From NCBI GenBank assembly GCA_017849585.1, contig JAFIGT010000003.1, positions 124,001 through 188,000 on the forward strand: a DNA stretch of 64,000 bases, given 5' to 3'. The position numbers were made by a program, and so were the translations under genes. The DNA comes from Verrucomicrobium sp. Its GTDB lineage: Bacteria > Verrucomicrobiota > Verrucomicrobiia > Methylacidiphilales > UBA1321. The notes beneath the pieces are model-generated. The model made no database searches. It was given only the letters and a program-made list of their open reading frames with translations, and was not told where the DNA came from. Positions 1 through 64,000 of this stretch are shown in pieces; position 1 is the first letter of the stretch; the number at the start of each line of letters is the position of its first letter.

Positions 1-642
1 GCCGAGTTGATGCCAGAGACGATGCACTTCCAGCCATTCCTCGGCCGTTTCCTTGCCGCGGCAAATTTGATCGCGGACGGCGGGATCGAAAATTTCCGCA
101 CCACCACCGGTGAGGGAGTCGAGACCTGCGGCACGGAGAATCTCAAGCGTCTCGCGGAGGGGCTTTTTTGCCACCCGCTCGGCGAGGTGACGGATTTCGA
201 TGGCGGTAAAGGCTTTTACGGTGAGCTTGGGGCAGGCGGCCTTGAGCTCTCGGATCATGCTCGTGTAGTAATCGAACGGGAGCTTCGGGTGCAGTCCGCC
301 GACAATGTGCACTTCCGTGATGCCGCGATCATACGCCTCGCGCGTTTGCTTCACCATTTCCTCAACGTCGTACAGGAACGCGCCATCCTGTTTCGGTTTG
401 CGGGCGAAGGCGCAGAACTGACAGGAGAGGATGCAGATGTTGGAATAATTGAGGTAGAGATTGAAAACGTAGGTGGCGATGTTGCCATGCTTGCGCTCGC
501 GCACGTGATTGGCCAGCAGGCCGAGAACGTGGAGATCGCGACAGGCGTAAAGACGCGCGGCGTCCTCATCCGAAATGCGTTGCCCGGCGAAAACCTTTTC
601 ACCGATATCTTCAATACCTGCTCGTTTTAATAGCGCATCCAT
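1..642 (-). CDS. mqnE: Aminodeoxyfutalosine synthase MqnE, 3' end cut by window edge
   Basis: This radical SAM enzyme joins 3-[(1-carboxyvinyl)oxy]benzoate to the SAM-derived adenosyl radical, an early step of menaquinone synthesis by the futalosine route. The visible 214 residues carry the radical SAM cluster C70-xxx-C74-xx-C77, the HIVGGLHP segment at 112-119 and GGGAEIF at 179-185, which favour MqnE over its paralogue MqnC. The gene runs off the left edge, so the C-terminal part is missing. The start chosen is the ATG at 642, inside the end of mqnP, giving a 16-bp overlap that suggests translational coupling. The plus-strand reading across the same bases is antisense. Function is known for the family and inferred here from motifs. 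Confidence 0.93.
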   Translation of the reverse strand, partial: MDALLKRAGIEDIGEKVFAGQRISDEDAARLYACRDLHVLGLLANHVRERKHGNIATYVFNLYLNYSNICILSCQFCAFARKPKQDGAFLYDVEEMVKQTREAYDRGITEVHIVGGLHPKLPFDYYTSMIRELKAACPKLTVKAFTAIEIRHLAERVAKKPLRETLEILRAAGLDSLTGGGAEIFDPAVRDQICRGKETAEEWLEVHRLWHQLG

Positions 643-1529
643 ACATCCAAGGCTGTTCCAATGAAGAGTGCGACTCCGACGAGCGCATTCATCTGGAAAA
701 AGGCGACATTGATTTGATCCAGTTTCCCCGTGCGGCTGAGGCGATGCTCGTAGACGAGCGCCCCGGCCACGATGGCCAGGCTGATCCAGTAGGGGGCGCT
801 CATCGCGGCCAGCCATCCGAAAACAGCTAAGGCTATCCAAGCTAATATATGAAGCAACGTGGCCATGGCAAGGGTGGCGTTCACCCCGTACCGGGCCGGG
901 AAGGAATGGAGCCCACTGCGGCGGTCGTGTTCGACATCCTGCGTGGCGTAAATCAGATCAAATCCGAAGACCCAAAACCAGACCGCCGCCGCGAGACTCC
1001 ACGGCACGGGCGTGAGCAGATCGCCCGTGACGGCCGCCCAGGCGCCCATCGGCGCGGCCGCCAAAGCCAATCCGAGGAAGGCGTGGGTGTAGGCCGTGAA
1101 CCGCTTCGTCAGCGAGTAACCGAGGATGAGCAGCACGGCGAGGGGGCTGAGCCAGCCGCAGAGCGGGTTGATGAGAATCGACGAGACGACAAACACGGCC
1201 GTGGAGAGTGAGTAGAGGGCGCATGCGGTGGCGCGGGTGACGAGGGTGGAGCGACGGGCTGTGCGGGGATTCGTCTTGTCGAACTCCCAGTCGGCCCAGC
1301 GATTGAACGCCATGGCGGCTGTGCGGGCTGCGACCATGCAGAGGAGAATGAGGAGAACCGTTCGCAGTGTGGGCAACCCGTGCGCGGCGACGATCATGGA
1401 GATCAGTGCGAAGGGCAGGGCGAAAATCGTGTGGCTGAATTTGATGAACTCCAGTGCATTGAACAACCCTTGGAGGTTGAAGCAGCAGGGGCAAGCCGAT
1501 GGATTGGGAGACGTCTGCGGAGTGTTCAT
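627..1529 (-). CDS. mqnP: UbiA-type prenyltransferase (MqnP-like)
   Basis: This is an integral-membrane aromatic prenyltransferase that attaches the isoprenoid tail to the naphthoate headgroup. The two Asp-rich metal/diphosphate sites typical of the UbiA family are visible: N76-xxx-D80-xxx-D84 in NRWADWEFD, and D198-xxx-D202 in YATQDVEHD. Several hydrophobic helices fill the 300-residue chain, which is a normal length. It overlaps the upstream UbiX-like gene by ATGA and the downstream mqnE by 16 bp. This makes a prenyltransferase of the futalosine pathway more likely than UbiA of ubiquinone synthesis. The N-terminal stretch of about 20 residues is not typical and may be mis-started. Confidence 0.9.
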   Translation of the reverse strand: MNTPQTSPNPSACPCCFNLQGLFNALEFIKFSHTIFALPFALISMIVAAHGLPTLRTVLLILLCMVAARTAAMAFNRWADWEFDKTNPRTARRSTLVTRATACALYSLSTAVFVVSSILINPLCGWLSPLAVLLILGYSLTKRFTAYTHAFLGLALAAAPMGAWAAVTGDLLTPVPWSLAAAVWFWVFGFDLIYATQDVEHDRRSGLHSFPARYGVNATLAMATLLHILAWIALAVFGWLAAMSAPYWISLAIVAGALVYEHRLSRTGKLDQINVAFFQMNALVGVALFIGTALDVWMRY

Positions 1530-2092
1530 TCGGGGCTCTCCGTCGGTTGTTTCCAGCGCTTGATCAAATCATGAGGCACGCCGAGATGGTCGAGCACCCG
1601 CGCGACGACGGTGTCGGCGATCTCGCTCACAGTTTGCGGGCGATGATAGAAAGAAGGCATCGCGGGAATCAGGGTGGCTCCCGCCTCCAGCAGGGCGACC
1701 ACGTTGCGGGCCTGAATCAAATTCCACGGTGTCTCGCGCGGCACGATGATCAGCTTGCGCTTTTCCTTGAGAAACACATCGGCGGCGCGGGTGATCGTGC
1801 TATCGGAATAGCCGTGCGCGATGCGGCCCAGCGTGCCCATCGAGCAGGGAATGATTACCATGGCGTCGAACTTGGCTGAGCCGCTGACGAAGGGGACATC
1901 CATCGTCTTGTCTCCCACAGTGGTGAAGGCCGGGGGGATTTGCAGGCCACCATCGAGTTCAGTCTCGGCTACTTGCCGGGCGTAGGGACTCAGGCAGACA
2001 TGCACATCGTGGGTTTCCGGGCGCAAGGCATCCAACAATCGCTGCGCGTAGATCGCGCCGCTCGCACCGGTAATGGCCACAACTAGTTTCAT
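1526..2092 (-). CDS. ubiX: UbiX-family flavin prenyltransferase
   Basis: This 188-residue protein has the full length of UbiX enzymes, which make prenylated FMN for a UbiD-type decarboxylase. The N-terminal flavin-binding start MKLVVAITGASGAIYAQ is diagnostic, and the family pattern continues with the IIPCSMGTLGRIAHG segment. It is the first gene of a coupled cluster: its stop overlaps the start of mqnP by 4 bp. In futalosine-pathway organisms a UbiX/UbiD-like pair removes the carboxyl group from the naphthoate, so a role in menaquinone synthesis is inferred from position. No UbiD partner lies in this window. It could also serve a general prenyl-FMN supply. Confidence 0.9.
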   Translation of the reverse strand: MKLVVAITGASGAIYAQRLLDALRPETHDVHVCLSPYARQVAETELDGGLQIPPAFTTVGDKTMDVPFVSGSAKFDAMVIIPCSMGTLGRIAHGYSDSTITRAADVFLKEKRKLIIVPRETPWNLIQARNVVALLEAGATLIPAMPSFYHRPQTVSEIADTVVARVLDHLGVPHDLIKRWKQPTESPE

Positions 2093-2164
2093 GGAGGGAA
2101 ATGTCCGGTGATCGAATAGACAATCGCCGGAAGAAACAGGTTGCCAGAGCTTGGCGCATCAATC

Positions 2165-2184
2165 AAGGACGCTCAAGCGTCCTT
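2165..2184 (-). terminator. Hairpin after the acyltransferase gene, possible weak terminator
   Basis: A perfect 8-bp stem (AAGGACGC / GCGTCCTT) with a TCAA loop lies 11 bp past the stop of the acyltransferase gene and ahead of ubiX. There is no strong T-run on the minus strand, so it may be an attenuator or processing hairpin rather than a full terminator. Confidence 0.4.
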
Positions 2185-2195
2185 GCGTTCTCCTG

Positions 2196-2963
2196 CTATT
2201 CCAAAAAATGTGAACGCACTGTCGGGGGAACATCGTGAAGATCAAGCAAGGTGAGGAAATCTATGGTTTTGAAGGCGCGATCGATGGCCGGACGACCGCA
2301 AATTTTGGCCCCAATTCCGAGGTAAGCGCGCATCAACCGGGGCAGCGGTGGGTAATCGCCCGGAATTTCCACAACTGGTCGCAGTCCATGCCCCGGAAGC
2401 GGCGCGGTCTGCAACTCATCCCGTACAAGGTAGGTGGCGGCCAGTTCGGCATACATCGCCTCGCCATAAGCTTCGTTTTGCGTGGTGAGCGAGCTGCAAC
2501 CGATAAGATAACGGCAGTTTCGCGCTTGGGCATAACGGGCAATGCCGCGCCAGAGCAGATGAAGTACGGAGAGATTACGGTGGGCGGCGTGAACGCAGGC
2601 GCGTCCCACTTCGATGAGTTCATGACGAATCGGTTCGTACGGGGCAAAGAAGAATTCCTGAGCGCAGTAGTATCCCTCCTGGGCCAGTGCCAGCATTCCG
2701 GTTTGCAGTCGGTAGGTTCCCACGATGTGACCGCTAGCGCGGTGTTCGACGAGGAGATGATCGCAGTAGGGATCAAACTTGTCGGCGTCACGGCCTGAGC
2801 TTTCCGAACCGCTCAGTCCTTCGTGAAGCTCCACATTGAAAACCTGATAACGCAGCCGTTGAGAGGCGTAGAGGTCCTCCAGAGAGTTGGCCAACCGGAG
2901 GTTATAAACGGAAGTGGAGAGTATTGGAGCGGAGTGAGCTGGATGAGGCGAGGTTTTCGTCAT
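2196..2963 (-). CDS. OlsB-like GNAT N-acyltransferase
   Basis: The 255-residue protein resembles the PF13444-type GNAT fold of OlsB and hemolysin-associated acyltransferases, which move a 3-hydroxyacyl chain from acyl carrier protein to an amino acid such as ornithine, giving phosphate-free aminolipids. Visible hallmarks are LRYQVFNVELHEGL near residues 37-50, DPYCDHLLVEH near 65-75, and EVGRACVHAAHRN near 117-129, where the R of EVGR is typical. No olsA-type second acyltransferase is adjacent, so the final lipid cannot be named. A 17-bp dyad sits just upstream of its start. The family is confident; the substrate is inferred. Confidence 0.75.
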   Translation of the reverse strand: MTKTSPHPAHSAPILSTSVYNLRLANSLEDLYASQRLRYQVFNVELHEGLSGSESSGRDADKFDPYCDHLLVEHRASGHIVGTYRLQTGMLALAQEGYYCAQEFFFAPYEPIRHELIEVGRACVHAAHRNLSVLHLLWRGIARYAQARNCRYLIGCSSLTTQNEAYGEAMYAELAATYLVRDELQTAPLPGHGLRPVVEIPGDYPPLPRLMRAYLGIGAKICGRPAIDRAFKTIDFLTLLDLHDVPPTVRSHFLE

Positions 2964-2970
2964 GGGTAGA

Positions 2971-2987
2971 TTCCTGACAGTCAGGAA
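2971..2987. promoter_or_regulatory. 17-bp perfect dyad upstream of the acyltransferase gene
   Basis: TTCCTGACAGTCAGGAA is an 8-bp inverted repeat around one central A, ending 7 bp from the ATG at 2963. Its position between the likely promoter and start fits a repressor operator. It could alternatively form a short mRNA hairpin over the ribosome-binding region. Confidence 0.4.
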
Positions 2988-3116
2988 GATGGTCGCACGC
3001 CATGGAGATTTGGAGGCTGGAGTGTTTCAATTCCGTGACAAAGCCACCCCAATGACAGGTTTGCATCCCTAGTATCTTGAGTTGCAATAGGTGTGAATTG
3101 AGTTTAATTTAACTGC

Positions 3117-3911
3117 ATGAAGATGATACACAGTCAAATCATCTGCGTATTCACTCTTGTCATGGCTGGCTTGGGCCTAACTGCAATTTCAATGTCAGGG
3201 GCGCTCTACACGGAGAATTTCACCAATTCCGGTAGTGGTAATCAGGCTATTTCGACGGTGGGGTGGACGGGATATTATTCCACCTCGGCCACGAATGTTT
3301 CTTCGATCGTCACGGGGACTGGGGCTGACACATGGGGGATTTCGAGTACCTATGGCAACCCGATTGCCAACGGTCTCGGATACCTCTTCACTCTCAATGG
3401 CAGCTATTCACAACAGATCTTTGCCGCATACGATAGCACCTTTACGGCCATGGATATGACGGGTACGTCCATCACGTGGAATATGGGAAATTTGTCCAAT
3501 GTTCCCAAGATTTATGTGCTGATACAGGTGGCGGGAAGTTGGTACGCATCGACGACGAGTTTTTCAACGCCCAATGGTTATTCGGCGGGGAGTTTTAATA
3601 GCGCTACTTCAGGAGTGAGCTATAACCTGAATTTCACCACAGATAAAAGCGCTTGGCGCAATTTCACGCTGGTGGAAAACTCATCCTTGGCGCTAGGAAC
3701 CGCCCTGACTTCCGATCTGCCTTCGAGTACTATTACAAGTATTGGGTATTTCATCGATTACACAGGCGTGACGGGTACTGGCAGCGCAGTGCGAATCGAT
3801 ACGTTGCAGATTATTCCTGAGCCGGCAGTGACGGCGCTTGTGCTGCTTGGGATTGGTTTGATGACTGGTAGACGATTGCGGTCACGATGGCGTGATCCAG
3901 TACCCGGTTAA
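3117..3911 (+). CDS. PEP-CTERM sorting-signal protein, function unknown
   Basis: This 264-residue exported protein has an N-terminal signal peptide (hydrophobic stretch about residues 6-30). It ends in a PEP-CTERM tripartite tail: PEP at the start of the tail, a hydrophobic helix, and a basic cluster (GRRLRSR). Such tails are recognised by exosortase, which is not encoded here. The middle is rich in Ser, Thr, Gly and Asn and resembles a beta-sandwich surface domain, with no enzyme motif that I recognise. It stands alone between the divergent acyltransferase gene and a strong terminator. No clear Shine-Dalgarno sequence precedes the ATG; a second in-frame ATG lies 6 bp downstream. Confidence 0.8.
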   Translation: MKMIHSQIICVFTLVMAGLGLTAISMSGALYTENFTNSGSGNQAISTVGWTGYYSTSATNVSSIVTGTGADTWGISSTYGNPIANGLGYLFTLNGSYSQQIFAAYDSTFTAMDMTGTSITWNMGNLSNVPKIYVLIQVAGSWYASTTSFSTPNGYSAGSFNSATSGVSYNLNFTTDKSAWRNFTLVENSSLALGTALTSDLPSSTITSIGYFIDYTGVTGTGSAVRIDTLQIIPEPAVTALVLLGIGLMTGRRLRSRWRDPVPG

Positions 3912-3922
3912 TTCATCATCTG

Positions 3923-3949
3923 AAAAGGCGGCGATCAGCCGCCTTTTTT
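3923..3949 (+). terminator. Rho-independent terminator after the PEP-CTERM gene
   Basis: A perfect stem GGCGGC/GCCGCC with a 5-base loop is flanked by four A upstream and six T downstream, 12 bp after the stop at 3911. Confidence 0.85.
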
Positions 3950-3999
3950 GTGCCCGAAATCGATCCGGCAATATGCAAGAAGCGATGCTGGAGAGGGGG

Positions 4000-4075
<76 letters not shown>

Positions 4076-4182
4076 ATGGGTGCAAAAAGCTTTCGGAGAG
4101 AGCTTTTGAGCATGCCTTAAACGTCGTGCGGCGCAAGATTTTTTACGCGAAATCGTGCGGAAATTTTTTGATTGCCGACTTT

Positions 4183-4989
4183 TCAGTTCGTGACGATGAC
4201 GGGAGGCGGCGGTTCTGGATTACTCTTGGAGGAAGTCAAATCCACCGAGGAGGGGAGTTGGACGAGTAAGGGAAGGGGAATGGAGGTATCGACTGGCGCG
4301 GCTTTTCGCTTGGCGTATTTGCGGTGATGTCGCGAGGCGAGTCCGGCTATAAGTCCGCCGATAATGCCGATCCACGCACCGACAAATACATCACTTGTAT
4401 GATGGCGTTCCAGATAAAGTCGGGACCAAACGACGCCAGCAGCGCCAACTGCAATCGGGATTCCCACGGGTGGAGCCGTAATCACCAAGGCCGTGGCGGT
4501 GGCCCAAGAGGTGGCGGAGTGGCCAGAAGGGAAGGCTTGGTAATTATAGGAAACACTCATGCCGTAGAGACCATCAGTGATGTTTGCGCAGGGGCGGGGA
4601 CGCCCGAGGGAGCAGCGAGTGATTACCGTAAAGGTTCCGGTGATGGTGGCAGCCAACAGGCAGGCAATGGCGGCGCGGCGCCAATTGATCTTGCGGGCAA
4701 AAAAACCAATGGACCAAAGAATGCCGGCGATGGGAAGTGTGCCGGTCGGGTAATCCCCCCAATAGCTGAACCAGCGTGCAATGCCTTCGAGGTAACGATT
4801 CCGGTGGGTGTTAATCCACGTCAGCAGTGCGCTATCATTGAGAATCAATAACCACGTGATCGCAGCGAGCAAGGCGAGGGCGATAAAGGTGACCGGGCGG
4901 CAGAAGAGACGAAGGGTATCAGGAACGCCACGCACGCTGTGGAGAAAATCAAACCGGAGGTGTTGCAAGGCACGCGGTAGACGTCGCAT
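4183..4989 (-). CDS. PAP2-family membrane phosphatase
   Basis: This 268-residue multi-pass membrane protein carries the three phosphatase motifs of the PAP2 superfamily: GRPRP at about 129-133, PSGH at 154-157, and SR with HHTSD ending in D200. The family dephosphorylates lipid phosphates such as phosphatidate or undecaprenyl diphosphate. There are about five or six hydrophobic helices, with a polar Pro-rich C-terminal tail. It is the last gene of a minus-strand run with the IMPase-like gene (33-bp gap), an AsmA-like gene and a winged-helix regulator. The natural substrate cannot be told from the sequence. Confidence 0.88.
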   Translation of the reverse strand: MRRLPRALQHLRFDFLHSVRGVPDTLRLFCRPVTFIALALLAAITWLLILNDSALLTWINTHRNRYLEGIARWFSYWGDYPTGTLPIAGILWSIGFFARKINWRRAAIACLLAATITGTFTVITRCSLGRPRPCANITDGLYGMSVSYNYQAFPSGHSATSWATATALVITAPPVGIPIAVGAAGVVWSRLYLERHHTSDVFVGAWIGIIGGLIAGLASRHHRKYAKRKAAPVDTSIPLPLLVQLPSSVDLTSSKSNPEPPPPVIVTN

Positions 4990-5022
4990 CGGCGCTTAAG
5001 ATGGCTGATAGAATGTGCCGGG

Positions 5023-6033
5023 TCAACATTTCATTCGGCACACTCGTTGCAGGATGGGACGTGTCATGTCCGCCAAAGAGGCATTCGCGTAGGCAATCCA
5101 GACAACCGGGGTGATGGTGTCCAACGGTGCGTGAAGTGGTTCCCCGCGCTCTGTCTCCACAACGCCGCCAAGCTCGGTGACGAGCAGCGCGGTACAGCAA
5201 TCGTAGGGATGGCACACGAGGGAGCCGCCATAGCCGAGCTTGCGCAGAACGAGAGGACGGATGTCCGCAATCATGCGGTCGTGACCGGCCATGATTTCGT
5301 AAAACTGGCCCCCGGTGGAGATATATTGGTCGTCGAAAATAAAGGGAGAGGCAACCTTGCCCAAGCCGTAAATTTGGCTCCAGAGTTCTTCTTCAATGCT
5401 GGCAATGAGGGTTTTGCCTTCGGGGAAAAATTTGCAGAGAGAGGCGAATCCGTGTTTGAAATCGGTAGCGCGTGAAGGTTCCAAGCGCAGCGGTTGTCTC
5501 GTGCCATCAAGGACGTTGACTTTTTCGGCCACGATACCAGAGGGCCCACACCCCTTGATTCCGCTGATTTGGTCGGCGCGCCATTGTTTGGTGGTGGGAA
5601 GTTCCGTCATCGCGGCCACGACGATGTCACTCACGTTGGTATCAGCACCGCGTTGTGGGGCGAGACCGGCGAGGGACCATGCGGCGCGCTTGTCGTACAT
5701 GATTCCGCGTGTGCCATCGATGGGATCGATGATGCATTTCCACTTGGTTGCGGTGGGATTGGTTCCTTTCGGAAACGTGACGGCGCCAAGCTCTTCAATG
5801 CCCTCCATGACGAGTTCCACGGGCTCGTCAGATGGCCAATGTTGTTCGAACCAGGCAAGAATGGTGACTTCGCTGACCTTGTCGATTTGGTAGATCGTGT
5901 CCGAAATCGTTTCGGCTGCGACGGAGGCTAGCGTGGTCGTGGAGTTCGTGCGATGCGCGGCACAGACGGCATCGCGAATGGTATCTTGCAAAAAGCAAAG
6001 ATGTTGCCGCAGGGAATTGAGATCGGACGGCAT
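5023..6033 (-). CDS. Inositol monophosphatase-family enzyme
   Basis: The 336-residue protein has the metal-dependent sugar-phosphatase fold. The DPIDGT motif is at residues 103-108, an acidic EGIEE segment at 77-81, and a HPYDCCTALLVTELGG segment in the C-terminal half stands where family members have WDxAA...AGG. Family members remove phosphate from inositol phosphate, fructose bisphosphate or nucleotide phosphates; the exact substrate is unknown. The start used is ATG 6033, because the frame extends upstream only by running into the preceding gene, which stops at 6048. It is somewhat longer than classic IMPases (about 260-270 residues). Confidence 0.82.
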   Translation of the reverse strand: MPSDLNSLRQHLCFLQDTIRDAVCAAHRTNSTTTLASVAAETISDTIYQIDKVSEVTILAWFEQHWPSDEPVELVMEGIEELGAVTFPKGTNPTATKWKCIIDPIDGTRGIMYDKRAAWSLAGLAPQRGADTNVSDIVVAAMTELPTTKQWRADQISGIKGCGPSGIVAEKVNVLDGTRQPLRLEPSRATDFKHGFASLCKFFPEGKTLIASIEEELWSQIYGLGKVASPFIFDDQYISTGGQFYEIMAGHDRMIADIRPLVLRKLGYGGSLVCHPYDCCTALLVTELGGVVETERGEPLHAPLDTITPVVWIAYANASLADMTRPILQRVCRMKC

Positions 6034-6047
6034 AACAACGAAGGCTG

Positions 6048-6722
6048 CTATAAGGCCGGCGCTGGAATGGATTCGAGGGAAATATCGAGAGCCCGGTAAG
6101 TATCGTCGAGAGTGGGGAATTTCGCACGCTTGAGGCCTTCGCGAATGATCAGGCGTTCCAGTTGGGCGACATTTTGCACATTGCGATAGCGTTGACCCTT
6201 CAAATTGATGCGGATGACTTGGGGAGGGAGTTTGACGCCTCCCACGGAGCCATAGCAATCGTAGAAGGCGACCTTTTCAATGGCGAGCTCGAGTTCGCCG
6301 ATGAGAGGGTAGGGGTGGAGACGACCGGGGTTGTTCTTGGCGGCTTCCTCCATCACGAGGACGTTCAGTTTGCCGGTGGAATTGCGCACGATGGCGAGTT
6401 CCGTAATGTCGAGCTTCACCCGGGAAAGGCGGGGACGGTCGATGTTCTGCCAAAAATCATCCGGTCCGATGATCTCGACCCGGGAGACATTCAGGGCGGT
6501 GACTTCCTCGAAGTCGTCGGGGTTTTCCACGAGCAAATTATACCCGAAAATAACCGGGGGCATGAAACGTGAGAAATCGATCGTCTCGACTTTGACGCCA
6601 AATCCGGTCGTTTGCTTGAGCCCGAACTTCAGGCCATAGGTCAGGATTTGGTTACGCAGCAGAAACGCCACCACCACAAGGAGGATGGCAAGAATGAGGA
6701 GCCGACGCAGGAGTGAGAACAT
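6048..6722 (-). CDS. AsmA-like membrane-anchored protein of unknown function
   Basis: A 224-residue protein has one N-terminal membrane anchor (about residues 5-22) followed by a beta-rich region. That region opens in the way AsmA/TamB-like proteins do: a membrane helix, then a short helix, then a TGFGVKVETIDFSRF-type strand repeat. No enzyme motif is seen. It lies 24 bp after the winged-helix regulator and 14 bp ahead of the IMPase-like gene, so it is probably cotranscribed. AsmA relatives act in envelope lipid transport; applying that here is inference. Confidence 0.6.
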   Translation of the reverse strand: MFSLLRRLLILAILLVVVAFLLRNQILTYGLKFGLKQTTGFGVKVETIDFSRFMPPVIFGYNLLVENPDDFEEVTALNVSRVEIIGPDDFWQNIDRPRLSRVKLDITELAIVRNSTGKLNVLVMEEAAKNNPGRLHPYPLIGELELAIEKVAFYDCYGSVGGVKLPPQVIRINLKGQRYRNVQNVAQLERLIIREGLKRAKFPTLDDTYRALDISLESIPAPAL

Positions 6723-6746
6723 AAGCGGGTGTTCCCAATGGAGGCG

Positions 6747-7388
6747 TTACGGCTGCAGGGTAAAGACACACTTATAGAGTCCCGATACCCGTTCCGTCTG
6801 CCGGAGCACCTTGACGCCGAGCGCTCGCTCGAACAATTGCTCTTCCATTTGAGGGACAATCTTGTAGCGATCCGCCAGTAGGAGCACAGGAGAATTATAC
6901 TCGATGATATAATACTGACCGTTGTCCGGGTGGTGGTAGAACTCGCTCATATAGCCTTCGCTCTCGCGATACGCGGCGAGGGAGCGGGCTTTTTCCTCCA
7001 ACGTCACGCCGGTGATGCGGCTCGAGACGGATTGGATGAGGTTCTGGTAAATCTGGTAGAGAATCTTTTCCGGGGCGGCTTCGCCATAGACCTGACGGAT
7101 TGATTCGAGAATCTCCAACGTGAGGTTGGTATATTCCGTCGGGAAAAATTCCTGCGCCTGATTGGTCAGTCGATAGGCTTTCTCGGGACGGCCCATGCCC
7201 TTCGGCCGACGCCACGTATCGAGATAACCGTCCTTCTCGAGAGAAACACAGTGCTGCTTCACCCCCATATACGACAGGTTGATGCGTTCACAGAGTTCGG
7301 AAACAGAAAGCCCCTGGCTGCGTTTGATTTCAGAGAGGATTTGGTACTTCTGACTCTTAGCAAATTTTTTGAGCAGCCTGCTCTTCAT
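6747..7388 (-). CDS. Winged-helix transcriptional regulator (ArsR/SufR-like)
   Basis: The first 80 residues form a winged helix: a recognition-helix region SVSELCERINLSYMGVKQHC followed by the wing RRPKGMGRPEKAYRLT. The C-terminal 130 residues are an effector-like domain with a Cys near the end (GLYKCVF). The arrangement resembles SufR-type regulators, but a convincing iron-sulfur Cys set is not visible. I prefer the ATG at 7388, which has AGGA 4 bp upstream, over an in-frame GTG at 7415. It heads the run with the AsmA-like, IMPase-like and PAP2 genes and may control them. It diverges from serA. Confidence 0.7.
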   Translation of the reverse strand: MKSRLLKKFAKSQKYQILSEIKRSQGLSVSELCERINLSYMGVKQHCVSLEKDGYLDTWRRPKGMGRPEKAYRLTNQAQEFFPTEYTNLTLEILESIRQVYGEAAPEKILYQIYQNLIQSVSSRITGVTLEEKARSLAAYRESEGYMSEFYHHPDNGQYYIIEYNSPVLLLADRYKIVPQMEEQLFERALGVKVLRQTERVSGLYKCVFTLQP

Positions 7389-7590
7389 AAAGTCCTGTGG
7401 TAAATCACCTTTCACCGGTTTTTATAAGGCAGACACTATGTATTCCATTGGCGCACGGCAAGACTTTTTACAGAGTTTTTTTTAAGAGGACGAAAATTGG
7501 CTTTGTTACCCTAGATAGGAGTGAATTTCCGTCGAAAATCTGTCCCCATCGTTGACACTGGAGATGCATCCTCCTAATTTTACGCTTCTC

Positions 7591-9186
7591 ATGAATCTTT
7601 CATTTCGCGTACTTGTCCTCGACGGCGTTTCGCCCAAAGGGGTTGAAATCTTGGAGCGTAACCCTCATTTCACCGTAGAGGTCAAGGGGAGTCTGAAGGA
7701 GCCTGAGCTGATCGAAGTCATCAAGGATTTTGATGCAGTTGTGGTTCGCAGCCAGACGAAAATCACGGCTAAGGCCATTGCCGCCGCGAACAAGCTCGCG
7801 GTCATCGGTCGTGCGGGCGTTGGCGTGGATAACGTCGATGTGGAAGCCGCTACGGAACGCGGTATCATTGTGATGAATACACCTGGCGGCAATACGATTT
7901 CGACCGCTGAGCATGCGTTTTCACTTCTCCTCTCGCTCGCCCGCAACATCCCGCAAGCCACCGCCTCGATGCGTGAAGGTAAGTGGGAACGGAAGAATTT
8001 CGAAGGCGTGGAACTGTGCAACAAGGTGCTCGGTATCATCGGCATGGGTCGTATCGGTGGTGAAGTGGCCCGTCGTGCCATTGCATTTGGCATGCGAGTA
8101 ATCGCCTATGACCCGTATCTCGCCGCTGGTCGCGCCCGCAGCATGCAAGTGGAATTGGCCGATGAGCTTTCCACTTTGCTTACCCAAGCCGATTTCATCA
8201 CGGTACACATGCCGATGACGCCGGAGACGAAAGGCATTCTGAACGCCAAGACGATTGCACAATGCAAGAAAGGTGTTCGCCTGATCAATTGCGCGCGTGG
8301 TGGCCTGATTGTGGAAGCCGATCTGCTTGCAGCGCTCAAGAGCAAGCATGTAGCCGGCGCCGCGTTGGACGTGTTCGAAAAAGAACCGCCCGCCGCTGAC
8401 ATGGAATTGCTCAAGCTCTCGAATGTTGTTCTCACGCCGCACCTGGGTGCCTCGACGGCAGAAGCGCAGGAAAGCGTCGGCATTGAAATCGCCGAAGCGA
8501 TCCATGACTTCCTCGCTCAGGGCATCATCCGCAATGCGGTCAATGCCCCGAACGTTGATACCCGCACGCTGTCGGTGATTCGTCCTTACCTCCAGCTCGG
8601 AGAAAAGCTCGGTTTGTTCCTCGCGCAATACGCGCCGAAGGGACTCGATACACTGGTGGTCACGTACAGCGGCAAGGTCAGCGACGTCGACACCACGCCG
8701 GTCACCCGCGCCATTCTCAAAGGGTTGCTCGCGCAGGCCGGTGGCAGCGAGGTCAATGAAATCAACGCCCCCAAGCTGGCCAAGAATTGCGGTCTCAACT
8801 ACAGTGAGACCAAGGCGAGCGAGACGGGTGACTTCACTGACTTCATTCGCGTGGAAGTGGCCAAGGGCGCGGAAAAATTTGCGATCTCGGGTACGTTCTT
8901 CGGGCCGCACCCGCGCATCGTCCGCATCAATGATTTCTCCCTCGAAGCGACGCCGGAAGGTTATCTCTTCATTATGGAGAACAAGGATCGCCCCGGCATC
9001 GTAGGCTGGATCGGTTCGCTCCTCGGCAAGCACAAGGTGAATATCGCCAGCATGTCGCTGAGCCGTACGGAACCCGGCAGCCGCGCGTTGAGCGTACTGA
9101 ATTTGGACAGCCACCCGGACGAAGCGGTGCTCAAGGAAATCACCGCCGACCCGGATATCTTCTCGGTCAAAGTTGTGAAGCTCTAG
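7591..9186 (+). CDS. serA: D-3-phosphoglycerate dehydrogenase
   Basis: SerA oxidises 3-phosphoglycerate to 3-phosphohydroxypyruvate with NAD+, the first step of serine synthesis. The 531-residue chain has the long, type I layout. The Rossmann motif GIIGMGRIGG is near residue 150, the INCARGGLIVEADLL and TPHLGASTAEAQ catalytic segments follow, then an intervening domain, and a C-terminal ACT domain (ENKDRPGIVGWIGSLL) that usually mediates serine feedback. The ATG at 7591 is preferred because MNLSFRVLVLDG matches the usual N-terminus; TTG 7552 and ATG 7564 are in-frame alternatives. No clear Shine-Dalgarno sequence was seen. Confidence 0.95.
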   Translation: MNLSFRVLVLDGVSPKGVEILERNPHFTVEVKGSLKEPELIEVIKDFDAVVVRSQTKITAKAIAAANKLAVIGRAGVGVDNVDVEAATERGIIVMNTPGGNTISTAEHAFSLLLSLARNIPQATASMREGKWERKNFEGVELCNKVLGIIGMGRIGGEVARRAIAFGMRVIAYDPYLAAGRARSMQVELADELSTLLTQADFITVHMPMTPETKGILNAKTIAQCKKGVRLINCARGGLIVEADLLAALKSKHVAGAALDVFEKEPPAADMELLKLSNVVLTPHLGASTAEAQESVGIEIAEAIHDFLAQGIIRNAVNAPNVDTRTLSVIRPYLQLGEKLGLFLAQYAPKGLDTLVVTYSGKVSDVDTTPVTRAILKGLLAQAGGSEVNEINAPKLAKNCGLNYSETKASETGDFTDFIRVEVAKGAEKFAISGTFFGPHPRIVRINDFSLEATPEGYLFIMENKDRPGIVGWIGSLLGKHKVNIASMSLSRTEPGSRALSVLNLDSHPDEAVLKEITADPDIFSVKVVKL

Positions 9187-9284
9187 TGGGGCGCTGCCCC
9201 ACACCCCGCCAAAGGAAATGATTTCCTTTGGAAACCTCATTGGCCGCGATGCCTTTTACGCAGACGTAAAAGAGCGTCGCGGCC
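9186..9284. repeat. Three consecutive hairpins downstream of serA
   Basis: Directly after the serA stop lie GTGGGGC-GCT-GCCCCAC (9186-9202), CCAAAGGAAA-TGA-TTTCCTTTGG (9209-9231) and a longer imperfect stem, GGCCGCGA...TCGCGGCC enclosing CTTTTACG/CGTAAAAG (9242-9284). None has a T-run. The dense array fits a structured intergenic repeat or mRNA 3'-end stabiliser and may also stop transcription between convergent genes. Confidence 0.7.
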
Positions 9285-9302
9285 CAAATGTTTTTCAAGA
9301 GG

Positions 9303-9662
9303 TTACTTTTCCTTATACTTCCGAGCCGTAATAAGCTGGCTGATCCCATAGGCAATAAAGCCAATTCCAAGAGCTAAGAAGAAAATACTTCCATTTTTCA
9401 AGGCCATCGGAAGTCCAAAAACAAAAAAGGCGATTCCCATGAAAAGCAGGAAGATACCTGACTTGCTATAAACGGAGCTTGCCTTTGTGTAAGCTTTGCT
9501 GCCGCGAACTACGAGGTCATTGAGTACTGACACGTCCTCTTCGCAACGGTTCTTGCAAGCGCAACCCTTGTCGACTTCGGTTACACATTCGGGGCAGAGT
9601 GCGCGTCCACACGATTTGCACACAGCCACCGCATCCACTTGTCTGTGAGTATAGCATTTCAT
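9303..9662 (-). CDS. Small zinc-finger membrane protein (B-box-like)
   Basis: This 119-residue protein starts with a metal-binding module rich in Cys (C3, H6, C15, C18, C23, C26, C34, C36, C40) that resembles a B-box zinc finger. A linker and two hydrophobic helices (about 68-86 and 91-111) follow. Such proteins are common in bacteria with many TPR and signalling proteins, but have no assigned role. It is a single gene, convergent with serA and 36 bp downstream of the DMT transporter gene, which is on the same strand. Confidence 0.6.
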   Translation of the reverse strand: MKCYTHRQVDAVAVCKSCGRALCPECVTEVDKGCACKNRCEEDVSVLNDLVVRGSKAYTKASSVYSKSGIFLLFMGIAFFVFGLPMALKNGSIFFLALGIGFIAYGISQLITARKYKEK

Positions 9663-9698
9663 GGATCGAGTTGTGGCAGGATGGGGCGAAAAAGCAAG

Positions 9699-10613
9699 TT
9701 AGCGGTGCAGCGCCAGCGCGACGACGCCCAGGACGGCGATGAGCGCTCCTACGAACGAGCGCCACGTCGGTTTATCGCCTTCCATGGCGAAGGTGAAGGG
9801 CATGATGGCGAGCGGTGTGGTGGCGACGATGGAAAGCACAATACCCGTGGGCAATTCACCGAGCGCCCATTGGTAGCAGCTGACGCCGAGTACGGGACCA
9901 CAGAGGCTATTCAGTACTATCCACGGCAATGCTTTTTTCCAGCGATTTTTCTCCTTGGGATTCGCAGCATCGTCGGTGGGTGAGGCAAGATCAAAGCGAC
10001 CGCCGAGCACGACGTAGGCAATCGCGGCGATGAGCAAGCCACCGAGGATGCGTTGATAGGCGGCATTCACGCCGTTGATGGAAATTCCAGCGAGTTGATC
10101 TACCTCGAAGGCCTTGCGGCTGATCACTGCTCCCCAGCCTTGGCCGAGCGCGGAGAAGAATCCGTAGAAGAGGCCCCAGCGCAGAACGGAAGTGGGCCGA
10201 TGCTGGTGTTCCTTCGGGGCGATCGCGAGCGCGACACCGCACAGAATCGTCAAGCCGCTGGCGATTTGCAGGCCGGTGAGGGTGGTGCCGAGCCAGAGCC
10301 ATTCAATCAGTGCGGCGAGGGGAGCCGCGAGGCATTGTGTCATCAGGATCGTCAGGCGCGAGCCGAGTCGCGGGATGGCTTGAAACAGTGCGAGGTCGCC
10401 GAGACCAAACCCGATGAGTCCGCTGAAGAGGAAGTAATAAACGCCGCTACCGCCGAGTCCAATGCCGAAGCTGTGGCTATAAAGTGCTAGCAGGAGGGCG
10501 GCGAGGGTGAGTCGGCTCAGATTGGCCCGCGCACTGCCGAGGTGCGTGATGGAACGATTGGCGAAGACGACGGAAAGGGAGAAGAAGAGTGTGGTGAGCA
10601 GTGAAGCGAGCAT
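9699..10613 (-). CDS. EamA/DMT-family transporter
   Basis: The 304-residue chain is almost entirely hydrophobic, with about ten predicted membrane helices arranged as two EamA repeats (roughly 1-140 and 150-300), the layout of drug/metabolite exporters. The substrate cannot be inferred. The start is ATG 10613; the gene diverges from the flavoprotein gene, and the intergenic region contains a conspicuous inverted repeat. Confidence 0.82.
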   Translation of the reverse strand: MLASLLTTLFFSLSVVFANRSITHLGSARANLSRLTLAALLLALYSHSFGIGLGGSGVYYFLFSGLIGFGLGDLALFQAIPRLGSRLTILMTQCLAAPLAALIEWLWLGTTLTGLQIASGLTILCGVALAIAPKEHQHRPTSVLRWGLFYGFFSALGQGWGAVISRKAFEVDQLAGISINGVNAAYQRILGGLLIAAIAYVVLGGRFDLASPTDDAANPKEKNRWKKALPWIVLNSLCGPVLGVSCYQWALGELPTGIVLSIVATTPLAIMPFTFAMEGDKPTWRSFVGALIAVLGVVALALHR

Positions 10614-10637
10614 GAGGGGAGATGAAAGTGTTCAGTT

Positions 10638-10771
10638 CGAAGTTTTCGGTTTTCAGTTCAGGGGCGAAAGGTGCAGTCTGTGCTAGCCATGCCGTCAGAT
10701 GGTACGCGAACTGAATACTTTCATGTCACCAGACTTAACTGAAAACCTCGAACTGAAAACTGAAAACTTCG
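10638..10771. repeat. 22-bp inverted repeat pair flanking the flavoprotein start
   Basis: The plus-strand segment 10638-10659 is the reverse complement of 10750-10771 at 21 of 22 positions, based on the unit GAACTGAAAACTGAAAAC. A further related copy (CTGAAAACCTCG) precedes the right arm. The right arm lies inside the annotated start of the downstream gene, so it either encodes a non-conserved N-terminus or shows that the true start is farther in. Confidence 0.75.
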
Positions 10772-11955
10772 TCGTGGTTGTTGGCGGAGGGCCGGCAGGA
10801 TTGCGCGCGGCGGAGGTGCTTTCGGCGCAGGGTGTGACGGTGGCGTTGTACGATGCGATGCCGTCGGTGGGGCGGAAGTTCCTGGTGGCAGGGCATGGTG
10901 GATTGAACCTCACGCATTCCGAGCCGGTGGAGAATTTTCCGCTGCGCTATCACGACGAGCCGGCGCGCTGGCAGGCGATGCTGGCGGAATTCGGCCCGGA
11001 ACAAACTCGCGCGTGGGCGCTGGGTTTGGGAATCGAAACTTTTATTGGCACGAGTGGTCGTGTGTTTCCAGTGGAGAAGAAAGCCGCGCCATTATTGCGT
11101 CGTTGGGTGGGGCGTCTAAAGGCGCAGGGCGTGGTTTTTCATTTGCGCCGCAAATGGACCGCTTTGAGCCGCGAACCGGAGGGTTCGTGGACGTTGCGTT
11201 TTCGCTCGACGGACGGCGCGGAGGAATCGGTGCGGACGAAAACGGTGATTCTCGCGCTCGGGGGTGGCTCGTGGCCGCAGACCGGATCGGACGGCTCATG
11301 GCGCACGATATTGGCGGATCACGGGATTGAGATTACGCCTTTTGTCCCGGCGAATTGTGGTTATGAGGTCGACTGGAAACCGGAGTTTCTCGCGTTGGCG
11401 GACGGTCTGCCGCTCAAGAATATCACGGTTAGCGCGGGTGATCGCGCCGTGGCGGGCGAATGTCTCATCACTCGCTATGGAATTGAAGGCGGAGCGATTT
11501 ATCAACTCGGTCGGGTGTTGCGCGCGCAGGCAGAACCGACGCTTACTTTCGATCTCAAGCCCACATTCAGCGCGGAAGAGCTCTCGCAAAAGCTTGGGCC
11601 GGGCAGCGAATCCGCGCGACGGGAACGGGCGGCGCGGCATTGGAAGTTGGGTCCGGCGGCAGCGGCCTTGCTGACCCATTACGTGGGCGAATGCAGTACG
11701 GTGGAGTTGTGTGCGCGAATTAAAAAACTTTCCCTGCGTTTGCGCGGGCCACGACCGTTGGTCGAGGCGATTTCGACGGCGGGCGGCGTGGCGTGGAAAG
11801 AATTGGATGAGCAGTTGCAGCTCAAAAAAAGTCCCGGCCTCTATTGCGCCGGGGAGATGATCGACTGGGAGGGACCGACAGGTGGTTATTTATTACAAGG
11901 GTGCCTGAGCACCGGTCACCGCGCGGCCCTGGGTTCCCTTTCGAGCCGGGTTTAG
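10699..11955 (+). CDS. FAD-dependent oxidoreductase, TIGR03862/HI0933-like
   Basis: The protein has an N-terminal FAD-binding dinucleotide fold (VVVVGGGPAGLRAAEVL), the family block SVGRKFLVAGHGGLNLTHSE, and the C-terminal block GLYCAGEMIDWEGPTGGYLL. These are signatures of the BaiN/HI0933 flavoprotein group, more specifically the TIGR03862 branch. The reaction is unknown. The start is doubtful: ATG 10699 and ATG 10723 give 25 or so residues derived from an inverted repeat, whereas conserved sequence begins only around 10773, where a GTG is available. The coordinates give the longest reading. Its 3' end is convergent with the HPF gene. Confidence 0.8.
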   Translation: MVRELNTFMSPDLTENLELKTENFVVVVGGGPAGLRAAEVLSAQGVTVALYDAMPSVGRKFLVAGHGGLNLTHSEPVENFPLRYHDEPARWQAMLAEFGPEQTRAWALGLGIETFIGTSGRVFPVEKKAAPLLRRWVGRLKAQGVVFHLRRKWTALSREPEGSWTLRFRSTDGAEESVRTKTVILALGGGSWPQTGSDGSWRTILADHGIEITPFVPANCGYEVDWKPEFLALADGLPLKNITVSAGDRAVAGECLITRYGIEGGAIYQLGRVLRAQAEPTLTFDLKPTFSAEELSQKLGPGSESARRERAARHWKLGPAAAALLTHYVGECSTVELCARIKKLSLRLRGPRPLVEAISTAGGVAWKELDEQLQLKKSPGLYCAGEMIDWEGPTGGYLLQGCLSTGHRAALGSLSSRV

Positions 11956-11985
11956 CAACGTCAAGGCATCGCAGAAACCCGGCTC
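11943..11985. terminator. Long inverted repeat at flavoprotein 3' end
   Basis: GAGCCGGGTTT (11943-11953) is repeated in inverse as AAACCCGGCTC (11975-11985) with a 21-base loop. It overlaps the stop codon and lies between convergent genes, so a bidirectional terminator is plausible, although no T-run follows. Confidence 0.45.
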
Positions 11986-11998
11986 AAAGAGGAGCGGA

Positions 11999-12358
11999 CT
12001 AGGCTACCAATTCGCTCTTGCGAGCTTTGGCCTTGGCTTTGCGCGACGCGTCGCGACGGCCCTTGGTCAGCTTGCTTTTGCGATGGCGCAGTTGTTCCGC
12101 CAACCGTTCCACCACGAGGTCGATGGCCTGGTAAAGATCATGGCCGCGATCTTCGCCGTGGAGGTCGGGACCGGGAAGGGCCAAATGCACCTTGATGACA
12201 AACGCGTGCTTTCCGGCGCGGGTGGTATCATGGTGAATGGCGACATGGGCACCGATGATATCATCGGCGTAATGTTCCAGATGGCTGACCTTGGAGGCCA
12301 CGTACGTGTGGATGGCTGCCGTGAGCTTGACATCTCTCGGACTGATGTGGATTTGCAT
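11999..12358 (-). CDS. hpf: Ribosome hibernation-promoting factor, short form
   Basis: The 119-residue protein matches the RaiA/HPF beta-alpha-beta-beta-beta-alpha domain: MQIHISPRDVKLTAAIHTYV at the start, and the helix DLYQAIDLVVERLAEQLR near residues 78-95. A Lys/Arg-rich tail follows. It lacks the C-terminal dimerisation domain of long HPF. The family binds the 30S decoding region and silences or dimerises ribosomes in stationary phase. It stands alone, divergent from a GYF-domain gene. Confidence 0.9.
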   Translation of the reverse strand: MQIHISPRDVKLTAAIHTYVASKVSHLEHYADDIIGAHVAIHHDTTRAGKHAFVIKVHLALPGPDLHGEDRGHDLYQAIDLVVERLAEQLRHRKSKLTKGRRDASRKAKAKARKSELVA

Positions 12359-12477
12359 AGTAAAAGGGTAGAACGCGAAGGCGGAATTGTCGATGCGTAA
12401 GGTGCTACGGTTTGGTTTTTTTGTGATGCGCTTGCCATAGAGGGTATCGGCGTTTTAGATTATTAATTGAGGTGATG

Positions 12478-12792
12478 ATGCAATCGAAATTCGTAGCCTG
12501 GGTGAGTTTGATTCTGGCCGTGGTGGGATTGGTTCTCTTTGCGCGCCGGGTCATTTTGTGGCGGATGCGTCAAGCGGCGACCCCAAAAGCGGCTCCGCTG
12601 GAGACGCCACCTCTTGCGGAATTGACGCCGGATCATCGCATTTTGGTGATTAGCAATGGCGAGCAGTTTGGGCCCTTCACTCGCGCAGAAGTTTTGTCGA
12701 TGTTGCAGGCTGGTCGGATTGCGCCGGATGCAATGTGTTGGGAGCCGGGCGCGGTCGATTGGATTCCGGTCAAAACTCTTGCGGCAGCTTAA
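12478..12792 (+). CDS. Membrane-anchored GYF_2-domain protein
   Basis: A 104-residue protein has an N-terminal membrane helix (about residues 5-22), a short linker, and a C-terminal domain with the pattern ...NGEQFGPFTRAEVLSMLQAG...W...VDWIPV. This is the bacterial GYF_2 fold thought to bind proline-rich peptides. Three start codons sit in tandem (GTG 12472, ATG 12475, ATG 12478). The last gives the best spacing from GAGG. The next gene starts 65 bp downstream on the same strand. The partner is unknown. Confidence 0.65.
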   Translation: MQSKFVAWVSLILAVVGLVLFARRVILWRMRQAATPKAAPLETPPLAELTPDHRILVISNGEQFGPFTRAEVLSMLQAGRIAPDAMCWEPGAVDWIPVKTLAAA

Positions 12793-12857
12793 TCCCCCCC
12801 GGCATGGGTCGGGATGTTCGGAGTTGCGTTTTGGCAGAAGCGGGTAAACTAACGGCT

Positions 12858-13394
12858 ATGTTGAAGACACTCGTGATTCCGGTTCTTTTTCTGGTGGCAG
12901 CTTTTTCCCTGCGGGCGGAGACTTCCGTGGCGGGAGTGACTTTCAAGGCTCCTGGTTCATGGCAGACGGTGACGCCCAATTCGCCGATGCGCGTGGCGCA
13001 ATGGACAATTCCGGCGCGCAAGAGCGGGACTGATGCCGGCGAAGTGGTGCTCTTTTACTTTGGGGCGGGCCAGGGTGGCGATGCGCAATCGAACGTGCAG
13101 CGTTGGCTCAAGACAATGGCCGCACCAACCGGTGGCCGGGCCGAAGGGGAGATGAAGGAGCGGACGGTGGACGGTATGAAGGTCACGGAGGTCGTCGCTT
13201 ATGGCACCTATGCGAGCGGGATGCCGATGGCGGGAGTGCCGCCCGTGCCGAAACCGGATTACGGTTTGGCCGGAGTGATCATTGAGGGGCCGCAAGGCAA
13301 TCTCTTTGTTCGCTTGATCGGACCGGAGCCGCTGGTGAAGGCGCAACTGGCGAACTTCCGCCAGTTTGTCGATTCCGCGAAGACGGCGAAATAA
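12858..13394 (+). CDS. Exported protein of unknown function
   Basis: This 178-residue protein begins with a clear signal peptide (MLKTLVIPVLFLVAAFSLRA, with cleavage after the Ala likely). The mature part contains a KAPGSWQTVTP-type beta segment and WTIPARKSGTDAGEVVLFYF, then GPQGNLFVRLIGPEP. The pattern recalls small periplasmic beta-sandwich proteins, but I do not recognise a family. The frame is open from 12735, but the start at 12858 is supported by the signal peptide. It lies just downstream of the GYF-domain gene and convergent with the next gene. Confidence 0.6.
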   Translation: MLKTLVIPVLFLVAAFSLRAETSVAGVTFKAPGSWQTVTPNSPMRVAQWTIPARKSGTDAGEVVLFYFGAGQGGDAQSNVQRWLKTMAAPTGGRAEGEMKERTVDGMKVTEVVAYGTYASGMPMAGVPPVPKPDYGLAGVIIEGPQGNLFVRLIGPEPLVKAQLANFRQFVDSAKTAK

Positions 13395-13401
13395 CCGCTG
13401 A

Positions 13402-14427
13402 TTAATCCCCGTGTTCGGGAGCGGCGGCAGCGGGCGTAGCCGGGGTGGCTCGGTTGGTATTGTTCCCGTGACGAACCGGTGTGGCTGTGGTCGTGGCGGG
13501 AACTTCCGCTTCGACCGGCAAGGCTTTCACGGCGGCGCGGACGTCAAACGAGCGTTTCACTTGATTGAAAACACCGAGTACGGGACTGCCCGCTGCGTCG
13601 AGTAATTCGACGAGCAACTCGTAGCGGCCCGGCTTCATCCCATCCCAGAACACCGGTTTCTTTTCGGTGATGGTGCCGTCCACGTTATTGATCTTGTAGT
13701 GGACGCGATAGCCGTTTGGCGCGAGCGGCGCGTTGTGTGTGCGGAAGTCGAACCAGACGCGGCCGTTTTCTTCCACATCAACGATGCCGGAGACGGGGAG
13801 ATTGACGGTGAGGTAGGGGGCGTTCGCGGCGGCGTAGTTCTGGAAGTTCTTTTTGCGAATGAAAAAGTGAGCCATGGCGTAGGCCTCGGCATTGGGCAGG
13901 GAATGACCGTCGGGTTGCACGAGGAGGACGCGCACGGTGTGGCCGCCTTCGGGAAGTTCCTTCAGGGTGAGCGGCTGGCGCAGGTCGTGCACGGGAATAG
14001 GCTCGTTATTATTGACGATGACGTGCAGGCGGTTGCCACCTTCGGCGAGGGTGTAATTATCTACTGTGAAGAAAATATCGGCCGTGCTGGAAGCGAGAAT
14101 TTCCTCCGGTTTGGGGCTGATGATGCGGACGACGGCGGGCTTGGCGGGATCGTTCGGTGCGCCGCTATAGCCGGGGTTGATCGGTTCCGGCGCGGGCGCG
14201 ACGATGGCGTGCGCGTTCGGGTCTGGTGTGGCGGGGAGGGTTGTGGGAACTGCCGTGGTGCTGGAAACTGTGGCCGATGGTGTGGCGACGGGGGGGAGTG
14301 GGATGGAATTGGTGGGGGCAACGGGAGCCTGTGCGAACGCGAGGGTGACGCCTGCACACGAGGCGATGGCCAGAATCGTAAAGAAAGTGTTTGGGAGCCG
14401 ACAAGGCGGCTTGCTTCGGTGTAACAT
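13402..14427 (-). CDS. Exported Pro/Thr-rich protein of unknown function
   Basis: The 341-residue protein has a signal peptide (about residues 1-34, ending near ...TLAFAQA), a low-complexity Pro/Thr/Ala stretch of roughly 60 residues, and a folded region with ISPKPEEILASSTADIFF. That region resembles an immunoglobulin-like or DUF4399-like domain, followed by a second beta-rich domain and another Pro/Ala/Thr-rich tail. It is probably periplasmic or surface exposed. ATG 14427 was chosen over GTG 14460 because it starts the signal peptide directly and leaves room for a promoter opposite the divergent glycosylase gene. Confidence 0.55.
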   Translation of the reverse strand: MLHRSKPPCRLPNTFFTILAIASCAGVTLAFAQAPVAPTNSIPLPPVATPSATVSSTTAVPTTLPATPDPNAHAIVAPAPEPINPGYSGAPNDPAKPAVVRIISPKPEEILASSTADIFFTVDNYTLAEGGNRLHVIVNNNEPIPVHDLRQPLTLKELPEGGHTVRVLLVQPDGHSLPNAEAYAMAHFFIRKKNFQNYAAANAPYLTVNLPVSGIVDVEENGRVWFDFRTHNAPLAPNGYRVHYKINNVDGTITEKKPVFWDGMKPGRYELLVELLDAAGSPVLGVFNQVKRSFDVRAAVKALPVEAEVPATTTATPVRHGNNTNRATPATPAAAAPEHGD

Positions 14428-14466
14428 TACGGCAAAATTGTTTAAGGGAGCGATCCCCACGCGTCA

Positions 14467-15309
14467 ATGGTTTCTGAATACACGCAACTTACGCAGAAGA
14501 TCACGGACTACGATCTTGCCGCCACTTTGAGCAGTGGCCAAGCTTTTTGCTGGGACCTGACGGGTCCCAACGAATGGCGCGGCTGGATCGCGGGAAATCC
14601 CGTCAGCGTGGTGCGTGGGAGCGATTGTTTCCGCCTGACAGGTCGCAAGCTGACGCGCGAGGCGGCGGCCCGTTATTTTCAATGGGATACGGATCTCGCG
14701 GCGCTGATCAAAACTTTTCCCCAAGACGAGCCGATGCGGCAGGCACTGGCGTATTGCCCGGGGCTGCGGTTGCTGCGGCAGGATCCGTGGGAAACGACGG
14801 CGAATTTCATCTGCTCGGCAATGAAGCAGATTGTACAGATCAAGCAAATCAACCGGGCGCTGCGTCAGCGCTTCGGCAAGGAAGTGGAACCGGGTCAATG
14901 GAGTTTCCCCGACTGGCGTACGCTGGCCGCGGCGTCCGAGGCGGACTTGCGCGAGTGCAAGCTCGGTTTTCGGGCGAAGCATTTGTTTCATGCGGCGTGG
15001 CAATTGACGGCGGGCGAAGTGTCGCTCGACGCGGTGGGTGCGCTGCCGACGTCCGAAGCGCGCAAGGAACTGATGAAGCTTCGCGGTGTGGGAGAGAAGG
15101 TGGCGAGTTGCATCCTGCTCTTCGCTTACGGTCGGCAGGAGGTTTTCCCCGTCGATGTCTGGGTGCGACGGGCGATTCATCAACTCTATTTTCCGAAGCG
15201 TCGCACGTTCACCGAAAAACAGGCGCGCGTTTTCGTGGCAAAACATTTCGGCCCCTACGGCGGTTACGCCCAGCAATATCTTTTTCATTGGATGCGTACG
15301 GTGAAGTGA
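14467..15309 (+). CDS. ogg: 8-oxoguanine DNA glycosylase (Ogg1-type)
   Basis: This bifunctional base-excision repair enzyme removes 8-oxoguanine and nicks the strand by beta-elimination. The 280-residue chain has the Ogg N-terminal domain and the helix-hairpin-helix-GPD motif LRGVGEKVASC with catalytic Lys K211, followed by the activating Asp D230 in FPVDVWVRRA. Both key residues are present. It is the eukaryote-like OGG1 subtype rather than MutM. The gene is divergent from the Pro/Thr-rich exported protein and convergent with the ABC ATPase gene. Confidence 0.9.
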   Translation: MVSEYTQLTQKITDYDLAATLSSGQAFCWDLTGPNEWRGWIAGNPVSVVRGSDCFRLTGRKLTREAAARYFQWDTDLAALIKTFPQDEPMRQALAYCPGLRLLRQDPWETTANFICSAMKQIVQIKQINRALRQRFGKEVEPGQWSFPDWRTLAAASEADLRECKLGFRAKHLFHAAWQLTAGEVSLDAVGALPTSEARKELMKLRGVGEKVASCILLFAYGRQEVFPVDVWVRRAIHQLYFPKRRTFTEKQARVFVAKHFGPYGGYAQQYLFHWMRTVK

Positions 15310-15325
15310 TGGGGCAGCGCCACCA

Positions 15326-16168
15326 TTAAGCGGCTTTGCGGCTTTTGAGGGCGCGGACGCTGAGGTGATAGCGGCCGCGCTGTTTGCTGAGGGAGATTGT
15401 GGTGCCGAAGACTTTGGAAAGCGCCGCGGACGTGAGCACTTTCGCTTTCGGTCCGGCGGCTTCCACGCGGCCTTTTTTCAGCAAGAGCACGTGCGACATG
15501 GCGGGGATGATTTCTTCCACATGATGCGTGACCAGCACGAGACGCGGGCCCTTCGGACGCAGCGCGAGCCGTTGCAGAAATTTCAGAAAGTGTTCGCGCG
15601 CGAGCGGATCGAGACCGGTGCACGGTTCATCGAGGATGAGAAGTCGTACCGGAGCCATCAGCGCACGACCGATCAGAACGCGTTGCCGTTCGCCCTGCGA
15701 GAGGAATAGCCACGGGCGATCCGCGAGATGCGCGGCTTCCACATCGCGCAGGACCGCGAGCGCGCGGCGTTTGTCGGCGGTGGTCACGCGGCCCCAGTAA
15801 TCGATCATCGCGTATTTGCCGCTGACCACGCTTTGCAGGGCCGGCTCGCTGTCGTTCATCATCTGGCGGATCGAGGAGCTCACGATGCCCACGTGCTTGC
15901 GCAATTCGCGCCAGTCCGACTCGCCGAACGTTTCGCCGAGGACGGAGACGGTGCCGTCGGTCGGCGTGAGGTAACCCGTGAGTGCGGAGAGCAGGGACGT
16001 CTTGCCGCAGCCGTTCGGGCCGAGCAGGGTCCAGTGCTGGTTCGCTTGCACCCGCCATGAGACGCCCGACAGGATGGTGGTGTCGCCCCGGCTGATTTCG
16101 AGATCGCGGATGTCGAGGATGGGGGCGGTGCTACGGCTTTTGCCGTGGATTACGCTACGGTTCGTCAT
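15326..16168 (-). CDS. Stand-alone ABC transporter ATPase
   Basis: The 280-residue protein contains all ABC ATPase elements: Walker A GPNGCGKTS, signature LSQGERQRV, Walker B LLILDEPCTGLD and the switch VTHHVEEI. It resembles the ModF/YlmA type of ATPase. No permease or binding protein is near, so its transport partner, if any, is unknown. ATG 16168 is used; the frame continues upstream to 16228, but the residues before MTNRS look non-coding. The gene ends 17 bp from the convergent ogg gene. Confidence 0.85.
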   Translation of the reverse strand: MTNRSVIHGKSRSTAPILDIRDLEISRGDTTILSGVSWRVQANQHWTLLGPNGCGKTSLLSALTGYLTPTDGTVSVLGETFGESDWRELRKHVGIVSSSIRQMMNDSEPALQSVVSGKYAMIDYWGRVTTADKRRALAVLRDVEAAHLADRPWLFLSQGERQRVLIGRALMAPVRLLILDEPCTGLDPLAREHFLKFLQRLALRPKGPRLVLVTHHVEEIIPAMSHVLLLKKGRVEAAGPKAKVLTSAALSKVFGTTISLSKQRGRYHLSVRALKSRKAA

Positions 16169-16267
16169 GGAGTTTCCAAAGGATGAGCCTACTGGTGGCG
16201 TCACAAAATTGCAAAGTCCGCTTGCCATAAAAAGAGGATTTAGGCATAGTGTTTTCTCGCTCGAGAC

Positions 16268-16342
16268 GGGTCGTTAGCTCAATGGTAGAGCAGGCGCCTT
16301 TTAAGCACTTGGTTGTAGGTTCGAGTCCTACACGACCCACCA
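16268..16342 (+). tRNA. tRNA-Lys (TTT)
   Basis: The sequence folds with acceptor GGGTCGT/ACGACCC, D-arm GCTC/GAGC, anticodon loop CTTTTAA (anticodon TTT), T-arm GTAGG/CCTAC with TTCGAGT, and an encoded CCA. The anticodon stem GGCGC/GCACT has one G-T and one C-A pair, which is unusual but leaves a usable helix. Confidence 0.93.
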
Positions 16343-16700
16343 GCGCGAGGCTGGACCCGGTATGGGGGCCAAAAGAGCGAATCCATTTCCCGGCTATCTT
16401 CTTGCGGGTGATTTGTGTCTGGATGCCGGACGTAAAAAGGGCGTGATGGCCGGTGCCGGAAGAAAAAATCACGTCGGCTCCGAACCGCTCCCAACAGCTC
16501 CATTTTCTGGATTTCCCCGGGACGATCGGAAAACGCCGACGCCGCGTGGCGCACGATTCGTTCGCAGTGCGGCCCTGATCCAGTGCGAGAGAAGGGAAGT
16601 CCATGCCTGCTATTGAAGCAGGATTTTCGCGGAAACGTTAGGCTTAGGTGAGCTACGTTGGCTAGGTGCGCGATATTTTTTGCGGGAATCGGCACCCGAA
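16343..16700. other. 358-bp stretch without a convincing gene
   Basis: Between tRNA-Lys and the convergent end of the large secreted protein gene, every open frame is short and lacks recognisable protein character or a ribosome-binding site. No strong hairpin or repeat was found. It may hold the tRNA transcription end. Confidence 0.5.
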
Positions 16701-19700
16701 TCACGGTCCGGTGACTTTGAGGCGCATGAAACGCTTGGGGGAGGCGGAGACGGGCTGGGTGTCTTTGACGGTGATGACCTGGAGTGTGGCGGAGAGGGAG
16801 TGGGTGGTGACGCTGACCTGATTGGTGGTCGCGAGCGGATCGAGCGCGGTCCAAGTGGTGGTGGGGTCGCTGGTGACTTCGATTCGATAGGTGAGGTCGG
16901 TGGCGGCGGTGTTGCGGGTGAAGGTATAGGTGAGGGTGGGTTGCAGGTCGATGGTCTGGCGCTGGCTTTGTGGGAGGCGGGTGCGGTCGTAAGCGATGAG
17001 CGGGTTCAGCCCGAGGGCGTACTTCATGAGGTTGGGGATGCCGTCGCCAGCGGGGTTGGCGAGGGGAGCGGCGTTGCCGGTGGCGCTTTCGGATCCGAAG
17101 TAGGTGTAGCGCCAGCCGTTGGCGGTGGGGGCGATGTACGGGGTGACGAAGACTTCGGCGCTGTAGGCCGTGGCGGCGAAGGCGGGGTTGGTGGCTTTGA
17201 CGCGGTAGTAATAGGCCTGGCCTGCGGTCAGGTTGGAATCGGTGTAGGACGTGGCGGCGGTGGTGGCGATTTGGGTAAAGCCGCTGCCGGAGGTGGTGGA
17301 GCGTTCGAGGGTGTAACTGGTCGCCCCGCTGGAGGCGGTCCAGTTCAATATGATCTGGCCGGATTGTGCGGCTCCGCTCGAGGTGGCGGTGAGTCCGGTC
17401 ACGACGGCGGGGACGGTGTAGAGCGTGACGTTGTCGAAGCGGGCGTAGCCGAGCGAGCCGATGTTGCCGGTGACATTATCGGTGGCTGCGCCGAGGCCGA
17501 CGTAGAGCGTCGCGGGCATGGTGGCGAGTGTGGCCAGGGCCGGTTCCGTGCTGGTGGAAACCCATGTGACGCCATCGGTGGATCTTTCGTCTGTGAAGTT
17601 CGAACCCGAGCGTGTCATGCGCAACCAGACGGGAGCGCCTGCGATGCCGGTGCTGGTGTAGTTGACCGTCGCCCCGGCATTCGCCGCGCGCGAGAAGCGT
17701 CGACTCGCGCCGGAGGTGGACATCCAGATGGAATCCATGATGGGTGATCCGGCGAGCGCGCTGCGGGCCATGAGTCCGGCCCGGACGGTATTGCCCGTGG
17801 CGGAGAAGTTGGAAAGCCGGGCGGTGAATTGGAAGTCGCCAGTGACGATCTGGTAGGTGAAGCGCAGGCAATCGGCCGAAGTGCCAGCTGTGTCGACGCA
17901 ATACGCGCCGTTGCGAGTGGCGATGCCAAAGAGGCCATTGGCGTAGTCGCTGTAGCCGGTGTCGGTGCTGATGATCGCGCCAATGGTCGTGGTAGCCCAC
18001 GGATTGGGGAGGGTGAGGGCGGCCGGATCGTTGACGAAAACGTAGGTGGTGGCCGGGGTGCTGAGGGCGAGTCCGTTGGTGGGCGAGCTGTACGAGACTT
18101 TGAATATCTTGGTTGGTTGCGTGCCGGAAAGATTGGCGATGGCGATGCTGGGCGATTTGTTGGCGGTGTCGTTATGTGCCCACGTGAGGGTGCCGGAGGC
18201 GGCGGTGTAGTCCGTGCCTGCTGTGGCGATGACATTGGCGGTGGCGTAGTTGACGCTCACGCTGCCCGCGGTGCCGTTGAAGCGTGTCACGGGCGGGCTG
18301 ATGATTCCGGCGGATTTGGTCACGGTGTAGGAATAGTTGACGTTGTAGACGAGGCCGGGGCGGTTGTAATCCGCCGCGATGTTGGAGTAATCGGAATTGG
18401 TGCTGCCTGCGGCCCGAACGCGATAGTGAACGACCGCGCCAACCGTGGCTCCTGTGTCCGTGGTGGTGACAGTGTCCGCAGGCAGCGAAGCGATTTGACT
18501 CCATGCTCCGGTGGCGGGATTGCGGCGCTCGACGAGATATCCGGTTTCGGTCGTCGCATTATCGTCCCACGTGAGCATGCAGGTGCCGCCCGCCGTGCGG
18601 GAAACGGCAAGGCGAGTGGGAGCAAGCGGAGCGGGGGCAGCGGCGAGATGGGTGAGGGTGACGGCTTCGCCAACACTTTGATTCGCGTAGGTTCCGGAGG
18701 CGGAAACTTCCATGCGCACGGCCTTGACGAGGTAGGTGTACGCGGTACCCGAGAGGAGCGCGGAATCGGTGTCGGTGTAGGTCAGGGTGCTGGGGCTCAA
18801 GCACGAGCCGGTGGGATTCGTGTCGCTGGTGGTGGTGCCGGTGATCCGGGTGAATGGTCCGGTCGGCGCAGTGGCGCGGTAGACATGGTATCCGCTCAGT
18901 GTACTGTCGGGCGAGGCGAACCAGTTCAGGGTGATGCCTCCAGCGGCGGAAGTGGCGGTGACCTTTTGAGGTGGCGTGAGGCTGTGGAGTCTCAGCGTGG
19001 GATCGCCCATGAGATTGCAGGTGATGCTGCGGTTATAGTTGTTCGAATACCATCCTCCCGAAGAGGGGCTTTCGGCGTTATTTTGGGAATAGCGAATGCT
19101 GTAGCCGATGACTTCGCCGAGGGCCATGTGATAGAGATGCACATAGCCGCGTCCCGACCAGGCGGAGGTGAGCCCGAGTGAATTGGCCGTGCCTGCCAGC
19201 GGACAACGCAGAAAGTCATCGGTTCCATCGAAGTCGCCAAACCAACTGCCGAACAGCAGGGTGAACACGGCTTTGGAATTTTTCTTGTTGAAGTCGATCG
19301 TGGAATAACCCACTCCGGAGCACGACGTGAAGGAGCCGCCGCCGCAACCATACGCGAACAGCATCGGGGTGGTGTGGAGCGTGCCGAACCAGTCGAGGGA
19401 ATCCATCTGACCCGCGTTGACGCCAAAGAATCCGAACCCGGCGCGCCAACCGGAAGAGGAGAAAGCTTCGCTGCCAAAATAACCGAAGTTGTCATCGACT
19501 AATCCGCGCCGTGGCACGGTGGAGTAAGGCGCCAGGTTGCGCCGGAAATTGTGATTGCGCACCAGGTATTGCCGGAGCAATTCCACTTCCGTCAGGCCGG
19601 TCGGTTCATTGCCCATGTTGACGAGATCGATGCGGCCGCACTGAAGTTCCACATCGGACGGCAGGTAGCTCTGGTCGAACTTGCCGTCGCCCGCGGTGTT

Positions 19701-20531
19701 GGCATTGCGTTTATCGCTGAGGCCGGAGTAGTTCGTGACACTCGCACTGGTATCGGTCCACGCTCCATTGATGTCGGCGTAATAGGTATCTGTGCCCCAC
19801 GCGCCGATATGCTCGGGATGTCCATCCGGCGCGGTGTAACCGGAGTAGGGGACCGGCACATGTCCGAGGATGAGAAGTGCCCACCTGTTGCTGGCACCGC
19901 CGTTGTTATTATAGTCGGATTGAATGAGACTGCGCACGGCCTGGACCTCCGCAAGCCGGGGCGCGTAGTCGGTCGAATTGGTGGAAGTCGCGGGGATGGA
20001 CTGCCGGGCCACGTCGTGGCGGAAGATCTTCCAACCGTCCGCAATCAGGTTGTCTTGTAACTGGGAGATCTCCGGTGACAGCGAGGTGGTCATCGTGCTG
20101 TCGATCAGCAAAATCACGTTCCCCCGTTTTTCCACGAGCGGGATATTATAGCCCGCGACGATGGCCCCGTAGGCCGTGCCGACCAGACTCGACGAGCATT
20201 TGAGGGAGTACTCATAGACCACGCCGGGCGAGGCCGTCGCATCGGCGTAGGAGGTCGCCGTATTCGCCACCGAGTTGGCGGTTCCCCAACTGGTGGAGCC
20301 CTTTACCCGGCGATAGATGCTGATCGTGCTTGTCGCGTTGGTGAGCTTGGGCCAGTTCAGGGTGATGTAAGGCTCCGTGGGGCTAGTCGTGGCGGTGACA
20401 CGAATCACGGCGTCCAAGGACGACTGGGCCTGACCTTCCGATGAAAGAATGATTAATATAAAGATAGCAAATAAAGTGTTAACGATTTGCGAGTGAGAGT
20501 GGGCGATGAGAGAGAAGAAGGGGTAGCGCAT
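16701..20531 (-). CDS. Large secreted multidomain protein with gingipain (C25)-like core
   Basis: The 1276-residue protein has a signal peptide (hydrophobic core about 18-30), then an FN3-like domain (about 40-130). Next comes a region (about 137-516) that follows the order of peptidase C25: LILGHVPVPYSG at 220-231, DTYYADINGAW at 248-258, CGRIDLV at 298-304, LVDDNFG at 344-350, FAYGCGGGSF at 392-401, and GDPTLRLH at 509-516. FN3 domains, a Calx-beta-like domain (about 725-840), a DUF1349/lectin-like domain (about 845-1055) and a last FN3 follow. The C-terminal module contains FGSESATGNAAP and GDGIPNLMKYALGLNP. The GHG of active C25 enzymes is not seen, so activity is doubtful. It is a single gene, with a divergent AT-rich promoter region. 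Confidence 0.75.
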   Translation of the reverse strand: MRYPFFSLIAHSHSQIVNTLFAIFILIILSSEGQAQSSLDAVIRVTATTSPTEPYITLNWPKLTNATSTISIYRRVKGSTSWGTANSVANTATSYADATASPGVVYEYSLKCSSSLVGTAYGAIVAGYNIPLVEKRGNVILLIDSTMTTSLSPEISQLQDNLIADGWKIFRHDVARQSIPATSTNSTDYAPRLAEVQAVRSLIQSDYNNNGGASNRWALLILGHVPVPYSGYTAPDGHPEHIGAWGTDTYYADINGAWTDTSASVTNYSGLSDKRNANTAGDGKFDQSYLPSDVELQCGRIDLVNMGNEPTGLTEVELLRQYLVRNHNFRRNLAPYSTVPRRGLVDDNFGYFGSEAFSSSGWRAGFGFFGVNAGQMDSLDWFGTLHTTPMLFAYGCGGGSFTSCSGVGYSTIDFNKKNSKAVFTLLFGSWFGDFDGTDDFLRCPLAGTANSLGLTSAWSGRGYVHLYHMALGEVIGYSIRYSQNNAESPSSGGWYSNNYNRSITCNLMGDPTLRLHSLTPPQKVTATSAAGGITLNWFASPDSTLSGYHVYRATAPTGPFTRITGTTTSDTNPTGSCLSPSTLTYTDTDSALLSGTAYTYLVKAVRMEVSASGTYANQSVGEAVTLTHLAAAPAPLAPTRLAVSRTAGGTCMLTWDDNATTETGYLVERRNPATGAWSQIASLPADTVTTTDTGATVGAVVHYRVRAAGSTNSDYSNIAADYNRPGLVYNVNYSYTVTKSAGIISPPVTRFNGTAGSVSVNYATANVIATAGTDYTAASGTLTWAHNDTANKSPSIAIANLSGTQPTKIFKVSYSSPTNGLALSTPATTYVFVNDPAALTLPNPWATTTIGAIISTDTGYSDYANGLFGIATRNGAYCVDTAGTSADCLRFTYQIVTGDFQFTARLSNFSATGNTVRAGLMARSALAGSPIMDSIWMSTSGASRRFSRAANAGATVNYTSTGIAGAPVWLRMTRSGSNFTDERSTDGVTWVSTSTEPALATLATMPATLYVGLGAATDNVTGNIGSLGYARFDNVTLYTVPAVVTGLTATSSGAAQSGQIILNWTASSGATSYTLERSTTSGSGFTQIATTAATSYTDSNLTAGQAYYYRVKATNPAFAATAYSAEVFVTPYIAPTANGWRYTYFGSESATGNAAPLANPAGDGIPNLMKYALGLNPLIAYDRTRLPQSQRQTIDLQPTLTYTFTRNTAATDLTYRIEVTSDPTTTWTALDPLATTNQVSVTTHSLSATLQVITVKDTQPVSASPKRFMRLKVTGP

Positions 20532-20679
20532 GGGCAGAGCGTGGACGCGGGCTCAGCTTAGCCTTAACACGAATCCAGATGCAATAAAAATAAGTAATAT
20601 AAATAAATGAGTAATTATTAAGATTCGGTCATGACAAGCCCTGTTAGGTGGAATAGGATGTCGCTGAATGCGAAAGTAG

Positions 20680-21375
20680 ATGGTCTGGCAGGAGAAACTT
20701 TACATTACGGCACGCAACTGGCTATGGTTTCAATCGATGCATCTGCTTCGTGCCACCTTCGACCGGGATCGGGCGTATGAAAAGATCAACGAATTGCTAG
20801 CTTTGGAGGATCATCCCGAGCGTCTTGCGGAAAAGTTAAGCCTTCCCCGCGATGTGGAGAAAATCAAGGCCGGGATTGCGATCACCTCCTATGCACGATT
20901 ATTAAAGGAAGTGGAGAAGTTGCGGGAGTTTGTCGCGCTCGAAAAAGAGATCGAAGATGTGCAGTCCGGTAAGTGGACGTTTTCCTTCATGGGGAAAGGT
21001 TTTGCCGAAAAGAAAATTGCCACGCTGATGGACAAGCGCCGCAAGTTCGGTTCACTCATTGAGACGCCACGTTGGTTTTTCCGTCAGGAACGTGTCTGGC
21101 TATTGAGCGTGCTGCGCGATTACGCGCTCGATTCGTCCAATCAGGGGGATGCCGAGTGGGTGGAAAACCCGCTGGATTCCCTGACCCTGCCGGTGTCGCA
21201 CATGCTGGAAACGGGCGATCTCGATGCGGCGAAAGTGATGGCGGCGGAACTCGGCAAGCCGTTCAAGGATGTGGACCCTGCGTTTGTCATGACGCGACTG
21301 GAAGGTCATCGCACGCTCTACTTCGATGTGGATAAACGCCACGCCTATTATTATGTCGCGTTGAAGGGGTATTGA
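20680..21375 (+). CDS. Conserved-looking hypothetical protein, helical
   Basis: A 231-residue soluble protein, rich in charged helices (for example YEKINELLALEDHPERLAEKL and EKEIEDVQSGKWTF), has no signal peptide or membrane helix. The C-terminal part contains SHMLETGDLDAAKVMAAELG and GHRTLYFDVDKRHAYYY. I do not recognise a family. Coding character is good and it ends at a strong bidirectional terminator. Its start (ATG 20680) has no clear Shine-Dalgarno sequence; an in-frame ATG at 20740 is an alternative. It diverges from the large secreted protein gene. Confidence 0.6.
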   Translation: MVWQEKLYITARNWLWFQSMHLLRATFDRDRAYEKINELLALEDHPERLAEKLSLPRDVEKIKAGIAITSYARLLKEVEKLREFVALEKEIEDVQSGKWTFSFMGKGFAEKKIATLMDKRRKFGSLIETPRWFFRQERVWLLSVLRDYALDSSNQGDAEWVENPLDSLTLPVSHMLETGDLDAAKVMAAELGKPFKDVDPAFVMTRLEGHRTLYFDVDKRHAYYYVALKGY

Positions 21376-21404
21376 GCAGAAGACGCGTCGCGAATTCTAC
21401 TCAC

Positions 21405-21436
21405 AAAAAAGCCACGAGAGGTCTCGTGGCTTTTTT
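21405..21436. terminator. Bidirectional terminator
   Basis: A perfect 15-bp inverted repeat (six A, GCCACGAGA, then its complement ending in six T) with a 2-base apex lies between convergent genes ending at 21375 and 21464. T-runs occur in both directions. Confidence 0.92.
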
Positions 21437-21463
21437 ATTGGCGTCACCGACGACGCGCGGCGT

Positions 21464-21880
21464 CTACTCGCCGACGTTGCGCAGGCGGGTGGCGAGGGTG
21501 GTCGCGAGGGCGAAGAGCAATTGATTGCCCGCGCCGGGATTGTCATTGATGAAACTGAGCAATTCGTCGCGGTTGATGCGCCAGAGCTGGCTGAAGATAG
21601 TGGGCGTTACCGTGGCCGAGGCGGTGCCGGGATCGAAGAGGCAGACTTCGCCGAGGGCTTCGCCTTCGGTAACGGTGGCAATGGCTTGTCCGTCGCGGGA
21701 GACTTCGAGGCTGCCGGAGACGACGACGTAGAGATTGTCCTGGGTATCGCCTTGGCTGATGAGCGGAGTGCCGGGATGGGCGGGGATGAATTCCCCGTAG
21801 GAGCTGAGCAGGTCGCGGTCGTCAGGCTTGAGATTGGTCACCCAGCTCACGGCCGGGAGTTGAGGCATGGCGTCAGACAT
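21464..21880 (-). CDS. Cyclic nucleotide-binding-domain protein without DNA-binding domain
   Basis: The 138-residue protein is a single cNMP-binding beta-barrel: PLISQGDTQDNLYVVVSGSLEV, then EGEALGEVCLFDPGTASATVT. The phosphate-binding cassette is degenerate (GEVCLFDPGTASATVT against FGELALLxxxPRxAxV), so nucleotide binding is uncertain. No helix-turn-helix follows. It is a single gene whose partner is unknown. A second short protein of the same type lies at 61368-61877. Confidence 0.75.
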   Translation of the reverse strand: MSDAMPQLPAVSWVTNLKPDDRDLLSSYGEFIPAHPGTPLISQGDTQDNLYVVVSGSLEVSRDGQAIATVTEGEALGEVCLFDPGTASATVTPTIFSQLWRINRDELLSFINDNPGAGNQLLFALATTLATRLRNVGE

Positions 21881-21984
21881 AGTTTCCTTTTAGGTTGAAT
21901 GCTTAGGTGGCGTCAATGGCAATTCGGCACTTTTTACCGGTTTCTTGAGGGAAATGTATTATCGAGGCTTTTTTTGCGGTGGCT

Positions 21985-22761
21985 TCAAATCGATTCGGAG
22001 CGTTTGTCGCGCATGAGGGTGACTTTACCCCGGTACTTTTCCTCGCGGGCGATTTTCTTGAGCTGGAGTTCCTTGTTTTCGAGGTGGTCGGGGTAATGGG
22101 TGATCCAGAGACCTTTGACGTCGTGGGCGGCGAGTTCCTTGAAGAGTTCGCGCTCGGGAAAGTGGGTGAGCTCGCAGAGCAGGGCGCGGACGGGTGTCTT
22201 GAGGGCGGGCCGGAGGTCGCGGGGATGTTCGATGTCGGCGGAGTAGACGTAGCGTTGCTTCAGGTAGGTGATGGCGACGCCGTAGCAGTCGAAGCAGGTC
22301 TGGGGGTAGTCGCGTTGGAAGAAGGAGGCGAGGTTGGCGAGGTGCTTGGTGGAGAAGGCGCGGAGTTCAAACGCGCCGAGGGTGAACTTGCTGCCGCTTT
22401 TGATCGGGTGCCACTCGATGCGGAAGCCGAGGAGTTCGGGGAAGAGGATGCACTGGATGAGCCACTCTTGCAGGGTGGGAATGACGGCGGCCGGGGCGTA
22501 AACGTGGAGGGGCGCGCGGCGGGCGCGCAGCCAGAGGGATTGGATGAGCATGCTGAATTGACCGATGTGGTCGCTGTGCATGTGGCTGATCCAGATCGCT
22601 TCGGGAACTTCGGGATTGATCTTCTTCGCGAGGAGGAATCGGGGAACGGTGGCGCCGCAGTCGAGGAGGAGGGAGGTAACGGGCGTTTGGATGAGAATGC
22701 CGGAATGTTCGCGCGTTGCGCTGGTATTGCCGTCGGCTGTCCCAAGGAAAGTCACTCGCAT
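21985..22761 (-). CDS. MBL-fold hydrolase (RNase Z-like)
   Basis: The 258-residue protein begins MRVTFLGTADG, typical of RNase Z/ElaC-like metallo-beta-lactamase-fold enzymes. It carries the zinc motif HMHSDH (HxHxDH) and later single His residues such as LCELTHFPER and LWITHYPDH. It may process tRNA 3' ends or hydrolyse a phosphodiester; the sequence does not decide. ATG 22761 is used, because the 19 residues upstream in frame are not conserved in character. Confidence 0.78.
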   Translation of the reverse strand: MRVTFLGTADGNTSATREHSGILIQTPVTSLLLDCGATVPRFLLAKKINPEVPEAIWISHMHSDHIGQFSMLIQSLWLRARRAPLHVYAPAAVIPTLQEWLIQCILFPELLGFRIEWHPIKSGSKFTLGAFELRAFSTKHLANLASFFQRDYPQTCFDCYGVAITYLKQRYVYSADIEHPRDLRPALKTPVRALLCELTHFPERELFKELAAHDVKGLWITHYPDHLENKELQLKKIAREEKYRGKVTLMRDKRSESI

Positions 22762-22919
22762 TGCCGAAATGGTGGAGAACTTTCCGGCGAGAAGCAACCG
22801 GAAAGCGGCATGCGGCAACAGAAGAAAGTTTCCGTTGCGATAATGATTAATCGATGCGAGAAAGAATGTCGCGGGTGACTTTCTACGTTCGCTTTTGAAT
22901 TTAATGATCCATTTTAGAA

Positions 22920-23111
22920 ATGAAAAATGAAAAAGTCGCTACTTCAATCGCAGCTTTATTGGTATGTTTGTGGAGTTCGACATTATATAGGAAGTTGATG
23001 GGATATATAACTGCCGATTTTTCGATAAAAATTCTTTTATTTGTGACGGTATTAAGCATCCCCTATTTTCTTATTTCATACATCAATTATAAATTCGGAA
23101 ATAAGAAGTAA
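22920..23111 (+). CDS. Small AT-rich membrane protein candidate
   Basis: This 63-residue reading frame begins MKNEKVATS and encodes two hydrophobic helices (about 7-24 and 36-54) with a basic C-terminal end (YKFGNKK). It lies in a noticeably AT-rich patch, unlike its surroundings, which suggests recent acquisition or a relic. There is no clear ribosome-binding site and no family that I recognise. It may not be a gene. Confidence 0.35.
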   Translation: MKNEKVATSIAALLVCLWSSTLYRKLMGYITADFSIKILLFVTVLSIPYFLISYINYKFGNKK

Positions 23112-23238
23112 AGGATCACGACGGCAGCCAGCTGCCTTGTAGCATGGCGGGCGCAAGTTCCCGTACTCCACATTATCCTCGGTGGGGTTCGCTCTTGACG
23201 TTGCCGCTACCGGACTTTTTCAGCCAGCCTGAGCTGGA

Positions 23239-23811
23239 TTAGATATGGCTGAGGATATCGCGCACGACGTGGTGCGGGGGCTGGCTGGATTCGATGTGGA
23301 CGATCAATTCCGGGCCATAGAAATCGAGCACGGGCTTGGTTTCGTTTTCGTAGGTAACCTGACGTTGGCGAATGGTCTCGTCGTTGGCGTCGTCGATGCG
23401 GTTTTCCTTGAGCGCGCGGCGTTTGATGCGGTCGTAGAGCTGCTGCTTGTCGGAGCAGGTGAGGTGGATCACCTTGAGGATGTCGAGCCGGTCGGAGAGC
23501 ATGCGCGCCTGATTGCGGTTGCGGGGGATGCCGTCGAGGACGAGGAGATCTTTTTCGGGTTTGAAGCGGCCGGTGGTGACCATCTTTTCGATCTGCTGCG
23601 ACCAGAGGTCAATGGTGATGTCGTCCGGGACGAGCGCGCCTTTGCTGGAGTATTCGAGGAAAGCCATGCCGATGGGGCTGGTGAGGTCGAGCGAGCGGAA
23701 GACGTCGCCACAGGCGAAGTGTTGAAAGCCGGGGATGCTGCCGAGGATTTTGCCCTGGGTACCCTTGCCGGAACCGGGAGCGCCGAAGAGAAGGATGGCT
23801 TTGTATTTCAT
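23239..23811 (-). CDS. Adenylate kinase-family nucleoside monophosphate kinase
   Basis: The 190-residue protein has the P-loop GAPGSGKGT at about 10-18, the NMP-binding segment FACGDVFRSL, the LDGIPRNRNQ block (LDGFPR in classic Adk), and an Arg-rich lid RALKENRIDDANDETIRQR. The lid is the short type without Cys zinc ligands. It phosphorylates a nucleoside monophosphate, most likely AMP. The substitution in LDGFPR and the absence of a secY neighbour leave open whether it is the main adenylate kinase or a paralogue. Confidence 0.82.
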   Translation of the reverse strand: MKYKAILLFGAPGSGKGTQGKILGSIPGFQHFACGDVFRSLDLTSPIGMAFLEYSSKGALVPDDITIDLWSQQIEKMVTTGRFKPEKDLLVLDGIPRNRNQARMLSDRLDILKVIHLTCSDKQQLYDRIKRRALKENRIDDANDETIRQRQVTYENETKPVLDFYGPELIVHIESSQPPHHVVRDILSHI

Positions 23812-23870
23812 GATCGCGGGGTTCGGTAACTATGCGGGAGCCAACGGGATTTGCAAGCCGGATTGGCCTG

Positions 23871-24036
23871 AGCCGTATCTATTCAAAACCTCACGTCCGA
23901 TCTTGAGTTTGTGAAAGGCAAAAGCATCGTTGCGCGTCGGTCACTTATTGGTGTCTCAATAAACTCCCTCCTTGCGCCTCGCCTTTGCCTCTCAGAATTC
24001 TCAATCTCGTACATGATGTTTTGAATAGATACGGCT
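23871..24036. repeat. 166-bp element with perfect 19-bp terminal inverted repeats
   Basis: AGCCGTATCTATTCAAAAC at 23871-23889 recurs as its exact reverse complement at 24018-24036. The interior (about 128 bp) has no gene; weaker internal complementarity includes AAAGGCAAA against TTTGCCTTT. No clear target-site duplication flanks it. It ends 66 bp before the exbB start. It could be a miniature inverted-repeat element or a large regulatory hairpin. Confidence 0.7.
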
Positions 24037-24102
24037 GTGACACTGCCTTGCACTCCGGGCAATGATCCGATAGCGTTGCTGCATCTCATTCCAAACCAAT
24101 CT

Positions 24103-24852
24103 ATGAAACGTTCTTTCCTTGGGTCCACGCTGGTGTTTTCACTGATGACTTCCGCCGTTATGGCGCAGACGGCTCCCGCGAGCGCGGCCCCGGCGTCGGC
24201 GCATGGTCCGTTGACGTTGTGGGAGCTGATCATGTCGGCGGGTTGGGTGATGATCCCGCTGCTGTTCATTTCCGTGCTGGTGCTGTCGCTGGTGTTCTTT
24301 TATGTGCTGACTTTGAAGGACAGCGCGATTGTGGACGAAGAGATTGTGCATCGTATCGAGCCGTTTTTCGAAAACGATGATCTCGAAGGCATGGCGCGTT
24401 TTCTGGCGGATCGACCGCAGGCGACGGCGCGGGTGCTGGAGCACACGCTAAAGTTCATCCGCCGCAATCCTGACGCGGATGCGGAATCGATCAAGGCCGT
24501 GGCAGAATCCGAAGGCACGCGCATCGCGACGCAGCTTAATCAACGCGTGCTCTATGTCATGGATTGCGGCGTGCTCGCGCCGATGCTCGGTTTGTTCGGC
24601 ACGGTGGTAGGCATCCTGCGCTCGTTCGGTTCGATCGCGCAGGAGGCGAGTCCGATGCGCACGATGTTGCTGGCCGGTGGCGTTTCGCAGGCACTCGTGG
24701 CGACGGCGGTGGGCCTCGTGGTCGGTATCACGGCGATGGGTTGCTACGCGTATTTCCGCGGTCGGGTGCAACATCTCATTTCGCTGCTCGAAGGATCGAC
24801 CACGCCGCTGGTGCAGCAGTTGATTTTGCTGCGCAAACGCCGCGATAAATAA
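24103..24852 (+). CDS. exbB: MotA/TolQ/ExbB proton-channel protein
   Basis: The 249-residue inner-membrane protein has a signal-like first segment (MKRSFLGSTLVFSLMTSAVMAQ), then a helix at about 45-70 and two closely spaced helices in the second half. The family segment MDCGVLAPMLGLFGTVVGILRSF precedes the last helix pair. With ExbD it converts the proton gradient into force for an envelope-spanning partner. ATG 24103 is preferred over the upstream in-frame position at 24037. It heads a four-gene operon: exbD is 20 bp downstream, followed by a TPR protein and an OmpA-domain protein. Confidence 0.9.
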   Translation: MKRSFLGSTLVFSLMTSAVMAQTAPASAAPASAHGPLTLWELIMSAGWVMIPLLFISVLVLSLVFFYVLTLKDSAIVDEEIVHRIEPFFENDDLEGMARFLADRPQATARVLEHTLKFIRRNPDADAESIKAVAESEGTRIATQLNQRVLYVMDCGVLAPMLGLFGTVVGILRSFGSIAQEASPMRTMLLAGGVSQALVATAVGLVVGITAMGCYAYFRGRVQHLISLLEGSTTPLVQQLILLRKRRDK

Positions 24853-24872
24853 TTAACCAACCACACCGGCCC

Positions 24873-25298
24873 ATGAACTTTCGCCGCCGCCTCGCCCAAG
24901 AGCCCATCTCGTTTCAGCTCGCGCCGTTCATCGACGTGGTCATGTTCCTGCTCTGCTTCTTTTTGCTGACATGGAATCTGTCGCGTTATGAAACCGATCT
25001 GCAGGTGAAAATTCCCGCCGCCAGCCACGGCAAGGAACCGCAGCGCCTGCCTGGTGAGGCGATTGTGAATGTCCGCCAGGACGGCACGATTGCGCTGCAG
25101 GGCCGGACGGTGACCTATGCGGAGTTGGAGGAAGTCTTGCGCGGCATCGTGAAGGCGTATCCGGATCAGGTGTTGGTGTTGCGCGCGGATGAAAAGGCGA
25201 ACTACAAGAACATCGTGAAGGTGCTCGACGCGGCGCGCGCCGCTGATTTGTGGAACATCGCATTCGCCACGTCGCCTCCCGATAAGGGCGGACAGTAA
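24873..25298 (+). CDS. exbD: ExbD/TolR-family protein
   Basis: The 141-residue protein has one membrane helix with the essential Asp of the proton path (D21 in APFIDVVMFLLCFFLL), followed by a periplasmic domain ending in LVLRADEKANYKNIVKVLDAARAADL, the usual ExbD/TolR pattern. It partners with the ExbB-like protein upstream (20-bp gap). The downstream TPR gene starts 29 bp later. Whether the motor serves TonB-like uptake or Tol-Pal-like envelope constriction is judged from the following genes. Confidence 0.9.
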   Translation: MNFRRRLAQEPISFQLAPFIDVVMFLLCFFLLTWNLSRYETDLQVKIPAASHGKEPQRLPGEAIVNVRQDGTIALQGRTVTYAELEEVLRGIVKAYPDQVLVLRADEKANYKNIVKVLDAARAADLWNIAFATSPPDKGGQ

Positions 25299-25327
25299 TC
25301 ACTCCAGCCATTCACTACCGGCCTACT

Positions 25328-27700
25328 ATGGGAAGCCTTTCGAGCATTGGAACTCGTGCCGCCGCTTTTTTATGCGGCCTCGCTTCTCTCTCCGCGCAGA
25401 CGAACACACCGAAACCAGCTACGACGTCGTCGTCAACCATCACGGCCTCCACGCCGCAGATTCAAGTCATCTCGCCCGCCATCGCGCAGTTCGAACGGGC
25501 GTCGATGTTGCTTTCGCAAAATGATTACGCCGGAGCGCTCAAAGAATTTTCGGATCTGGTAAAAAATTATCCGAACGACAGCCGCCGCGATGAGTCGCTC
25601 TATCGCGTGGCGGAATGTTATCGCGCGCTGGGAAAACCGGCAGATGCGCGCGCGGCCTACGCGTATCTGATCAAGACGTACCCGGAGAGTATTTTTCTGA
25701 CGGCGGCGCAATTGCGACTGGGCGATCTCGCGTTTCAGGCGGGTGACTTTGCGGCGGCGATCGCGCCATTGCAGGGCGCGTTGGCCAAGGGGAATGCGGC
25801 GACGAAAATCGCGGCGACCTATTTGTTGGGCGCAGCGCAGTTGCAGACGGGAGATTTGAAATCGGGCCGTCCGCTGCTCGAGCAGCTGCTCGCGAGCAAG
25901 GATAAGGATGCGGCTTCGTATGCGGCACCGTCCGCGCAAGCGCTGGCGCTGAGTTACGAGAAGGAAGGAAAGTTCGATCAGGCGCTGAAGTATTGGCAGC
26001 GGGTGCTGAACATTGCGGAGAGCAAACCGACGCAATCGATGGCCGCAGCGCGAGGCGGCTGGGCGGCGTTGCAGGCGGGGAATGTGAAGGAAGCGGAAGC
26101 GCTTTTCGAAACGTGCCGACGTCTGGATACGGGCAGCGATTGGCGGCGCGTGGCGAACACGGGACTTGTGCGGCTTTATTATCAGCAGAAGCGGTTTCAG
26201 GATTTGCTCGATCTGCGGAGCGCGGAACCGGCGGGATTTCTGGAGAGCGCGAAGGCGGAGATTTTCCTCGCGGTGGCGCGGTCGTGGTTTGAGCTGAAGA
26301 AGTATCCGGAAGCCTCGGACGCTTTCGATATTTATCTGAAAGATTACGGCGACCGGTCCGAAGCGCCCGAGGCGGCGTTCCAGCGTTTGCTCGCGCGCGC
26401 GCAGGGCGACGGTTCGACGCTGGAAGGGGACACATCGGCTTTCCTCGCGAAGTATCCGAACGCGCCGCAGGCGATTCGCGTACAGCTTTTGCGCGCACAG
26501 GATTTTTCGCGTCGGCAGAAGTTCGCGCAGGCGATTCCGATGTGGCAGACGCTGTTGCAGAGCGGGAATAAGGAGTTGCCGCACGACCAGATTTTATTCG
26601 AACTGGCCCGGGCTTATTATCAGGAAAAGAAATGGGTGCAGGCGGCGGAGATGTACGACCGTTTCGCCAACGAATTTCCGCAGAACGCTTCGGCGCTTCC
26701 GGCTCGTATTCGGCAGGCGATCAGTTTGCAGAACGCGGCGCAGCCCGATCTCGCGATAGGTGCGTGGGAAAAAGTGCGTCGCGCCGCGGCGGATAATTCG
26801 CCCGAGCGGCAGATGGCGCTGGAGCAACTCGGCTTGCTTTATACGCAGGCGGGCCGGACCCCGGACGCCGTGGCGACATTTAGCGAATTGTTGAAGTCGT
26901 TCCCCCAGACGAAAGTACGGGCTCTCGCGCTTTACACGATTGGCTCCGACGCTTTTCAAAAGAAGAATTACAAGGACGCAGAACCGGCCTTGCTCGAAGC
27001 GCGCAAGCTGGACGATGCGACGTATGGACTTTCCGCCAGCGAGCGACTCGCGTTGTTGGCTTTTGCCCAGCAGGATTTCAAAAAAGCGCCCGCGTACGTG
27101 TCCGATTACGAGAAGGAATCCGCCTCGGTTCCGAATGCGTCCAAGCTCCCCGCCGCGCTCTATTTCTGGTTGGGACAACAAGCGCAGGCGGCGAGTCAAT
27201 ATGACCGCGCGATCATCTGGTTTACGATGGTGACGGGACATCCGCAGGGCGGGGATTTCGTCACGCCCGCGTGGTGGTTGCTGGCGGAAAATCAACGCTC
27301 CGGCGGGCAATTCAAAAATGCCGTGGCGAGTTACCTGACCTATCGCCAACGTAATCCCGCCGCGGCGAACAGCACGGAGGTTCTCCTCGCCCTCGCGCAG
27401 GCACAACTCGGAGCCGGAAGTTATGACGCGGCGCAGGCGCTCGTCGAGCAGGCGATGTTGCAGGAGCCGGAGGGCAAGGGGAACGCGGCGGCGCGCAAGA
27501 TTCTCGGCGATATCTATTTTGTGCGGGGAAATTATCCGGAAGCGGCGAAGGCCTACGCGGCGCTTGCGTTGCTCTATAATGATCCGTACCTCACACCGCT
27601 GGCCATGAAGCGGGCGGCGGAGTCGTACGAAAAAGCCGGACAGCTTGACCAAGCGCAGGAATGGCGTGCAAAGTTAAAGAAGACGGGTGCGACCCCATGA
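25328..27700 (+). CDS. Exported tetratricopeptide-repeat protein, ExbBD operon
   Basis: This 790-residue protein starts with a signal peptide (about residues 1-24) and then consists almost wholly of TPR-like helix pairs. Units such as DYAGALKEFSDLVKNYPND, RAAYAYLIKTYPES, FAQAIPMWQTLLQSG and YPEAAKAYAALALLYNDP recur about every 35 residues. It resembles the TPR partners (YbgF/CpoB-like) of Tol-Pal systems but is much longer. It is translationally coupled to the next gene (ATGA overlap at 27697-27700). It probably lies in the periplasm as a scaffold. Confidence 0.8.
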   Translation: MGSLSSIGTRAAAFLCGLASLSAQTNTPKPATTSSSTITASTPQIQVISPAIAQFERASMLLSQNDYAGALKEFSDLVKNYPNDSRRDESLYRVAECYRALGKPADARAAYAYLIKTYPESIFLTAAQLRLGDLAFQAGDFAAAIAPLQGALAKGNAATKIAATYLLGAAQLQTGDLKSGRPLLEQLLASKDKDAASYAAPSAQALALSYEKEGKFDQALKYWQRVLNIAESKPTQSMAAARGGWAALQAGNVKEAEALFETCRRLDTGSDWRRVANTGLVRLYYQQKRFQDLLDLRSAEPAGFLESAKAEIFLAVARSWFELKKYPEASDAFDIYLKDYGDRSEAPEAAFQRLLARAQGDGSTLEGDTSAFLAKYPNAPQAIRVQLLRAQDFSRRQKFAQAIPMWQTLLQSGNKELPHDQILFELARAYYQEKKWVQAAEMYDRFANEFPQNASALPARIRQAISLQNAAQPDLAIGAWEKVRRAAADNSPERQMALEQLGLLYTQAGRTPDAVATFSELLKSFPQTKVRALALYTIGSDAFQKKNYKDAEPALLEARKLDDATYGLSASERLALLAFAQQDFKKAPAYVSDYEKESASVPNASKLPAALYFWLGQQAQAASQYDRAIIWFTMVTGHPQGGDFVTPAWWLLAENQRSGGQFKNAVASYLTYRQRNPAAANSTEVLLALAQAQLGAGSYDAAQALVEQAMLQEPEGKGNAAARKILGDIYFVRGNYPEAAKAYAALALLYNDPYLTPLAMKRAAESYEKAGQLDQAQEWRAKLKKTGATP

Positions 27701-28716
27701 AACACTTTACGAATCCCTACGTCGAAGAAGAGCCGCCGGTGTTGCGCTGGGCTATTATTGCCCTCCTGCTATCGCTCGCGTTGCATGTGGCCGTGGCGTG
27801 GTGGTTCGGATGGATACGGCTCGCTGATTACGCGATTCCCTACCAGGAACAGAAGTACAAGAAGCCGTTTCAACTCAAGCGCGTGGATATGAACCCCGCC
27901 ACGCTGAGCGGTGCTCAGGATAAGGGCGTCTCCGTCATTCCCGTGGCCCGCGATCCGAATCCCGCACCCACACAATCGAGTGACGGCCGCGCCATTGCCC
28001 GCGCGTTGCTGACGAATCCGCCGCAAATGGCGGTTCCGACCACGCCCGATCCAGTCAGCTCCGCCATCACCGCAAACCCGGCGACGAGCCCCTATTCGCC
28101 TTCGGACAAGTCGAAGATCGAATCCGAGATTGCCCGTATTAATGTGGGCGCACTCAATTTGAATGGTCCCGATCAACCGGCGGGCGGCGTTCCCATTCCC
28201 ACGACCAGCGGAGGCAGTGGCGATACTTCTGGGACGGGGGGGATTGCGGCTCTGTCCGGTCCCGCCACGGCGGGGGGCGATGCGTTGCCGAGCTTCGAGC
28301 AGATCAGCGCCGGATTCCGGTCGCCATCGGCGGGAATCAATCCGAAGATGCCGGAGCCGGTCCTCTTGCGCCTGCCGAGCGATGTTGTCTACGACTTTGA
28401 TTCGGCGAAAGTGAAGCCTGCGGCGGAGCCCTTGTTGCTGCAAGCGGTGGAGTGGATCAAGAAATATCCCGTGGCGCGCATTCAGGTGGAAGGGCACACG
28501 GATACATTCGGAACGGATGCCTACAATCAAAAGCTGTCCGAAGATCGCGCGCGCGAGGCGGTCAACTGGCTTAAGCAACATTTGAATGGAGCCAACTACA
28601 CCTTTGAATCCCGCGGATATGGCAAAACACGCCCATTGGTGAACCCTCAAGGCTCAATCGAGGAACAGCAACGTAATCGGCGTGTCGAAATTGTCATTCA
28701 GGCTATTAATCCGTGA
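27697..28716 (+). CDS. Membrane-anchored OmpA-domain protein (TolA/Pal hybrid-like)
   Basis: The 339-residue protein has an N-terminal inner-membrane helix (about residues 18-37), like TonB and TolA. A Pro/Thr/Gly-rich spacer of about 170 residues follows, then a C-terminal OmpA peptidoglycan-binding domain (DVVYDFDSAKVKP, then EGHTDTFGTDAYNQKLSEDRA). Both the Asp and Arg that bind diaminopimelate are visible in the latter block. This joins the anchor of a TolA-like protein to the peptidoglycan domain of Pal. It is the last gene of the ExbB-ExbD-TPR operon and a likely force-receiving partner. Confidence 0.85.
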   Translation: MKHFTNPYVEEEPPVLRWAIIALLLSLALHVAVAWWFGWIRLADYAIPYQEQKYKKPFQLKRVDMNPATLSGAQDKGVSVIPVARDPNPAPTQSSDGRAIARALLTNPPQMAVPTTPDPVSSAITANPATSPYSPSDKSKIESEIARINVGALNLNGPDQPAGGVPIPTTSGGSGDTSGTGGIAALSGPATAGGDALPSFEQISAGFRSPSAGINPKMPEPVLLRLPSDVVYDFDSAKVKPAAEPLLLQAVEWIKKYPVARIQVEGHTDTFGTDAYNQKLSEDRAREAVNWLKQHLNGANYTFESRGYGKTRPLVNPQGSIEEQQRNRRVEIVIQAINP

Positions 28717-28874
28717 CAAATTTGTGATTCGTTCAGTCTAATATTCAGCACACGCGGCTTTTTATCTTTTCTACCGATTCCAATCAGTGGGCTAGATAAA
28801 TACTTCCTTAATACGGCGTTTCCTTTAAAGGGAATGCGACGGTAAAGGTCTCTTTGGACAAATGGTCCAGCCCT

Positions 28875-28887
28875 TGAGACAGTCTCA
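28875..28887. promoter_or_regulatory. 13-bp dyad upstream of marR-like gene, candidate operator
   Basis: TGAGACAGTCTCA is a perfect 6-bp inverted repeat about one A, 51 bp ahead of the MarR ATG. MarR proteins usually autoregulate through such palindromes. The surrounding 222-bp intergenic region has no gene; CCTTTAAAGG near 28824-28833 is a second short palindrome. Confidence 0.4.
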
Positions 28888-28938
28888 TCTTTTAGAATAT
28901 TATTGCTTGAAACATTTATTTAGTTTAAGCTTCTGGGC

Positions 28939-29412
28939 ATGGAATCATTTGAAAGCAATGTCCACATCGCCGAAGAACTGGCCGAAATCGCGACACAACT
29001 CCAGCGGTCGTTTTTGGTTGAGTTATCCACCGAAGTGAACCGGGGAAACATCTCTATTCCCCAGTATACACTGTTGGGATTTCTCAATCAGAGCACAGGA
29101 TTGAACATGTCGCAGTTGGCCGAACTGATGCGCCATACGACACCAGCGACCACAGGATTGGTTGACCGTTTGGTGGAAGCCGGATTGGTTGAACGATTCA
29201 GTCATCCTAAAGATCGCCGTCAGGTATTGGTTCGTATTACCGATAAAGGCCGCGAATTGGTCGAAGGCATGAAGCGGGGCATTGTCCGGAACATCTTGGA
29301 GATGTTCAAGGAGCTCAGCCACGAAGATCAGGAAGCTTGGGTCCGCATTTATCGCACGATCATTCGTCGTTGCTCGGCCCATCATAACGGCACGGCTGCC
29401 AACGCACGCTAA
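28939..29412 (+). CDS. MarR-family transcriptional regulator
   Basis: This 157-residue winged-helix protein has the MarR layout: an N-terminal dimer helix, a helix-turn-helix (MSQLAELMRHTTPATTGLVD), the wing RLVEAGLVERFSHPKDRRQV with the conserved D-R-R, then a C-terminal dimer helix. The DRR wing and normal length give a confident family call. Ligand and targets are unknown; the 13-bp dyad upstream suggests autoregulation. A hairpin lies after its stop, before the PgeF-like gene. Confidence 0.9.
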   Translation: MESFESNVHIAEELAEIATQLQRSFLVELSTEVNRGNISIPQYTLLGFLNQSTGLNMSQLAELMRHTTPATTGLVDRLVEAGLVERFSHPKDRRQVLVRITDKGRELVEGMKRGIVRNILEMFKELSHEDQEAWVRIYRTIIRRCSAHHNGTAANAR

Positions 29413-29494
29413 GGCTTGGCCTTAACGTTAATGAGTCCGTAGCGTCCGTGAGGTTTTTCTCCGGGCGCGAAGTCAGTCTAAAGTTTTTGATAAG

Positions 29495-29522
29495 CCGACA
29501 GGTGACTTTTGTTCCCTGTCGG
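29495..29522 (+). terminator. Hairpin between marR-like and pgeF-like genes
   Basis: CCGACAGG/CCTGTCGG forms a perfect 8-bp stem with a 12-base loop, followed by TTATCTTTTTG. It can terminate the marR transcript, or, because it lies 15 bp before the next ATG, mask that start. Confidence 0.55.
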
Positions 29523-29537
29523 TTATCTTTTTGCCCG

Positions 29538-30176
29538 ATGGCTGCACCGATTTTTGATGGATCCGTCTGGGAGACTTTTCCCGCACTTGCATTGCCGGGG
29601 CTCAAGCATGGCTTTTCCTGGCGTTCCGCGATTCCCCGCGAGGAACTGGAGTCGCGCGTTCCGGAGTTTCTCGATCGCGGCGGTTTCCCAAGCGAGCGGA
29701 CGATCTACGGCGAGCAGCCGCACGGCAAAGAGGTGGCCGTTGTAAAGACGATGCCCCCGACGCGTTATGCGGGAGTGGATGCGCTGGTGACCGCGCTGCG
29801 GCAAACTCCCCTCGTGGTGCGGGTAGCCGATTGCGGACCGGTTTACTTTTATGATCCGGTAAAGCAGGTGATCGGGCTGGCTCATTCCGGTCGCAAGGGA
29901 ACGGAGCTGAACATCACGGGTGAAGTGATTCGCACTCTGCGCGAGAACTTTGGCACGAATCCGGGAGATCTGATTGTACAACTCGGACCGTGCATTCGTC
30001 TGCCGCATTATGAGGTGCCGTTCGCGGCGATGATCCTGCAACAGGCTCGCGATGCGGGCGTGACGCAGGTGCATGATTGCGGCCGCTGCACGGCGGCGAC
30101 CTTGCCGCATTACTATTCGTACCGCGCGGAAAAGGGGCAGACAGGCCGCATGTGGGCGGTGCTGATGCTCGTGTGA
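29538..30176 (+). CDS. pgeF: Multi-copper-fold purine nucleosidase/PgeF-like protein (YfiH family)
   Basis: The 212-residue protein matches the YfiH/laccase-domain family. Zinc or copper ligands are visible as EQPHGKEVAVV, RVADCGPVYFY and LAHSGRKGTELNI, which correspond to the conserved His, Cys and His. Members have been linked to peptidoglycan editing and to adenosine/inosine phosphorolysis. The start is ATG 29538; the frame upstream to 29448 crosses a hairpin and is not conserved in character. It is a single gene. Confidence 0.82.
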   Translation: MAAPIFDGSVWETFPALALPGLKHGFSWRSAIPREELESRVPEFLDRGGFPSERTIYGEQPHGKEVAVVKTMPPTRYAGVDALVTALRQTPLVVRVADCGPVYFYDPVKQVIGLAHSGRKGTELNITGEVIRTLRENFGTNPGDLIVQLGPCIRLPHYEVPFAAMILQQARDAGVTQVHDCGRCTAATLPHYYSYRAEKGQTGRMWAVLMLV

Positions 30177-30281
30177 TGTGCAGGGTTGAGCCTTGCCCGA
30201 TGTAACCCAATCGTAACGCCACAAATGGCGGGTCTTTTGCTAGGGTGACGGCATTAACCGCAGCAAAGGACTTGTGATCGC

Positions 30282-30569
30282 ATGAGCATTAAACTCTACG
30301 TTGGGAATCTTCCATATCAAACGACCGAGCAGGAATTGACCGAGCACTTCGGCCGGGTCGGCCAGGTGAACCAGGTGCAATTCATCCTGGACAAGATGAC
30401 CAAGCGTCCGCGCGGTTTTGGTTTTGTTGTGATGGAAAACAAGGAAGAGGGCGAGGAGGCGATTCGTCAATTCCACGGCTCCGATTTCGGTGGTCGCAAG
30501 CTGACGGTGAATGAAGCCAAGCCGATGGAGCATCGCCCCCGACCGCAGGGCGCTTCCGCTGCGCGTTAA
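30282..30569 (+). CDS. RRM-type RNA-binding protein
   Basis: The 95-residue protein is one RNA recognition motif: RNP2 KLYVGNL at about residues 4-10 and RNP1 RPRGFGFVVM at about 42-51, followed by a short Pro/Arg/Ala tail. Such stand-alone RRM proteins occur in cyanobacteria and Verrucomicrobiota and are often cold-induced. AAAGGA lies 10 bp before the ATG. It ends at a very strong terminator. Its RNA targets are unknown. Confidence 0.92.
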   Translation: MSIKLYVGNLPYQTTEQELTEHFGRVGQVNQVQFILDKMTKRPRGFGFVVMENKEEGEEAIRQFHGSDFGGRKLTVNEAKPMEHRPRPQGASAAR

Positions 30570-30580
30570 GCGTGAGCGAC

Positions 30581-30616
30581 ACAAAAAAGGCACACCGTGC
30601 GGTGTGCCTTTTTTGT
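30581..30616. terminator. Bidirectional terminator
   Basis: A perfect 16-bp inverted repeat (ACAAAAAAGGCACACC, loop GTGC, then its complement) lies between the convergent RRM and OB-fold genes, with T-runs in both directions. Confidence 0.95.
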
Positions 30617-30631
30617 AGGAAGTGAAATGGT

Positions 30632-31027
30632 TTATTTGACGTAGCGCCAGCTGCAGACTTCGACTTCGAGCTTGCCGATGCTCAGGAAGGCCTGATCGAT
30701 GCGGCCGCGCACGACGATGTTCTTGCCGACGGGGAGTTCCTTTTCGCTATCAAGCTGGATGGTGCCAGTGCCATCGGTGAAGAAGTAGGTTTCATCCTTG
30801 TACTTCTTGGTGATTTTGCCGACGAGGACGACGTAACAGTCATCGGCGTCGAGATCATGCTGAACCGACTCGATCCAGCGGATGCTGGTGACCCGATCTT
30901 TATTGCTGCACGGCGATTCTGACTTGCTGCAGGAGGAGGGGGCACAGGCGGCGCTATCTCCGGCATTCAAGGCAGAGACTCCGACGAGGGTGAGGCATGC
31001 TGTGAGAACGAGGAGGATTTTTTTCAT
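30632..31027 (-). CDS. Exported YgiW/YdeI-type OB-fold protein
   Basis: The 131-residue protein has a signal peptide (MKKILLVLTACLTLVGVSALNA). After a short Cys/Ser-rich segment comes an OB-fold domain with SIRWIESVQHDLDADDCYVVLVGKI, YFFTDGTGTIQLD and KNIVVRGRID, as in the YgiW/YdeI (BOF) family of periplasmic stress proteins. ATG 31027 is used; the longer frame above it lacks protein-like composition. Three Cys in the N-terminal segment could hold a metal or disulfide. The function is unknown. Confidence 0.75.
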   Translation of the reverse strand: MKKILLVLTACLTLVGVSALNAGDSAACAPSSCSKSESPCSNKDRVTSIRWIESVQHDLDADDCYVVLVGKITKKYKDETYFFTDGTGTIQLDSEKELPVGKNIVVRGRIDQAFLSIGKLEVEVCSWRYVK

Positions 31028-31148
31028 TGGTGCAAAAGCTATCGAAAGGTAAATCACTTGAGAAGCGAGAATTAGTGCGTTTTGCAATGTATTCTCATAA
31101 CTAATAAATAAGCTTGCGCGCCCACGCTGCTTCTCATGGATAAAGTAA

Positions 31149-32255
31149 TTACGCGCTGGCGACGGCGTGCGGGATAGGGGCGGGTCGGGATTGGTGGACT
31201 TGATTGAGCATCGTGGCGATGCTGGAGGGCCAGTATTGGAGCAGTCCGAGGACGCGGACGGCGCGGGCGGGGCGGCGGGCGCACCAGTTGGTGAAGGTGT
31301 TGACGCGGGCGCGTTTTTTGTAGAGGGCGCGGTGGGAGTCGCTGTAGAGGGTTTGTGCGAGCGCCTCGTCATTGGCATCCAGACCTTTGAGGATAGCGTG
31401 GGCGGCGGCTTCTCCGGAGGAGAGGGCGAAGTAGATGCCTTCACCGGTGAACGGTTCCACCACGCGCGCGGCGTCCCCGGCGAGAAGGATGCGTCCGCGA
31501 CCAAGATCGGCGGCGCGTCGGGAGATGGGATAGATGCTGCGCCAGACTTGGGAGGGCAGGCTGGGGAAATAGCGGTTCGCGATTTTCTGCGGGGTGGCAT
31601 TGGCCTTGGAGCCGAGGACGAGGCAGAGATTGGCGGTCTTCTCGGAGGTGCGGGTCATGCCGTAGTAGCCCTCGTTGAAGATGTGCATGTGGACGTAGTG
31701 GTCGAGGTTGTCGGGCTCGATGTTGGCCTGCCAGGCGACGCGGGTACAGGTCTGGCGGTAGGTCGCCAGTCCGCTGAGGCGGGAGATGATCGAATTACGT
31801 CCGTCCGCTCCGATAATGAAGCGGCCTTTGAACAGGCCTTGGGTGGTCTTGACTTCTCCCTTGGTGTCGACGCCGTCGACGCGCACACCGTGGAAAAGGT
31901 GAGCTCCAGCTTCCTGAGCTTCGTGGCAGAGCCAGTTGTCGAGGACTTCCCGCTCCACCGCGCGTTCGCCGCGTTCGGAGAGAACGAAATTATGTTTGAA
32001 GATCACTTTGTGGTTCAGCTCAAGGCTGATACCGCGGAGAGATTCGTGCGGGAGTTCGGCAAAACGTTCGGCGAGGCCGTGGCGTTCCCAGATGGGCCAG
32101 CAACTCGGGTTGACGCAGTCGCCGCAAACTTTGGGGCGGGGAAACCGTGCCTTGTCGATCAAGGCCACACGTTTCCCGGCGCGGGCGAGTACCAACGCTG
32201 CCAAGGAGCCGGCGGGACCGGATCCAACGATGATCGCGTCAAATTCCTTCATCAC
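31149..32255 (-). CDS. FAD-dependent oxidoreductase, geranylgeranyl-reductase-like
   Basis: The 368-residue protein has a Rossmann FAD motif at the start (AIIVGSGPAGSLAALVLARAG), then KVCGDCVNPSCWP. The second FAD-binding block GRILLAGDAARVVEPFTGEG ends in the GD typical of this reductase/monooxygenase family. The family saturates isoprenoid chains or hydroxylates aromatic polyketides; which applies is unknown. It is the last gene of the methyltransferase-cyclase-ketosynthase operon, separated by a 65-bp gap that contains a 10-bp hairpin, so its expression may be set apart. Confidence 0.82.
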   Translation of the reverse strand: MMKEFDAIIVGSGPAGSLAALVLARAGKRVALIDKARFPRPKVCGDCVNPSCWPIWERHGLAERFAELPHESLRGISLELNHKVIFKHNFVLSERGERAVEREVLDNWLCHEAQEAGAHLFHGVRVDGVDTKGEVKTTQGLFKGRFIIGADGRNSIISRLSGLATYRQTCTRVAWQANIEPDNLDHYVHMHIFNEGYYGMTRTSEKTANLCLVLGSKANATPQKIANRYFPSLPSQVWRSIYPISRRAADLGRGRILLAGDAARVVEPFTGEGIYFALSSGEAAAHAILKGLDANDEALAQTLYSDSHRALYKKRARVNTFTNWCARRPARAVRVLGLLQYWPSSIATMLNQVHQSRPAPIPHAVASA

Positions 32256-32269
32256 GGATCTCTAATCAA

Positions 32270-32302
32270 AATACCAGGGTGTGAGTAGACAGCCCTGGTA
32301 TT
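32270..32302 (-). promoter_or_regulatory. Intercistronic hairpin, possible attenuator
   Basis: AATACCAGGG and CCCTGGTATT make a perfect 10-bp stem with a 13-base loop between the ketosynthase stop and the reductase start. On the minus strand it is followed by TTTGATT, a weak terminator-like tail. This fits partial termination or mRNA stabilisation. Confidence 0.55.
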
Positions 32303-32320
32303 ACGGACCTGAGAGTTAAA

Positions 32321-33562
32321 TCAAAGCGTCGGGGCTTTGCCCAGGACGATGGAGGCGTTGATGCCGCCAAAGCCGAAGGAGTTGCTCAGCGCGTACTGAA
32401 GCTCCTGCTTGCGACCGTGGAGTGCCACGAGATCGAAACCTTCCGGTACTTCGGGATCGGGGCAGTTGAGGGTCGGAGGAATGTAGTTGTGGGTGAGGGC
32501 GAGGGCGCAGAGACCGGCTTCGATCGCGCCGGAGGCACCGAGCGGGTGACCGTAGTAAGCCTTGGTGCCGCTGACAGCGGGGGTCTTTTTGCCGAAGAGC
32601 TTGGTGATGGCGACAGTCTCGTGGTTGTCGTTCATCGGGGTGCTGCTGGCATGCGCGTTGATGTAGTCGACCTGCTCGGGCTTGATGCCGGCCTCATCCA
32701 GGGCGGCCTGCATGGCGGCGATGGCGGCCGTGCCGTCGGGAAGGGAGGAGGTCATGTGGTAGGCGTCATTATTCAGGGAGTAGCCGATGACTTCCGCGTA
32801 AATGCGGGCGCCGCGATTGCGGGCGTGTTCGAGCGTTTCCATGAGGACCGCGCCACCGCCTTCGGACATGACGAAGCCGGTGCGGTTTTTGTCGAAGGGG
32901 CGGCAGGAGTTGCGGGGGTCGGTGGTTTCCTTGGCCATGGCCTTGATGGTGTCGAAGGCACCATAGGTCAGCGGGGCGAGGGGGGCTTCGGCAGCGCCGG
33001 CGAGGATGACGTCGGCAATGCCGTCGCGCAGGGCGCGGAAGGCTTCACCCACGGCGACGGTGCCGGAGGCGCAGCTATTGGAATTGGTGGTGCCGTAACC
33101 GCGGAAGCCGTAGGCAATCGCGATATTGGCGTGGGCGGAGCCGCCGAAAACCTGGAGGGCGAGGGCGGGTGGGATGGCGCGGGAACCTTCGCGGATGAAG
33201 CGTTCGTGCTGGATTTCTGCAGCGGTGATGCCGCCGAGGGCGGTGCCAAAGCAGATGCCATGGCGGATGTTCGGCGTGGCGGGATCGACCTTCAGTTTGG
33301 CGTCGGCGAGGGCTTGTTCGGTGAGGACGAGGGCAAATTGGCCGTAGCGGTCGAGGCGCTTGAGGCGGTGTGGCGGAAAGTAATCCGAGGGGTGGAACTC
33401 ATTGATTTCGCCCGCGCATTTCGCGTTGTAATGATCCGGGTTGAAACGGGTGATAAAGCCGAGACCAGATTGTTCTTTTTTGATGCCTTCCCAAAGTCCG
33501 TCGACACCAAAGCCGACGGGGGTGAGTGCTCCGATACCAGTAATGACTACTCGATTTTTCAC
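32321..33562 (-). CDS. Beta-ketoacyl-ACP synthase II-like ketosynthase
   Basis: This condensing enzyme extends an acyl chain on ACP with malonyl units. The 413-residue chain is full length and has the catalytic triad: C164 in SNSCASGT, H304 in INAHASSTP and H339 in YYGHPLGASG, with K334 beside the last. The C-terminal GGINASIVLGKA is typical of FabF. It is coupled to the upstream cyclase by a 4-bp overlap. Its place in an operon with a methyltransferase, an SRPBCC protein and an FAD enzyme, and not with fatty-acid genes, suggests a special product. Confidence 0.92.
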   Translation of the reverse strand: MKNRVVITGIGALTPVGFGVDGLWEGIKKEQSGLGFITRFNPDHYNAKCAGEINEFHPSDYFPPHRLKRLDRYGQFALVLTEQALADAKLKVDPATPNIRHGICFGTALGGITAAEIQHERFIREGSRAIPPALALQVFGGSAHANIAIAYGFRGYGTTNSNSCASGTVAVGEAFRALRDGIADVILAGAAEAPLAPLTYGAFDTIKAMAKETTDPRNSCRPFDKNRTGFVMSEGGGAVLMETLEHARNRGARIYAEVIGYSLNNDAYHMTSSLPDGTAAIAAMQAALDEAGIKPEQVDYINAHASSTPMNDNHETVAITKLFGKKTPAVSGTKAYYGHPLGASGAIEAGLCALALTHNYIPPTLNCPDPEVPEGFDLVALHGRKQELQYALSNSFGFGGINASIVLGKAPTL

Positions 33563-34017
33563 GCTGATTGACTTTCCATTTTACGCTTTAGGCCTGCGAG
33601 AGTGAGCGAGGCAATATGATGAATAAAGAAACCGTTCACGAACCATTTGTTTACGAACGAGCCGATGATGGGCCAGTTGAGTTCATGATCGTGAATGATT
33701 TCGACTTTGACTCCACCCTCGGGGAGTTCCTGGAATGTCCACACCACTTTCATTCCGCGGGTGGCATTCAAGAAGGATTTTTGATGATCAAAGAGAAGTT
33801 GCTGGTTTTCGGCATCGATGCGGTAGACGGAGACCCAGCTGGTCTTGATGCCGCTGCGCACGGCGCACATCTTGACGACGCCGCCCCAAGGCATTTGCGA
33901 GAGAAAGGTATTGTAGCGGTAGTGGCTGAGATATTCGGGCCAACGGGGCAGATCCGACGCCACAGTGAAGATGTCAGCCAGCGGGGCGTGGATAATAATG
34001 GTGTTACTTTTAATCAT
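33559..34017 (-). CDS. SRPBCC-fold cyclase/aromatase-like protein
   Basis: The 152-residue protein has the START/SRPBCC helix-grip fold of polyketide cyclases: IIIHAPLADIFTVASDLPRWPEYLSHY near the start, FLNATRGMKVVWTFQELPEGGVKVEI in the middle, and a long C-terminal helix (HHIASLTLAGLKRKME). ATG 34017 is chosen, giving a 4-bp overlap with the methyltransferase; its stop overlaps the ketosynthase start by 4 bp. In aromatic polyketide pathways such proteins shape or cyclise the chain. Lipid binding is an alternative. Confidence 0.8.
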   Translation of the reverse strand: MIKSNTIIIHAPLADIFTVASDLPRWPEYLSHYRYNTFLSQMPWGGVVKMCAVRSGIKTSWVSVYRIDAENQQLLFDHQKSFLNATRGMKVVWTFQELPEGGVKVEIIHDHELNWPIIGSFVNKWFVNGFFIHHIASLTLAGLKRKMESQSA

Positions 34018-34715
34018 ACGGTCTGTTCGCAGACAATGACCTGCCGAAACCAAGGGAGGTTATCGTGCCAAAAACTGCGCCAATCTGCCAGTAATGCCAG
34101 ATTTTTCAGTTCTTTACCAGTAAAAGAACGTCGGACGGAAAGGCGGGCGTCGTGACGGGTCATCGGAGAGCGGAGAATAAACTGGGTCAGCAGCCAGACG
34201 GCGGCATAAGCGATGCGTCCGCGCATCAAATCGATGCAGGCTACGCTGCGGCTGGCGAGGCGGCGGCCTTCGCGCAGGATTTGCGCGGCGTCCTCGTCGC
34301 TGAAGTGGTGCAGCGCGAGCGAACAAAAGACGAGGTCGACGCTTTGATTTTTAAATGGCGAATGGCGCACATCTGCCTGAACGTAAAAGATGCGTTGATC
34401 GGCGGGTGTGGCGGCCTTGGCGATATCGAGGGTCTGGCGCTGGAAATCGACGGCGATGATGGTGCAGGCTTTGCCGTTTTTCTGTGCCCATTTGGCCATG
34501 TTGCGGGGGTGATCCCCATAGCCGGTGCAAAAGTCGACCAAACGAAAAGAGTTTAGGTCCTTGGCTACGCGATCCAGAAGGCGGAGGACCATTTTGGTGC
34601 CGCCGAAATGGCGATTCAGAAGTTCAAGATTTTCAAGATCTTCCCTAAGCTCCGACTGGTCGAGAGAGGGGAGGTCCATGATCTCCGGTACATCTTCCGA
34701 AAACTCGCGTTGCAT
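34014..34715 (-). CDS. Class I SAM-dependent methyltransferase
   Basis: The 233-residue protein has motif I VDFCTGYGDHPRNMAKWAQ, an acidic strand IIAVDF, then QADVRHSPFKNQSVDLVFCSLALHHF, the usual class I methyltransferase series. The N-terminal EIMDLPSL...LELLNRHFGG is like small-molecule methyltransferases found beside polyketide synthases. ATG 34715 is preferred; an in-frame GTG lies at 34751. It is the first gene of a coupled operon whose next gene is the SRPBCC protein. The acceptor is unknown. Confidence 0.8.
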   Translation of the reverse strand: MQREFSEDVPEIMDLPSLDQSELREDLENLELLNRHFGGTKMVLRLLDRVAKDLNSFRLVDFCTGYGDHPRNMAKWAQKNGKACTIIAVDFQRQTLDIAKAATPADQRIFYVQADVRHSPFKNQSVDLVFCSLALHHFSDEDAAQILREGRRLASRSVACIDLMRGRIAYAAVWLLTQFILRSPMTRHDARLSVRRSFTGKELKNLALLADWRSFWHDNLPWFRQVIVCEQTV

Positions 34716-34977
34716 GGCCGTTGAGAATGCCGAAGTTTTAGGGAACGTCACGGTAAAAAACCGGATTTTTGTTGCCGAACCGCTATTCGATCGGAAATCG
34801 AGGGTAAAGGCGATGGGTTATTGAGTGGAATTGGGCGTCAACTCGTGGTCGCTTTCCGGGGCTGTAGCCGGGCTTTTTACGCATCAATGTGGAATTAGAT
34901 TGGCTACTTTGAAAAAAAAACATTTTAAGAGTAACAAATGTATTGGCAGGCGACTTGCTGACCGTTACCACTGTATT

Positions 34978-36060
34978 ATGAGTCATTATCGTGTCGGCAT
35001 TCTAACGAGCGGGGGCGACTGTCCCGGATTGAACGCGGTGCTTTGGGCTGCGGCGACGTCCGCGACGACCCTCGGTTGGGAGATGCTCGGTTTTTGTGAT
35101 GGTTATGAAGGGCTGCTCTGCCCGGTTCGTTACCGGTTGCTCGATCAGCAGAACACGAACGGAATCATGGCGCTCGGGGGAACGATCATTGGCACCACCA
35201 ACAAGGGGCGGTTTGTGGCGAAGGTGGGGGCGGGTGATGTGGCGCGCATTCCGGACGATATTATCAGTGAAACCAAGGAGACCCTGGAAGGGTTGGGCGT
35301 CAGCGCGTTGATTTGTATCGGCGGCGACGGGTCACTTTCCACGGCGCAACAATTGTTCGAGGCCGGAATTCCGGTCGTCGGTGTGCCCAAGACGATTGAT
35401 AACGATCTTTCCGCCACGGCGGTCACTTTCGGATTCAACTCGGCGGTGGCGTGCGTTTCGGACGCGCTGGACCGGTTGCACACGACGGCGGTGAGCCATC
35501 GTCGCGTGATGGTGGTTGAGGTCATGGGACGGCACGCGGGTTGGATCGCTCTTCACGGCGGTCTGGCGGGCGGTGCGAACATGATTCTTCTGCCGGAAGT
35601 TCCGTTCAGCTACGACAAGGTCGTTGATTTCATCAACAAGCATTTCGACAACGGCGCTCGTGCGGCGATCGTCGTGGTGGCCGAAGGCGCTTTCCCCAAG
35701 GATGGTGGCATCGTCTCCAAGGCCTCGGGGCATCCGGGCGAAGTGAAGATGGGTGGCATTGGCAACCAGGTGGCCGACTACATTGGCAAGCATACGCAGC
35801 ATGAAACCCGTTGTGTGGTGTTGGGCCATTTGCAGCGCGGTGGGCCTCCCACGACGCTCGATCGTATCCTCGGGATGCGTTTCGGTGTGGGCGCGATCAA
35901 GCTCATCCAGGAAAAGAAATTCGGTCACATGGTCAGCTACCAGAATTACGAAATCGGTTCCGTACCGATTCCGGATGCGGTGGGGCAGCTCAAGCGTGTG
36001 GAGCCGACCAGCCAGATGCTGGAAGCGGCACGGACGATCGGTATTTCGTTCGGCGATTGA
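34978..36060 (+). CDS. pfkA: 6-phosphofructokinase
   Basis: The 360-residue protein phosphorylates fructose 6-phosphate in glycolysis. GILTSGGDCPGLNAVL at about 7-22 and GGDGS at 115-119 form the nucleotide site, PKTIDND at 137-143 holds the catalytic Asp, and GRHAGWIALHGGL and GHLQRGG bind the sugar phosphate. Gly at GGDGS with Lys at PKTIDND is the pattern of ATP-using group III enzymes; a PPi enzyme would usually have GGDDS. ATG 34978 gives the normal N-terminus; the frame extends upstream only through unconserved sequence. Confidence 0.93.
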   Translation: MSHYRVGILTSGGDCPGLNAVLWAAATSATTLGWEMLGFCDGYEGLLCPVRYRLLDQQNTNGIMALGGTIIGTTNKGRFVAKVGAGDVARIPDDIISETKETLEGLGVSALICIGGDGSLSTAQQLFEAGIPVVGVPKTIDNDLSATAVTFGFNSAVACVSDALDRLHTTAVSHRRVMVVEVMGRHAGWIALHGGLAGGANMILLPEVPFSYDKVVDFINKHFDNGARAAIVVVAEGAFPKDGGIVSKASGHPGEVKMGGIGNQVADYIGKHTQHETRCVVLGHLQRGGPPTTLDRILGMRFGVGAIKLIQEKKFGHMVSYQNYEIGSVPIPDAVGQLKRVEPTSQMLEAARTIGISFGD

Positions 36061-36084
36061 TTCCTGACGACATTGTCTTACCAC

Positions 36085-36114
36085 AAAAAGGCCCGGCGCT
36101 TGCCGGGCCTTTTT
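36085..36114 (+). terminator. Terminator after pfkA
   Basis: Five A, GGCCCGGC, loop GCTT, then GCCGGGCC and five T make a perfect 13-bp stem 24 bp past the pfkA stop. It could work in both directions. Confidence 0.93.
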
Positions 36115-36167
36115 ATTTTCAGGACGCCTGAATCCATCTCGTGACTTCAGCTGGCCAGCGATTGTCC

Positions 36168-36779
36168 CTACGTCAGCTTCGACCAGATCGTCGGATAGAG
36201 TTTCTTTGCGCAATCCGGGCAAATGCCGTGGGTGAAATCGATATCAAGGTGCGTCTCGAAATAGTCCTCCACGTTCTGCCAATACTCCTTGTCATCCCGA
36301 ATCTTTTTGCAGTTTGCGCACATCGGCAGCAATTCCCGCAGGCGACTGAGTTCTTGGATATCCTCGAGGATGACGACTACGAGCTGGCGTCCGAGATAAT
36401 TCAGGGGCGAGGTGGTGACCAGAAAAAGAGCCTCGGCCACGTTATCGCCGACCTTGAGCTCCATCTTCAATTTTTGTCGTGTTTGCTTCTGCCCGGATAG
36501 CGATTCGTTCACTGACTTGCGGATTACGCAGCCGGAGCAGGCCGGGCCGCGTCCACAGCCTTCCTCGACATCCTTCGCATGCAGGCAATGCAACACTTCG
36601 CCCGCGCGATGGCTGATGACCATGGCGCGGTCGCGGGAAAGCATTTTCGCAGCGGCGGCATTGTAATCCACAATCCGCACATCCTCTTCCACGACAAAAA
36701 CAGGAGAGGGGATAGCATCCAGGATGCCACGATAAAAGCCGTCCATCCGTTTCGCTTCGTCGCTCTCATCCCGGCTCAT
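36168..36779 (-). CDS. PAS-domain protein with Cys-rich insert and C-terminal zinc-like motif
   Basis: This 203-residue soluble sensor has a PAS core (MDGFYRGILDAIPSPVFVVEED... to VVILEDI) interrupted by HCLHAKDVEEGCGRGPACSGC, a Cys cluster that may bind metal. The C-terminal tail (MCANCKKIRDDKEYW...HGICPDCAKKLYP) has two CxxC-type pairs and is typical of PAS proteins attached to signalling modules. It lacks any kinase or output domain, so it must act through a partner. It is the last gene of the recG operon, 25 bp after the pseudo-receiver/FGE gene. Confidence 0.75.
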   Translation of the reverse strand: MSRDESDEAKRMDGFYRGILDAIPSPVFVVEEDVRIVDYNAAAAKMLSRDRAMVISHRAGEVLHCLHAKDVEEGCGRGPACSGCVIRKSVNESLSGQKQTRQKLKMELKVGDNVAEALFLVTTSPLNYLGRQLVVVILEDIQELSRLRELLPMCANCKKIRDDKEYWQNVEDYFETHLDIDFTHGICPDCAKKLYPTIWSKLT

Positions 36780-36804
36780 CGAGTCCCTTTCGCCCTCATC
36801 GCTT

Positions 36805-38739
36805 TTATTTTTCCAGTGGAGGTTTGTCGCTGACGCAACGAAAGCCGATCCAGGGTGAGCGCGATTCCGGTAACTGATTCTTGATGCGTCGGCTCAGCTC
36901 GAGATCTTCGGGTTTGCTGATCAGGTAATTACCACCACGCACAATGGCCGCGTCTTCCACTCCGTAAAGCGCCTTCGGCTCGATGGTGTCAGTCCATTCA
37001 CTGACGTTGCCCGCCATGTCGCGAACTCCATACGGACTCAGGTCGCCGGTAAGGGCATCCACGGGCGATACCCCATAGTAGCCGTCATTTTTTCCGCTAT
37101 CCGCGGGACGCTTCGGCACCATGTCGGAGCCTGTGTTGGCTTTCTTTGGATCGAAACCGTTTCCCCAGGGGTAGATGTTGCCCTTGGAACCGCGTCCCGC
37201 CTTTTCCCATTCCTGTTCGGTGGGCAACCGCTTGCCCGCCCATTTCGCATAAGCCTGGGCATCGTACCAGTCGACGTTGAAGACAGGGGAATCGAGCGTG
37301 ATCTTCTGCCCGTTATAGGCCACGCCTTGACGAATGCTTTCGATGATTGTCTCCCAATCCTTGGGCGTATGATCCTTGTTCTTGCTCTTTTGCGAGCGAT
37401 GGTCAAATGCTTCGGAGCTTCCGGCTTTTTCAATGGCGCGGAGGAAGCGGAGGTATTGGCCGATGGTCACCTCATACTCGTCGATATAGTAGCTGCCGGT
37501 CTTGCCTTCTCCCTCTTGGTAGACAAAGGAGCCTGCCGGAATGTGGAGCATCTTCTTGAAATCTTTCGACGGCGCTTCGTACAGGAAGGAAAATGCCATC
37601 CACGCAAAGAACGCCAGCACCAGCAGGATGAAGCCGCCTATACTGAGGAACATTGCCGTGCGCTTGCGTTTTTTTTCTACCTCGATGGCCTGCTTGGCGA
37701 TCTTGGTCTCCTTGCTGACGACTACTTCACGTTTCGGTGCGAGTTCCGTATCCAGAATTTGCGCCTGTCGTCCGACGTCGGAAAGGACCACATCAGGCTG
37801 CTTCATCAACGCCAAAAGATCGATAAGCCGTTGCGGCAAGCCACCAGATGGAGGCAGGATTCGCTCCAGGCTTTCCGCCAAATGATTGAGTGTGGCCGTC
37901 GGGCTGGGCAGTTCCGATAGCCGGGGATCGACGCAATTGAGGAGTTTGATCACGCCGTTGTCTGCGATGGTGATGTCCTCCGCGGTCACCTCGCTGTGGT
38001 GGTACTGGTGGGACTCCCAGAATGCCAGCACCGTTGTGACTGTATGGATGAGCCGCGCTGCCAGTCGGGGGTCCACATGCTGGCCCACGTCGAGATAACT
38101 TTGCAAGGTGCGCGCCTGCCAGAATTCGCGGGCAAAGAAATAGCGGCCCTTGTGCTCGCCCGCCACGAACACGGCGGTGACATTCGGGTGGCCCGCGCGG
38201 GCCATGGAGGCCGCCAGTTCCTGAAACGCCGTAATTTCCTCCGCGCTTGCGCCCGCACGCAAGACGCTGACGAAGACCTTGCGTTTGACGCCCTGATCGA
38301 AGGCTTCGTAGCAATCGCCCCAACGGTCGCGGCCGACGTACTTGCCTACCTTGTAGGGTGGCCAGACCTGACCCTCAACCGCGCCGAGCGCATCGACTAC
38401 CATGGCCGAAAGCGTCTGCATGTCGAGGGGCGGTGTGAACTGCGCCACGCCCTCCAGGTAGGGCTGATACTCCCTGAGATCGTAACTGGTCACCACAATG
38501 ACCGGGCAGTGTGGGAGGCGTTGGCGGAAATTATAGAGCATTGTCAGGCCGTCCACTCCCTCGAGGTAAACCTCGGTGATCAGCAGATCGACCGAGTCGG
38601 TGTTTGCATGAGCCATCTCGGCATCGGGACCGCTCGACACCGCGATCACCTGCATATCCGCGGCGACGTCGGCCAAGATTCCACTCAGCGTTGCAAACAG
38701 CTCCGGATTGGGCTGCACCAATAAAACAGTCTTAGCCAT
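36805..38739 (-). CDS. Degenerate receiver + degenerate kinase + membrane helix + FGE-like domain fusion
   Basis: The 644-residue chain has four parts. Residues 1-120 look like a response-regulator receiver, but the phosphorylated Asp is Glu (E56 in LLITEVYLEGVDG) and the acidic pair near the start is missing. Residues 127-330 follow a protein-kinase layout, but the HRD loop reads HHSEVTAEDI (247-256), DFG reads LNC, and the VAIK Lys is absent. One membrane helix spans about 363-387. Residues 400-640 are a SUMF1/formylglycine-generating-enzyme domain (EYEVTIGQY, KRLPTEQEWEKAGRG, DMAGNVSEW, IGFRCV), with a single C-terminal Cys rather than the catalytic pair. Three probably inactive modules suggest a signalling scaffold. 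Confidence 0.75.
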   Translation of the reverse strand: MAKTVLLVQPNPELFATLSGILADVAADMQVIAVSSGPDAEMAHANTDSVDLLITEVYLEGVDGLTMLYNFRQRLPHCPVIVVTSYDLREYQPYLEGVAQFTPPLDMQTLSAMVVDALGAVEGQVWPPYKVGKYVGRDRWGDCYEAFDQGVKRKVFVSVLRAGASAEEITAFQELAASMARAGHPNVTAVFVAGEHKGRYFFAREFWQARTLQSYLDVGQHVDPRLAARLIHTVTTVLAFWESHQYHHSEVTAEDITIADNGVIKLLNCVDPRLSELPSPTATLNHLAESLERILPPSGGLPQRLIDLLALMKQPDVVLSDVGRQAQILDTELAPKREVVVSKETKIAKQAIEVEKKRKRTAMFLSIGGFILLVLAFFAWMAFSFLYEAPSKDFKKMLHIPAGSFVYQEGEGKTGSYYIDEYEVTIGQYLRFLRAIEKAGSSEAFDHRSQKSKNKDHTPKDWETIIESIRQGVAYNGQKITLDSPVFNVDWYDAQAYAKWAGKRLPTEQEWEKAGRGSKGNIYPWGNGFDPKKANTGSDMVPKRPADSGKNDGYYGVSPVDALTGDLSPYGVRDMAGNVSEWTDTIEPKALYGVEDAAIVRGGNYLISKPEDLELSRRIKNQLPESRSPWIGFRCVSDKPPLEK

Positions 38740-38759
38740 GCTCTGGTTATCGTAAAAAG

Positions 38760-39959
38760 TTAGTTTGCCGCAGGAAAGAACTTCAACAGGTTGTCTGGCT
38801 CGGCCCGTTCATCCTGCAATTTTCCATCATAGTAAATCCGCAACATATAGCCGTAGTACTTCTGATTGTAGATCCGTGCCTGGTCCGGCGAAAGCAGATA
38901 CGTTGCCATGAGTGTCTCACGCTGGCCGTTGGCCCAGGTCTGGCGCGAACCGAGGAAATTGACCTTCAACTGTGCGCGGCTTGGCACGATGGCTCCGCTT
39001 GCCTGCAGGTCGTAGAAGTACAGTTTGATGTCCACCTTGCCCGGCTGAATTCCACCGGGGATGATTCCCGCTCCCAACACCACGCGCATGGTGAACTCGT
39101 TGTTCGAGCCATTGCTCGCCGTATTGGTCTTTTCGATGCGGTCCACAAAAAGCGCCCGGGTGGCCGTCACGGGTGCCGCCGGGGTCGTCGGAGCCGATAC
39201 CGTCGCAGCCGGTGGCGCATTATTGGCGCTGGTGTTGGTCGAACGGGAATCGATCAGCACCAGTTGTTCGCGAGCCAGATTGTAGTTGCTGCCCGCCGCG
39301 GAACCCAGATCGACCACGCGCTGCCAATAGGTACGCGCCTTGTCCGGTTCTTTTTCCAAAGTCATCAATCTGGCCAGATTCACCAGCGTCGTCGAATCGC
39401 GCGAGTCGAGCGCCTCGGCCTTGAACAAGGCCAAAGCCGCCAGGCGCAAATCACCCTGCGTCTGGAACCGCTCGGCCTCCTCGTTCAAGGCTTTCACCCT
39501 CTGGGCCGGATCTTCCGACGCCGCCACGGCCAGACGTCCCGGCGTCGGTACGGGGGTAATGCGAGCGGGGGCCGTCGGAACGGGTGCTGGCGGAGTCACG
39601 GTCTGTACGGGTGCGGAAGCGGATGGTGTGGGAGCGACCACCGGCGCAGGTGCCGGACGGGTGGGAGTCTGCGCGACTTGGGCTTGGTTGGGCAATGGCG
39701 GCGCGCTGGTATCGATCGTGACGACCCGTCGAAAGTAAAAAACCAGAAAAATAGCAGCCACCTGCACCAGCAGTACAAGGCCTGCCAGATACAGCGCGAT
39801 CGAATAAGTCTTTGGCCGTAAACGCTTGGCCAAGAGGGTTGCCTCCATCCCTTCAGTGTTACTGCCAATGGGCGGGAGTGTCAATGAAGGGGTGTTCAAG
39901 AGTTGCCCCAGTGCGCTGGGAGCCGAGCGATCGGGATCCTGCTCCGCTCGGTCCGCCAT
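38760..39959 (-). CDS. Membrane-anchored TPR-like protein of unknown function
   Basis: A 399-residue protein has one membrane helix (about 52-77), a long Pro/Ala/Thr-rich linker, and TPR-like helices (EEAERFQTQGDLRLAALALFK, then LMTLEKEPDKARTYWQRV). The C-terminal beta-rich domain of about 130 residues contains FTMRVVLGAGIIPGG and VDIKLYFYDLQASG. I do not recognise the last domain. It starts 8 bp after recG (ATG 39959, following a GTG) and ends 20 bp before the fused pseudo-receiver gene. A shared role with that protein is inferred from the tight spacing. Confidence 0.6.
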   Translation of the reverse strand: MADRAEQDPDRSAPSALGQLLNTPSLTLPPIGSNTEGMEATLLAKRLRPKTYSIALYLAGLVLLVQVAAIFLVFYFRRVVTIDTSAPPLPNQAQVAQTPTRPAPAPVVAPTPSASAPVQTVTPPAPVPTAPARITPVPTPGRLAVAASEDPAQRVKALNEEAERFQTQGDLRLAALALFKAEALDSRDSTTLVNLARLMTLEKEPDKARTYWQRVVDLGSAAGSNYNLAREQLVLIDSRSTNTSANNAPPAATVSAPTTPAAPVTATRALFVDRIEKTNTASNGSNNEFTMRVVLGAGIIPGGIQPGKVDIKLYFYDLQASGAIVPSRAQLKVNFLGSRQTWANGQRETLMATYLLSPDQARIYNQKYYGYMLRIYYDGKLQDERAEPDNLLKFFPAAN

Positions 39960-39967
39960 CACGCTGG

Positions 39968-42067
39968 CTAACCGACGGTGGCGAGGGAATTGAACTTGGC
40001 GAATTGCTTGAGCTGCGTGGCGAGGCGGGGGAATTTTTCCAGCGCCTTCGGCTGCTTCAGGAACAGATCCGCATCGCCGCGCGCGCGTTGGAGCAGATCG
40101 AAGTCTTCCACCAGATTGCCGAGTCGCAGCGGCGGCAGACCGCTCTGTTCGATGCCGAGGAGATTGCCCGGGCCGCGAATGCGGAGATCTTCTTCCGCGA
40201 TTTTGAAACCGTCGCTGGTCGCTTCCATGATCTGCAAGCGCTGCCAGCTTTCCTTGCTCTTCGGTTCGCCGACCAGCACGCAGTACGATTTCTCGCTGCC
40301 GCGACCGATGCGGCCCCGGAGCTGGTGCAACTGGGCGAGGCCGAAGCGTTCGGCATTTTCGATGACCATGATCGTGGCGTTCGGGACGTCGACGCCCACC
40401 TCGATGACGGAGGTGCTGACGAGAATGCTCACCTTGCCCGTGCGGAAGTCCGTCATCACGGCATCCTTCGCCTCGGGTTTCATCCGGCCATGGAGCAGGC
40501 CGACGCTAATGTGCGGAAAGAGTGTCTTGATAGCCTCGTACTCGGTCTGCACCGCCTTGGCTTCGACTTTTTCCGATTCCTCCACAAGTGAATAGACCAC
40601 GTAGGCCTGACGTCCGAGCGCGACTTGTTCACCGATGAATTTCCACACCTTGTCCAACTCCTTCGTTGAGCGGCAGGCGGTGATGATCTTCTGTCGGCCG
40701 GGCGGGAGTTCGTCCAGCACCGAGACATCGAGATCGCCGTAAACGGTCATCCCGAGCGTGCGCGGAATCGGGGTGGCGGTCATCACAAGGATGTCCGGAT
40801 GCGACCCCTTCCGGGCGAGCGCGAGCCGCTGGAGCACGCCGAACTTATGCTGCTCGTCGATCACGACCAGACCGAGTTGATCCGCTGCGTAGGAGTCGTA
40901 AATGAGCGCGTGCGTACCGACGACGATGGAGCCAATCGGCGGCGCACCCGCTTCCATCGGCAAACTGCCGAGAGCAAGTTCTGCCGTGCCGTCCCCGTCG
41001 TCAAAGCCGGATTGTTTGCTGCCGGTCAGCAGCGCCACGCGAATGCCGAGCGGCGCGAGCCAGCGGCGCAAGTTGAGGCAATGTTGCTCCGCGAGAATTT
41101 CCGTCGGGGCCATGAGCGCGGCTTGCTTGCCCTGACCGACAGCCAACAGTATCGCATAGACCGCCACAATGGTTTTTCCCGCGCCCACGTCGCCCTGCAA
41201 CAGGCGATTCATCGGAACGGGAATCTCGAGGTCGCGGCGAATCTCGTCCATCACGCGTCGTTGCGCACCTGTGGGCGAGAAAGAGAGTTGCTTCAGAAAA
41301 GCAAGGGCGAGGCGGTCGTGCTCGGTCTCGCGTTTTTTCACCGCCTGCTTCTGGCTCTGGCGACGTTGCGCGAGGACGCATTGCAGCAGGAAGAATTCGT
41401 CGTAGGCGAGTCGCTCGCGAGCTTTGTGTTGCGCTTCCCATGAGATGGGGAAGTGCGCTGCGGGAAACGCTTCGCTCAGCGTGACGAGATCTTTTGGCGC
41501 GGGGTAGTACTCCGGAAATTCAAATTGGCCGGAGCCGATGAACTCGTACATGATCCGCCGCAGTACGCGCTGGGAGAGTCCCTCGGTGAGGGGATAGATC
41601 GGCGTGATCCGGTTCAGGTGAATGAGCGTTTCGTCGTCCTCTTCCAATACTTCGAACTCGGGATGAACCATGGTCCAGCCCTTTTTGCCCGCGACGAGTT
41701 TGCCATAGACGACGAGTTCCTTGCCGACGGTGAGCATCTTCGGCAGGTAATAGACGTTGAACCAGCGGCAGCAGAGAATGTCCTTCGCGGACGTGACGGT
41801 GGGTGGTGTGAGCGTGATCTCGAATACGAGCCGGCCGCCGCGCCAACGGGTGGCCTTCGCATTTTGAATCTTGCCGCGCCAGCAAATCGTTTCGCCCGCT
41901 TCGGCTTGGGAGAGTTCGCGGAACTGGCGGCGGTCCTCGTAGCGGCGGGGGAGATGGTAGAGTAGATCGAGGACCGTGCGGAGTTCTAATTTAGCGAGCA
42001 GAGCACCGCGTTGCACGCCCACGCCGGGCACGCTTGCAATTTCAGACTCGGGATCGATCAACGCCAT
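39968..42067 (-). CDS. recG: ATP-dependent DNA helicase RecG
   Basis: RecG remodels branched DNA such as stalled replication forks. The 699-residue protein is full length. The N-terminal wedge/OB domain contains LLYHLPRRYEDRR and WRGKIQNAKA; the helicase core has Walker A LLQGDVGAGKTIVAVYA, DEQHKFGVLQR, TATPIPRTL and the C-terminal RGRIGRGSEKSYC. ATG 42067 was chosen, with AGGA just upstream; TTG 42082 is an alternative. It heads a run of four genes on the minus strand. Confidence 0.95.
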   Translation of the reverse strand: MALIDPESEIASVPGVGVQRGALLAKLELRTVLDLLYHLPRRYEDRRQFRELSQAEAGETICWRGKIQNAKATRWRGGRLVFEITLTPPTVTSAKDILCCRWFNVYYLPKMLTVGKELVVYGKLVAGKKGWTMVHPEFEVLEEDDETLIHLNRITPIYPLTEGLSQRVLRRIMYEFIGSGQFEFPEYYPAPKDLVTLSEAFPAAHFPISWEAQHKARERLAYDEFFLLQCVLAQRRQSQKQAVKKRETEHDRLALAFLKQLSFSPTGAQRRVMDEIRRDLEIPVPMNRLLQGDVGAGKTIVAVYAILLAVGQGKQAALMAPTEILAEQHCLNLRRWLAPLGIRVALLTGSKQSGFDDGDGTAELALGSLPMEAGAPPIGSIVVGTHALIYDSYAADQLGLVVIDEQHKFGVLQRLALARKGSHPDILVMTATPIPRTLGMTVYGDLDVSVLDELPPGRQKIITACRSTKELDKVWKFIGEQVALGRQAYVVYSLVEESEKVEAKAVQTEYEAIKTLFPHISVGLLHGRMKPEAKDAVMTDFRTGKVSILVSTSVIEVGVDVPNATIMVIENAERFGLAQLHQLRGRIGRGSEKSYCVLVGEPKSKESWQRLQIMEATSDGFKIAEEDLRIRGPGNLLGIEQSGLPPLRLGNLVEDFDLLQRARGDADLFLKQPKALEKFPRLATQLKQFAKFNSLATVG

Positions 42068-42190
42068 CTTCCTGACTAGCAAAACACAGGCGGAACGGCT
42101 GCGCCACTAAAAGTTGGCAGCGTGACGCTGCAACCAGTAACGCTGACGCCCGATCTGGAGATATAGAGCACAATTAGATGCTCAAAGACC

Positions 42191-42221
42191 ACACACCCCG
42201 GCGCGGAGCGCCGGGGTGTGT
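42191..42221 (-). terminator. GC-rich hairpin after the serpin gene
   Basis: ACACACCCCGGCGC and its complement form a perfect 14-bp stem with loop GGA, 61 bp past the serpin stop and before recG. It lacks a T-run, so termination efficiency is uncertain. Confidence 0.55.
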
Positions 42222-42281
42222 CATTCTTCATAAGAGTCCACGCAATTGCGGGCTCCACATTGCTCCCGATTCCCTTGGGCC

Positions 42282-43487
42282 TCACGGCACCGGATTCGTT
42301 ACGCGGCCGATGAAGAGCAGGGTGCCGGTGCGTTTATCCTGAATCAGGAAGAGGAAGGGGCGATCGGCCTTGAAGACGACAGGCGCTTCCATGGCGGCGG
42401 CTCGAACCATCGTGACGGCTGTCGCGGCGGCGGCCTCGGTGCCTTCTTCGGTCACTTCGACGAATGCCTTGTGCAGCACGGCACCGACGGCCATTCCGCG
42501 ACTGTTGCCGCTCATGCCGGAGAAGTTGGCTTTCGAGAGTTCAAAGGCGTCGATCATTCCCATCGTTTTTAGCGTGTCGTTGAGTTTGATTGTGCCCCAG
42601 GTCATGGAGAATTTCGGCAGCAGGACATTCACTTGCTTGCGGGCGAGGGCAGCTTTCCACTCCGCCAATTTCTCTACCGAAATTTGTGCTTCCACCGCGC
42701 TGATCGGAACGGAAGGTTTGGGGAGCAGCACCAGCATCGAAAGCGCATCGCCCTGATAGGGGAGTTCGAGAGCTTGCAGGGTGTCCGTCTCCGCATAGGC
42801 GAATTCGCTCTTCAATTCCATCATCGGGGCGATGACCGTCACGTTGGGAGAGACGTGAAAATCTTCGGGATGCGTTTTCGCGGGGTCGAAGGCTTGGACC
42901 CAGTTTCCCTTGAAGTAGATTGCATTCACCAAAACCAATCGCGTGTAGAGCGAGAGATCGTTGGGCCGGATCAGGTTCTTGATTTTATTCTGGGTCTTGG
43001 ATTCCACCCAGCGATTGATGAGGGTACGGGTCTCCTCGGTTTTTTTGTAATCCACCGGTGTGACCGTGGCGCCGTAGCCGGTTTTCAACAAGGCGGAATA
43101 GGTGTCGAGCATTTTGAAGTCGTTGCTCGGCCAGATGGAATTCGCGAGACCGAGAGTGACCTTGCCATCCTTCTGCAATTCGGCCAGCGAGGCGTCGATC
43201 TCGGCGAAGGCGGGCGTGCTGATCTGCGAGAGGAGGGAGAGGTGAAGCGTGCGTGCCATCTGCGCCTCGGTCTCGCCGCGTGCGCCGCCGTAGGTCATCG
43301 CGAGAGCGACGGAGAGACTGTAGGGTGAGAAGAAGAGGTTGCCCTCCTGCGGACTCAATTTTTGATAAAGATCGACGGCGAAGGCGGTGTTTTCTTTGAC
43401 CAGATTTTTTCCGTCATTCGAAAGTTCGGCGGAAGTGAGGTGAAGTCCGGTGGCAAATACCAATAAAAACCCAAGGCTCAATTTCAT
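42282..43487 (-). CDS. Exported serpin (protease inhibitor)
   Basis: The 401-residue protein has a signal peptide (MKLSLGFLLVFATGLHLTSA) and the complete serpin fold, including the NLFFSPYSLSVALAMTYGGA and LVLVNAIYFKGNW blocks. The inhibitory hinge EEGTEAAAATAV is at 347-358 and small residues allow loop insertion, so it is probably an active suicide inhibitor of serine or cysteine proteases. The bait region RAAAME (362-367) suggests an Ala, Arg or Met P1, so the target is uncertain. It stands alone, followed by a GC-rich hairpin. Serpins are uncommon in bacteria. Confidence 0.92.
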   Translation of the reverse strand: MKLSLGFLLVFATGLHLTSAELSNDGKNLVKENTAFAVDLYQKLSPQEGNLFFSPYSLSVALAMTYGGARGETEAQMARTLHLSLLSQISTPAFAEIDASLAELQKDGKVTLGLANSIWPSNDFKMLDTYSALLKTGYGATVTPVDYKKTEETRTLINRWVESKTQNKIKNLIRPNDLSLYTRLVLVNAIYFKGNWVQAFDPAKTHPEDFHVSPNVTVIAPMMELKSEFAYAETDTLQALELPYQGDALSMLVLLPKPSVPISAVEAQISVEKLAEWKAALARKQVNVLLPKFSMTWGTIKLNDTLKTMGMIDAFELSKANFSGMSGNSRGMAVGAVLHKAFVEVTEEGTEAAAATAVTMVRAAAMEAPVVFKADRPFLFLIQDKRTGTLLFIGRVTNPVP

Positions 43488-43589
43488 CGTGATCTCGCAG
43501 TACGTATTAAAAAGTGAACGTAATTATTGCGCGTTCAAGCGGAAAAGGCCAGAGAGGAGATCCAAACTCTCCGTGATAAAAAACAGGCC

Positions 43590-43946
43590 TTAACGAACTT
43601 CGATGCGGAGCTTGTCGCCAAGGCGGGTCGCCGTCTGGGTAATGACGCCGGAGGGAAGTTCGAGCACGCTGTGGCCGCGGAAAACCATTTTGGAGATACG
43701 CCACGGGGCCATGTCTTCGATGAGATGGAGTACTTCACCGTCGCGGCTGAGGAAGACCGCATCGAAGCGGAACTTCATGAAGAAGCTGTGAATCGAATTG
43801 CATGGCTGGATGAGGAGGCCGTCTCCGGCATCCAGATGGCTGTGACGCAGTAAACCAACGATGCGGCGGATCGGATTGTCCGCAAGATGTCCAGCCGTGA
43901 CGAGGACGGAACCGCGGGTTTCGTTCGTCACGTGGAGAGTGGACAT
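43590..43946 (-). CDS. DUF192-family protein
   Basis: The 118-residue protein has the DUF192 pattern: RIVGLLRHSHLDAGDGLLIQPC, NSIHSFFMKFRFDAVFLSRDGEV and GHSVLELPSGVITQT. It is a small conserved beta-rich domain of unknown function. The start ATG 43946 lies 11 bp after the nucleotidyltransferase stop, so the two are probably cotranscribed. The longer frame upstream overlaps that gene and is rejected. It lacks the signal peptide seen on many relatives. Confidence 0.8.
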   Translation of the reverse strand: MSTLHVTNETRGSVLVTAGHLADNPIRRIVGLLRHSHLDAGDGLLIQPCNSIHSFFMKFRFDAVFLSRDGEVLHLIEDMAPWRISKMVFRGHSVLELPSGVITQTATRLGDKLRIEVR

Positions 43947-43957
43947 TTTCGGTGGCC

Positions 43958-44713
43958 TTACTTTGAGGCGGCTTTGGAGAAGATTCGGTTGGCTTCGTCG
44001 AGCGTTTCCTTGCTGCCGATGTCGAACCAGGTGCCGGGAACGTCCCATGTGTAGACCGGAACGCGGGGATAAAGCCATTGCACGAAGCGACCGGGCTGAT
44101 CAGGGTTGTTGCCTTCCTTGATGTAGGTCTCGACGAGTTTCACGATCTCGGCGGGATAATAATAGAGAGCGATGCCGGTGCGGGTGCTGGTGGGGTTCTT
44201 CGGTTTTTCTTCGAAGAAGGTGATGCGGCCCTCGGCGTCGGTGGTGACGCTGTTGTACTTCTTGATCGATTCGAGATCGCCCACATCGTAGAGCGCGAGG
44301 ACAGAGGCTTTCTTTTGCAGACCGTAGGCGGCAAAGCCTTCGAGTGAGCGATTGAAGAGGTTGTCTCCGGCGATGACGAGGAGATCGTCATTCAGTTTTT
44401 CCCGCTGGATGACGAAATGGATGTCGCCGATCGCGCCGAGTTTGTCGGTGTCGCTGGTGGAGCCGTCATTGATCACCTTGATGCGATAGGAGGAATGGTG
44501 GGTGCCGTATTCCTTGGCCCAGGTCTCGAAGTGTCCGGCGAACTTGTTGTTCGTGACGATGAAGATGTCGTGCAAATCGGGAATAGTCGACAGATTGTCG
44601 AGAACATGTTCGAGCATCGGCTTTCCCGCCACGGGAAGCAGTGGCTTGGGCTGGTTGAGCGTGAGGGGATAGAGGCGGGTGGCGTAGCCTGCTGCGAGGA
44701 TGAGGACTTGCAT
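43958..44713 (-). CDS. Sugar-phosphate nucleotidyltransferase
   Basis: The 251-residue protein begins QVLILAAGYATRLYPLTLNQPKPLLPVAGKPML, the nucleotide-binding signature (LxxGxGxRLxPLTxxxPKPxLPV) of the RmlA/GlmU-like family. It includes VIAGDNLF, whose Asp binds the metal. It activates a sugar phosphate with NTP; base and sugar are unknown. It may supply a glycan pathway. DUF192 follows 11 bp downstream. Confidence 0.85.
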   Translation of the reverse strand: MQVLILAAGYATRLYPLTLNQPKPLLPVAGKPMLEHVLDNLSTIPDLHDIFIVTNNKFAGHFETWAKEYGTHHSSYRIKVINDGSTSDTDKLGAIGDIHFVIQREKLNDDLLVIAGDNLFNRSLEGFAAYGLQKKASVLALYDVGDLESIKKYNSVTTDAEGRITFFEEKPKNPTSTRTGIALYYYPAEIVKLVETYIKEGNNPDQPGRFVQWLYPRVPVYTWDVPGTWFDIGSKETLDEANRIFSKAASK

Positions 44714-44806
44714 AAGGTTTAAGAAGTATAGCAGGAACCTGAGAAATCCGGAAAGGAGTAAACGGCGGGTTCCGTTATTTCACCGTGGCCTGATTTAGTT
44801 TTGCGA

Positions 44807-46585
44807 CTATAAAATATCCGGGAAGCAACGCTTGGCGACGTCTTCGAGCAGGCGGAGATTTTCCTCTGCGGTAGGACGGCCCTGCATCTCGCGCACGAGG
44901 TTTTGCATTTCAGCATAGTTGAGCGTCTGGATGGCCCGCTTGATGCGTGGGATGAAGACCGAGCCAAGGCTCAATTCATCCACGCCGAGGCCGACGAGGG
45001 CGGGGGTCAGTAGAATGTCGCTGGCCATTTCACCGCAAACGCCGACCCAGATATTATTCCGATGCGCTGCATCGCAGACGGAGCCGATCAGTCGTAGGAC
45101 GGCGGGATGGGTGGGCTGATAAAGATCCGAGACGCGCTCATTGCCGCGATCGACCGCGAGTGTGTATTGGATCAAATCGTTCGTGCCGATGCTGAAGAAA
45201 TCGACTTCCTTTGCGAGCTGATCGGCGATCAGGGCGGCACCGGGAACTTCGATCATGATGCCCACGTCGATTTTTTCCGCTTGTGGAATGCCTTCCTCGC
45301 GTAATTCGTCGCGCACCTGATTCAGGATCTGCCGGGCCCGGCGCAATTCGCCAATCTCGGTGATCATTGGGAACATGATGCGGACGTTGCCGCAGCTGCT
45401 CGCGCGGCAGATGGCGCGCAGTTGGGTGCGGAAAACTTCCGGCCGGCCGAGGCAATAGCGAATGCCGCGCCAGCCGAGGAACGGATTGAGCTCCGCTTCG
45501 ATGGCGGCGTGATCGGCCTTCTTGTCGCCGCCGATGTCGAGCGTGCGGACGATGATGCTGTGGGGAAGGGCGGCTTCGGCGACTTTGAGATAGAGCCGGA
45601 TCTGTTCATCTTCCGAGGGGAACGCGTCGCCATTGAGGAAAAGGAATTCCGTGCGGAACAAGCCCACGCCTTCCGCGCCGTTTTCGCGCAGGGGGGAGAG
45701 ATCTTCTGGCAATTCGACATTGGCCGAGACGGTGATGCGCCGCTGGTCGGTCGTGATGGAGATGGTCTCGCGCAACTCGTCGAGTTTTTCCTCGACGGCG
45801 TGACGGCGCGATTCGATCTGGCCGTATTCAAACTTGGTCTGGTCCGAGGGGTTGAGGATCAGCAGACCCTCATGGCCATCGAGCAAGACTTCGGAGCCGA
45901 AATCGGCGAAATCGCCAAAGCCACGCAAGCCGACGACGGCGGGCAGGTTGAGCGAACGCGCCATGATGGCGGTGTGGGAGGTCTTGCTGCCCACTTCCGT
46001 CACGAAGCCGCGCACGAGGGTGCGGTCGAGCGTGGCGGTGTCTGAGGGGGAGAGATCGTGGGCGAAAATAATGCTCGGCTCGTCGAGGAACTTCCAGTCT
46101 TCGCCTTTGACGCCCTTCAAATTTTGCACGACGCGGCGGGATACATCGATGATGTCGGAGGCGCGTTCCTGCAGGTAGGGATCATCGAGCTCCTTCATTT
46201 TCTGGGCGAAGGATTTCGCGAGCTGATGATAGATGTAATCGACGTTGAGCAGGCGCGTGGCCAACTGGGCCTTCACGCTTTCCAGGAGGGCGACGTCTTC
46301 CACCACGAGGAGGTGGGCGTCGAAAATGCTGGCGTCTTTTTCGCCCAGGGAATCGGAAAGTTGCGCGCGGATCTGCTGCAACTGTTGCCGCGTATGAATC
46401 AGCGCTTGTTCGAGACGCGCGATTTCGTTGGGGACATCTTCCGCCTTGATTTTACGACGCGAGACAGTGACTTCGTCGCGGCGATAAATGACTACCGGGG
46501 CGATGGCGACACCGGGGGAAGCGGGGGTGCCTTTGTATCTAACTTCGCCCGAAGCGGTTGACTGCGGTGTGGACGGCTCTGACAT
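44807..46585 (-). CDS. ptsI: PTS Enzyme I (phosphoenolpyruvate-protein phosphotransferase)
   Basis: The 592-residue protein takes phosphate from PEP and passes it to HPr. The N-terminal HPr-binding domain is followed by the phosphohistidine H204 in GSKTSHTAIMARS, and the PEP-binding barrel includes RTLDIGGDKKAD and EVPGAALIADQL. ATG 46585 is used; a TTG precedes it. It lies 14 bp after HPr and with HprK forms a compact three-gene unit, but no Enzyme II permease is present in the window. This suggests a regulatory rather than sugar-transporting role. Confidence 0.93.
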   Translation of the reverse strand: MSEPSTPQSTASGEVRYKGTPASPGVAIAPVVIYRRDEVTVSRRKIKAEDVPNEIARLEQALIHTRQQLQQIRAQLSDSLGEKDASIFDAHLLVVEDVALLESVKAQLATRLLNVDYIYHQLAKSFAQKMKELDDPYLQERASDIIDVSRRVVQNLKGVKGEDWKFLDEPSIIFAHDLSPSDTATLDRTLVRGFVTEVGSKTSHTAIMARSLNLPAVVGLRGFGDFADFGSEVLLDGHEGLLILNPSDQTKFEYGQIESRRHAVEEKLDELRETISITTDQRRITVSANVELPEDLSPLRENGAEGVGLFRTEFLFLNGDAFPSEDEQIRLYLKVAEAALPHSIIVRTLDIGGDKKADHAAIEAELNPFLGWRGIRYCLGRPEVFRTQLRAICRASSCGNVRIMFPMITEIGELRRARQILNQVRDELREEGIPQAEKIDVGIMIEVPGAALIADQLAKEVDFFSIGTNDLIQYTLAVDRGNERVSDLYQPTHPAVLRLIGSVCDAAHRNNIWVGVCGEMASDILLTPALVGLGVDELSLGSVFIPRIKRAIQTLNYAEMQNLVREMQGRPTAEENLRLLEDVAKRCFPDIL

Positions 46586-46599
46586 CAACGCAAAAATGA

Positions 46600-46905
46600 C
46601 TATTCTTCGTCAAATTTGCGAGCAATTAATTCTTCGAGTTCTTTTAAAGCTTGAAGACCATCACTGCCCGTTGCGGTCACCTTCAGGCGGGAGCCGCAGC
46701 CCGCCGCCAGGAGCATCAAGCCCATGATGCTCTTGCCGTTGATTTCTTCGCCATCTTTTTCCACGAGAATGTCGGAGGTAAAGCGGTTGGCCACGCGGAC
46801 AAACATCGCCGCCGGTCGGGCATGCAGGCCCAACTTGTTGCTGACCACCAGTTCGCGCACGTGCTTAGGCCCATGCGCTTCGTTCTTTTTTGCGACGATT
46901 CCCAT
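46600..46905 (-). CDS. ptsH: HPr phosphocarrier protein
   Basis: This 101-residue HPr carries His H28 in NKLGLHARPAA, the site phosphorylated by Enzyme I, and Ser S59 in NGKSIMGLMLLAAG, the site equivalent to Ser46 phosphorylated by HprK. A 13-residue N-terminal extension precedes the usual start. It begins 3 bp after HprK and ends 14 bp before Enzyme I. Both regulatory sites are intact, so HprK-dependent control is likely to operate. Confidence 0.95.
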   Translation of the reverse strand: MGIVAKKNEAHGPKHVRELVVSNKLGLHARPAAMFVRVANRFTSDILVEKDGEEINGKSIMGLMLLAAGCGSRLKVTATGSDGLQALKELEELIARKFDEE

Positions 46906-46908
46906 GCT

Positions 46909-47862
46909 TTATTTCTCTTGATTTCGGATGGCTTGAAGCAATCTCTCATTAAATTCCGCTGCGGAGTTCTGTCCCATACTCTTTAATTTCTGGTCCAGAG
47001 CAGCTACTTCAATCAGATTTGCGATGTTTCTGCCTTGTCTTACAGGAACCGTAACATGCGGAATTTTGATTTGCAAGATTTCGTAATAGTCTTGATCAAG
47101 GCCAATTCGGTCGATTTCTGCGACCTCGTGCCAATCCTTCAAGGTGACCACCAAATCGAGCCGTTTTTCAAACCGGATGCTTCGGACGCCATAAATACTT
47201 GCGATGTTAATGATTCCTAAACCGCGCACCTCCATATGAAACCGGGACAACTCCGAGGCCGTCCCGATCAATTCCCGTCCTTCGAGGGAGCGGATGCGCG
47301 TAATATCATCCGAGACGAGGCTTGCCCCGCGTTCCACCATCGACAGGACTGCTTCGCTCTTACCAATGCCGCTGGCCCCGCGCACCAACACTCCTATTCC
47401 TTGGATATCGACCATGCTGCCGTGTTCCTGAACAAAAGGCGCAAAATCGAGCTCCAAACAAATTGTGGCGGTGTTGAGCAGGCGCATCGTTGTCAGCGGG
47501 GACTTGAAAACGGCAATTTCCTCGCGTTCGGCTTCCTCGAGGACGACCTTGGGGGGATTGATATTGCGGGCGAAGATCAGGCAGGGGATGCGGTGGGTGA
47601 ACAGTTCCCGGAGCCGCTGGCGGCCGATTTCCTCGGGGAGGGACTTCAGATAGGACGTTTCGCCGCTGCCGATGATCTGGATGCGCTGAAAGGCAAAAGA
47701 TTTGTAGAAGCCGGCGAGGGCCAGGCCGGGGCGATTGGTCGCTCCTTCCACGATGCGACGTTTGAGACCGCCCGCACCGGCGAGGAGTTTCAGGTGAAGT
47801 ACATTGGCATGGTGCGCATAGAACTGCCCGACTGTTACCTCAGGAACGGAAGTCTTCGACAT
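46909..47862 (-). CDS. hprK: HPr kinase/phosphorylase
   Basis: HprK adds and removes phosphate on the Ser of HPr. The 317-residue protein has the N-terminal HprK domain, then the P-loop RGASGIGKSE at 161-170, followed by LVSDDITRI with metal-binding Asp and the family block MEVRGLGIINIASIYG. It starts the HprK-HPr-Enzyme I cluster. The gene diverges from tsaC, leaving about 110 bp for promoters. Confidence 0.95.
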   Translation of the reverse strand: MSKTSVPEVTVGQFYAHHANVLHLKLLAGAGGLKRRIVEGATNRPGLALAGFYKSFAFQRIQIIGSGETSYLKSLPEEIGRQRLRELFTHRIPCLIFARNINPPKVVLEEAEREEIAVFKSPLTTMRLLNTATICLELDFAPFVQEHGSMVDIQGIGVLVRGASGIGKSEAVLSMVERGASLVSDDITRIRSLEGRELIGTASELSRFHMEVRGLGIINIASIYGVRSIRFEKRLDLVVTLKDWHEVAEIDRIGLDQDYYEILQIKIPHVTVPVRQGRNIANLIEVAALDQKLKSMGQNSAAEFNERLLQAIRNQEK

Positions 47863-47974
47863 TCCGACAGCCTAAAAAGAATAGCGCCCCAAGGGCAACA
47901 CTAATCGCCCAAAGGCAACTTTGCAGCGTGTCCTTGATCAAGTCCGCCGGAGCTTCTATGCTGACCAATCTCAT

Positions 47975-48937
47975 ATGTCCCCTGAAAGCCAGTCATCAAC
48001 AATCGCGCGCGCGGTGGATCTGCTGCGTCGTGGCGAGGTGGTGGCGTTGCCGACGGAGACCGTTTACGGTCTCGCGGGGGACGGATTCAATCCGCAGGCA
48101 CTGGCGCGGATTTTTGCCGTGAAGCAACGGCCACTCTTTGACCCGTTGATTCTGCACGTACTCAGTCTGACCGATGCCGAGCGTCTCCTCGCGACTTCGA
48201 TTCCGCCCCAGGCACGCGCCCTGGCGGAACGTTTCTGGCCCGGGCCGTTGACGCTCATTCTGCCGAAGCGGCCCGAAGTGCCCGATCTCGCCACGAGTGG
48301 CTTGCCTTCGGTGGCGGTGCGTGTGCCCGCTCACCCTTTGTCACGGACATTGCTCGAAGCCTTTGGCGGTCCCTTGGCGGCCCCGAGCGCGAACCGCTTT
48401 GGTCGGATTAGTCCCACTACGGCGGAAGCGGTGCGGCAGGAGTTGGGCGATGCGGTGCCGTTGATTCTGGATGGCGGTCCGTGCCGCGTAGGTCTGGAAT
48501 CGACTATCGTCGATTGCAATGGCGCGAAGCCGCTGATTCTGCGCGCGGGTGGCTTATCGATCGAGGAAATTGAGTCCGTTGTCGGACCGGTCGACCAAGC
48601 TACGCCTGTCTCCGAAAAGCCATTGGCTCCGGGGCATCTGGAGCATCACTACGCCCCGCGCAAACCACTCCGACTGGTCGACTCGTTGGATGCCTTGCCT
48701 CCGGATGATTATCGGACCACGGGACTCCTCGCTTTTGATTGTGTCCCGCAATACGACTTTGCCGCAGTCGAGGTATTGTCACCGGACGGCGATTTGATTG
48801 AAGCGGCGGCTCACTTTTTTGCCATGTTGCGCGCGCTGGATGACAGCGCTGCGCAACAACTCATTGCCGTTCGACCTCCGCACTGCGGTCTTGGCGTTGC
48901 GATTAACGAACGCCTCAGTCGCGCTCAGGCTCGTTAA
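47975..48937 (+). CDS. tsaC: L-threonylcarbamoyladenylate synthase (Sua5 type)
   Basis: The enzyme makes threonylcarbamoyl-AMP from Thr, bicarbonate and ATP for t6A37 in tRNA. The 320-residue protein has the YrdC fold: VVALPTETVYGLAGDGFNPQ, KQRPLFDPLILHV, and GGPCRVGLESTIVD. An extra C-terminal Sua5 domain ends in LRPPHCGLGVAINERLSRA-type sequence, so it is the long Sua5 form rather than short TsaC. ATG 47975 is used; the frame above it to 47921 lies in the divergent promoter region. Confidence 0.92.
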   Translation: MSPESQSSTIARAVDLLRRGEVVALPTETVYGLAGDGFNPQALARIFAVKQRPLFDPLILHVLSLTDAERLLATSIPPQARALAERFWPGPLTLILPKRPEVPDLATSGLPSVAVRVPAHPLSRTLLEAFGGPLAAPSANRFGRISPTTAEAVRQELGDAVPLILDGGPCRVGLESTIVDCNGAKPLILRAGGLSIEEIESVVGPVDQATPVSEKPLAPGHLEHHYAPRKPLRLVDSLDALPPDDYRTTGLLAFDCVPQYDFAAVEVLSPDGDLIEAAAHFFAMLRALDDSAAQQLIAVRPPHCGLGVAINERLSRAQAR

Positions 48938-49250
48938 GCTCGAGCCGTTTCCTCCGAACATTTCTGCTAACGGAGAGTAGTAGCCCAAATAGGCGCAATC
49001 TGGGATTTTTCCGTAAGAACCCGAGAAATGGAGTTTATATCATTAGATGAATTAATGATATATTTGTGAATAGGTCCATTTTATGCTATCTTGTATTAAA
49101 GCGTAAGGCGTGAATTGAAAGCATATTGTGTTGTTTTGTTATTTTATATAGTCATATGAAGCAAAGAAAGAATGCAACTTGCTGTGAAAATGAACGTTAT
49201 ATACTTAAGAGAAATCAAGATTTAGCGTCGGGAAAGCATGTAAGAATGGA
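48938..49250. other. 313-bp AT-rich intergenic region ahead of PEP-CTERM gene
   Basis: A GGCTCG/CGAGCC hairpin overlaps the tsaC stop (48928-48946) and may end that transcript. The rest, especially 49030-49200, is AT-rich and contains no gene that I can support. Its position and composition suit a strong promoter or 5' UTR for the large exported protein, but no definite -35/-10 was assigned. Confidence 0.5.
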
Positions 49251-51170
49251 ATGAGATATTGGTATTTGTTCAGTCTGGTGATTTTGTGGAGCCAGATTGA
49301 GCCTACTATTGCCGCGACCATCAGTTGGTTCGGCGCAAGTAATTCAAATTTCACAGCAGCAGGCAACTGGGTAGGCGGTATTGCTCCGGGCGATACCGAT
49401 TCGGCCAGCTTTGGCAGCGTCTCCAACCAGACGGTCAATATCAATGGCCAGCGGACATTGAGTTCGGCTCTCTTTAATGCTCCGGATACCTACACGATTA
49501 CTGGTAACCAGCTGAATTTAACGGGAGGTTTGACCCAGAATGGCTCGGGGACGGTGACATTTACCAATAATGTCCGTTATACCGCCGACCAAACGTGGGC
49601 CATCAATAGCGGCACGGTTGAGATGCAGGGGGTGATTTCCAATCCCTATTACATGACCCTGACCAAATCCGGAACGGGGTTGTTGATTTTGTCCGGCAAC
49701 AATACGATGCAAGGTCCGTTGGTGATCACGGGCGGTACGGTTCGTGTGACCAACTCCAACGGATTGGGGGCGAGTAACCATGGGAATGTGGTGGCCAGTG
49801 GTGCGAGCTTGGAACTGGCCGGTGGCATCAACGTGAACGAGGGCGGCATCACGATCAGCGGCAACGGGGCGAGCGGCACCGGCGCTTTACGCAATCTGAG
49901 CGGCAATAATACGCTGAGCGCCCAGGTTTCGCTTGGTGCGAATACCCTCATTCAATCGGATGGCGGAACCCTCACGTTGACGAATCAGTTTGCGGCCAAC
50001 TCCTATAACCTGACCTTGGCGGGCAACGGCAATATTGTGATTACTCCCAATATCTGGGACGGCGGGGATTTAACGATTCTCGGCGCGGGGAATCATACCT
50101 TCGGTGCTTCGGTTGGCTTGGGTGGGAACGACTTGGTCATCAATGCAACGGGAAATCAGACCTTTTCGGGACAAATTTCCTCGGGGACATTCACCATGAG
50201 CAGCTCGGGCACCACCACGCTGGTGGGTGGGGGTACGATCAATGTGACCAATGGGTTGAACGTCAGTGGTGGCACGCTCATTTTGAACAAGAGCACCACG
50301 GACGCGGTTCAGTCCAATATCACTATCGAGAATGCCACGGTGCGCTTAGAAGCCGATCAACAGATCCAGCAGTCCAATAACGTGGCGGTCTGGGTCAAGG
50401 AAGGCGGCTTGTTCGACCTGAACAATCACAACGAGAGCATCGACATGATCAAGATGACCGGTGGCACGGTCACGACCGGCACGGGGACGTTGAACATTTC
50501 GAACACGGGCGGCACGAATGTAGTCACTTACGCTTCGAGCAATTCTTCCACCATCACCGGGCATCTCTCTTTTTCCGGACCAAACCCGATTGTGCAGGTG
50601 GCCAATGGCAGCGCGGCGATCGACTTGAACGTCAACGCCACGATCGACGCCACCAATGGCTTCACCAAAACAGGAGAAGGTGTGATGAAGGTCAACCAGA
50701 CGGTTACGAGCGGTGGACCGGTCGAGATTAATCAGGGGACACTCCTGTTGGGGGCCTCCAACATCATCGCCAACACGGTGCAGATCAAACTGAGCGGCGG
50801 TACGTTGGCCACGGGCGGTTACAGCGACACGGTGGGCAAGTTGACGTTGTCCGCCAGCTCCACCATCGACATGGGATCTGGCAATAGCATTCTCACTTTT
50901 GATAGTGCGACGTACAGCGGGGGGACTTTGACCGTCACCAACTGGAATGGCAGCGCCAGTGGTGGTGGAACGGATCAGATTCTTTTTAACACGGCGCCCA
51001 GCGCCACATTCCTGGCGAATGTTTACTGGGCCGGGTTGGGAACCACAGGAGCAATGATGATTGGCAATGAAATGGTGCCGATTGTTCCCGAACCCGGTAC
51101 CGTAGCGGGGGGATTGCTTCTCGTTGGTTTCGCGCTGTGGCGGCTGCGCCGTCGGTTGAGGGGGCGCTGA
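49251..51170 (+). CDS. PEP-CTERM protein with autotransporter-associated beta-strand repeats
   Basis: The 639-residue protein has a signal peptide (RYWYLFSLVILWSQIEPTIAA) and a long Gly/Asn/Thr/Ser-rich region built from beta-strand repeats such as LTLTKSGTGLLILSGNNTMQGP-like units and GGTLILNKS. These are the autotransporter-associated repeats that stack in a beta-helix. The tail VPEPGTVAGGLLLVGFALWRLRRRLRGR-type (PEP, helix, basic cluster) is a complete sorting signal. It is probably a surface or matrix protein attached through exosortase. No beta-barrel autotransporter domain follows. A terminator overlaps the stop. Confidence 0.85.
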   Translation: MRYWYLFSLVILWSQIEPTIAATISWFGASNSNFTAAGNWVGGIAPGDTDSASFGSVSNQTVNINGQRTLSSALFNAPDTYTITGNQLNLTGGLTQNGSGTVTFTNNVRYTADQTWAINSGTVEMQGVISNPYYMTLTKSGTGLLILSGNNTMQGPLVITGGTVRVTNSNGLGASNHGNVVASGASLELAGGINVNEGGITISGNGASGTGALRNLSGNNTLSAQVSLGANTLIQSDGGTLTLTNQFAANSYNLTLAGNGNIVITPNIWDGGDLTILGAGNHTFGASVGLGGNDLVINATGNQTFSGQISSGTFTMSSSGTTTLVGGGTINVTNGLNVSGGTLILNKSTTDAVQSNITIENATVRLEADQQIQQSNNVAVWVKEGGLFDLNNHNESIDMIKMTGGTVTTGTGTLNISNTGGTNVVTYASSNSSTITGHLSFSGPNPIVQVANGSAAIDLNVNATIDATNGFTKTGEGVMKVNQTVTSGGPVEINQGTLLLGASNIIANTVQIKLSGGTLATGGYSDTVGKLTLSASSTIDMGSGNSILTFDSATYSGGTLTVTNWNGSASGGGTDQILFNTAPSATFLANVYWAGLGTTGAMMIGNEMVPIVPEPGTVAGGLLLVGFALWRLRRRLRGR

Positions 51171-51199
51171 GTCGGTCTTTACCCCGACTTGGTTTTTTT
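51170..51199 (+). terminator. Terminator of the PEP-CTERM gene, overlapping the opposite gene end
   Basis: AGTCGG/CCGACT with an 8-base loop is followed by TGG and seven T. It begins at the last base of the plus-strand gene and covers the last codons of the minus-strand receiver gene. Confidence 0.7.
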
Positions 51200-51568
51200 A
51201 TTTAACAACTCCTTCACGGCATTCATCAGCTTGTGAATGTCGAACGGTTTAGGCAATACCTCGTTTGCTCCGAGACATTCCATCATGCCCAGGCAAAGTT
51301 CCTTGGACATGATATGCTCCCCAGCGCTAACGGCCAGAATAGGCATGTCGGGGAAGCGTCGCTTGAGTTCGTAGGCAAATTCAATGCCATCCATTTCCGG
51401 CATGACGACATCCAGGATCGCCAGGTCGGCCCGGTTTTCATTGAGCCAGTGTAATGCGGCAATGCCATTCTCGGCTTCCGACACCTGATAGCGGTCCTGC
51501 TCCAGATGTTGGCGCATGAGGCTGCGGATATTCGCGTCGTCATCAACGATCAGGATATGGTGACTCAT
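51179..51568 (-). CDS. Single-domain response regulator
   Basis: This 129-residue receiver domain has the acidic pair D10/D11, phosphorylation site D53 in LAILDVVMPEMDG, and the Lys of LPKPFD. There is no output domain, so it acts by protein contact, as CheY-like proteins do. It lies 35 bp after the chemoreceptor gene on the same strand and is the last gene in the signalling run from 59619. The sensor kinase that phosphorylates it is probably one of the kinases upstream. Confidence 0.88.
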   Translation of the reverse strand: MSHHILIVDDDANIRSLMRQHLEQDRYQVSEAENGIAALHWLNENRADLAILDVVMPEMDGIEFAYELKRRFPDMPILAVSAGEHIMSKELCLGMMECLGANEVLPKPFDIHKLMNAVKELLNKKTKSG

Positions 51569-51603
51569 AGAGTGTTGGAATTGGCGCGAGACTGGTTTTA
51601 AGT

Positions 51604-53697
51604 TTATAGATCCTTGAAATGGGCGTTCATGGCTTGGTGTATGCCATCGGCGGAAGATCTCCGGACTTCATGCTTTTTTTGGGTAGCCGTTCGTGAAGGC
51701 AAGGGATGGGGATGCCGGGTATTGTGTATCAGTGGCTTGCGCGGCAGGGGGCGAGTCGATGTGGACGACGGAGGTAATGACGGCTGGTGAGAGGGCGGGC
51801 TTGTGTATTGAGGTTGACCGACGAGGGCTTGCAATTGATGCACCGCGAGCTTTGCTTCCTCGGCCTGGGCGCTTACTTGTTCCGCTGCGCTGGCGCTTTC
51901 TTCAGCGGAAGCGGCAGTGGACTGGGTGATTTTATCCATCTGCGTCAGGGCGATATTAATCTGGCCGATTCCCTGATTTTGTTCCTGGCAGGCGGTGGAG
52001 ATTTCAGCAACGACGTTATCGACTTGGCGGACTTGTTCCACGATAGTTTGCAGGCTTGCATTGACCTGACTGGCCTTTTGATTCATTCGTTCCAGATCGC
52101 CTGCGACTTTTTCTGTCACACTCATGCCGCGCTCACTACTGTCGCTGGACGCTTCAATCAACTTGGCGGTCTCCTTGGCTGCATCGGCGCTCCGGTGGGC
52201 GAGCGCTCGAACCTCGTCGGCCACGACGGCGAATCCACTGCCGGATTCCCCGGCTCGGGCGGCTTCCACCGCTGCATTGATGGACAGGATATTTGTCTGA
52301 AAGGCGATTTCGTCAATGGTCTTCAAGATCTGGGTAATCGCGGAGCTGGAGGCTTTGATTTGGTTCATCGCCCGGCTGAGTTCTTCGGAAGAAGCGGCGA
52401 CGGCGCGCATGCCGTCAGACATGCTGGCGATGTCATGGGCTGCTTTCTCGGCAGATTCGCGGGCATGCTGGGCGAGGTTTTTGGCATTCAGCGCATTCTC
52501 GGCATTGCGTTTGGTCATGCTTGTCATCTCTTCCAACGAGGAACTGGTTTGTTCGAGCGATGCGGCTTGCTCGCTGGCTCCCTGCGCGAGGGTTTGAGAG
52601 TCGGTGGAGAGTTGCTCGGCGGCGGCTGCAGTTTCCGCGGCTCCATTTGAGAGCCGGTCGATGATCCGTTTCAACAGGCCGGAAATACTGCGCGTCATGG
52701 TGAGCGCAAGCAGGCTGGCGACGACAAACGCGATGGCAATTCCGGTGATGACAAAGATCTGCCCGAAGTTCAGCTGTTCTGCGGTGTGATTCGTGGAGTC
52801 GATGGTCAGATCGAGGATGTTCTCGTACAGTTTACCCGAGGCGGCTTTCAATTCCTTGGCCAAGATATTACGGTTTTTCGTGGTTTCATCCACGGTGCTG
52901 AAGGAGGAGCTGATGAGGGTGAATCCTTTCTGGTAGTCCGCCAGGCAGTTGCGCACATCGGCCAGAGCTTGAATATCCTCCGGTTGTTTGAGCTGGGTTT
53001 CGAGTTCCACCAGGGTAGCTTCCAGTTTCTTGAAGCTCGAGTCAGCGGCCTGGAACATCTTGATGTCGCGATACGCCTGGCCGCGCGCGTTGGACAAACG
53101 AATGCCGAGCGAATCGACACGCACTTCCGCCGTCAGGGCGAGGAGATGGAGGGCCTGCTGGCTCTGCTCCGGGGTGGGCTTATTTTTGAGGATCTCCTGC
53201 GAGCGCTGATACTGGCGAGCATAAAGATTTTCGGTGGCGGCATGCCATTTTGGACCGAGCAGGGCGGCTTTCTCCCGGGTGTCCTTGTACACTTCCATTG
53301 CCTGGATGGTGGATTGTACGTTCTGTTCGTATTGTCTTACTTTGGCCAGAGCTGGGGTTAGGAGCTGATCGGGGCCGGACAGATTTGGGGAGCTTTTTAA
53401 ATGGTTAGAAAGCTTTCGACCGCTGTCATCTAGCTGGGTGATCGCCTCGCGCAACGCTTGCAACCGTTCCGGGGATCCGTCCATGACGTATGGCGTCACG
53501 TTGATACGCATGTCATTGACATGCTGGTTGAAGTCGGCCACGAGATCGAGGGCGCGCGCGTAATCGCGACTTAGGATGGTGGCGGAGCGGCTTCCCTGAT
53601 TCATCAGAATCGCCGAGAGCGTTCCGAGGATCAAGACGATGAGAATCACGGCGCCGAAGCCCACGGCCATACGCTTCCCGAAGGTCCACTGTTTCAT
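51604..53697 (-). CDS. Methyl-accepting chemotaxis protein
   Basis: The 697-residue chemoreceptor has two membrane helices (about 11-32 and 310-335) around a helical periplasmic sensor region of four-helix-bundle character. A cytoplasmic signalling domain with the invariant hairpin tip [22 protein letters not shown] follows. A Pro/Ser-rich tail ends without the CheR-docking pentapeptide. ATG 53697 has AGGA upstream and is preferred over the frame start at 53772. No CheA or CheW lies in the window, so its partner array must be elsewhere. Confidence 0.9.
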
Positions 53698-53778
53698 TGT
53701 TTTATCCTGGTCATGGCGAGGGACGGGCCCCTGCATCGCGGGTTCCCCTCTGTCATCGGACTGTTGAGACAAGATATT

Positions 53779-53834
53779 GACTCCAAAAAGGGAGTCGGAT
53801 TGGGAACGATATCGCTGTAAAATTTTTTTACAGC
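53779..53834 (-). promoter_or_regulatory. Two hairpins between hybrid kinase and chemoreceptor genes
   Basis: GACTCC/GGAGTC (53779-53796) and GCTGTAAAA/TTTTACAGC (53814-53834) lie in the 147-bp gap. The second is 10 bp past the hybrid kinase stop. They may attenuate transcription or mark the boundary of two transcripts. Confidence 0.5.
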
Positions 53835-53844
53835 CAAGACTGAA

Positions 53845-56800
53845 CTATTGGAGAATCGCCAGCGACGCATCGCCTTCAGGGCGAGACTTGACGGCTTTGG
53901 AGAAGGCGCGGCTGATGGTGCGGATATCGACGGGCTGATTGATCCAGCCATCGACGAGGTCCGGAAGGGTTGCGGCGTTGACGGGATTTTCCGCCAAGCC
54001 GAAACAGTAAAATGGACGGATGCCCAATTCATCCACACGTTTGCGAGCGGCTTGGAACAGGCCTGATTTGATGGCCGCCTCATCGAGCAGCAGTGCGGTG
54101 CAGCCGGTGATTTTTTCGGAAGTCAGACTTTCGCCATCATCTTCGATGACCTCAACCTTGCAGCCGATTTCCGTCAGCAATTCGGTTGCAACGAGTCGGG
54201 AAACAGGATCGTGATCAGCGAGGAGAACTTTCCACTGGAAGCGCTCCAGCGGTGCGCGGGAACGGTTGGTGTCGGCCGAGGATTTGCGGAATTCCTGGGA
54301 CGCGACCGCGCCGTTCAACTGGGTCTGCTCCAATCGTACCGAGAAGGTGAAAGTTGAACCCTTTCCCGGCTGGCTCACGACCCAGATGTGACCATCCATC
54401 ATTTCGCAAAGTTTTTTGCAGATTGCCAAACCGAGCCCCGTGCCGCCGTATTTGCGGGTGGTGGAGCTGTCGACCTGGCTGAACGGCTGGAAGAGCACGG
54501 ATTGTTGATCGACGGACATGCCGATCCCGCTGTCTTGGACGCTGATCTCGACTTCGCAGAACTTATTCTCGATCGGGCGGGAGTGGACCCGTAGTGAAAT
54601 TTTCCCATGATCGGTGAACTTGATCGCATTGGCCAGCAAGTTGACCACGATTTGGTGGAGGCGGATGGGATCGCCCTTGAGGGGGAGGGAGCGGGGACCT
54701 TCCACCTGCAAATCAAAATCGATATGCTTCTCTTCAAATTGCGGGCGCAACATTTCGGCGGTTTCTTCGACAGAACGAAGGAGGTCGAAAGGAATCGATT
54801 CCAGACGGAGGCGGCCTGCCTCGATTTTGGAATAATCGAGGATGTCGTTGATGATGAACAGAAGTTTTCCCGCCGAGCTTTCGATCTTGTTGACGTAATC
54901 GGCCTGTTCGGCATTGAGTTGGGTGTGTTTGAGAGAATCGGCGAAACCGCATACGGAATTCATCGGTGTGCGCAACTCGTGGCTCATGATCGCGAGAAAA
55001 GTACTCTTGGTTTTGCTGTTGAGTTCGGCGGCTTCCTTGGCCGTTTTCAGGCTCTTCTCGAGTTCCTTGCGGTCGGAGATATCGGTATGGGTACCGATCA
55101 TGCGTTCGGGCCGTCCCAAGGGATCACGCTGGACGACCGCTCCACGGGAGAGAATCCATTTCCAGCCGCCGTCCTTGGTGCGCATGCGAAATTCCATTTC
55201 GTAATGGCCGCTTTTGTTTTCGATGTGGCCCGACAACCGTTTTAAGGTGGGCTTGAGATCATCGGGGTGGATCAGCGTTTTCCAAGTGTTGAAATGGTGG
55301 GGGAGTTCGTGGCTTTCATAGCCCAACATTTGCAGCCAGCGGGCGCTAAAATAAATGGAGCCCGCCGTCACATTCCAATCCCAGAGTCCATCATTGGCCG
55401 CTTGCAAGGCGAGGTCCAGCCGCTCTTCGCTCGTGCGCCGTTTGATTTCGGCAATTTTGAGTGAAGTAATGTCGGTAAAAATGCCGCTCAAGACTATGAA
55501 TTGCATTTCTGCGCGCGTGACCGAGGCGGAACTGCGAATCCATTTCAGACACGAGTTGCCGTCGTAAATGCGAAAATCGCATGACCAAGGAGCTCCGGTT
55601 CCCAGGGAGGTGCGCAGGGAGTGGTCATATTCGGAGCGGTCCGAGGGAATGATGGTGGATAGAAAGTAATCATAGGTGATGGGCGTGGAGTTGCCTTCCA
55701 ATCCGAGAACCTCCCGAGTGCCGCGGCTGAGAAAGAGAAATTGTCCATGACCTGCGGCGTCAAAATTCAACTTATAAACCGCTCCCGGAATGCTGTCGGT
55801 CACACGCTGCAGAGTGTCTCGTGCCTCACGGGATTTGCGATCGGAGTCCTGCTTCAGTACGATGGCTTTGGCAAGAAGCCAGCTGCCGATCGCTCCAGGG
55901 GCGAGAATGAGGAAGAGAATAAGCGAATTCGTGGTGCCCGTAAGCAGGCTGATCTCCTGAAGCTTCTCGGTGCTGATTTCAGAGAGAATAATCCAGTCGT
56001 CACTTTGCGGGGTCTTGGCCTGAGTGAGGCGGCTCTTGAGTTTGGAATGATTTTTGAGGGTGGTCTCCAGGGGGTCGAAGCGTCTGAAGCTATATAATCC
56101 GGAATCGGTCAGTCGCTGTCCGGATTGTTCCTGGGTGACGATCGATGCCATCTCGCCCAAGCGGTTTAGAAGGGGAGACTGGTGCGTGGGATCGTGTGCA
56201 AATTCCCGCCCGGGCTCCTTGATCCAGCATCCGTCAGCGGACATCATCCAAAGGCTGAGCCAATCGGTATTGGTATTTTCCAATTCATTGAGGAGATTTT
56301 TCCCGAGATAGTTAATGATGATCAGGCAGATCAATTCTTTTTTCTGATTAAAAGCACCTGCTACCAATCGGAAGGTGGGTTTGTGCGGGATTTCCAGCTT
56401 GCCGTCGAGTTTGTTGAGTTCGAAGGGGGAAATGTAGACTTCGCCGGGTTTGAGTAGGAGACCCGTCTTGACGTAGCTGCTGGAACTCTTGTCCCGAAGT
56501 TCCTTATCCGGTACCGGACGGGGGGTGCCGTTGTGGTATTCGACCCGCAATAATTCTTTTCCCTTTGGGCTGATCAATCGGATCTTGTCGTAATCCTCGC
56601 GCAGCCTGAGCAGACTCATGACATCAAGTCCAAGGAGATGGATATTCTCCATGTTGCCAGTCTGGGCGTATTCTTCTAATTCCGGCAATTCCTGAAGAAA
56701 AAGAATGTCCTGCAGTCCATTGATCAGACGGTCGGTGAGGAGTCGTTGGGCCGTATTGAGGGAATCAATTTGCTGGCGCTCGAGGTCCTTGATTTCCTGG

Positions 56801-57003
56801 TGCTGTCGCTGCTTCAGCACGAAGTGATTGCCAATGAAAACGATCACGGAAAACAGTCCGAAAATCAGTGCGAAATATCTCAGAGTGACAGAGAGGTGTT
56901 CGCGTTGGGGAAAAAGGGAGTGGCGCCGGAGATTCCAGCGAGCCAGCTTGATCAGCGTTGCGAGCCGCTGGGCGAGGACGTTCACAGTGGCGTGCGGTTT
57001 CAT
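53845..57003 (-). CDS. Hybrid sensor histidine kinase with degenerate C-terminal receiver
   Basis: The 1052-residue membrane kinase has a first helix at about 41-60, a periplasmic sensor domain (about 62-355), a second helix at about 359-383, and two PAS domains (about 395-515 and 525-645). A HisKA domain with phospho-His H675 in MSHELRTPMNS and an ATPase domain with GGTGLGLAICKK follow. The C-terminal 115 residues resemble a receiver (LLADHDPVSRLVATELL), but the Lys is replaced (WINQPVD) and the Asp context is atypical. ATG 57003 is used; the 105 residues above it are an unrelated frame through the preceding gene. Confidence 0.85.
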   Translation of the reverse strand: MKPHATVNVLAQRLATLIKLARWNLRRHSLFPQREHLSVTLRYFALIFGLFSVIVFIGNHFVLKQRQHQEIKDLERQQIDSLNTAQRLLTDRLINGLQDILFLQELPELEEYAQTGNMENIHLLGLDVMSLLRLREDYDKIRLISPKGKELLRVEYHNGTPRPVPDKELRDKSSSSYVKTGLLLKPGEVYISPFELNKLDGKLEIPHKPTFRLVAGAFNQKKELICLIIINYLGKNLLNELENTNTDWLSLWMMSADGCWIKEPGREFAHDPTHQSPLLNRLGEMASIVTQEQSGQRLTDSGLYSFRRFDPLETTLKNHSKLKSRLTQAKTPQSDDWIILSEISTEKLQEISLLTGTTNSLILFLILAPGAIGSWLLAKAIVLKQDSDRKSREARDTLQRVTDSIPGAVYKLNFDAAGHGQFLFLSRGTREVLGLEGNSTPITYDYFLSTIIPSDRSEYDHSLRTSLGTGAPWSCDFRIYDGNSCLKWIRSSASVTRAEMQFIVLSGIFTDITSLKIAEIKRRTSEERLDLALQAANDGLWDWNVTAGSIYFSARWLQMLGYESHELPHHFNTWKTLIHPDDLKPTLKRLSGHIENKSGHYEMEFRMRTKDGGWKWILSRGAVVQRDPLGRPERMIGTHTDISDRKELEKSLKTAKEAAELNSKTKSTFLAIMSHELRTPMNSVCGFADSLKHTQLNAEQADYVNKIESSAGKLLFIINDILDYSKIEAGRLRLESIPFDLLRSVEETAEMLRPQFEEKHIDFDLQVEGPRSLPLKGDPIRLHQIVVNLLANAIKFTDHGKISLRVHSRPIENKFCEVEISVQDSGIGMSVDQQSVLFQPFSQVDSSTTRKYGGTGLGLAICKKLCEMMDGHIWVVSQPGKGSTFTFSVRLEQTQLNGAVASQEFRKSSADTNRSRAPLERFQWKVLLADHDPVSRLVATELLTEIGCKVEVIEDDGESLTSEKITGCTALLLDEAAIKSGLFQAARKRVDELGIRPFYCFGLAENPVNAATLPDLVDGWINQPVDIRTISRAFSKAVKSRPEGDASLAILQ

Positions 57004-57031
57004 CGCGGATCGGTATGCGGGGAGGAGGAGA

Positions 57032-58147
57032 TTATTTCTGTTCCGATTCGCTACGGAGGGGAATGTGGAGATGAAAGACCGTGCCCGTCTTGTGTCCGGG
57101 GCGCGGGGACTCCAGATCAATACGGCCTCCGAGGGAATCCATCGCCATCTTGCAGAAAGCCAGCCCCAGGCCAACGCCGCGCAGTCCGGCCTTTTGCTTG
57201 AGTTCGATCTGGCTGAATTTCTCAAAGACTTTGTGGTGATATTCGGCCGCGATTGGCTTGCCATCATTGCTGACGGAGATGCGCCAGCCGGGAGAGGCCG
57301 CTTCGAGGCGGACTTCAATCAGGCTTTTGGCTGGTGCGAATTTCAAGGCATTGAGAAGGAGATTGTCGAGGACGCGGGAGAGAATAATTTCATCGGTGAA
57401 GACCTCAGCGGGCTCTTCCTTGGTAGGAAGGAAGACGTCCAGTTGCTTGCCCTGGCCGATGACGGATGCGTAGGTGACGCGTTGCTGTACGAGCTCTGTC
57501 AGGGAAACCTGGCTGGAGGCGACCTGCAGACCGACGGATTCCTTCTTTTCGATATCCAGGATGGCGTTGACGAGGATCTGCATTTCCATGGCCGATTGTT
57601 TGGCGACATGGACAAATTCGCTGGCCTCCTCGGAGAGCGCCCGTGTGCCGAGGACGAGTTGGAGATAGCCGTGATTGACCTGGATCAGGTTGCGTAAATC
57701 GTGAACGAGCATGCCAACGGCGGAGCGGGTGCTTTCAAGCATTTTCGTCGCCTGATCGCCCGTTTGTTTGACGTGGAGGGCTTGGCTGACGTAGGCGATG
57801 AGTTGCTCGCGGGCTACCGGCTTGGTGACAAAGCTGTAGCCGCCCGCCTCAATGGCTTCAACGTGGGTATTGAGGTCACCCCAGGCCGTGACGAAGATAA
57901 TCGGGGTGATTTCGAACTTGGGCTCTTTCTTGAGGGCACGGCAGACTTCAATGCCGTTGATTTCGGGCATGTTGATATCGAGCAGAATCAGATCCGGATT
58001 GATGACGGGTGCGAGCTTCAGGGCCTGACGTCCATCGTAGGCCTTGTAGATTTTGCACGGAATGTCCTTGAGGAAATTCTCGATCACCCAGATGTTTTCT
58101 TCCTCGTCGTCTACCAGCAGGATATTGGGGATAAAGGGAGTGCTCAT
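57032..58147 (-). CDS. Receiver-histidine kinase protein
   Basis: The 371-residue soluble protein joins an N-terminal receiver (D13, D14, phosphosite D57 in LILLDINMPE, Lys in VTKPVA) to a histidine kinase with H149 in MLVHDLRNLI and a C-terminal ATPase (GVGLGLAFCKMAMDSLGG). It has no membrane helix, so it receives phosphate from another kinase and may pass it on. Its ATG overlaps the stop of the sigma-54 activator gene by 4 bp. The hybrid kinase gene begins 28 bp after its stop. Confidence 0.88.
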   Translation of the reverse strand: MSTPFIPNILLVDDEEENIWVIENFLKDIPCKIYKAYDGRQALKLAPVINPDLILLDINMPEINGIEVCRALKKEPKFEITPIIFVTAWGDLNTHVEAIEAGGYSFVTKPVAREQLIAYVSQALHVKQTGDQATKMLESTRSAVGMLVHDLRNLIQVNHGYLQLVLGTRALSEEASEFVHVAKQSAMEMQILVNAILDIEKKESVGLQVASSQVSLTELVQQRVTYASVIGQGKQLDVFLPTKEEPAEVFTDEIILSRVLDNLLLNALKFAPAKSLIEVRLEAASPGWRISVSNDGKPIAAEYHHKVFEKFSQIELKQKAGLRGVGLGLAFCKMAMDSLGGRIDLESPRPGHKTGTVFHLHIPLRSESEQK

Positions 58148-59619
58148 GAGTTTTCTTCAGGGGGTGGAGCGAGCGTGGTTTTCGTATCCTGATCGATGCC
58201 GTATTCGCGCATCTTGCTCAAAAGGGTGGGGCGCGTCAGCCCAAGCATGCGGGCTGTGCGGGTGCGGTTGCCGTGATTGCGGGCCAGCGTTTTCGCCAGC
58301 AGGGCGCGATCGAGCTCACTGATGAGGCGATTGCGGATGCCCTCGGAGTTGACGTCCTGGGCATGGTCCAATGCCTGGTCAATCCAGTCCTGCATGGAAA
58401 AGGAGCGGGGCATCGGAGCCTCGTCCTCACTGGGCTTGGGAAGATCGGCGCAGACATCGCGGACACAACGCAGGGTGATTGGCAATCCGCGCGCGGAAAG
58501 GAGAAGGCGGCGCATGACGTTTTCCAATTCCCGAACATTTCCCGGCCAGGCCAGCGTGGCAAGGACATCGAGGGCCTCGGCTTCGATACCGGGATTGCGT
58601 ACCGAGAAGGCTTCGGAATACTTTTTGAGGAAATGCATGGCGAGGAGGGGGATGTCGCTTGCCCGTTCACGCAAGGCGGGCATTTCAATGAGCGCCATGG
58701 CAATTCGATGGTACAGATCCTCCCGGAATGTTTTATCGGCAGTCATCTTTTCCAGGTCACGGTGCGTAGCGGCGATGATGCGGACATCCACGTTGATATC
58801 TTTGCTGCCACCCACCCGTTGAATGACTTTCTCCTGCAAGACGCGCAGTACCCGGGCCTGCGTGGCCAGGCTCATGTCTCCAATCTCGTCTAGAAACAGC
58901 GTGCCGCCCTGGGCCTGTTCGAACCAACCGATGCGGGTATTGTGTGCGCCGGTGAAGGCGCCCCGTTCATGGCCGAAGAGCTCGCTTTCCAGCAGATTCT
59001 CTGGCAGCGCGGCACAATTGACGGCGATAAATTGTTTTTGGTTGCGCGGGGAGTGACTGTGAACGGCGCGGGCGATTAATTCTTTGCCAGTACCGGTTTC
59101 TCCCCGAATGAGCACCGTTACGGGTTGCACGGCCGCGCGTCCAATATCTTTATAGATGCTCTGCATGGCGCGACTGTGGCCGATCAGCGTGATGTCGCGG
59201 GCGATGGCGATACCATTCTCGTCCACGTCGGAAGGAATGGGCAGGATCTGGGCTCCGGCTCGGTCGAGTGCCTGGCGGATGAGGTGCAGCAGCTCGGTCA
59301 TATCGACCGGCTTTTCGAGGTAATCGTAGGCTCCGCGCTTGGTCGCTTCTATGGCCTCCTCCACGCCTCCGTGGCCGGTGATCATGATGATCGGTACATC
59401 GGGGAAGTCAGCGCGGAGTTTGGAAATCAATTCGAATCCACTCCCGTCCGGGAGCATGAGATCGGTGAGGACGAGGCGGAATTTTTCCTCCTTGGCGGCC
59501 GCGAGCGCCTTCTGGAGCGAGTCGCACCAGAGGGTGGGAAATTGAGCCTGTTCGAGTGCACTTTGATAGAGCGCCCCGGTGTGCTCGCTGTCCTCGAGGA
59601 TAAGTATGCGGCCTTTCAT
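58144..59619 (-). CDS. Sigma-54-dependent response regulator (NtrC family)
   Basis: The 491-residue activator has a receiver (D53 in LVLTDLMLPDG), an AAA+ domain with Walker A GETGTGKE at 173-180 and the sigma-54 contact loop GAFTGA at 220-225, and a Fis-type DNA-binding helix (ARNHGNRTRTARMLGLTRPTLL) near the C-terminus. The start is ATG 59619, with GGAAGG 7 bp upstream; a GTG lies at 59631. It is the first gene in the minus-strand signalling run and overlaps the next by 4 bp. Sigma-54 promoters that it controls were not identified. Confidence 0.92.
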   Translation of the reverse strand: MKGRILILEDSEHTGALYQSALEQAQFPTLWCDSLQKALAAAKEEKFRLVLTDLMLPDGSGFELISKLRADFPDVPIIMITGHGGVEEAIEATKRGAYDYLEKPVDMTELLHLIRQALDRAGAQILPIPSDVDENGIAIARDITLIGHSRAMQSIYKDIGRAAVQPVTVLIRGETGTGKELIARAVHSHSPRNQKQFIAVNCAALPENLLESELFGHERGAFTGAHNTRIGWFEQAQGGTLFLDEIGDMSLATQARVLRVLQEKVIQRVGGSKDINVDVRIIAATHRDLEKMTADKTFREDLYHRIAMALIEMPALRERASDIPLLAMHFLKKYSEAFSVRNPGIEAEALDVLATLAWPGNVRELENVMRRLLLSARGLPITLRCVRDVCADLPKPSEDEAPMPRSFSMQDWIDQALDHAQDVNSEGIRNRLISELDRALLAKTLARNHGNRTRTARMLGLTRPTLLSKMREYGIDQDTKTTLAPPPEENS

Positions 59620-59749
59620 CAACCCTTCCACTTGCCTGTGTCTAATATCGCTCGATCACTCTTTCGCATTAGACCGGAATTCATGTCTTGAGAGTGTTTC
59701 TCGGCATATCTGTGCATAAGAAGTCATCGACGCGAACGAAGACTCCCTT

Positions 59750-59772
59750 GAGTAGGCAGGTTGTGCCTACTC
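59750..59772. promoter_or_regulatory. Perfect 9-bp hairpin in divergent region
   Basis: GAGTAGGCA, loop GGTTG, TGCCTACTC. Without a T-run it is more likely an operator or mRNA leader hairpin than a terminator. Confidence 0.45.
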
Positions 59773-59876
59773 CCGTTTGTGCTTGGAAAAGTCTTTTACA
59801 GTCTCCGGTTTTTTTATCGGAAAACTGTTAAACGATCCGTCGTTGCTGATGGCTTGGATGAGCTCATCTATTTTCG

Positions 59877-59894
59877 TTAATTATTGATAATTAA
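59877..59894. promoter_or_regulatory. AT-rich palindrome in divergent region
   Basis: TTAATTAT-TG-ATAATTAA is an 8-bp inverted repeat about 100 bp upstream of the plus-strand receiver gene, a suitable place for an operator or a bending site. Confidence 0.4.
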
Positions 59895-59995
59895 CTAGTA
59901 ATGAAAATTAAAAAAACTTGGCATGGTACGTGAAGTAGAGGATGGCGTAGACGCAGTCAAATGAAGTCATTGGGGAAGAAAAGGAATCGATCAAA

Positions 59996-60397
59996 GTGAA
60001 AAAGAATAAGGACACGGCGGCGAAGAAGATAAAGAAAATCACCAAAAGCGTGGTGGTTGTGGAAGATGATCAGGAGTTGCGCGAGCACATGGTTCGTATC
60101 TTCGAGTTGGGTGGATATGACGTCCGCAGCGCGACGGACGGAATGATGGCGTTGCAATGCCTGCGGGAGAAGCCCGCGGACTTGGTGATTACCGATGTTC
60201 TGATGCCCCAGATGGACGGCTTTGCTCTGGCCTCGCACCTGGAAGAACTCTACCCCAATTTGCCGGTGGTGGTCATGAGCGGCACCCGTTCCCATTCCGC
60301 CCAGTTTAGCGGACCGAGCCATCCGAATGTGCGCAAGTTTCTGCTCAAGCCAATTGCATTGGATGTCTTGATCCAGACGGTCTTGGAAATTATCTGA
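59996..60397 (+). CDS. Single-domain response regulator with basic N-terminal tail
   Basis: The 133-residue protein starts with a Lys-rich tail (MKKNKDTAAKKIKKITK) and then a complete receiver: acidic residues in VVEDDQEL, phosphosite D67 in LVITDVLMP, Lys in LLKPIA. The start is GTG 59996; the nearest ATG upstream is out of frame. The basic tail could contact nucleic acid or acidic partners. It is followed by a second receiver gene 21 bp downstream. Confidence 0.85.
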   Translation: MKKNKDTAAKKIKKITKSVVVVEDDQELREHMVRIFELGGYDVRSATDGMMALQCLREKPADLVITDVLMPQMDGFALASHLEELYPNLPVVVMSGTRSHSAQFSGPSHPNVRKFLLKPIALDVLIQTVLEII

Positions 60398-60418
60398 AAA
60401 AACGAAAATCGAGGTTCT

Positions 60419-60805
60419 ATGAAAATTCTCCTGGTTGATGATGATGTGTTTATCTGCGCTTATCTAGTTCACGTTTTAACCATCCGCGGTCACCAGGTAG
60501 TGGAACGCTCGACTGGGCTGGAAGGTCTGGCCGCCATCCGGAATGAATCCTTTGATCTGGCCATCGTCGATGTGGTGATGCCTGACATGGATGGGATTGA
60601 ACTGGTCGGCTGTCTTCGTGATCGCTTTCCCCAACTACCCATTCTGGGAATCAGTGGGGGCGATCCGACCATGCGTTCTGGAGGAAAGTTGTATCTGGAT
60701 CTGATGTTGCATGCCGGGGCGGATCAAGTTCTGGAGAAGCCCTTTGAAGAAAAAGATTTTCTCGCTGCCATTGAAGGGGCCATTGGCCACCACCACGTTG
60801 CTTAA
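60419..60805 (+). CDS. Single-domain response regulator
   Basis: The 128-residue receiver has D7-D9 near the start (LLVDDDVF), phosphosite D51 in LAIVDVVMPDMDG and the Lys of LEKPFE. No output domain is present. It is the second of two receivers in tandem, with a repeat protein 22 bp downstream, and probably acts in a phosphorelay with the kinases encoded on the opposite strand. The two receivers are not copies of each other. Confidence 0.88.
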   Translation: MKILLVDDDVFICAYLVHVLTIRGHQVVERSTGLEGLAAIRNESFDLAIVDVVMPDMDGIELVGCLRDRFPQLPILGISGGDPTMRSGGKLYLDLMLHAGADQVLEKPFEEKDFLAAIEGAIGHHHVA

Positions 60806-60827
60806 TACCAAAATACAAACACACATT

Positions 60828-61313
60828 ATGAATCCGCAATTACAGTTGGAATCCGCTTCCGGTTACTTATTCCTGGGCATGGCTGATGAATGCCTGGAGG
60901 AACTTAAGGAGGTGGATTTCCTGACCTGCCGCAGTGAACGTTACATGGTGCTGCGACTGGCGGCTCTCGTTACCAAACGCGAGTGGCTGGAGGCGTTGAT
61001 TGCCTCGCGGATGCTCAAGGCACGCTATCCGGAGTGTGAGCTTGCTTACGTCTCGGGAGCGACTTGCTTGATCGAGTTGGGTCGTTGCTGCGAGGCGGTG
61101 GAATTGTTGCTGGAGGGGCCTGCCTCGATGCGGCACAAGGCGATGACGCACTTGCAAATCGCCTACTGCGAATTTCAAATGGGCAATGATTTTGCCGGAC
61201 GCTATTCCCTCGAGGAGGCTCGTCAATTGGATCCCGAGTTGGTGGCCGAGGCGGAGGGATACATCCGCTCCGAGGTTCCGCCGATCCAGAATTCGGAATG
61301 CATTGAAAATTAA
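60828..61313 (+). CDS. TPR-like helical repeat protein
   Basis: A 161-residue all-helical protein has repeats of TPR character: SGYLFLGMADECLEELKEV, EWLEALIASRMLKARYPE, GRCCEAVELLLEG and DFAGRYSLEEARQLDPEL. It has no signal peptide. It is placed 22 bp after the receiver gene and 54 bp before a cyclic-nucleotide-binding gene, which suggests an adaptor for this signalling locus. ATG 60828 is used; the frame start at 60711 lies inside the receiver gene. Confidence 0.7.
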   Translation: MNPQLQLESASGYLFLGMADECLEELKEVDFLTCRSERYMVLRLAALVTKREWLEALIASRMLKARYPECELAYVSGATCLIELGRCCEAVELLLEGPASMRHKAMTHLQIAYCEFQMGNDFAGRYSLEEARQLDPELVAEAEGYIRSEVPPIQNSECIEN

Positions 61314-61367
61314 TTGCCGTGGATAACGCGCTCTTGCTCTCGGGTCGGATAACTTCTAAAGTCCGAC

Positions 61368-61877
61368 ATGGCCCAAACCCGACAATTCCTGCCTAAAGTG
61401 ACTGTGGGGGAAATTCTCCGCATGTTGCCGCAATCGACGCGGTGTGAATATTCGGCAGGCACTGTCATCCTCAAGGAAGGGACCCGCGCGGACTCGTGCT
61501 TCCTGCTGTTGTCTGGCCGCGTGCAGATTAGCAAGCGGATGAAAATCCGCACGGTGACCAATCTGGCGGTGATGAAAAAGGGCGATTTCTTTGGAGAGAT
61601 GGCGATGCTATCGGGTCAACCACGCAGTGCCACGGCGACGGCGGTCAGCGACGTGAAGGCGCTGGAAATCAAGCGCGCCGATTTTTTTCGATTGCTGGAT
61701 CGGCAAGATCCGCTGGCGGCGCGTCTCGCCCTGCATTTTTCCTCGGCCCTGGCTTCGCGCTGTTCACGGGTCTTGCAGTTGCTGGCAAAGAATCCCGGTG
61801 AACGGGCGGCGGACTCCAAACAGGCGGTGGATGCGCGCAAGGTATTGCACCGCGTCTACTCCCTCTGGGCGGTTTGA
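61368..61877 (+). CDS. Cyclic nucleotide-binding-domain protein without DNA-binding domain
   Basis: The 169-residue protein has a CRP-like cNMP-binding domain: GTVILKEGTRADSCFLLLSGRVQI, then FFGEMAMLSGQPRSATATAV with the near-complete FGE...R-S-A phosphate-binding cassette. A C-terminal helix follows, with no helix-turn-helix. It may bind cAMP or cGMP and regulate by protein contact. It overlaps the downstream glycosyltransferase start by TTGA, so expression is probably coupled. Confidence 0.82.
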   Translation: MAQTRQFLPKVTVGEILRMLPQSTRCEYSAGTVILKEGTRADSCFLLLSGRVQISKRMKIRTVTNLAVMKKGDFFGEMAMLSGQPRSATATAVSDVKALEIKRADFFRLLDRQDPLAARLALHFSSALASRCSRVLQLLAKNPGERAADSKQAVDARKVLHRVYSLWAV

Positions 61878-62548
61878 ACTCAAGCAGTGACATTGACCAA
61901 ACGCGTGCGCTGGTGTTGATTCCGGCGCGCAACGAGTCCGCCCACATCGGGGCCATTGTCTCAGGTTGTCGCGCCCAGGGTTTTACGGTTTGGGTGTTGG
62001 ATGATGGCAGTCATGATCCCACGGCAATGGAAGCGGTCATGCACGGCGCAAAGGTTTTACGTCGCGAGCAGCCCCTCGGCAAGACGGCCATTCTGCGGTG
62101 GGCATTGACTCAGGTTCCGGACGAAATCGAATGGTTGATCTTCATGGACGGCGATGGTCAGCATCGACCGGTCGATCTGGAGAAATTCTGGTCGCGTCGG
62201 ACCGAGGCGGATCTGGTGCTTGGCAATCGCTGGGCGGAAGTGGAGCAGATGCCGCTTGTGAGGCGGATGACAAATCGGGTGATGTCGTGGCTTCTCAACC
62301 GTCTCAGCGGCGGACAAGCGCCCGATACGCAATGCGGTTTTCGACTGGCACGGCGGCGCTTGCTTAAGGATTGGCAGCCTCGCGGGCAATATTTTGAATT
62401 TGAAACGGAACTCTATCTACATGCATTACGGTGCAGGGTATTGATTGTCTCCGTGCCATTGCAGGCGGTTTACGGAACTGAAAAGAGCAAGATTTTCTGG
62501 CCACGCGATGCGTGGCGCTTTATCCGCTGTCTCGCCGCGAGGGATTAG
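61874..62548 (+). CDS. GT2-family glycosyltransferase
   Basis: The 224-residue protein has the GT-A fold of family 2: LVLIPARNESAHIGAIV at the nucleotide-binding start, VLDDGSHDPT, and the metal-binding MDGDGQH (DxD type). DTQCGFRLARR and TELYLHALRC follow, as in dolichyl-phosphate mannosyltransferase-like enzymes. No membrane helix is evident. The start is TTG 61874, overlapping the preceding stop. Donor and acceptor sugars are unknown. Confidence 0.8.
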   Translation: MNSSSDIDQTRALVLIPARNESAHIGAIVSGCRAQGFTVWVLDDGSHDPTAMEAVMHGAKVLRREQPLGKTAILRWALTQVPDEIEWLIFMDGDGQHRPVDLEKFWSRRTEADLVLGNRWAEVEQMPLVRRMTNRVMSWLLNRLSGGQAPDTQCGFRLARRRLLKDWQPRGQYFEFETELYLHALRCRVLIVSVPLQAVYGTEKSKIFWPRDAWRFIRCLAARD

Positions 62549-62634
62549 GCGCTGTCAAGAGAGCTCTCATTACAAATCGGAAAGGGAGAAGTCCTTTGTT
62601 GCACGGCTCCCGCTACACCGTATGATCGGCCGTT

Positions 62635-63288
62635 ATGTCGGACCAGATTCTGAAGATCAACGAGATTTTCTACAGCATCCAGGGGGAGAGCACCTTTGCC
62701 GGGAAACCGTGCGTCTTTGTGCGTCTCACCGCCTGCGATTTGCGCTGCACGTATTGCGATACGGAATATGCTTTCTATGAGGGCAAAAAGCACACGTTTG
62801 AGGATATTTTTCGTGAGGTGGCCAAGTTCGATTGCAAACTCGTTGAAGTGACTGGTGGTGAACCTCTCCTGCAAAAGAGCGTACTGCCCTTTATGACGGA
62901 GCTGTGCAATGAGGGGTACACGGTGCTGTTGGAAACCAGTGGTGCGCACGATATCCGGCCGATTGATCCGCGCGTGCACCGCATCATGGACCTGAAATGC
63001 CCCAGCAGTGGCGAGGTCAAACGCAATCTTCCCGGCAATCTGGAATGGCTGAAGGAGCGGGACGAAATCAAATTTGTGATCGGCTCGGAAGAGGATTATC
63101 TCTGGGCCAAACAGCAAATTGAGCAGGGCGAGTGGAAGGACAAGGTCAAGGCGATCCTGTTCTCACCGGTTTTCGGCAAGATCGAGCTGGTGCATCTGGC
63201 AGAGTGGATCATGCGCGATCATCTTCCCGTCCGGCTCCAGCTCCAGATGCATAAATTTATCTGGTCCCCCACGCAACGCGGGGTTTAA
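62635..63288 (+). CDS. queE: 7-carboxy-7-deazaguanine synthase QueE
   Basis: QueE is a radical SAM enzyme that contracts 6-carboxytetrahydropterin to 7-carboxy-7-deazaguanine for queuosine. The 217-residue protein has the cluster motif C34-xxx-C38-xx-C41 (CDLRCTYC), the QueE-specific IFYSIQGEST at about 11-20, and VTGGEPLLQ. No other queuosine genes lie near. I looked for a preQ1 riboswitch upstream and found none. The start is ATG 62635. Confidence 0.92.
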   Translation: MSDQILKINEIFYSIQGESTFAGKPCVFVRLTACDLRCTYCDTEYAFYEGKKHTFEDIFREVAKFDCKLVEVTGGEPLLQKSVLPFMTELCNEGYTVLLETSGAHDIRPIDPRVHRIMDLKCPSSGEVKRNLPGNLEWLKERDEIKFVIGSEEDYLWAKQQIEQGEWKDKVKAILFSPVFGKIELVHLAEWIMRDHLPVRLQLQMHKFIWSPTQRGV

Positions 63289-63307
63289 CCGGAGCGGAGG
63301 GCGCTGC

Positions 63308-64000
63308 TTACATCAGCTCAGAGATGGAGCCGTAATCGGGATCGAAGAGCCGCTTGTAGGTGCGCACGGCATACGCATCTGTCATCCCCGAGAGATAATC
63401 GCAGATCAGGCGCGCGCGAACCGTGGCATCCGGGGTGGCGACCACCCGTTCATGCAGCCCCTGCGGCACGAGTTTCGTCTTCTTGTTAATCGCCGTGATA
63501 TAATTTTCTTTAAACGCTTCCGTTAGCGAACGCAGCAAGCGGCCACCTTTGTATTCAATTTGCTGCAGCGCGGGTGAACCAAAGACGAAGGTGCTGCTCA
63601 GCTTTTTGTAGAGCTTGATTTCGTTAAGCTGATCCGGAGCCATCACGAGTTTGAAACGGTAGCGATTGCTGCGCGAGGTCATGAAGTTGGAGGTCTCTTC
63701 CAGAGAGCAGGCGGCGACAAGCTCTCCGATGACTTTGCTCATGGAAGCATCGAGATGTCCGCGCTTGATGCGATCGATGAGCTTTTCCAATTTTTGTTTT
63801 TGGAATTCGTTCAGTTTCGCGCCTTCGCCTTCCTGCCATTGAAATATTTTTTCCAGCGTGATGAATCGCGCTTTTACGCCGTCGACGATATCGCAGCACG
63901 AATAGGCGATGTCGTCGGCGGTGTCCATGATCTGGCATTCGAGCGATTTGAAATCGATGTGGAATTCCGCATTGGGCCGATTCGCCCCAAAGCAAAAGTC
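63308..64000 (-). CDS. dGTPase-like HD-domain phosphohydrolase, 5' end cut by window edge
   Basis: Only the C-terminal 230 residues are visible; the frame stays open to the right edge. KSLECQIMDTADDIAYS is the third metal/HD block of dGTP triphosphohydrolases, and the downstream YLSGMTDAYAVRTYKRLF is typical of the family's end. The family converts dGTP to deoxyguanosine and triphosphate. An ATG at 63928 exists, but the conserved block begins upstream of it, so the true start is outside the window. It is convergent with queE, 19 bp apart. Confidence 0.88.
   Translation of the reverse strand, partial: DFCFGANRPNAEFHIDFKSLECQIMDTADDIAYSCCDIVDGVKARFITLEKIFQWQEGEGAKLNEFQKQKLEKLIDRIKRGHLDASMSKVIGELVAACSLEETSNFMTSRSNRYRFKLVMAPDQLNEIKLYKKLSSTFVFGSPALQQIEYKGGRLLRSLTEAFKENYITAINKKTKLVPQGLHERVVATPDATVRARLICDYLSGMTDAYAVRTYKRLFDPDYGSISELM

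Follow-up and report, generated by a model that had tools for sequence, protein, structure and literature searches.

A single-pass pseudokinase family with receiver-like and FGE-like domains in the class Verrucomicrobiae, most likely a membrane-spanning scaffold

The locus described here raises the question of what a membrane protein does when each of its three domains has lost its catalytic residues. The window is the whole stretch of DNA analyzed, 64,000 nucleotides of a Verrucomicrobium sp. contig (JAFIGT010000003.1, positions 124,001 to 188,000 of the forward strand), and all coordinates refer to it. The gene is real and without interruption, according to the ORF list and the translation, and a genome search found one full-length copy of its product in the genome. 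The following features are discussed:

36805..38739 (-), 644-aa protein with receiver, pseudokinase, transmembrane (TM) and FGE-like parts (ORF, Pfam)
38377..38739 (-), receiver-fold domain, residues 1-121 (Response_reg, AlphaFold2, PDB receivers)
38572..38574 (-), Glu56 codon, where receivers have the phospho-Asp (alignment to the phospho-Asp of solved receivers)
37732..38367 (-), pseudokinase domain with shortened C-lobe, residues 125-336 (PknA profile match; Foldseek to PknA/PknB and MviN)
38266..38268 (-), Ser158, at the VAIK Lys position (alignments)
37975..37998 (-), catalytic-loop stretch H248-D255, HSEVTAED instead of HRDLKPEN (alignments)
37936..37938 (-), Asn268, at the DFG Asp position (alignments)
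37591..37659 (-), hydrophobic helix in the membrane, from about residue 361 to 383, following KKRKR (sequence; AlphaFold2)
36817..37563 (-), FGE-like ectodomain, residues 393-641 (PF03781, SUMF2)
36904..36921 (-), I607-D612, site of the Cys pair in active FGE (alignment to human FGE)
38760..39962 (-), upstream partner gene, 20 nt from the pseudokinase gene, encoding a membrane anchor, a Pro-rich linker and TPR repeats, with a beta domain at the C-terminus (adjoins the pseudokinase gene)

Domain layout and missing catalytic residues

Pfam detects Response_reg at residues 5-88 (E 3.6e-9, 37.2 bits over a cut-off of 30.2), PK_Tyr_Ser-Thr at residues 132-266 (E 2.1e-8, above its own cut-off) and FGE-sulfatase (PF03781) at residues 413-636 (E 1e-47, 163.4 bits, cut-off 23.3). 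The AlphaFold2 model, built from a nine-sequence alignment (mean pLDDT 77.9; receiver about 60-79, the lowest of the three domains), contains a (beta-alpha)5 receiver, a two-lobed kinase, an FGE-like domain and a long helix at residues 348-386. Structure prediction had been proposed as a check in an earlier note made from the sequence alone, and Pfam, AlphaFold2 and Foldseek agree with its view that all three domains have recognisable folds. The same note had placed the last domain outside the cytoplasm by means of a single membrane helix. The KKRKR stretch just ahead of the hydrophobic helix fits this topology, since by the positive-inside rule the receiver and kinase-like domains would be cytoplasmic and the FGE-like domain would lie outside.

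The profile of the kinase region matches PknA (E 2.6e-26) and the top PDB matches in Foldseek are PknA/PknB kinases (TM-score 0.60-0.68 by target length). The bilobal fold of Ser/Thr protein kinases is present, but the VAIK Lys, the HRD Asp (E250 in that column) and the DFG Asp are all replaced, as the earlier note had read them. The activation segment and the C-lobe appear shortened, because three helices of about 70 residues are left after N268 in the model. Residue counts were made on 87 relatives across the class Verrucomicrobiae; in the most divergent of them the catalytic loop could be aligned only with uncertainty. The HRD Asp occurs in 0/87 members (column 250), and the DFG position holds Asn in 77, Gly in 6, His in 4 and Asp in none; the proposed check on conservation of the missing kinase residues thus came out positive for both residues in every relative. 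With a kinase fold that lacks catalytic motifs and is conserved as a family, the protein qualifies by sequence and fold as a bacterial pseudokinase.

That the kinase fold carries out some other kind of catalysis, as SelO and SidJ do, seems improbable. The usual metal ligands of kinases are swapped, with D255 (37975-37977) and N268 (37936-37938), in 35 of the 87 members, the VAIK Lys is retained in 21, and non-canonical activities are known (PMC12599244). However, the catalytic loop and the VAIK site vary freely, and metal-site residues besides N268 are poorly conserved.

In the ectodomain, I607 and D612 stand opposite Cys336 and Cys341, the Cys pair of human FGE, as read from the alignment. 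The fold is that of FGE, without the catalytic pair, as had been claimed. None of the 87 members has the pair in register; in two of them the region does contain two Cys, off the motif. The nearest solved FGE-fold relative is SUMF2 (3.1e-32), an FGE paralogue that lacks the Cys pair. Absence of the pair is common among FGE-fold proteins. Judging from the residues lost, the protein is probably inactive both as a kinase and as an FGE. A DGR variable protein of the FGE/C-type lectin kind was also considered and rejected: no hypervariable lectin region was found and dN/dS of the FGE domain is 0.013.

The receiver site in the window and in its relatives

The earlier note had seen Glu (E56) in place of the phosphorylated Asp and an absent acidic pair, and alignment to solved receivers bears this out: the domain has the PF00072 fold, the acidic pair is Q9-P10, T84 is retained and the Lys position is also lost, being occupied by P103. 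E56 is invariant only inside the GTDB family of the window (f1), where Glu is found in 11/11. Across the 87 members the site holds Glu in 34, Asp in 28 and other residues in 9, with nothing aligned in 16, so that the expected conservation of Glu held within the GTDB family but not beyond it. A complete phosphorylatable site (acidic pair, Asp, Thr/Ser and Lys) occurs in 14/87 members, such as L034, L114 and L124-L127, and therefore a degenerate receiver does not characterise the family as a whole. Relatives with intact residues, which the earlier note had named as evidence against its reading, thus exist for the receiver, whereas none was found with the HRD or DFG Asp or with the Cys pair. On a quickly built tree of the pseudokinase-to-FGE part, which leaves out the receiver, contains unresolved forks and does not determine the direction of change, the site must have switched between Asp and Glu six times or more.

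In pseudo-receivers the Asp is most often replaced by Glu, which in some cases, but not always, mimics phosphate, possibly by way of the conserved Thr and Lys (PMC12632262). The Lys is missing in 29 of the 34 Glu members versus 9 of the 28 Asp members (Fisher p 2e-5, a value that ignores relatedness). With P103 at the Lys position, the usual Glu-Lys contact is impossible in the window protein. Since Glu mostly stands without its Lys partner, here and among the Glu members, the suggestion that Glu56 simply mimics the phosphorylated state appears weakly supported.

These observations bear on a view of the protein as an inside-out regulator, which we consider unlikely. A histidine kinase would phosphorylate the receiver, the pseudokinase, perhaps bound to a nucleotide, would change shape and act on partners of the ectodomain, and in the lineage of the window Glu56 would lock the switch on. 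The 14 relatives with all receiver-site residues intact are in line with such a regulator, as are the occasional phosphate mimicry by Glu and the K+2 residue of the window receiver, Leu105; Leu at K+2 is listed among the residues that favour the active state (PMC12632262). The uneven loss of Lys described above argues against it, and so do the 16 members without an aligned residue at the site.

Spread, constraint and gene neighbours of the family

Twelve genomes of the GTDB family were searched and ten have a full-length match; in an eleventh (G009) the receiver is split from the rest by a long linker. About 120 of 286 sampled genomes of the class, over a third, carry the family, by a hand count of those among the matches listed that span both the kinase and the TM region. 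At the looser limit of E 1e-30, 154 pass, and these include unrelated kinases and FGE proteins. In a phylum-wide sample the family occurs only in the class Verrucomicrobiae. The N-terminus varies: some members have a receiver, one a receiver plus a DUF4388-like region (L127, by eye) and others neither, while L033 has DUF4388 and no aligned receiver in an ORF that starts at the contig end. In L150-L152, L156 and L163, with ORFs of up to 1466 aa, receiver and pseudokinase are set far apart by very long linkers that are rich in Pro/Ala or resemble coiled coils.

Three domains without catalytic residues could indicate a decaying pseudogene or a local oddity. However, dN/dS against G010 (95% identical) is 0.027 for the whole gene. 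Among its parts the receiver has the highest value (0.062), followed by the pseudokinase (0.041), the FGE-like domain (0.013) and the linker with the TM segment (0.009). All parts of the gene are maintained under purifying selection. This constraint in every domain, the class-wide conservation and the same kinase and FGE losses in every relative rule out decay, to which we give almost no credence. The losses in 87/87 relatives and the low dN/dS point instead to an old, maintained pseudokinase family. No published description of the architecture was found in the open-access literature, as the earlier note had thought possible, although the architecture is widespread in the class and not singular. 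For a pseudokinase family, the domain combination is unusual.

Two genes recur beside the family. Of the 68 family loci whose upstream sequence is long enough, 45 have the TPR gene as their upstream neighbour on the same strand, and relatives of this gene occur in most genomes of the window's GTDB family (matches below E 1e-28 in 10/12). Across loci its product is anchored by one membrane helix, and a low-complexity linker joins this helix to TPR repeats and a beta domain at the C-terminus. Foldseek gave generic TPR matches for the helical part, the TPR domain of LpoP among them, and nothing convincing for the beta domain. On the downstream side, the adjacent gene in 48/84 loci codes for a secreted protein roughly 300 residues long. 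A representative had no Pfam match, and from its sequence we read it as probably beta-rich. In the window genome this gene is unlinked and lies on another contig (G000:C10:63228-64055); it is present in 12/12 genomes of the GTDB family.

The arrangement is not universal. Relatives in genus g2 have neither gene adjacent, and of three genomes examined closely (L222, L223 and L230), L222 and L230 have the TPR and beta genes without the middle gene. In L223 (2886-3956, (-), family f16) the slot between TPR and beta genes is occupied by a receiver-like and DUF4388-like protein without kinase or FGE-like domain, as judged by eye. The TPR and beta genes can thus be retained where the receiver/pseudokinase half is gone, which argues that their products do not require the pseudokinase protein.

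In 5/53 family loci, and in six further loci, the gene after the cluster codes for an N-acetylmuramoyl-L-alanine amidase. The amidase-bearing loci, some with and some without the pseudokinase between TPR and beta genes, are L033, L040, L041, L174, L176, L222-L224, L226, L227 and L230. This recurrent neighbour suggests, as a hint, a control of cell-wall remodelling. In the window, a gene 25 nt downstream of the pseudokinase gene (36168-36779, (-)) encodes a PAS-domain protein whose Cys-rich insert reads GCGRGPACSGC and whose tail reads CANCKK...CPDC. It was rejected as a conserved partner, being kept in G010 (87% identity) and not found adjacent in G011 and four other relatives.

The neighbours also bear on whether the protein may work as an outside-in receptor, in which the FGE-like domain, with its C-type-lectin-type fold, would bind an external ligand and signal through the pseudokinase to cytoplasmic partners. 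FGE/C-type-lectin folds are the ligand-binding domains of putative bacterial sensors (PMC10907252), and the strong constraint on the ectodomain would fit this role. But no conserved cytoplasmic output gene is adjacent, and the signal or membrane segments of the two conserved neighbours place both outside the cytoplasm. We rate such a receptor as a little less likely still than the inside-out regulator.

Known systems and the proposed role

The best functional model, by analogy, would be EssB/YukC of T7SSb, a single-pass membrane pseudokinase with a scaffold role that has lost all three motifs and has a reduced activation loop (PMC12599244). The window protein is likewise single-pass, with a pseudokinase that is predicted to be cytoplasmic, devoid of all three motifs and a reduced activation loop, but EssB/YukC differs in its ectodomain, its phylum and its tie to type VII secretion. 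EssB was not among the matches shown for the kinase-region profile and Foldseek. The likeness is one of design, and homology is set only at the kinase fold. Genes of T7SSb are not associated with the family: the recurrent neighbours are TPR, beta-rich and amidase genes, and in the window recG and PAS genes.

Other systems share single parts. MviN (Rv3910), of the ActPs3 family, has a pseudokinase that belongs to a MurJ-like flippase, and resembles the window protein in its bacterial pseudokinase fold (Foldseek TM-score 0.56-0.58 by target). It has no receiver or FGE-like domain, and its DFG and HRD are replaced differently (PMC12599244). Receptor Ser/Thr kinases of the PknA/PknB/StkP type, the closest by profile and fold, also combine a cytoplasmic kinase, one TM helix and an ectodomain, but are catalytically intact and have PASTA or other ectodomains; the window protein reaches 47.6 bits with NCBIfam PknB, whose cut-off is 450. 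In L046, L058 and L112, which come from other phyla, an active Ser/Thr kinase with HRD and DFG intact is likewise followed by an FGE-like domain. SUMF2 and other FGE-fold proteins without the Cys pair include GldK/PorK, a component of the T9SS ring complex that is not fused to a kinase. A T9SS component was rejected because the GldK and GldJ scores are far too low (GldK 50.9 bits, NCBIfam cut-off 350). Also rejected was the anti-phage kinase PD-T4-6, whose PADLOC match (1e-15) covers only the generic kinase fold; the catalytic residues of such an active kinase are absent from the window protein. Pseudo-receivers share the receiver fold without the acceptor Asp, with Glu a frequent replacement (PMC12632262); the window family differs in fusing the receiver to a pseudokinase and in the full site that some relatives retain. 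The bacterial pseudokinase families that have been reviewed are ActPs1-3, GLW, CP1, DYD and DLHK, and that review makes no mention of an FGE/sulfatase domain or of Verrucomicrobia (PMC12599244).

The protein is most likely a membrane-spanning scaffold that ties the cytoplasm to the envelope rather than an enzyme, because catalytic residues are lost in three domains, relatives occur class-wide and the neighbours are usually two genes for envelope proteins. The earlier note had proposed a scaffold that carries information across the membrane; a scaffold-like, membrane-spanning protein agrees with the kinase and FGE residues missing in all relatives checked, while the transfer of information is left as a proposal. 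On balance we lean, by a little, towards a single-pass inner-membrane pseudokinase scaffold in an uncharacterised envelope complex with the TPR and beta-rich proteins. In the cytoplasm, the receiver-like and kinase-like domains would serve as protein-binding modules, and the FGE-like domain outside would bind partner proteins without catalysis. The complex would consist of the pseudokinase, the upstream TPR protein and the secreted beta-rich protein, encoded by the downstream gene in many relatives. In members with an intact receiver the complex could be tuned by phosphorylation, and in the lineage of the window the receiver may have turned into a fixed, non-phosphorylatable module. Against such a complex stand the unlinked beta gene of the window genome, the g2 relatives without adjacent neighbours and the loci that lack the receiver/pseudokinase half. 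A wider form of the proposal, possible but doubtful, puts the pseudokinase at the core of a transenvelope complex of the class Verrucomicrobiae that has not been described before; repeated switching of the receiver between Asp and Glu would have given regulated and unregulated forms of it.

Pseudokinases and pseudo-receivers are common in bacteria, but for most of them the mode of action is not understood (PMC12599244, PMC12632262). This family joins both in one chain, is widely present, has two conserved partner genes and offers natural Asp and Glu versions of the same site, and may thus be a practical system in which to study how pseudo-receivers and pseudokinases function.
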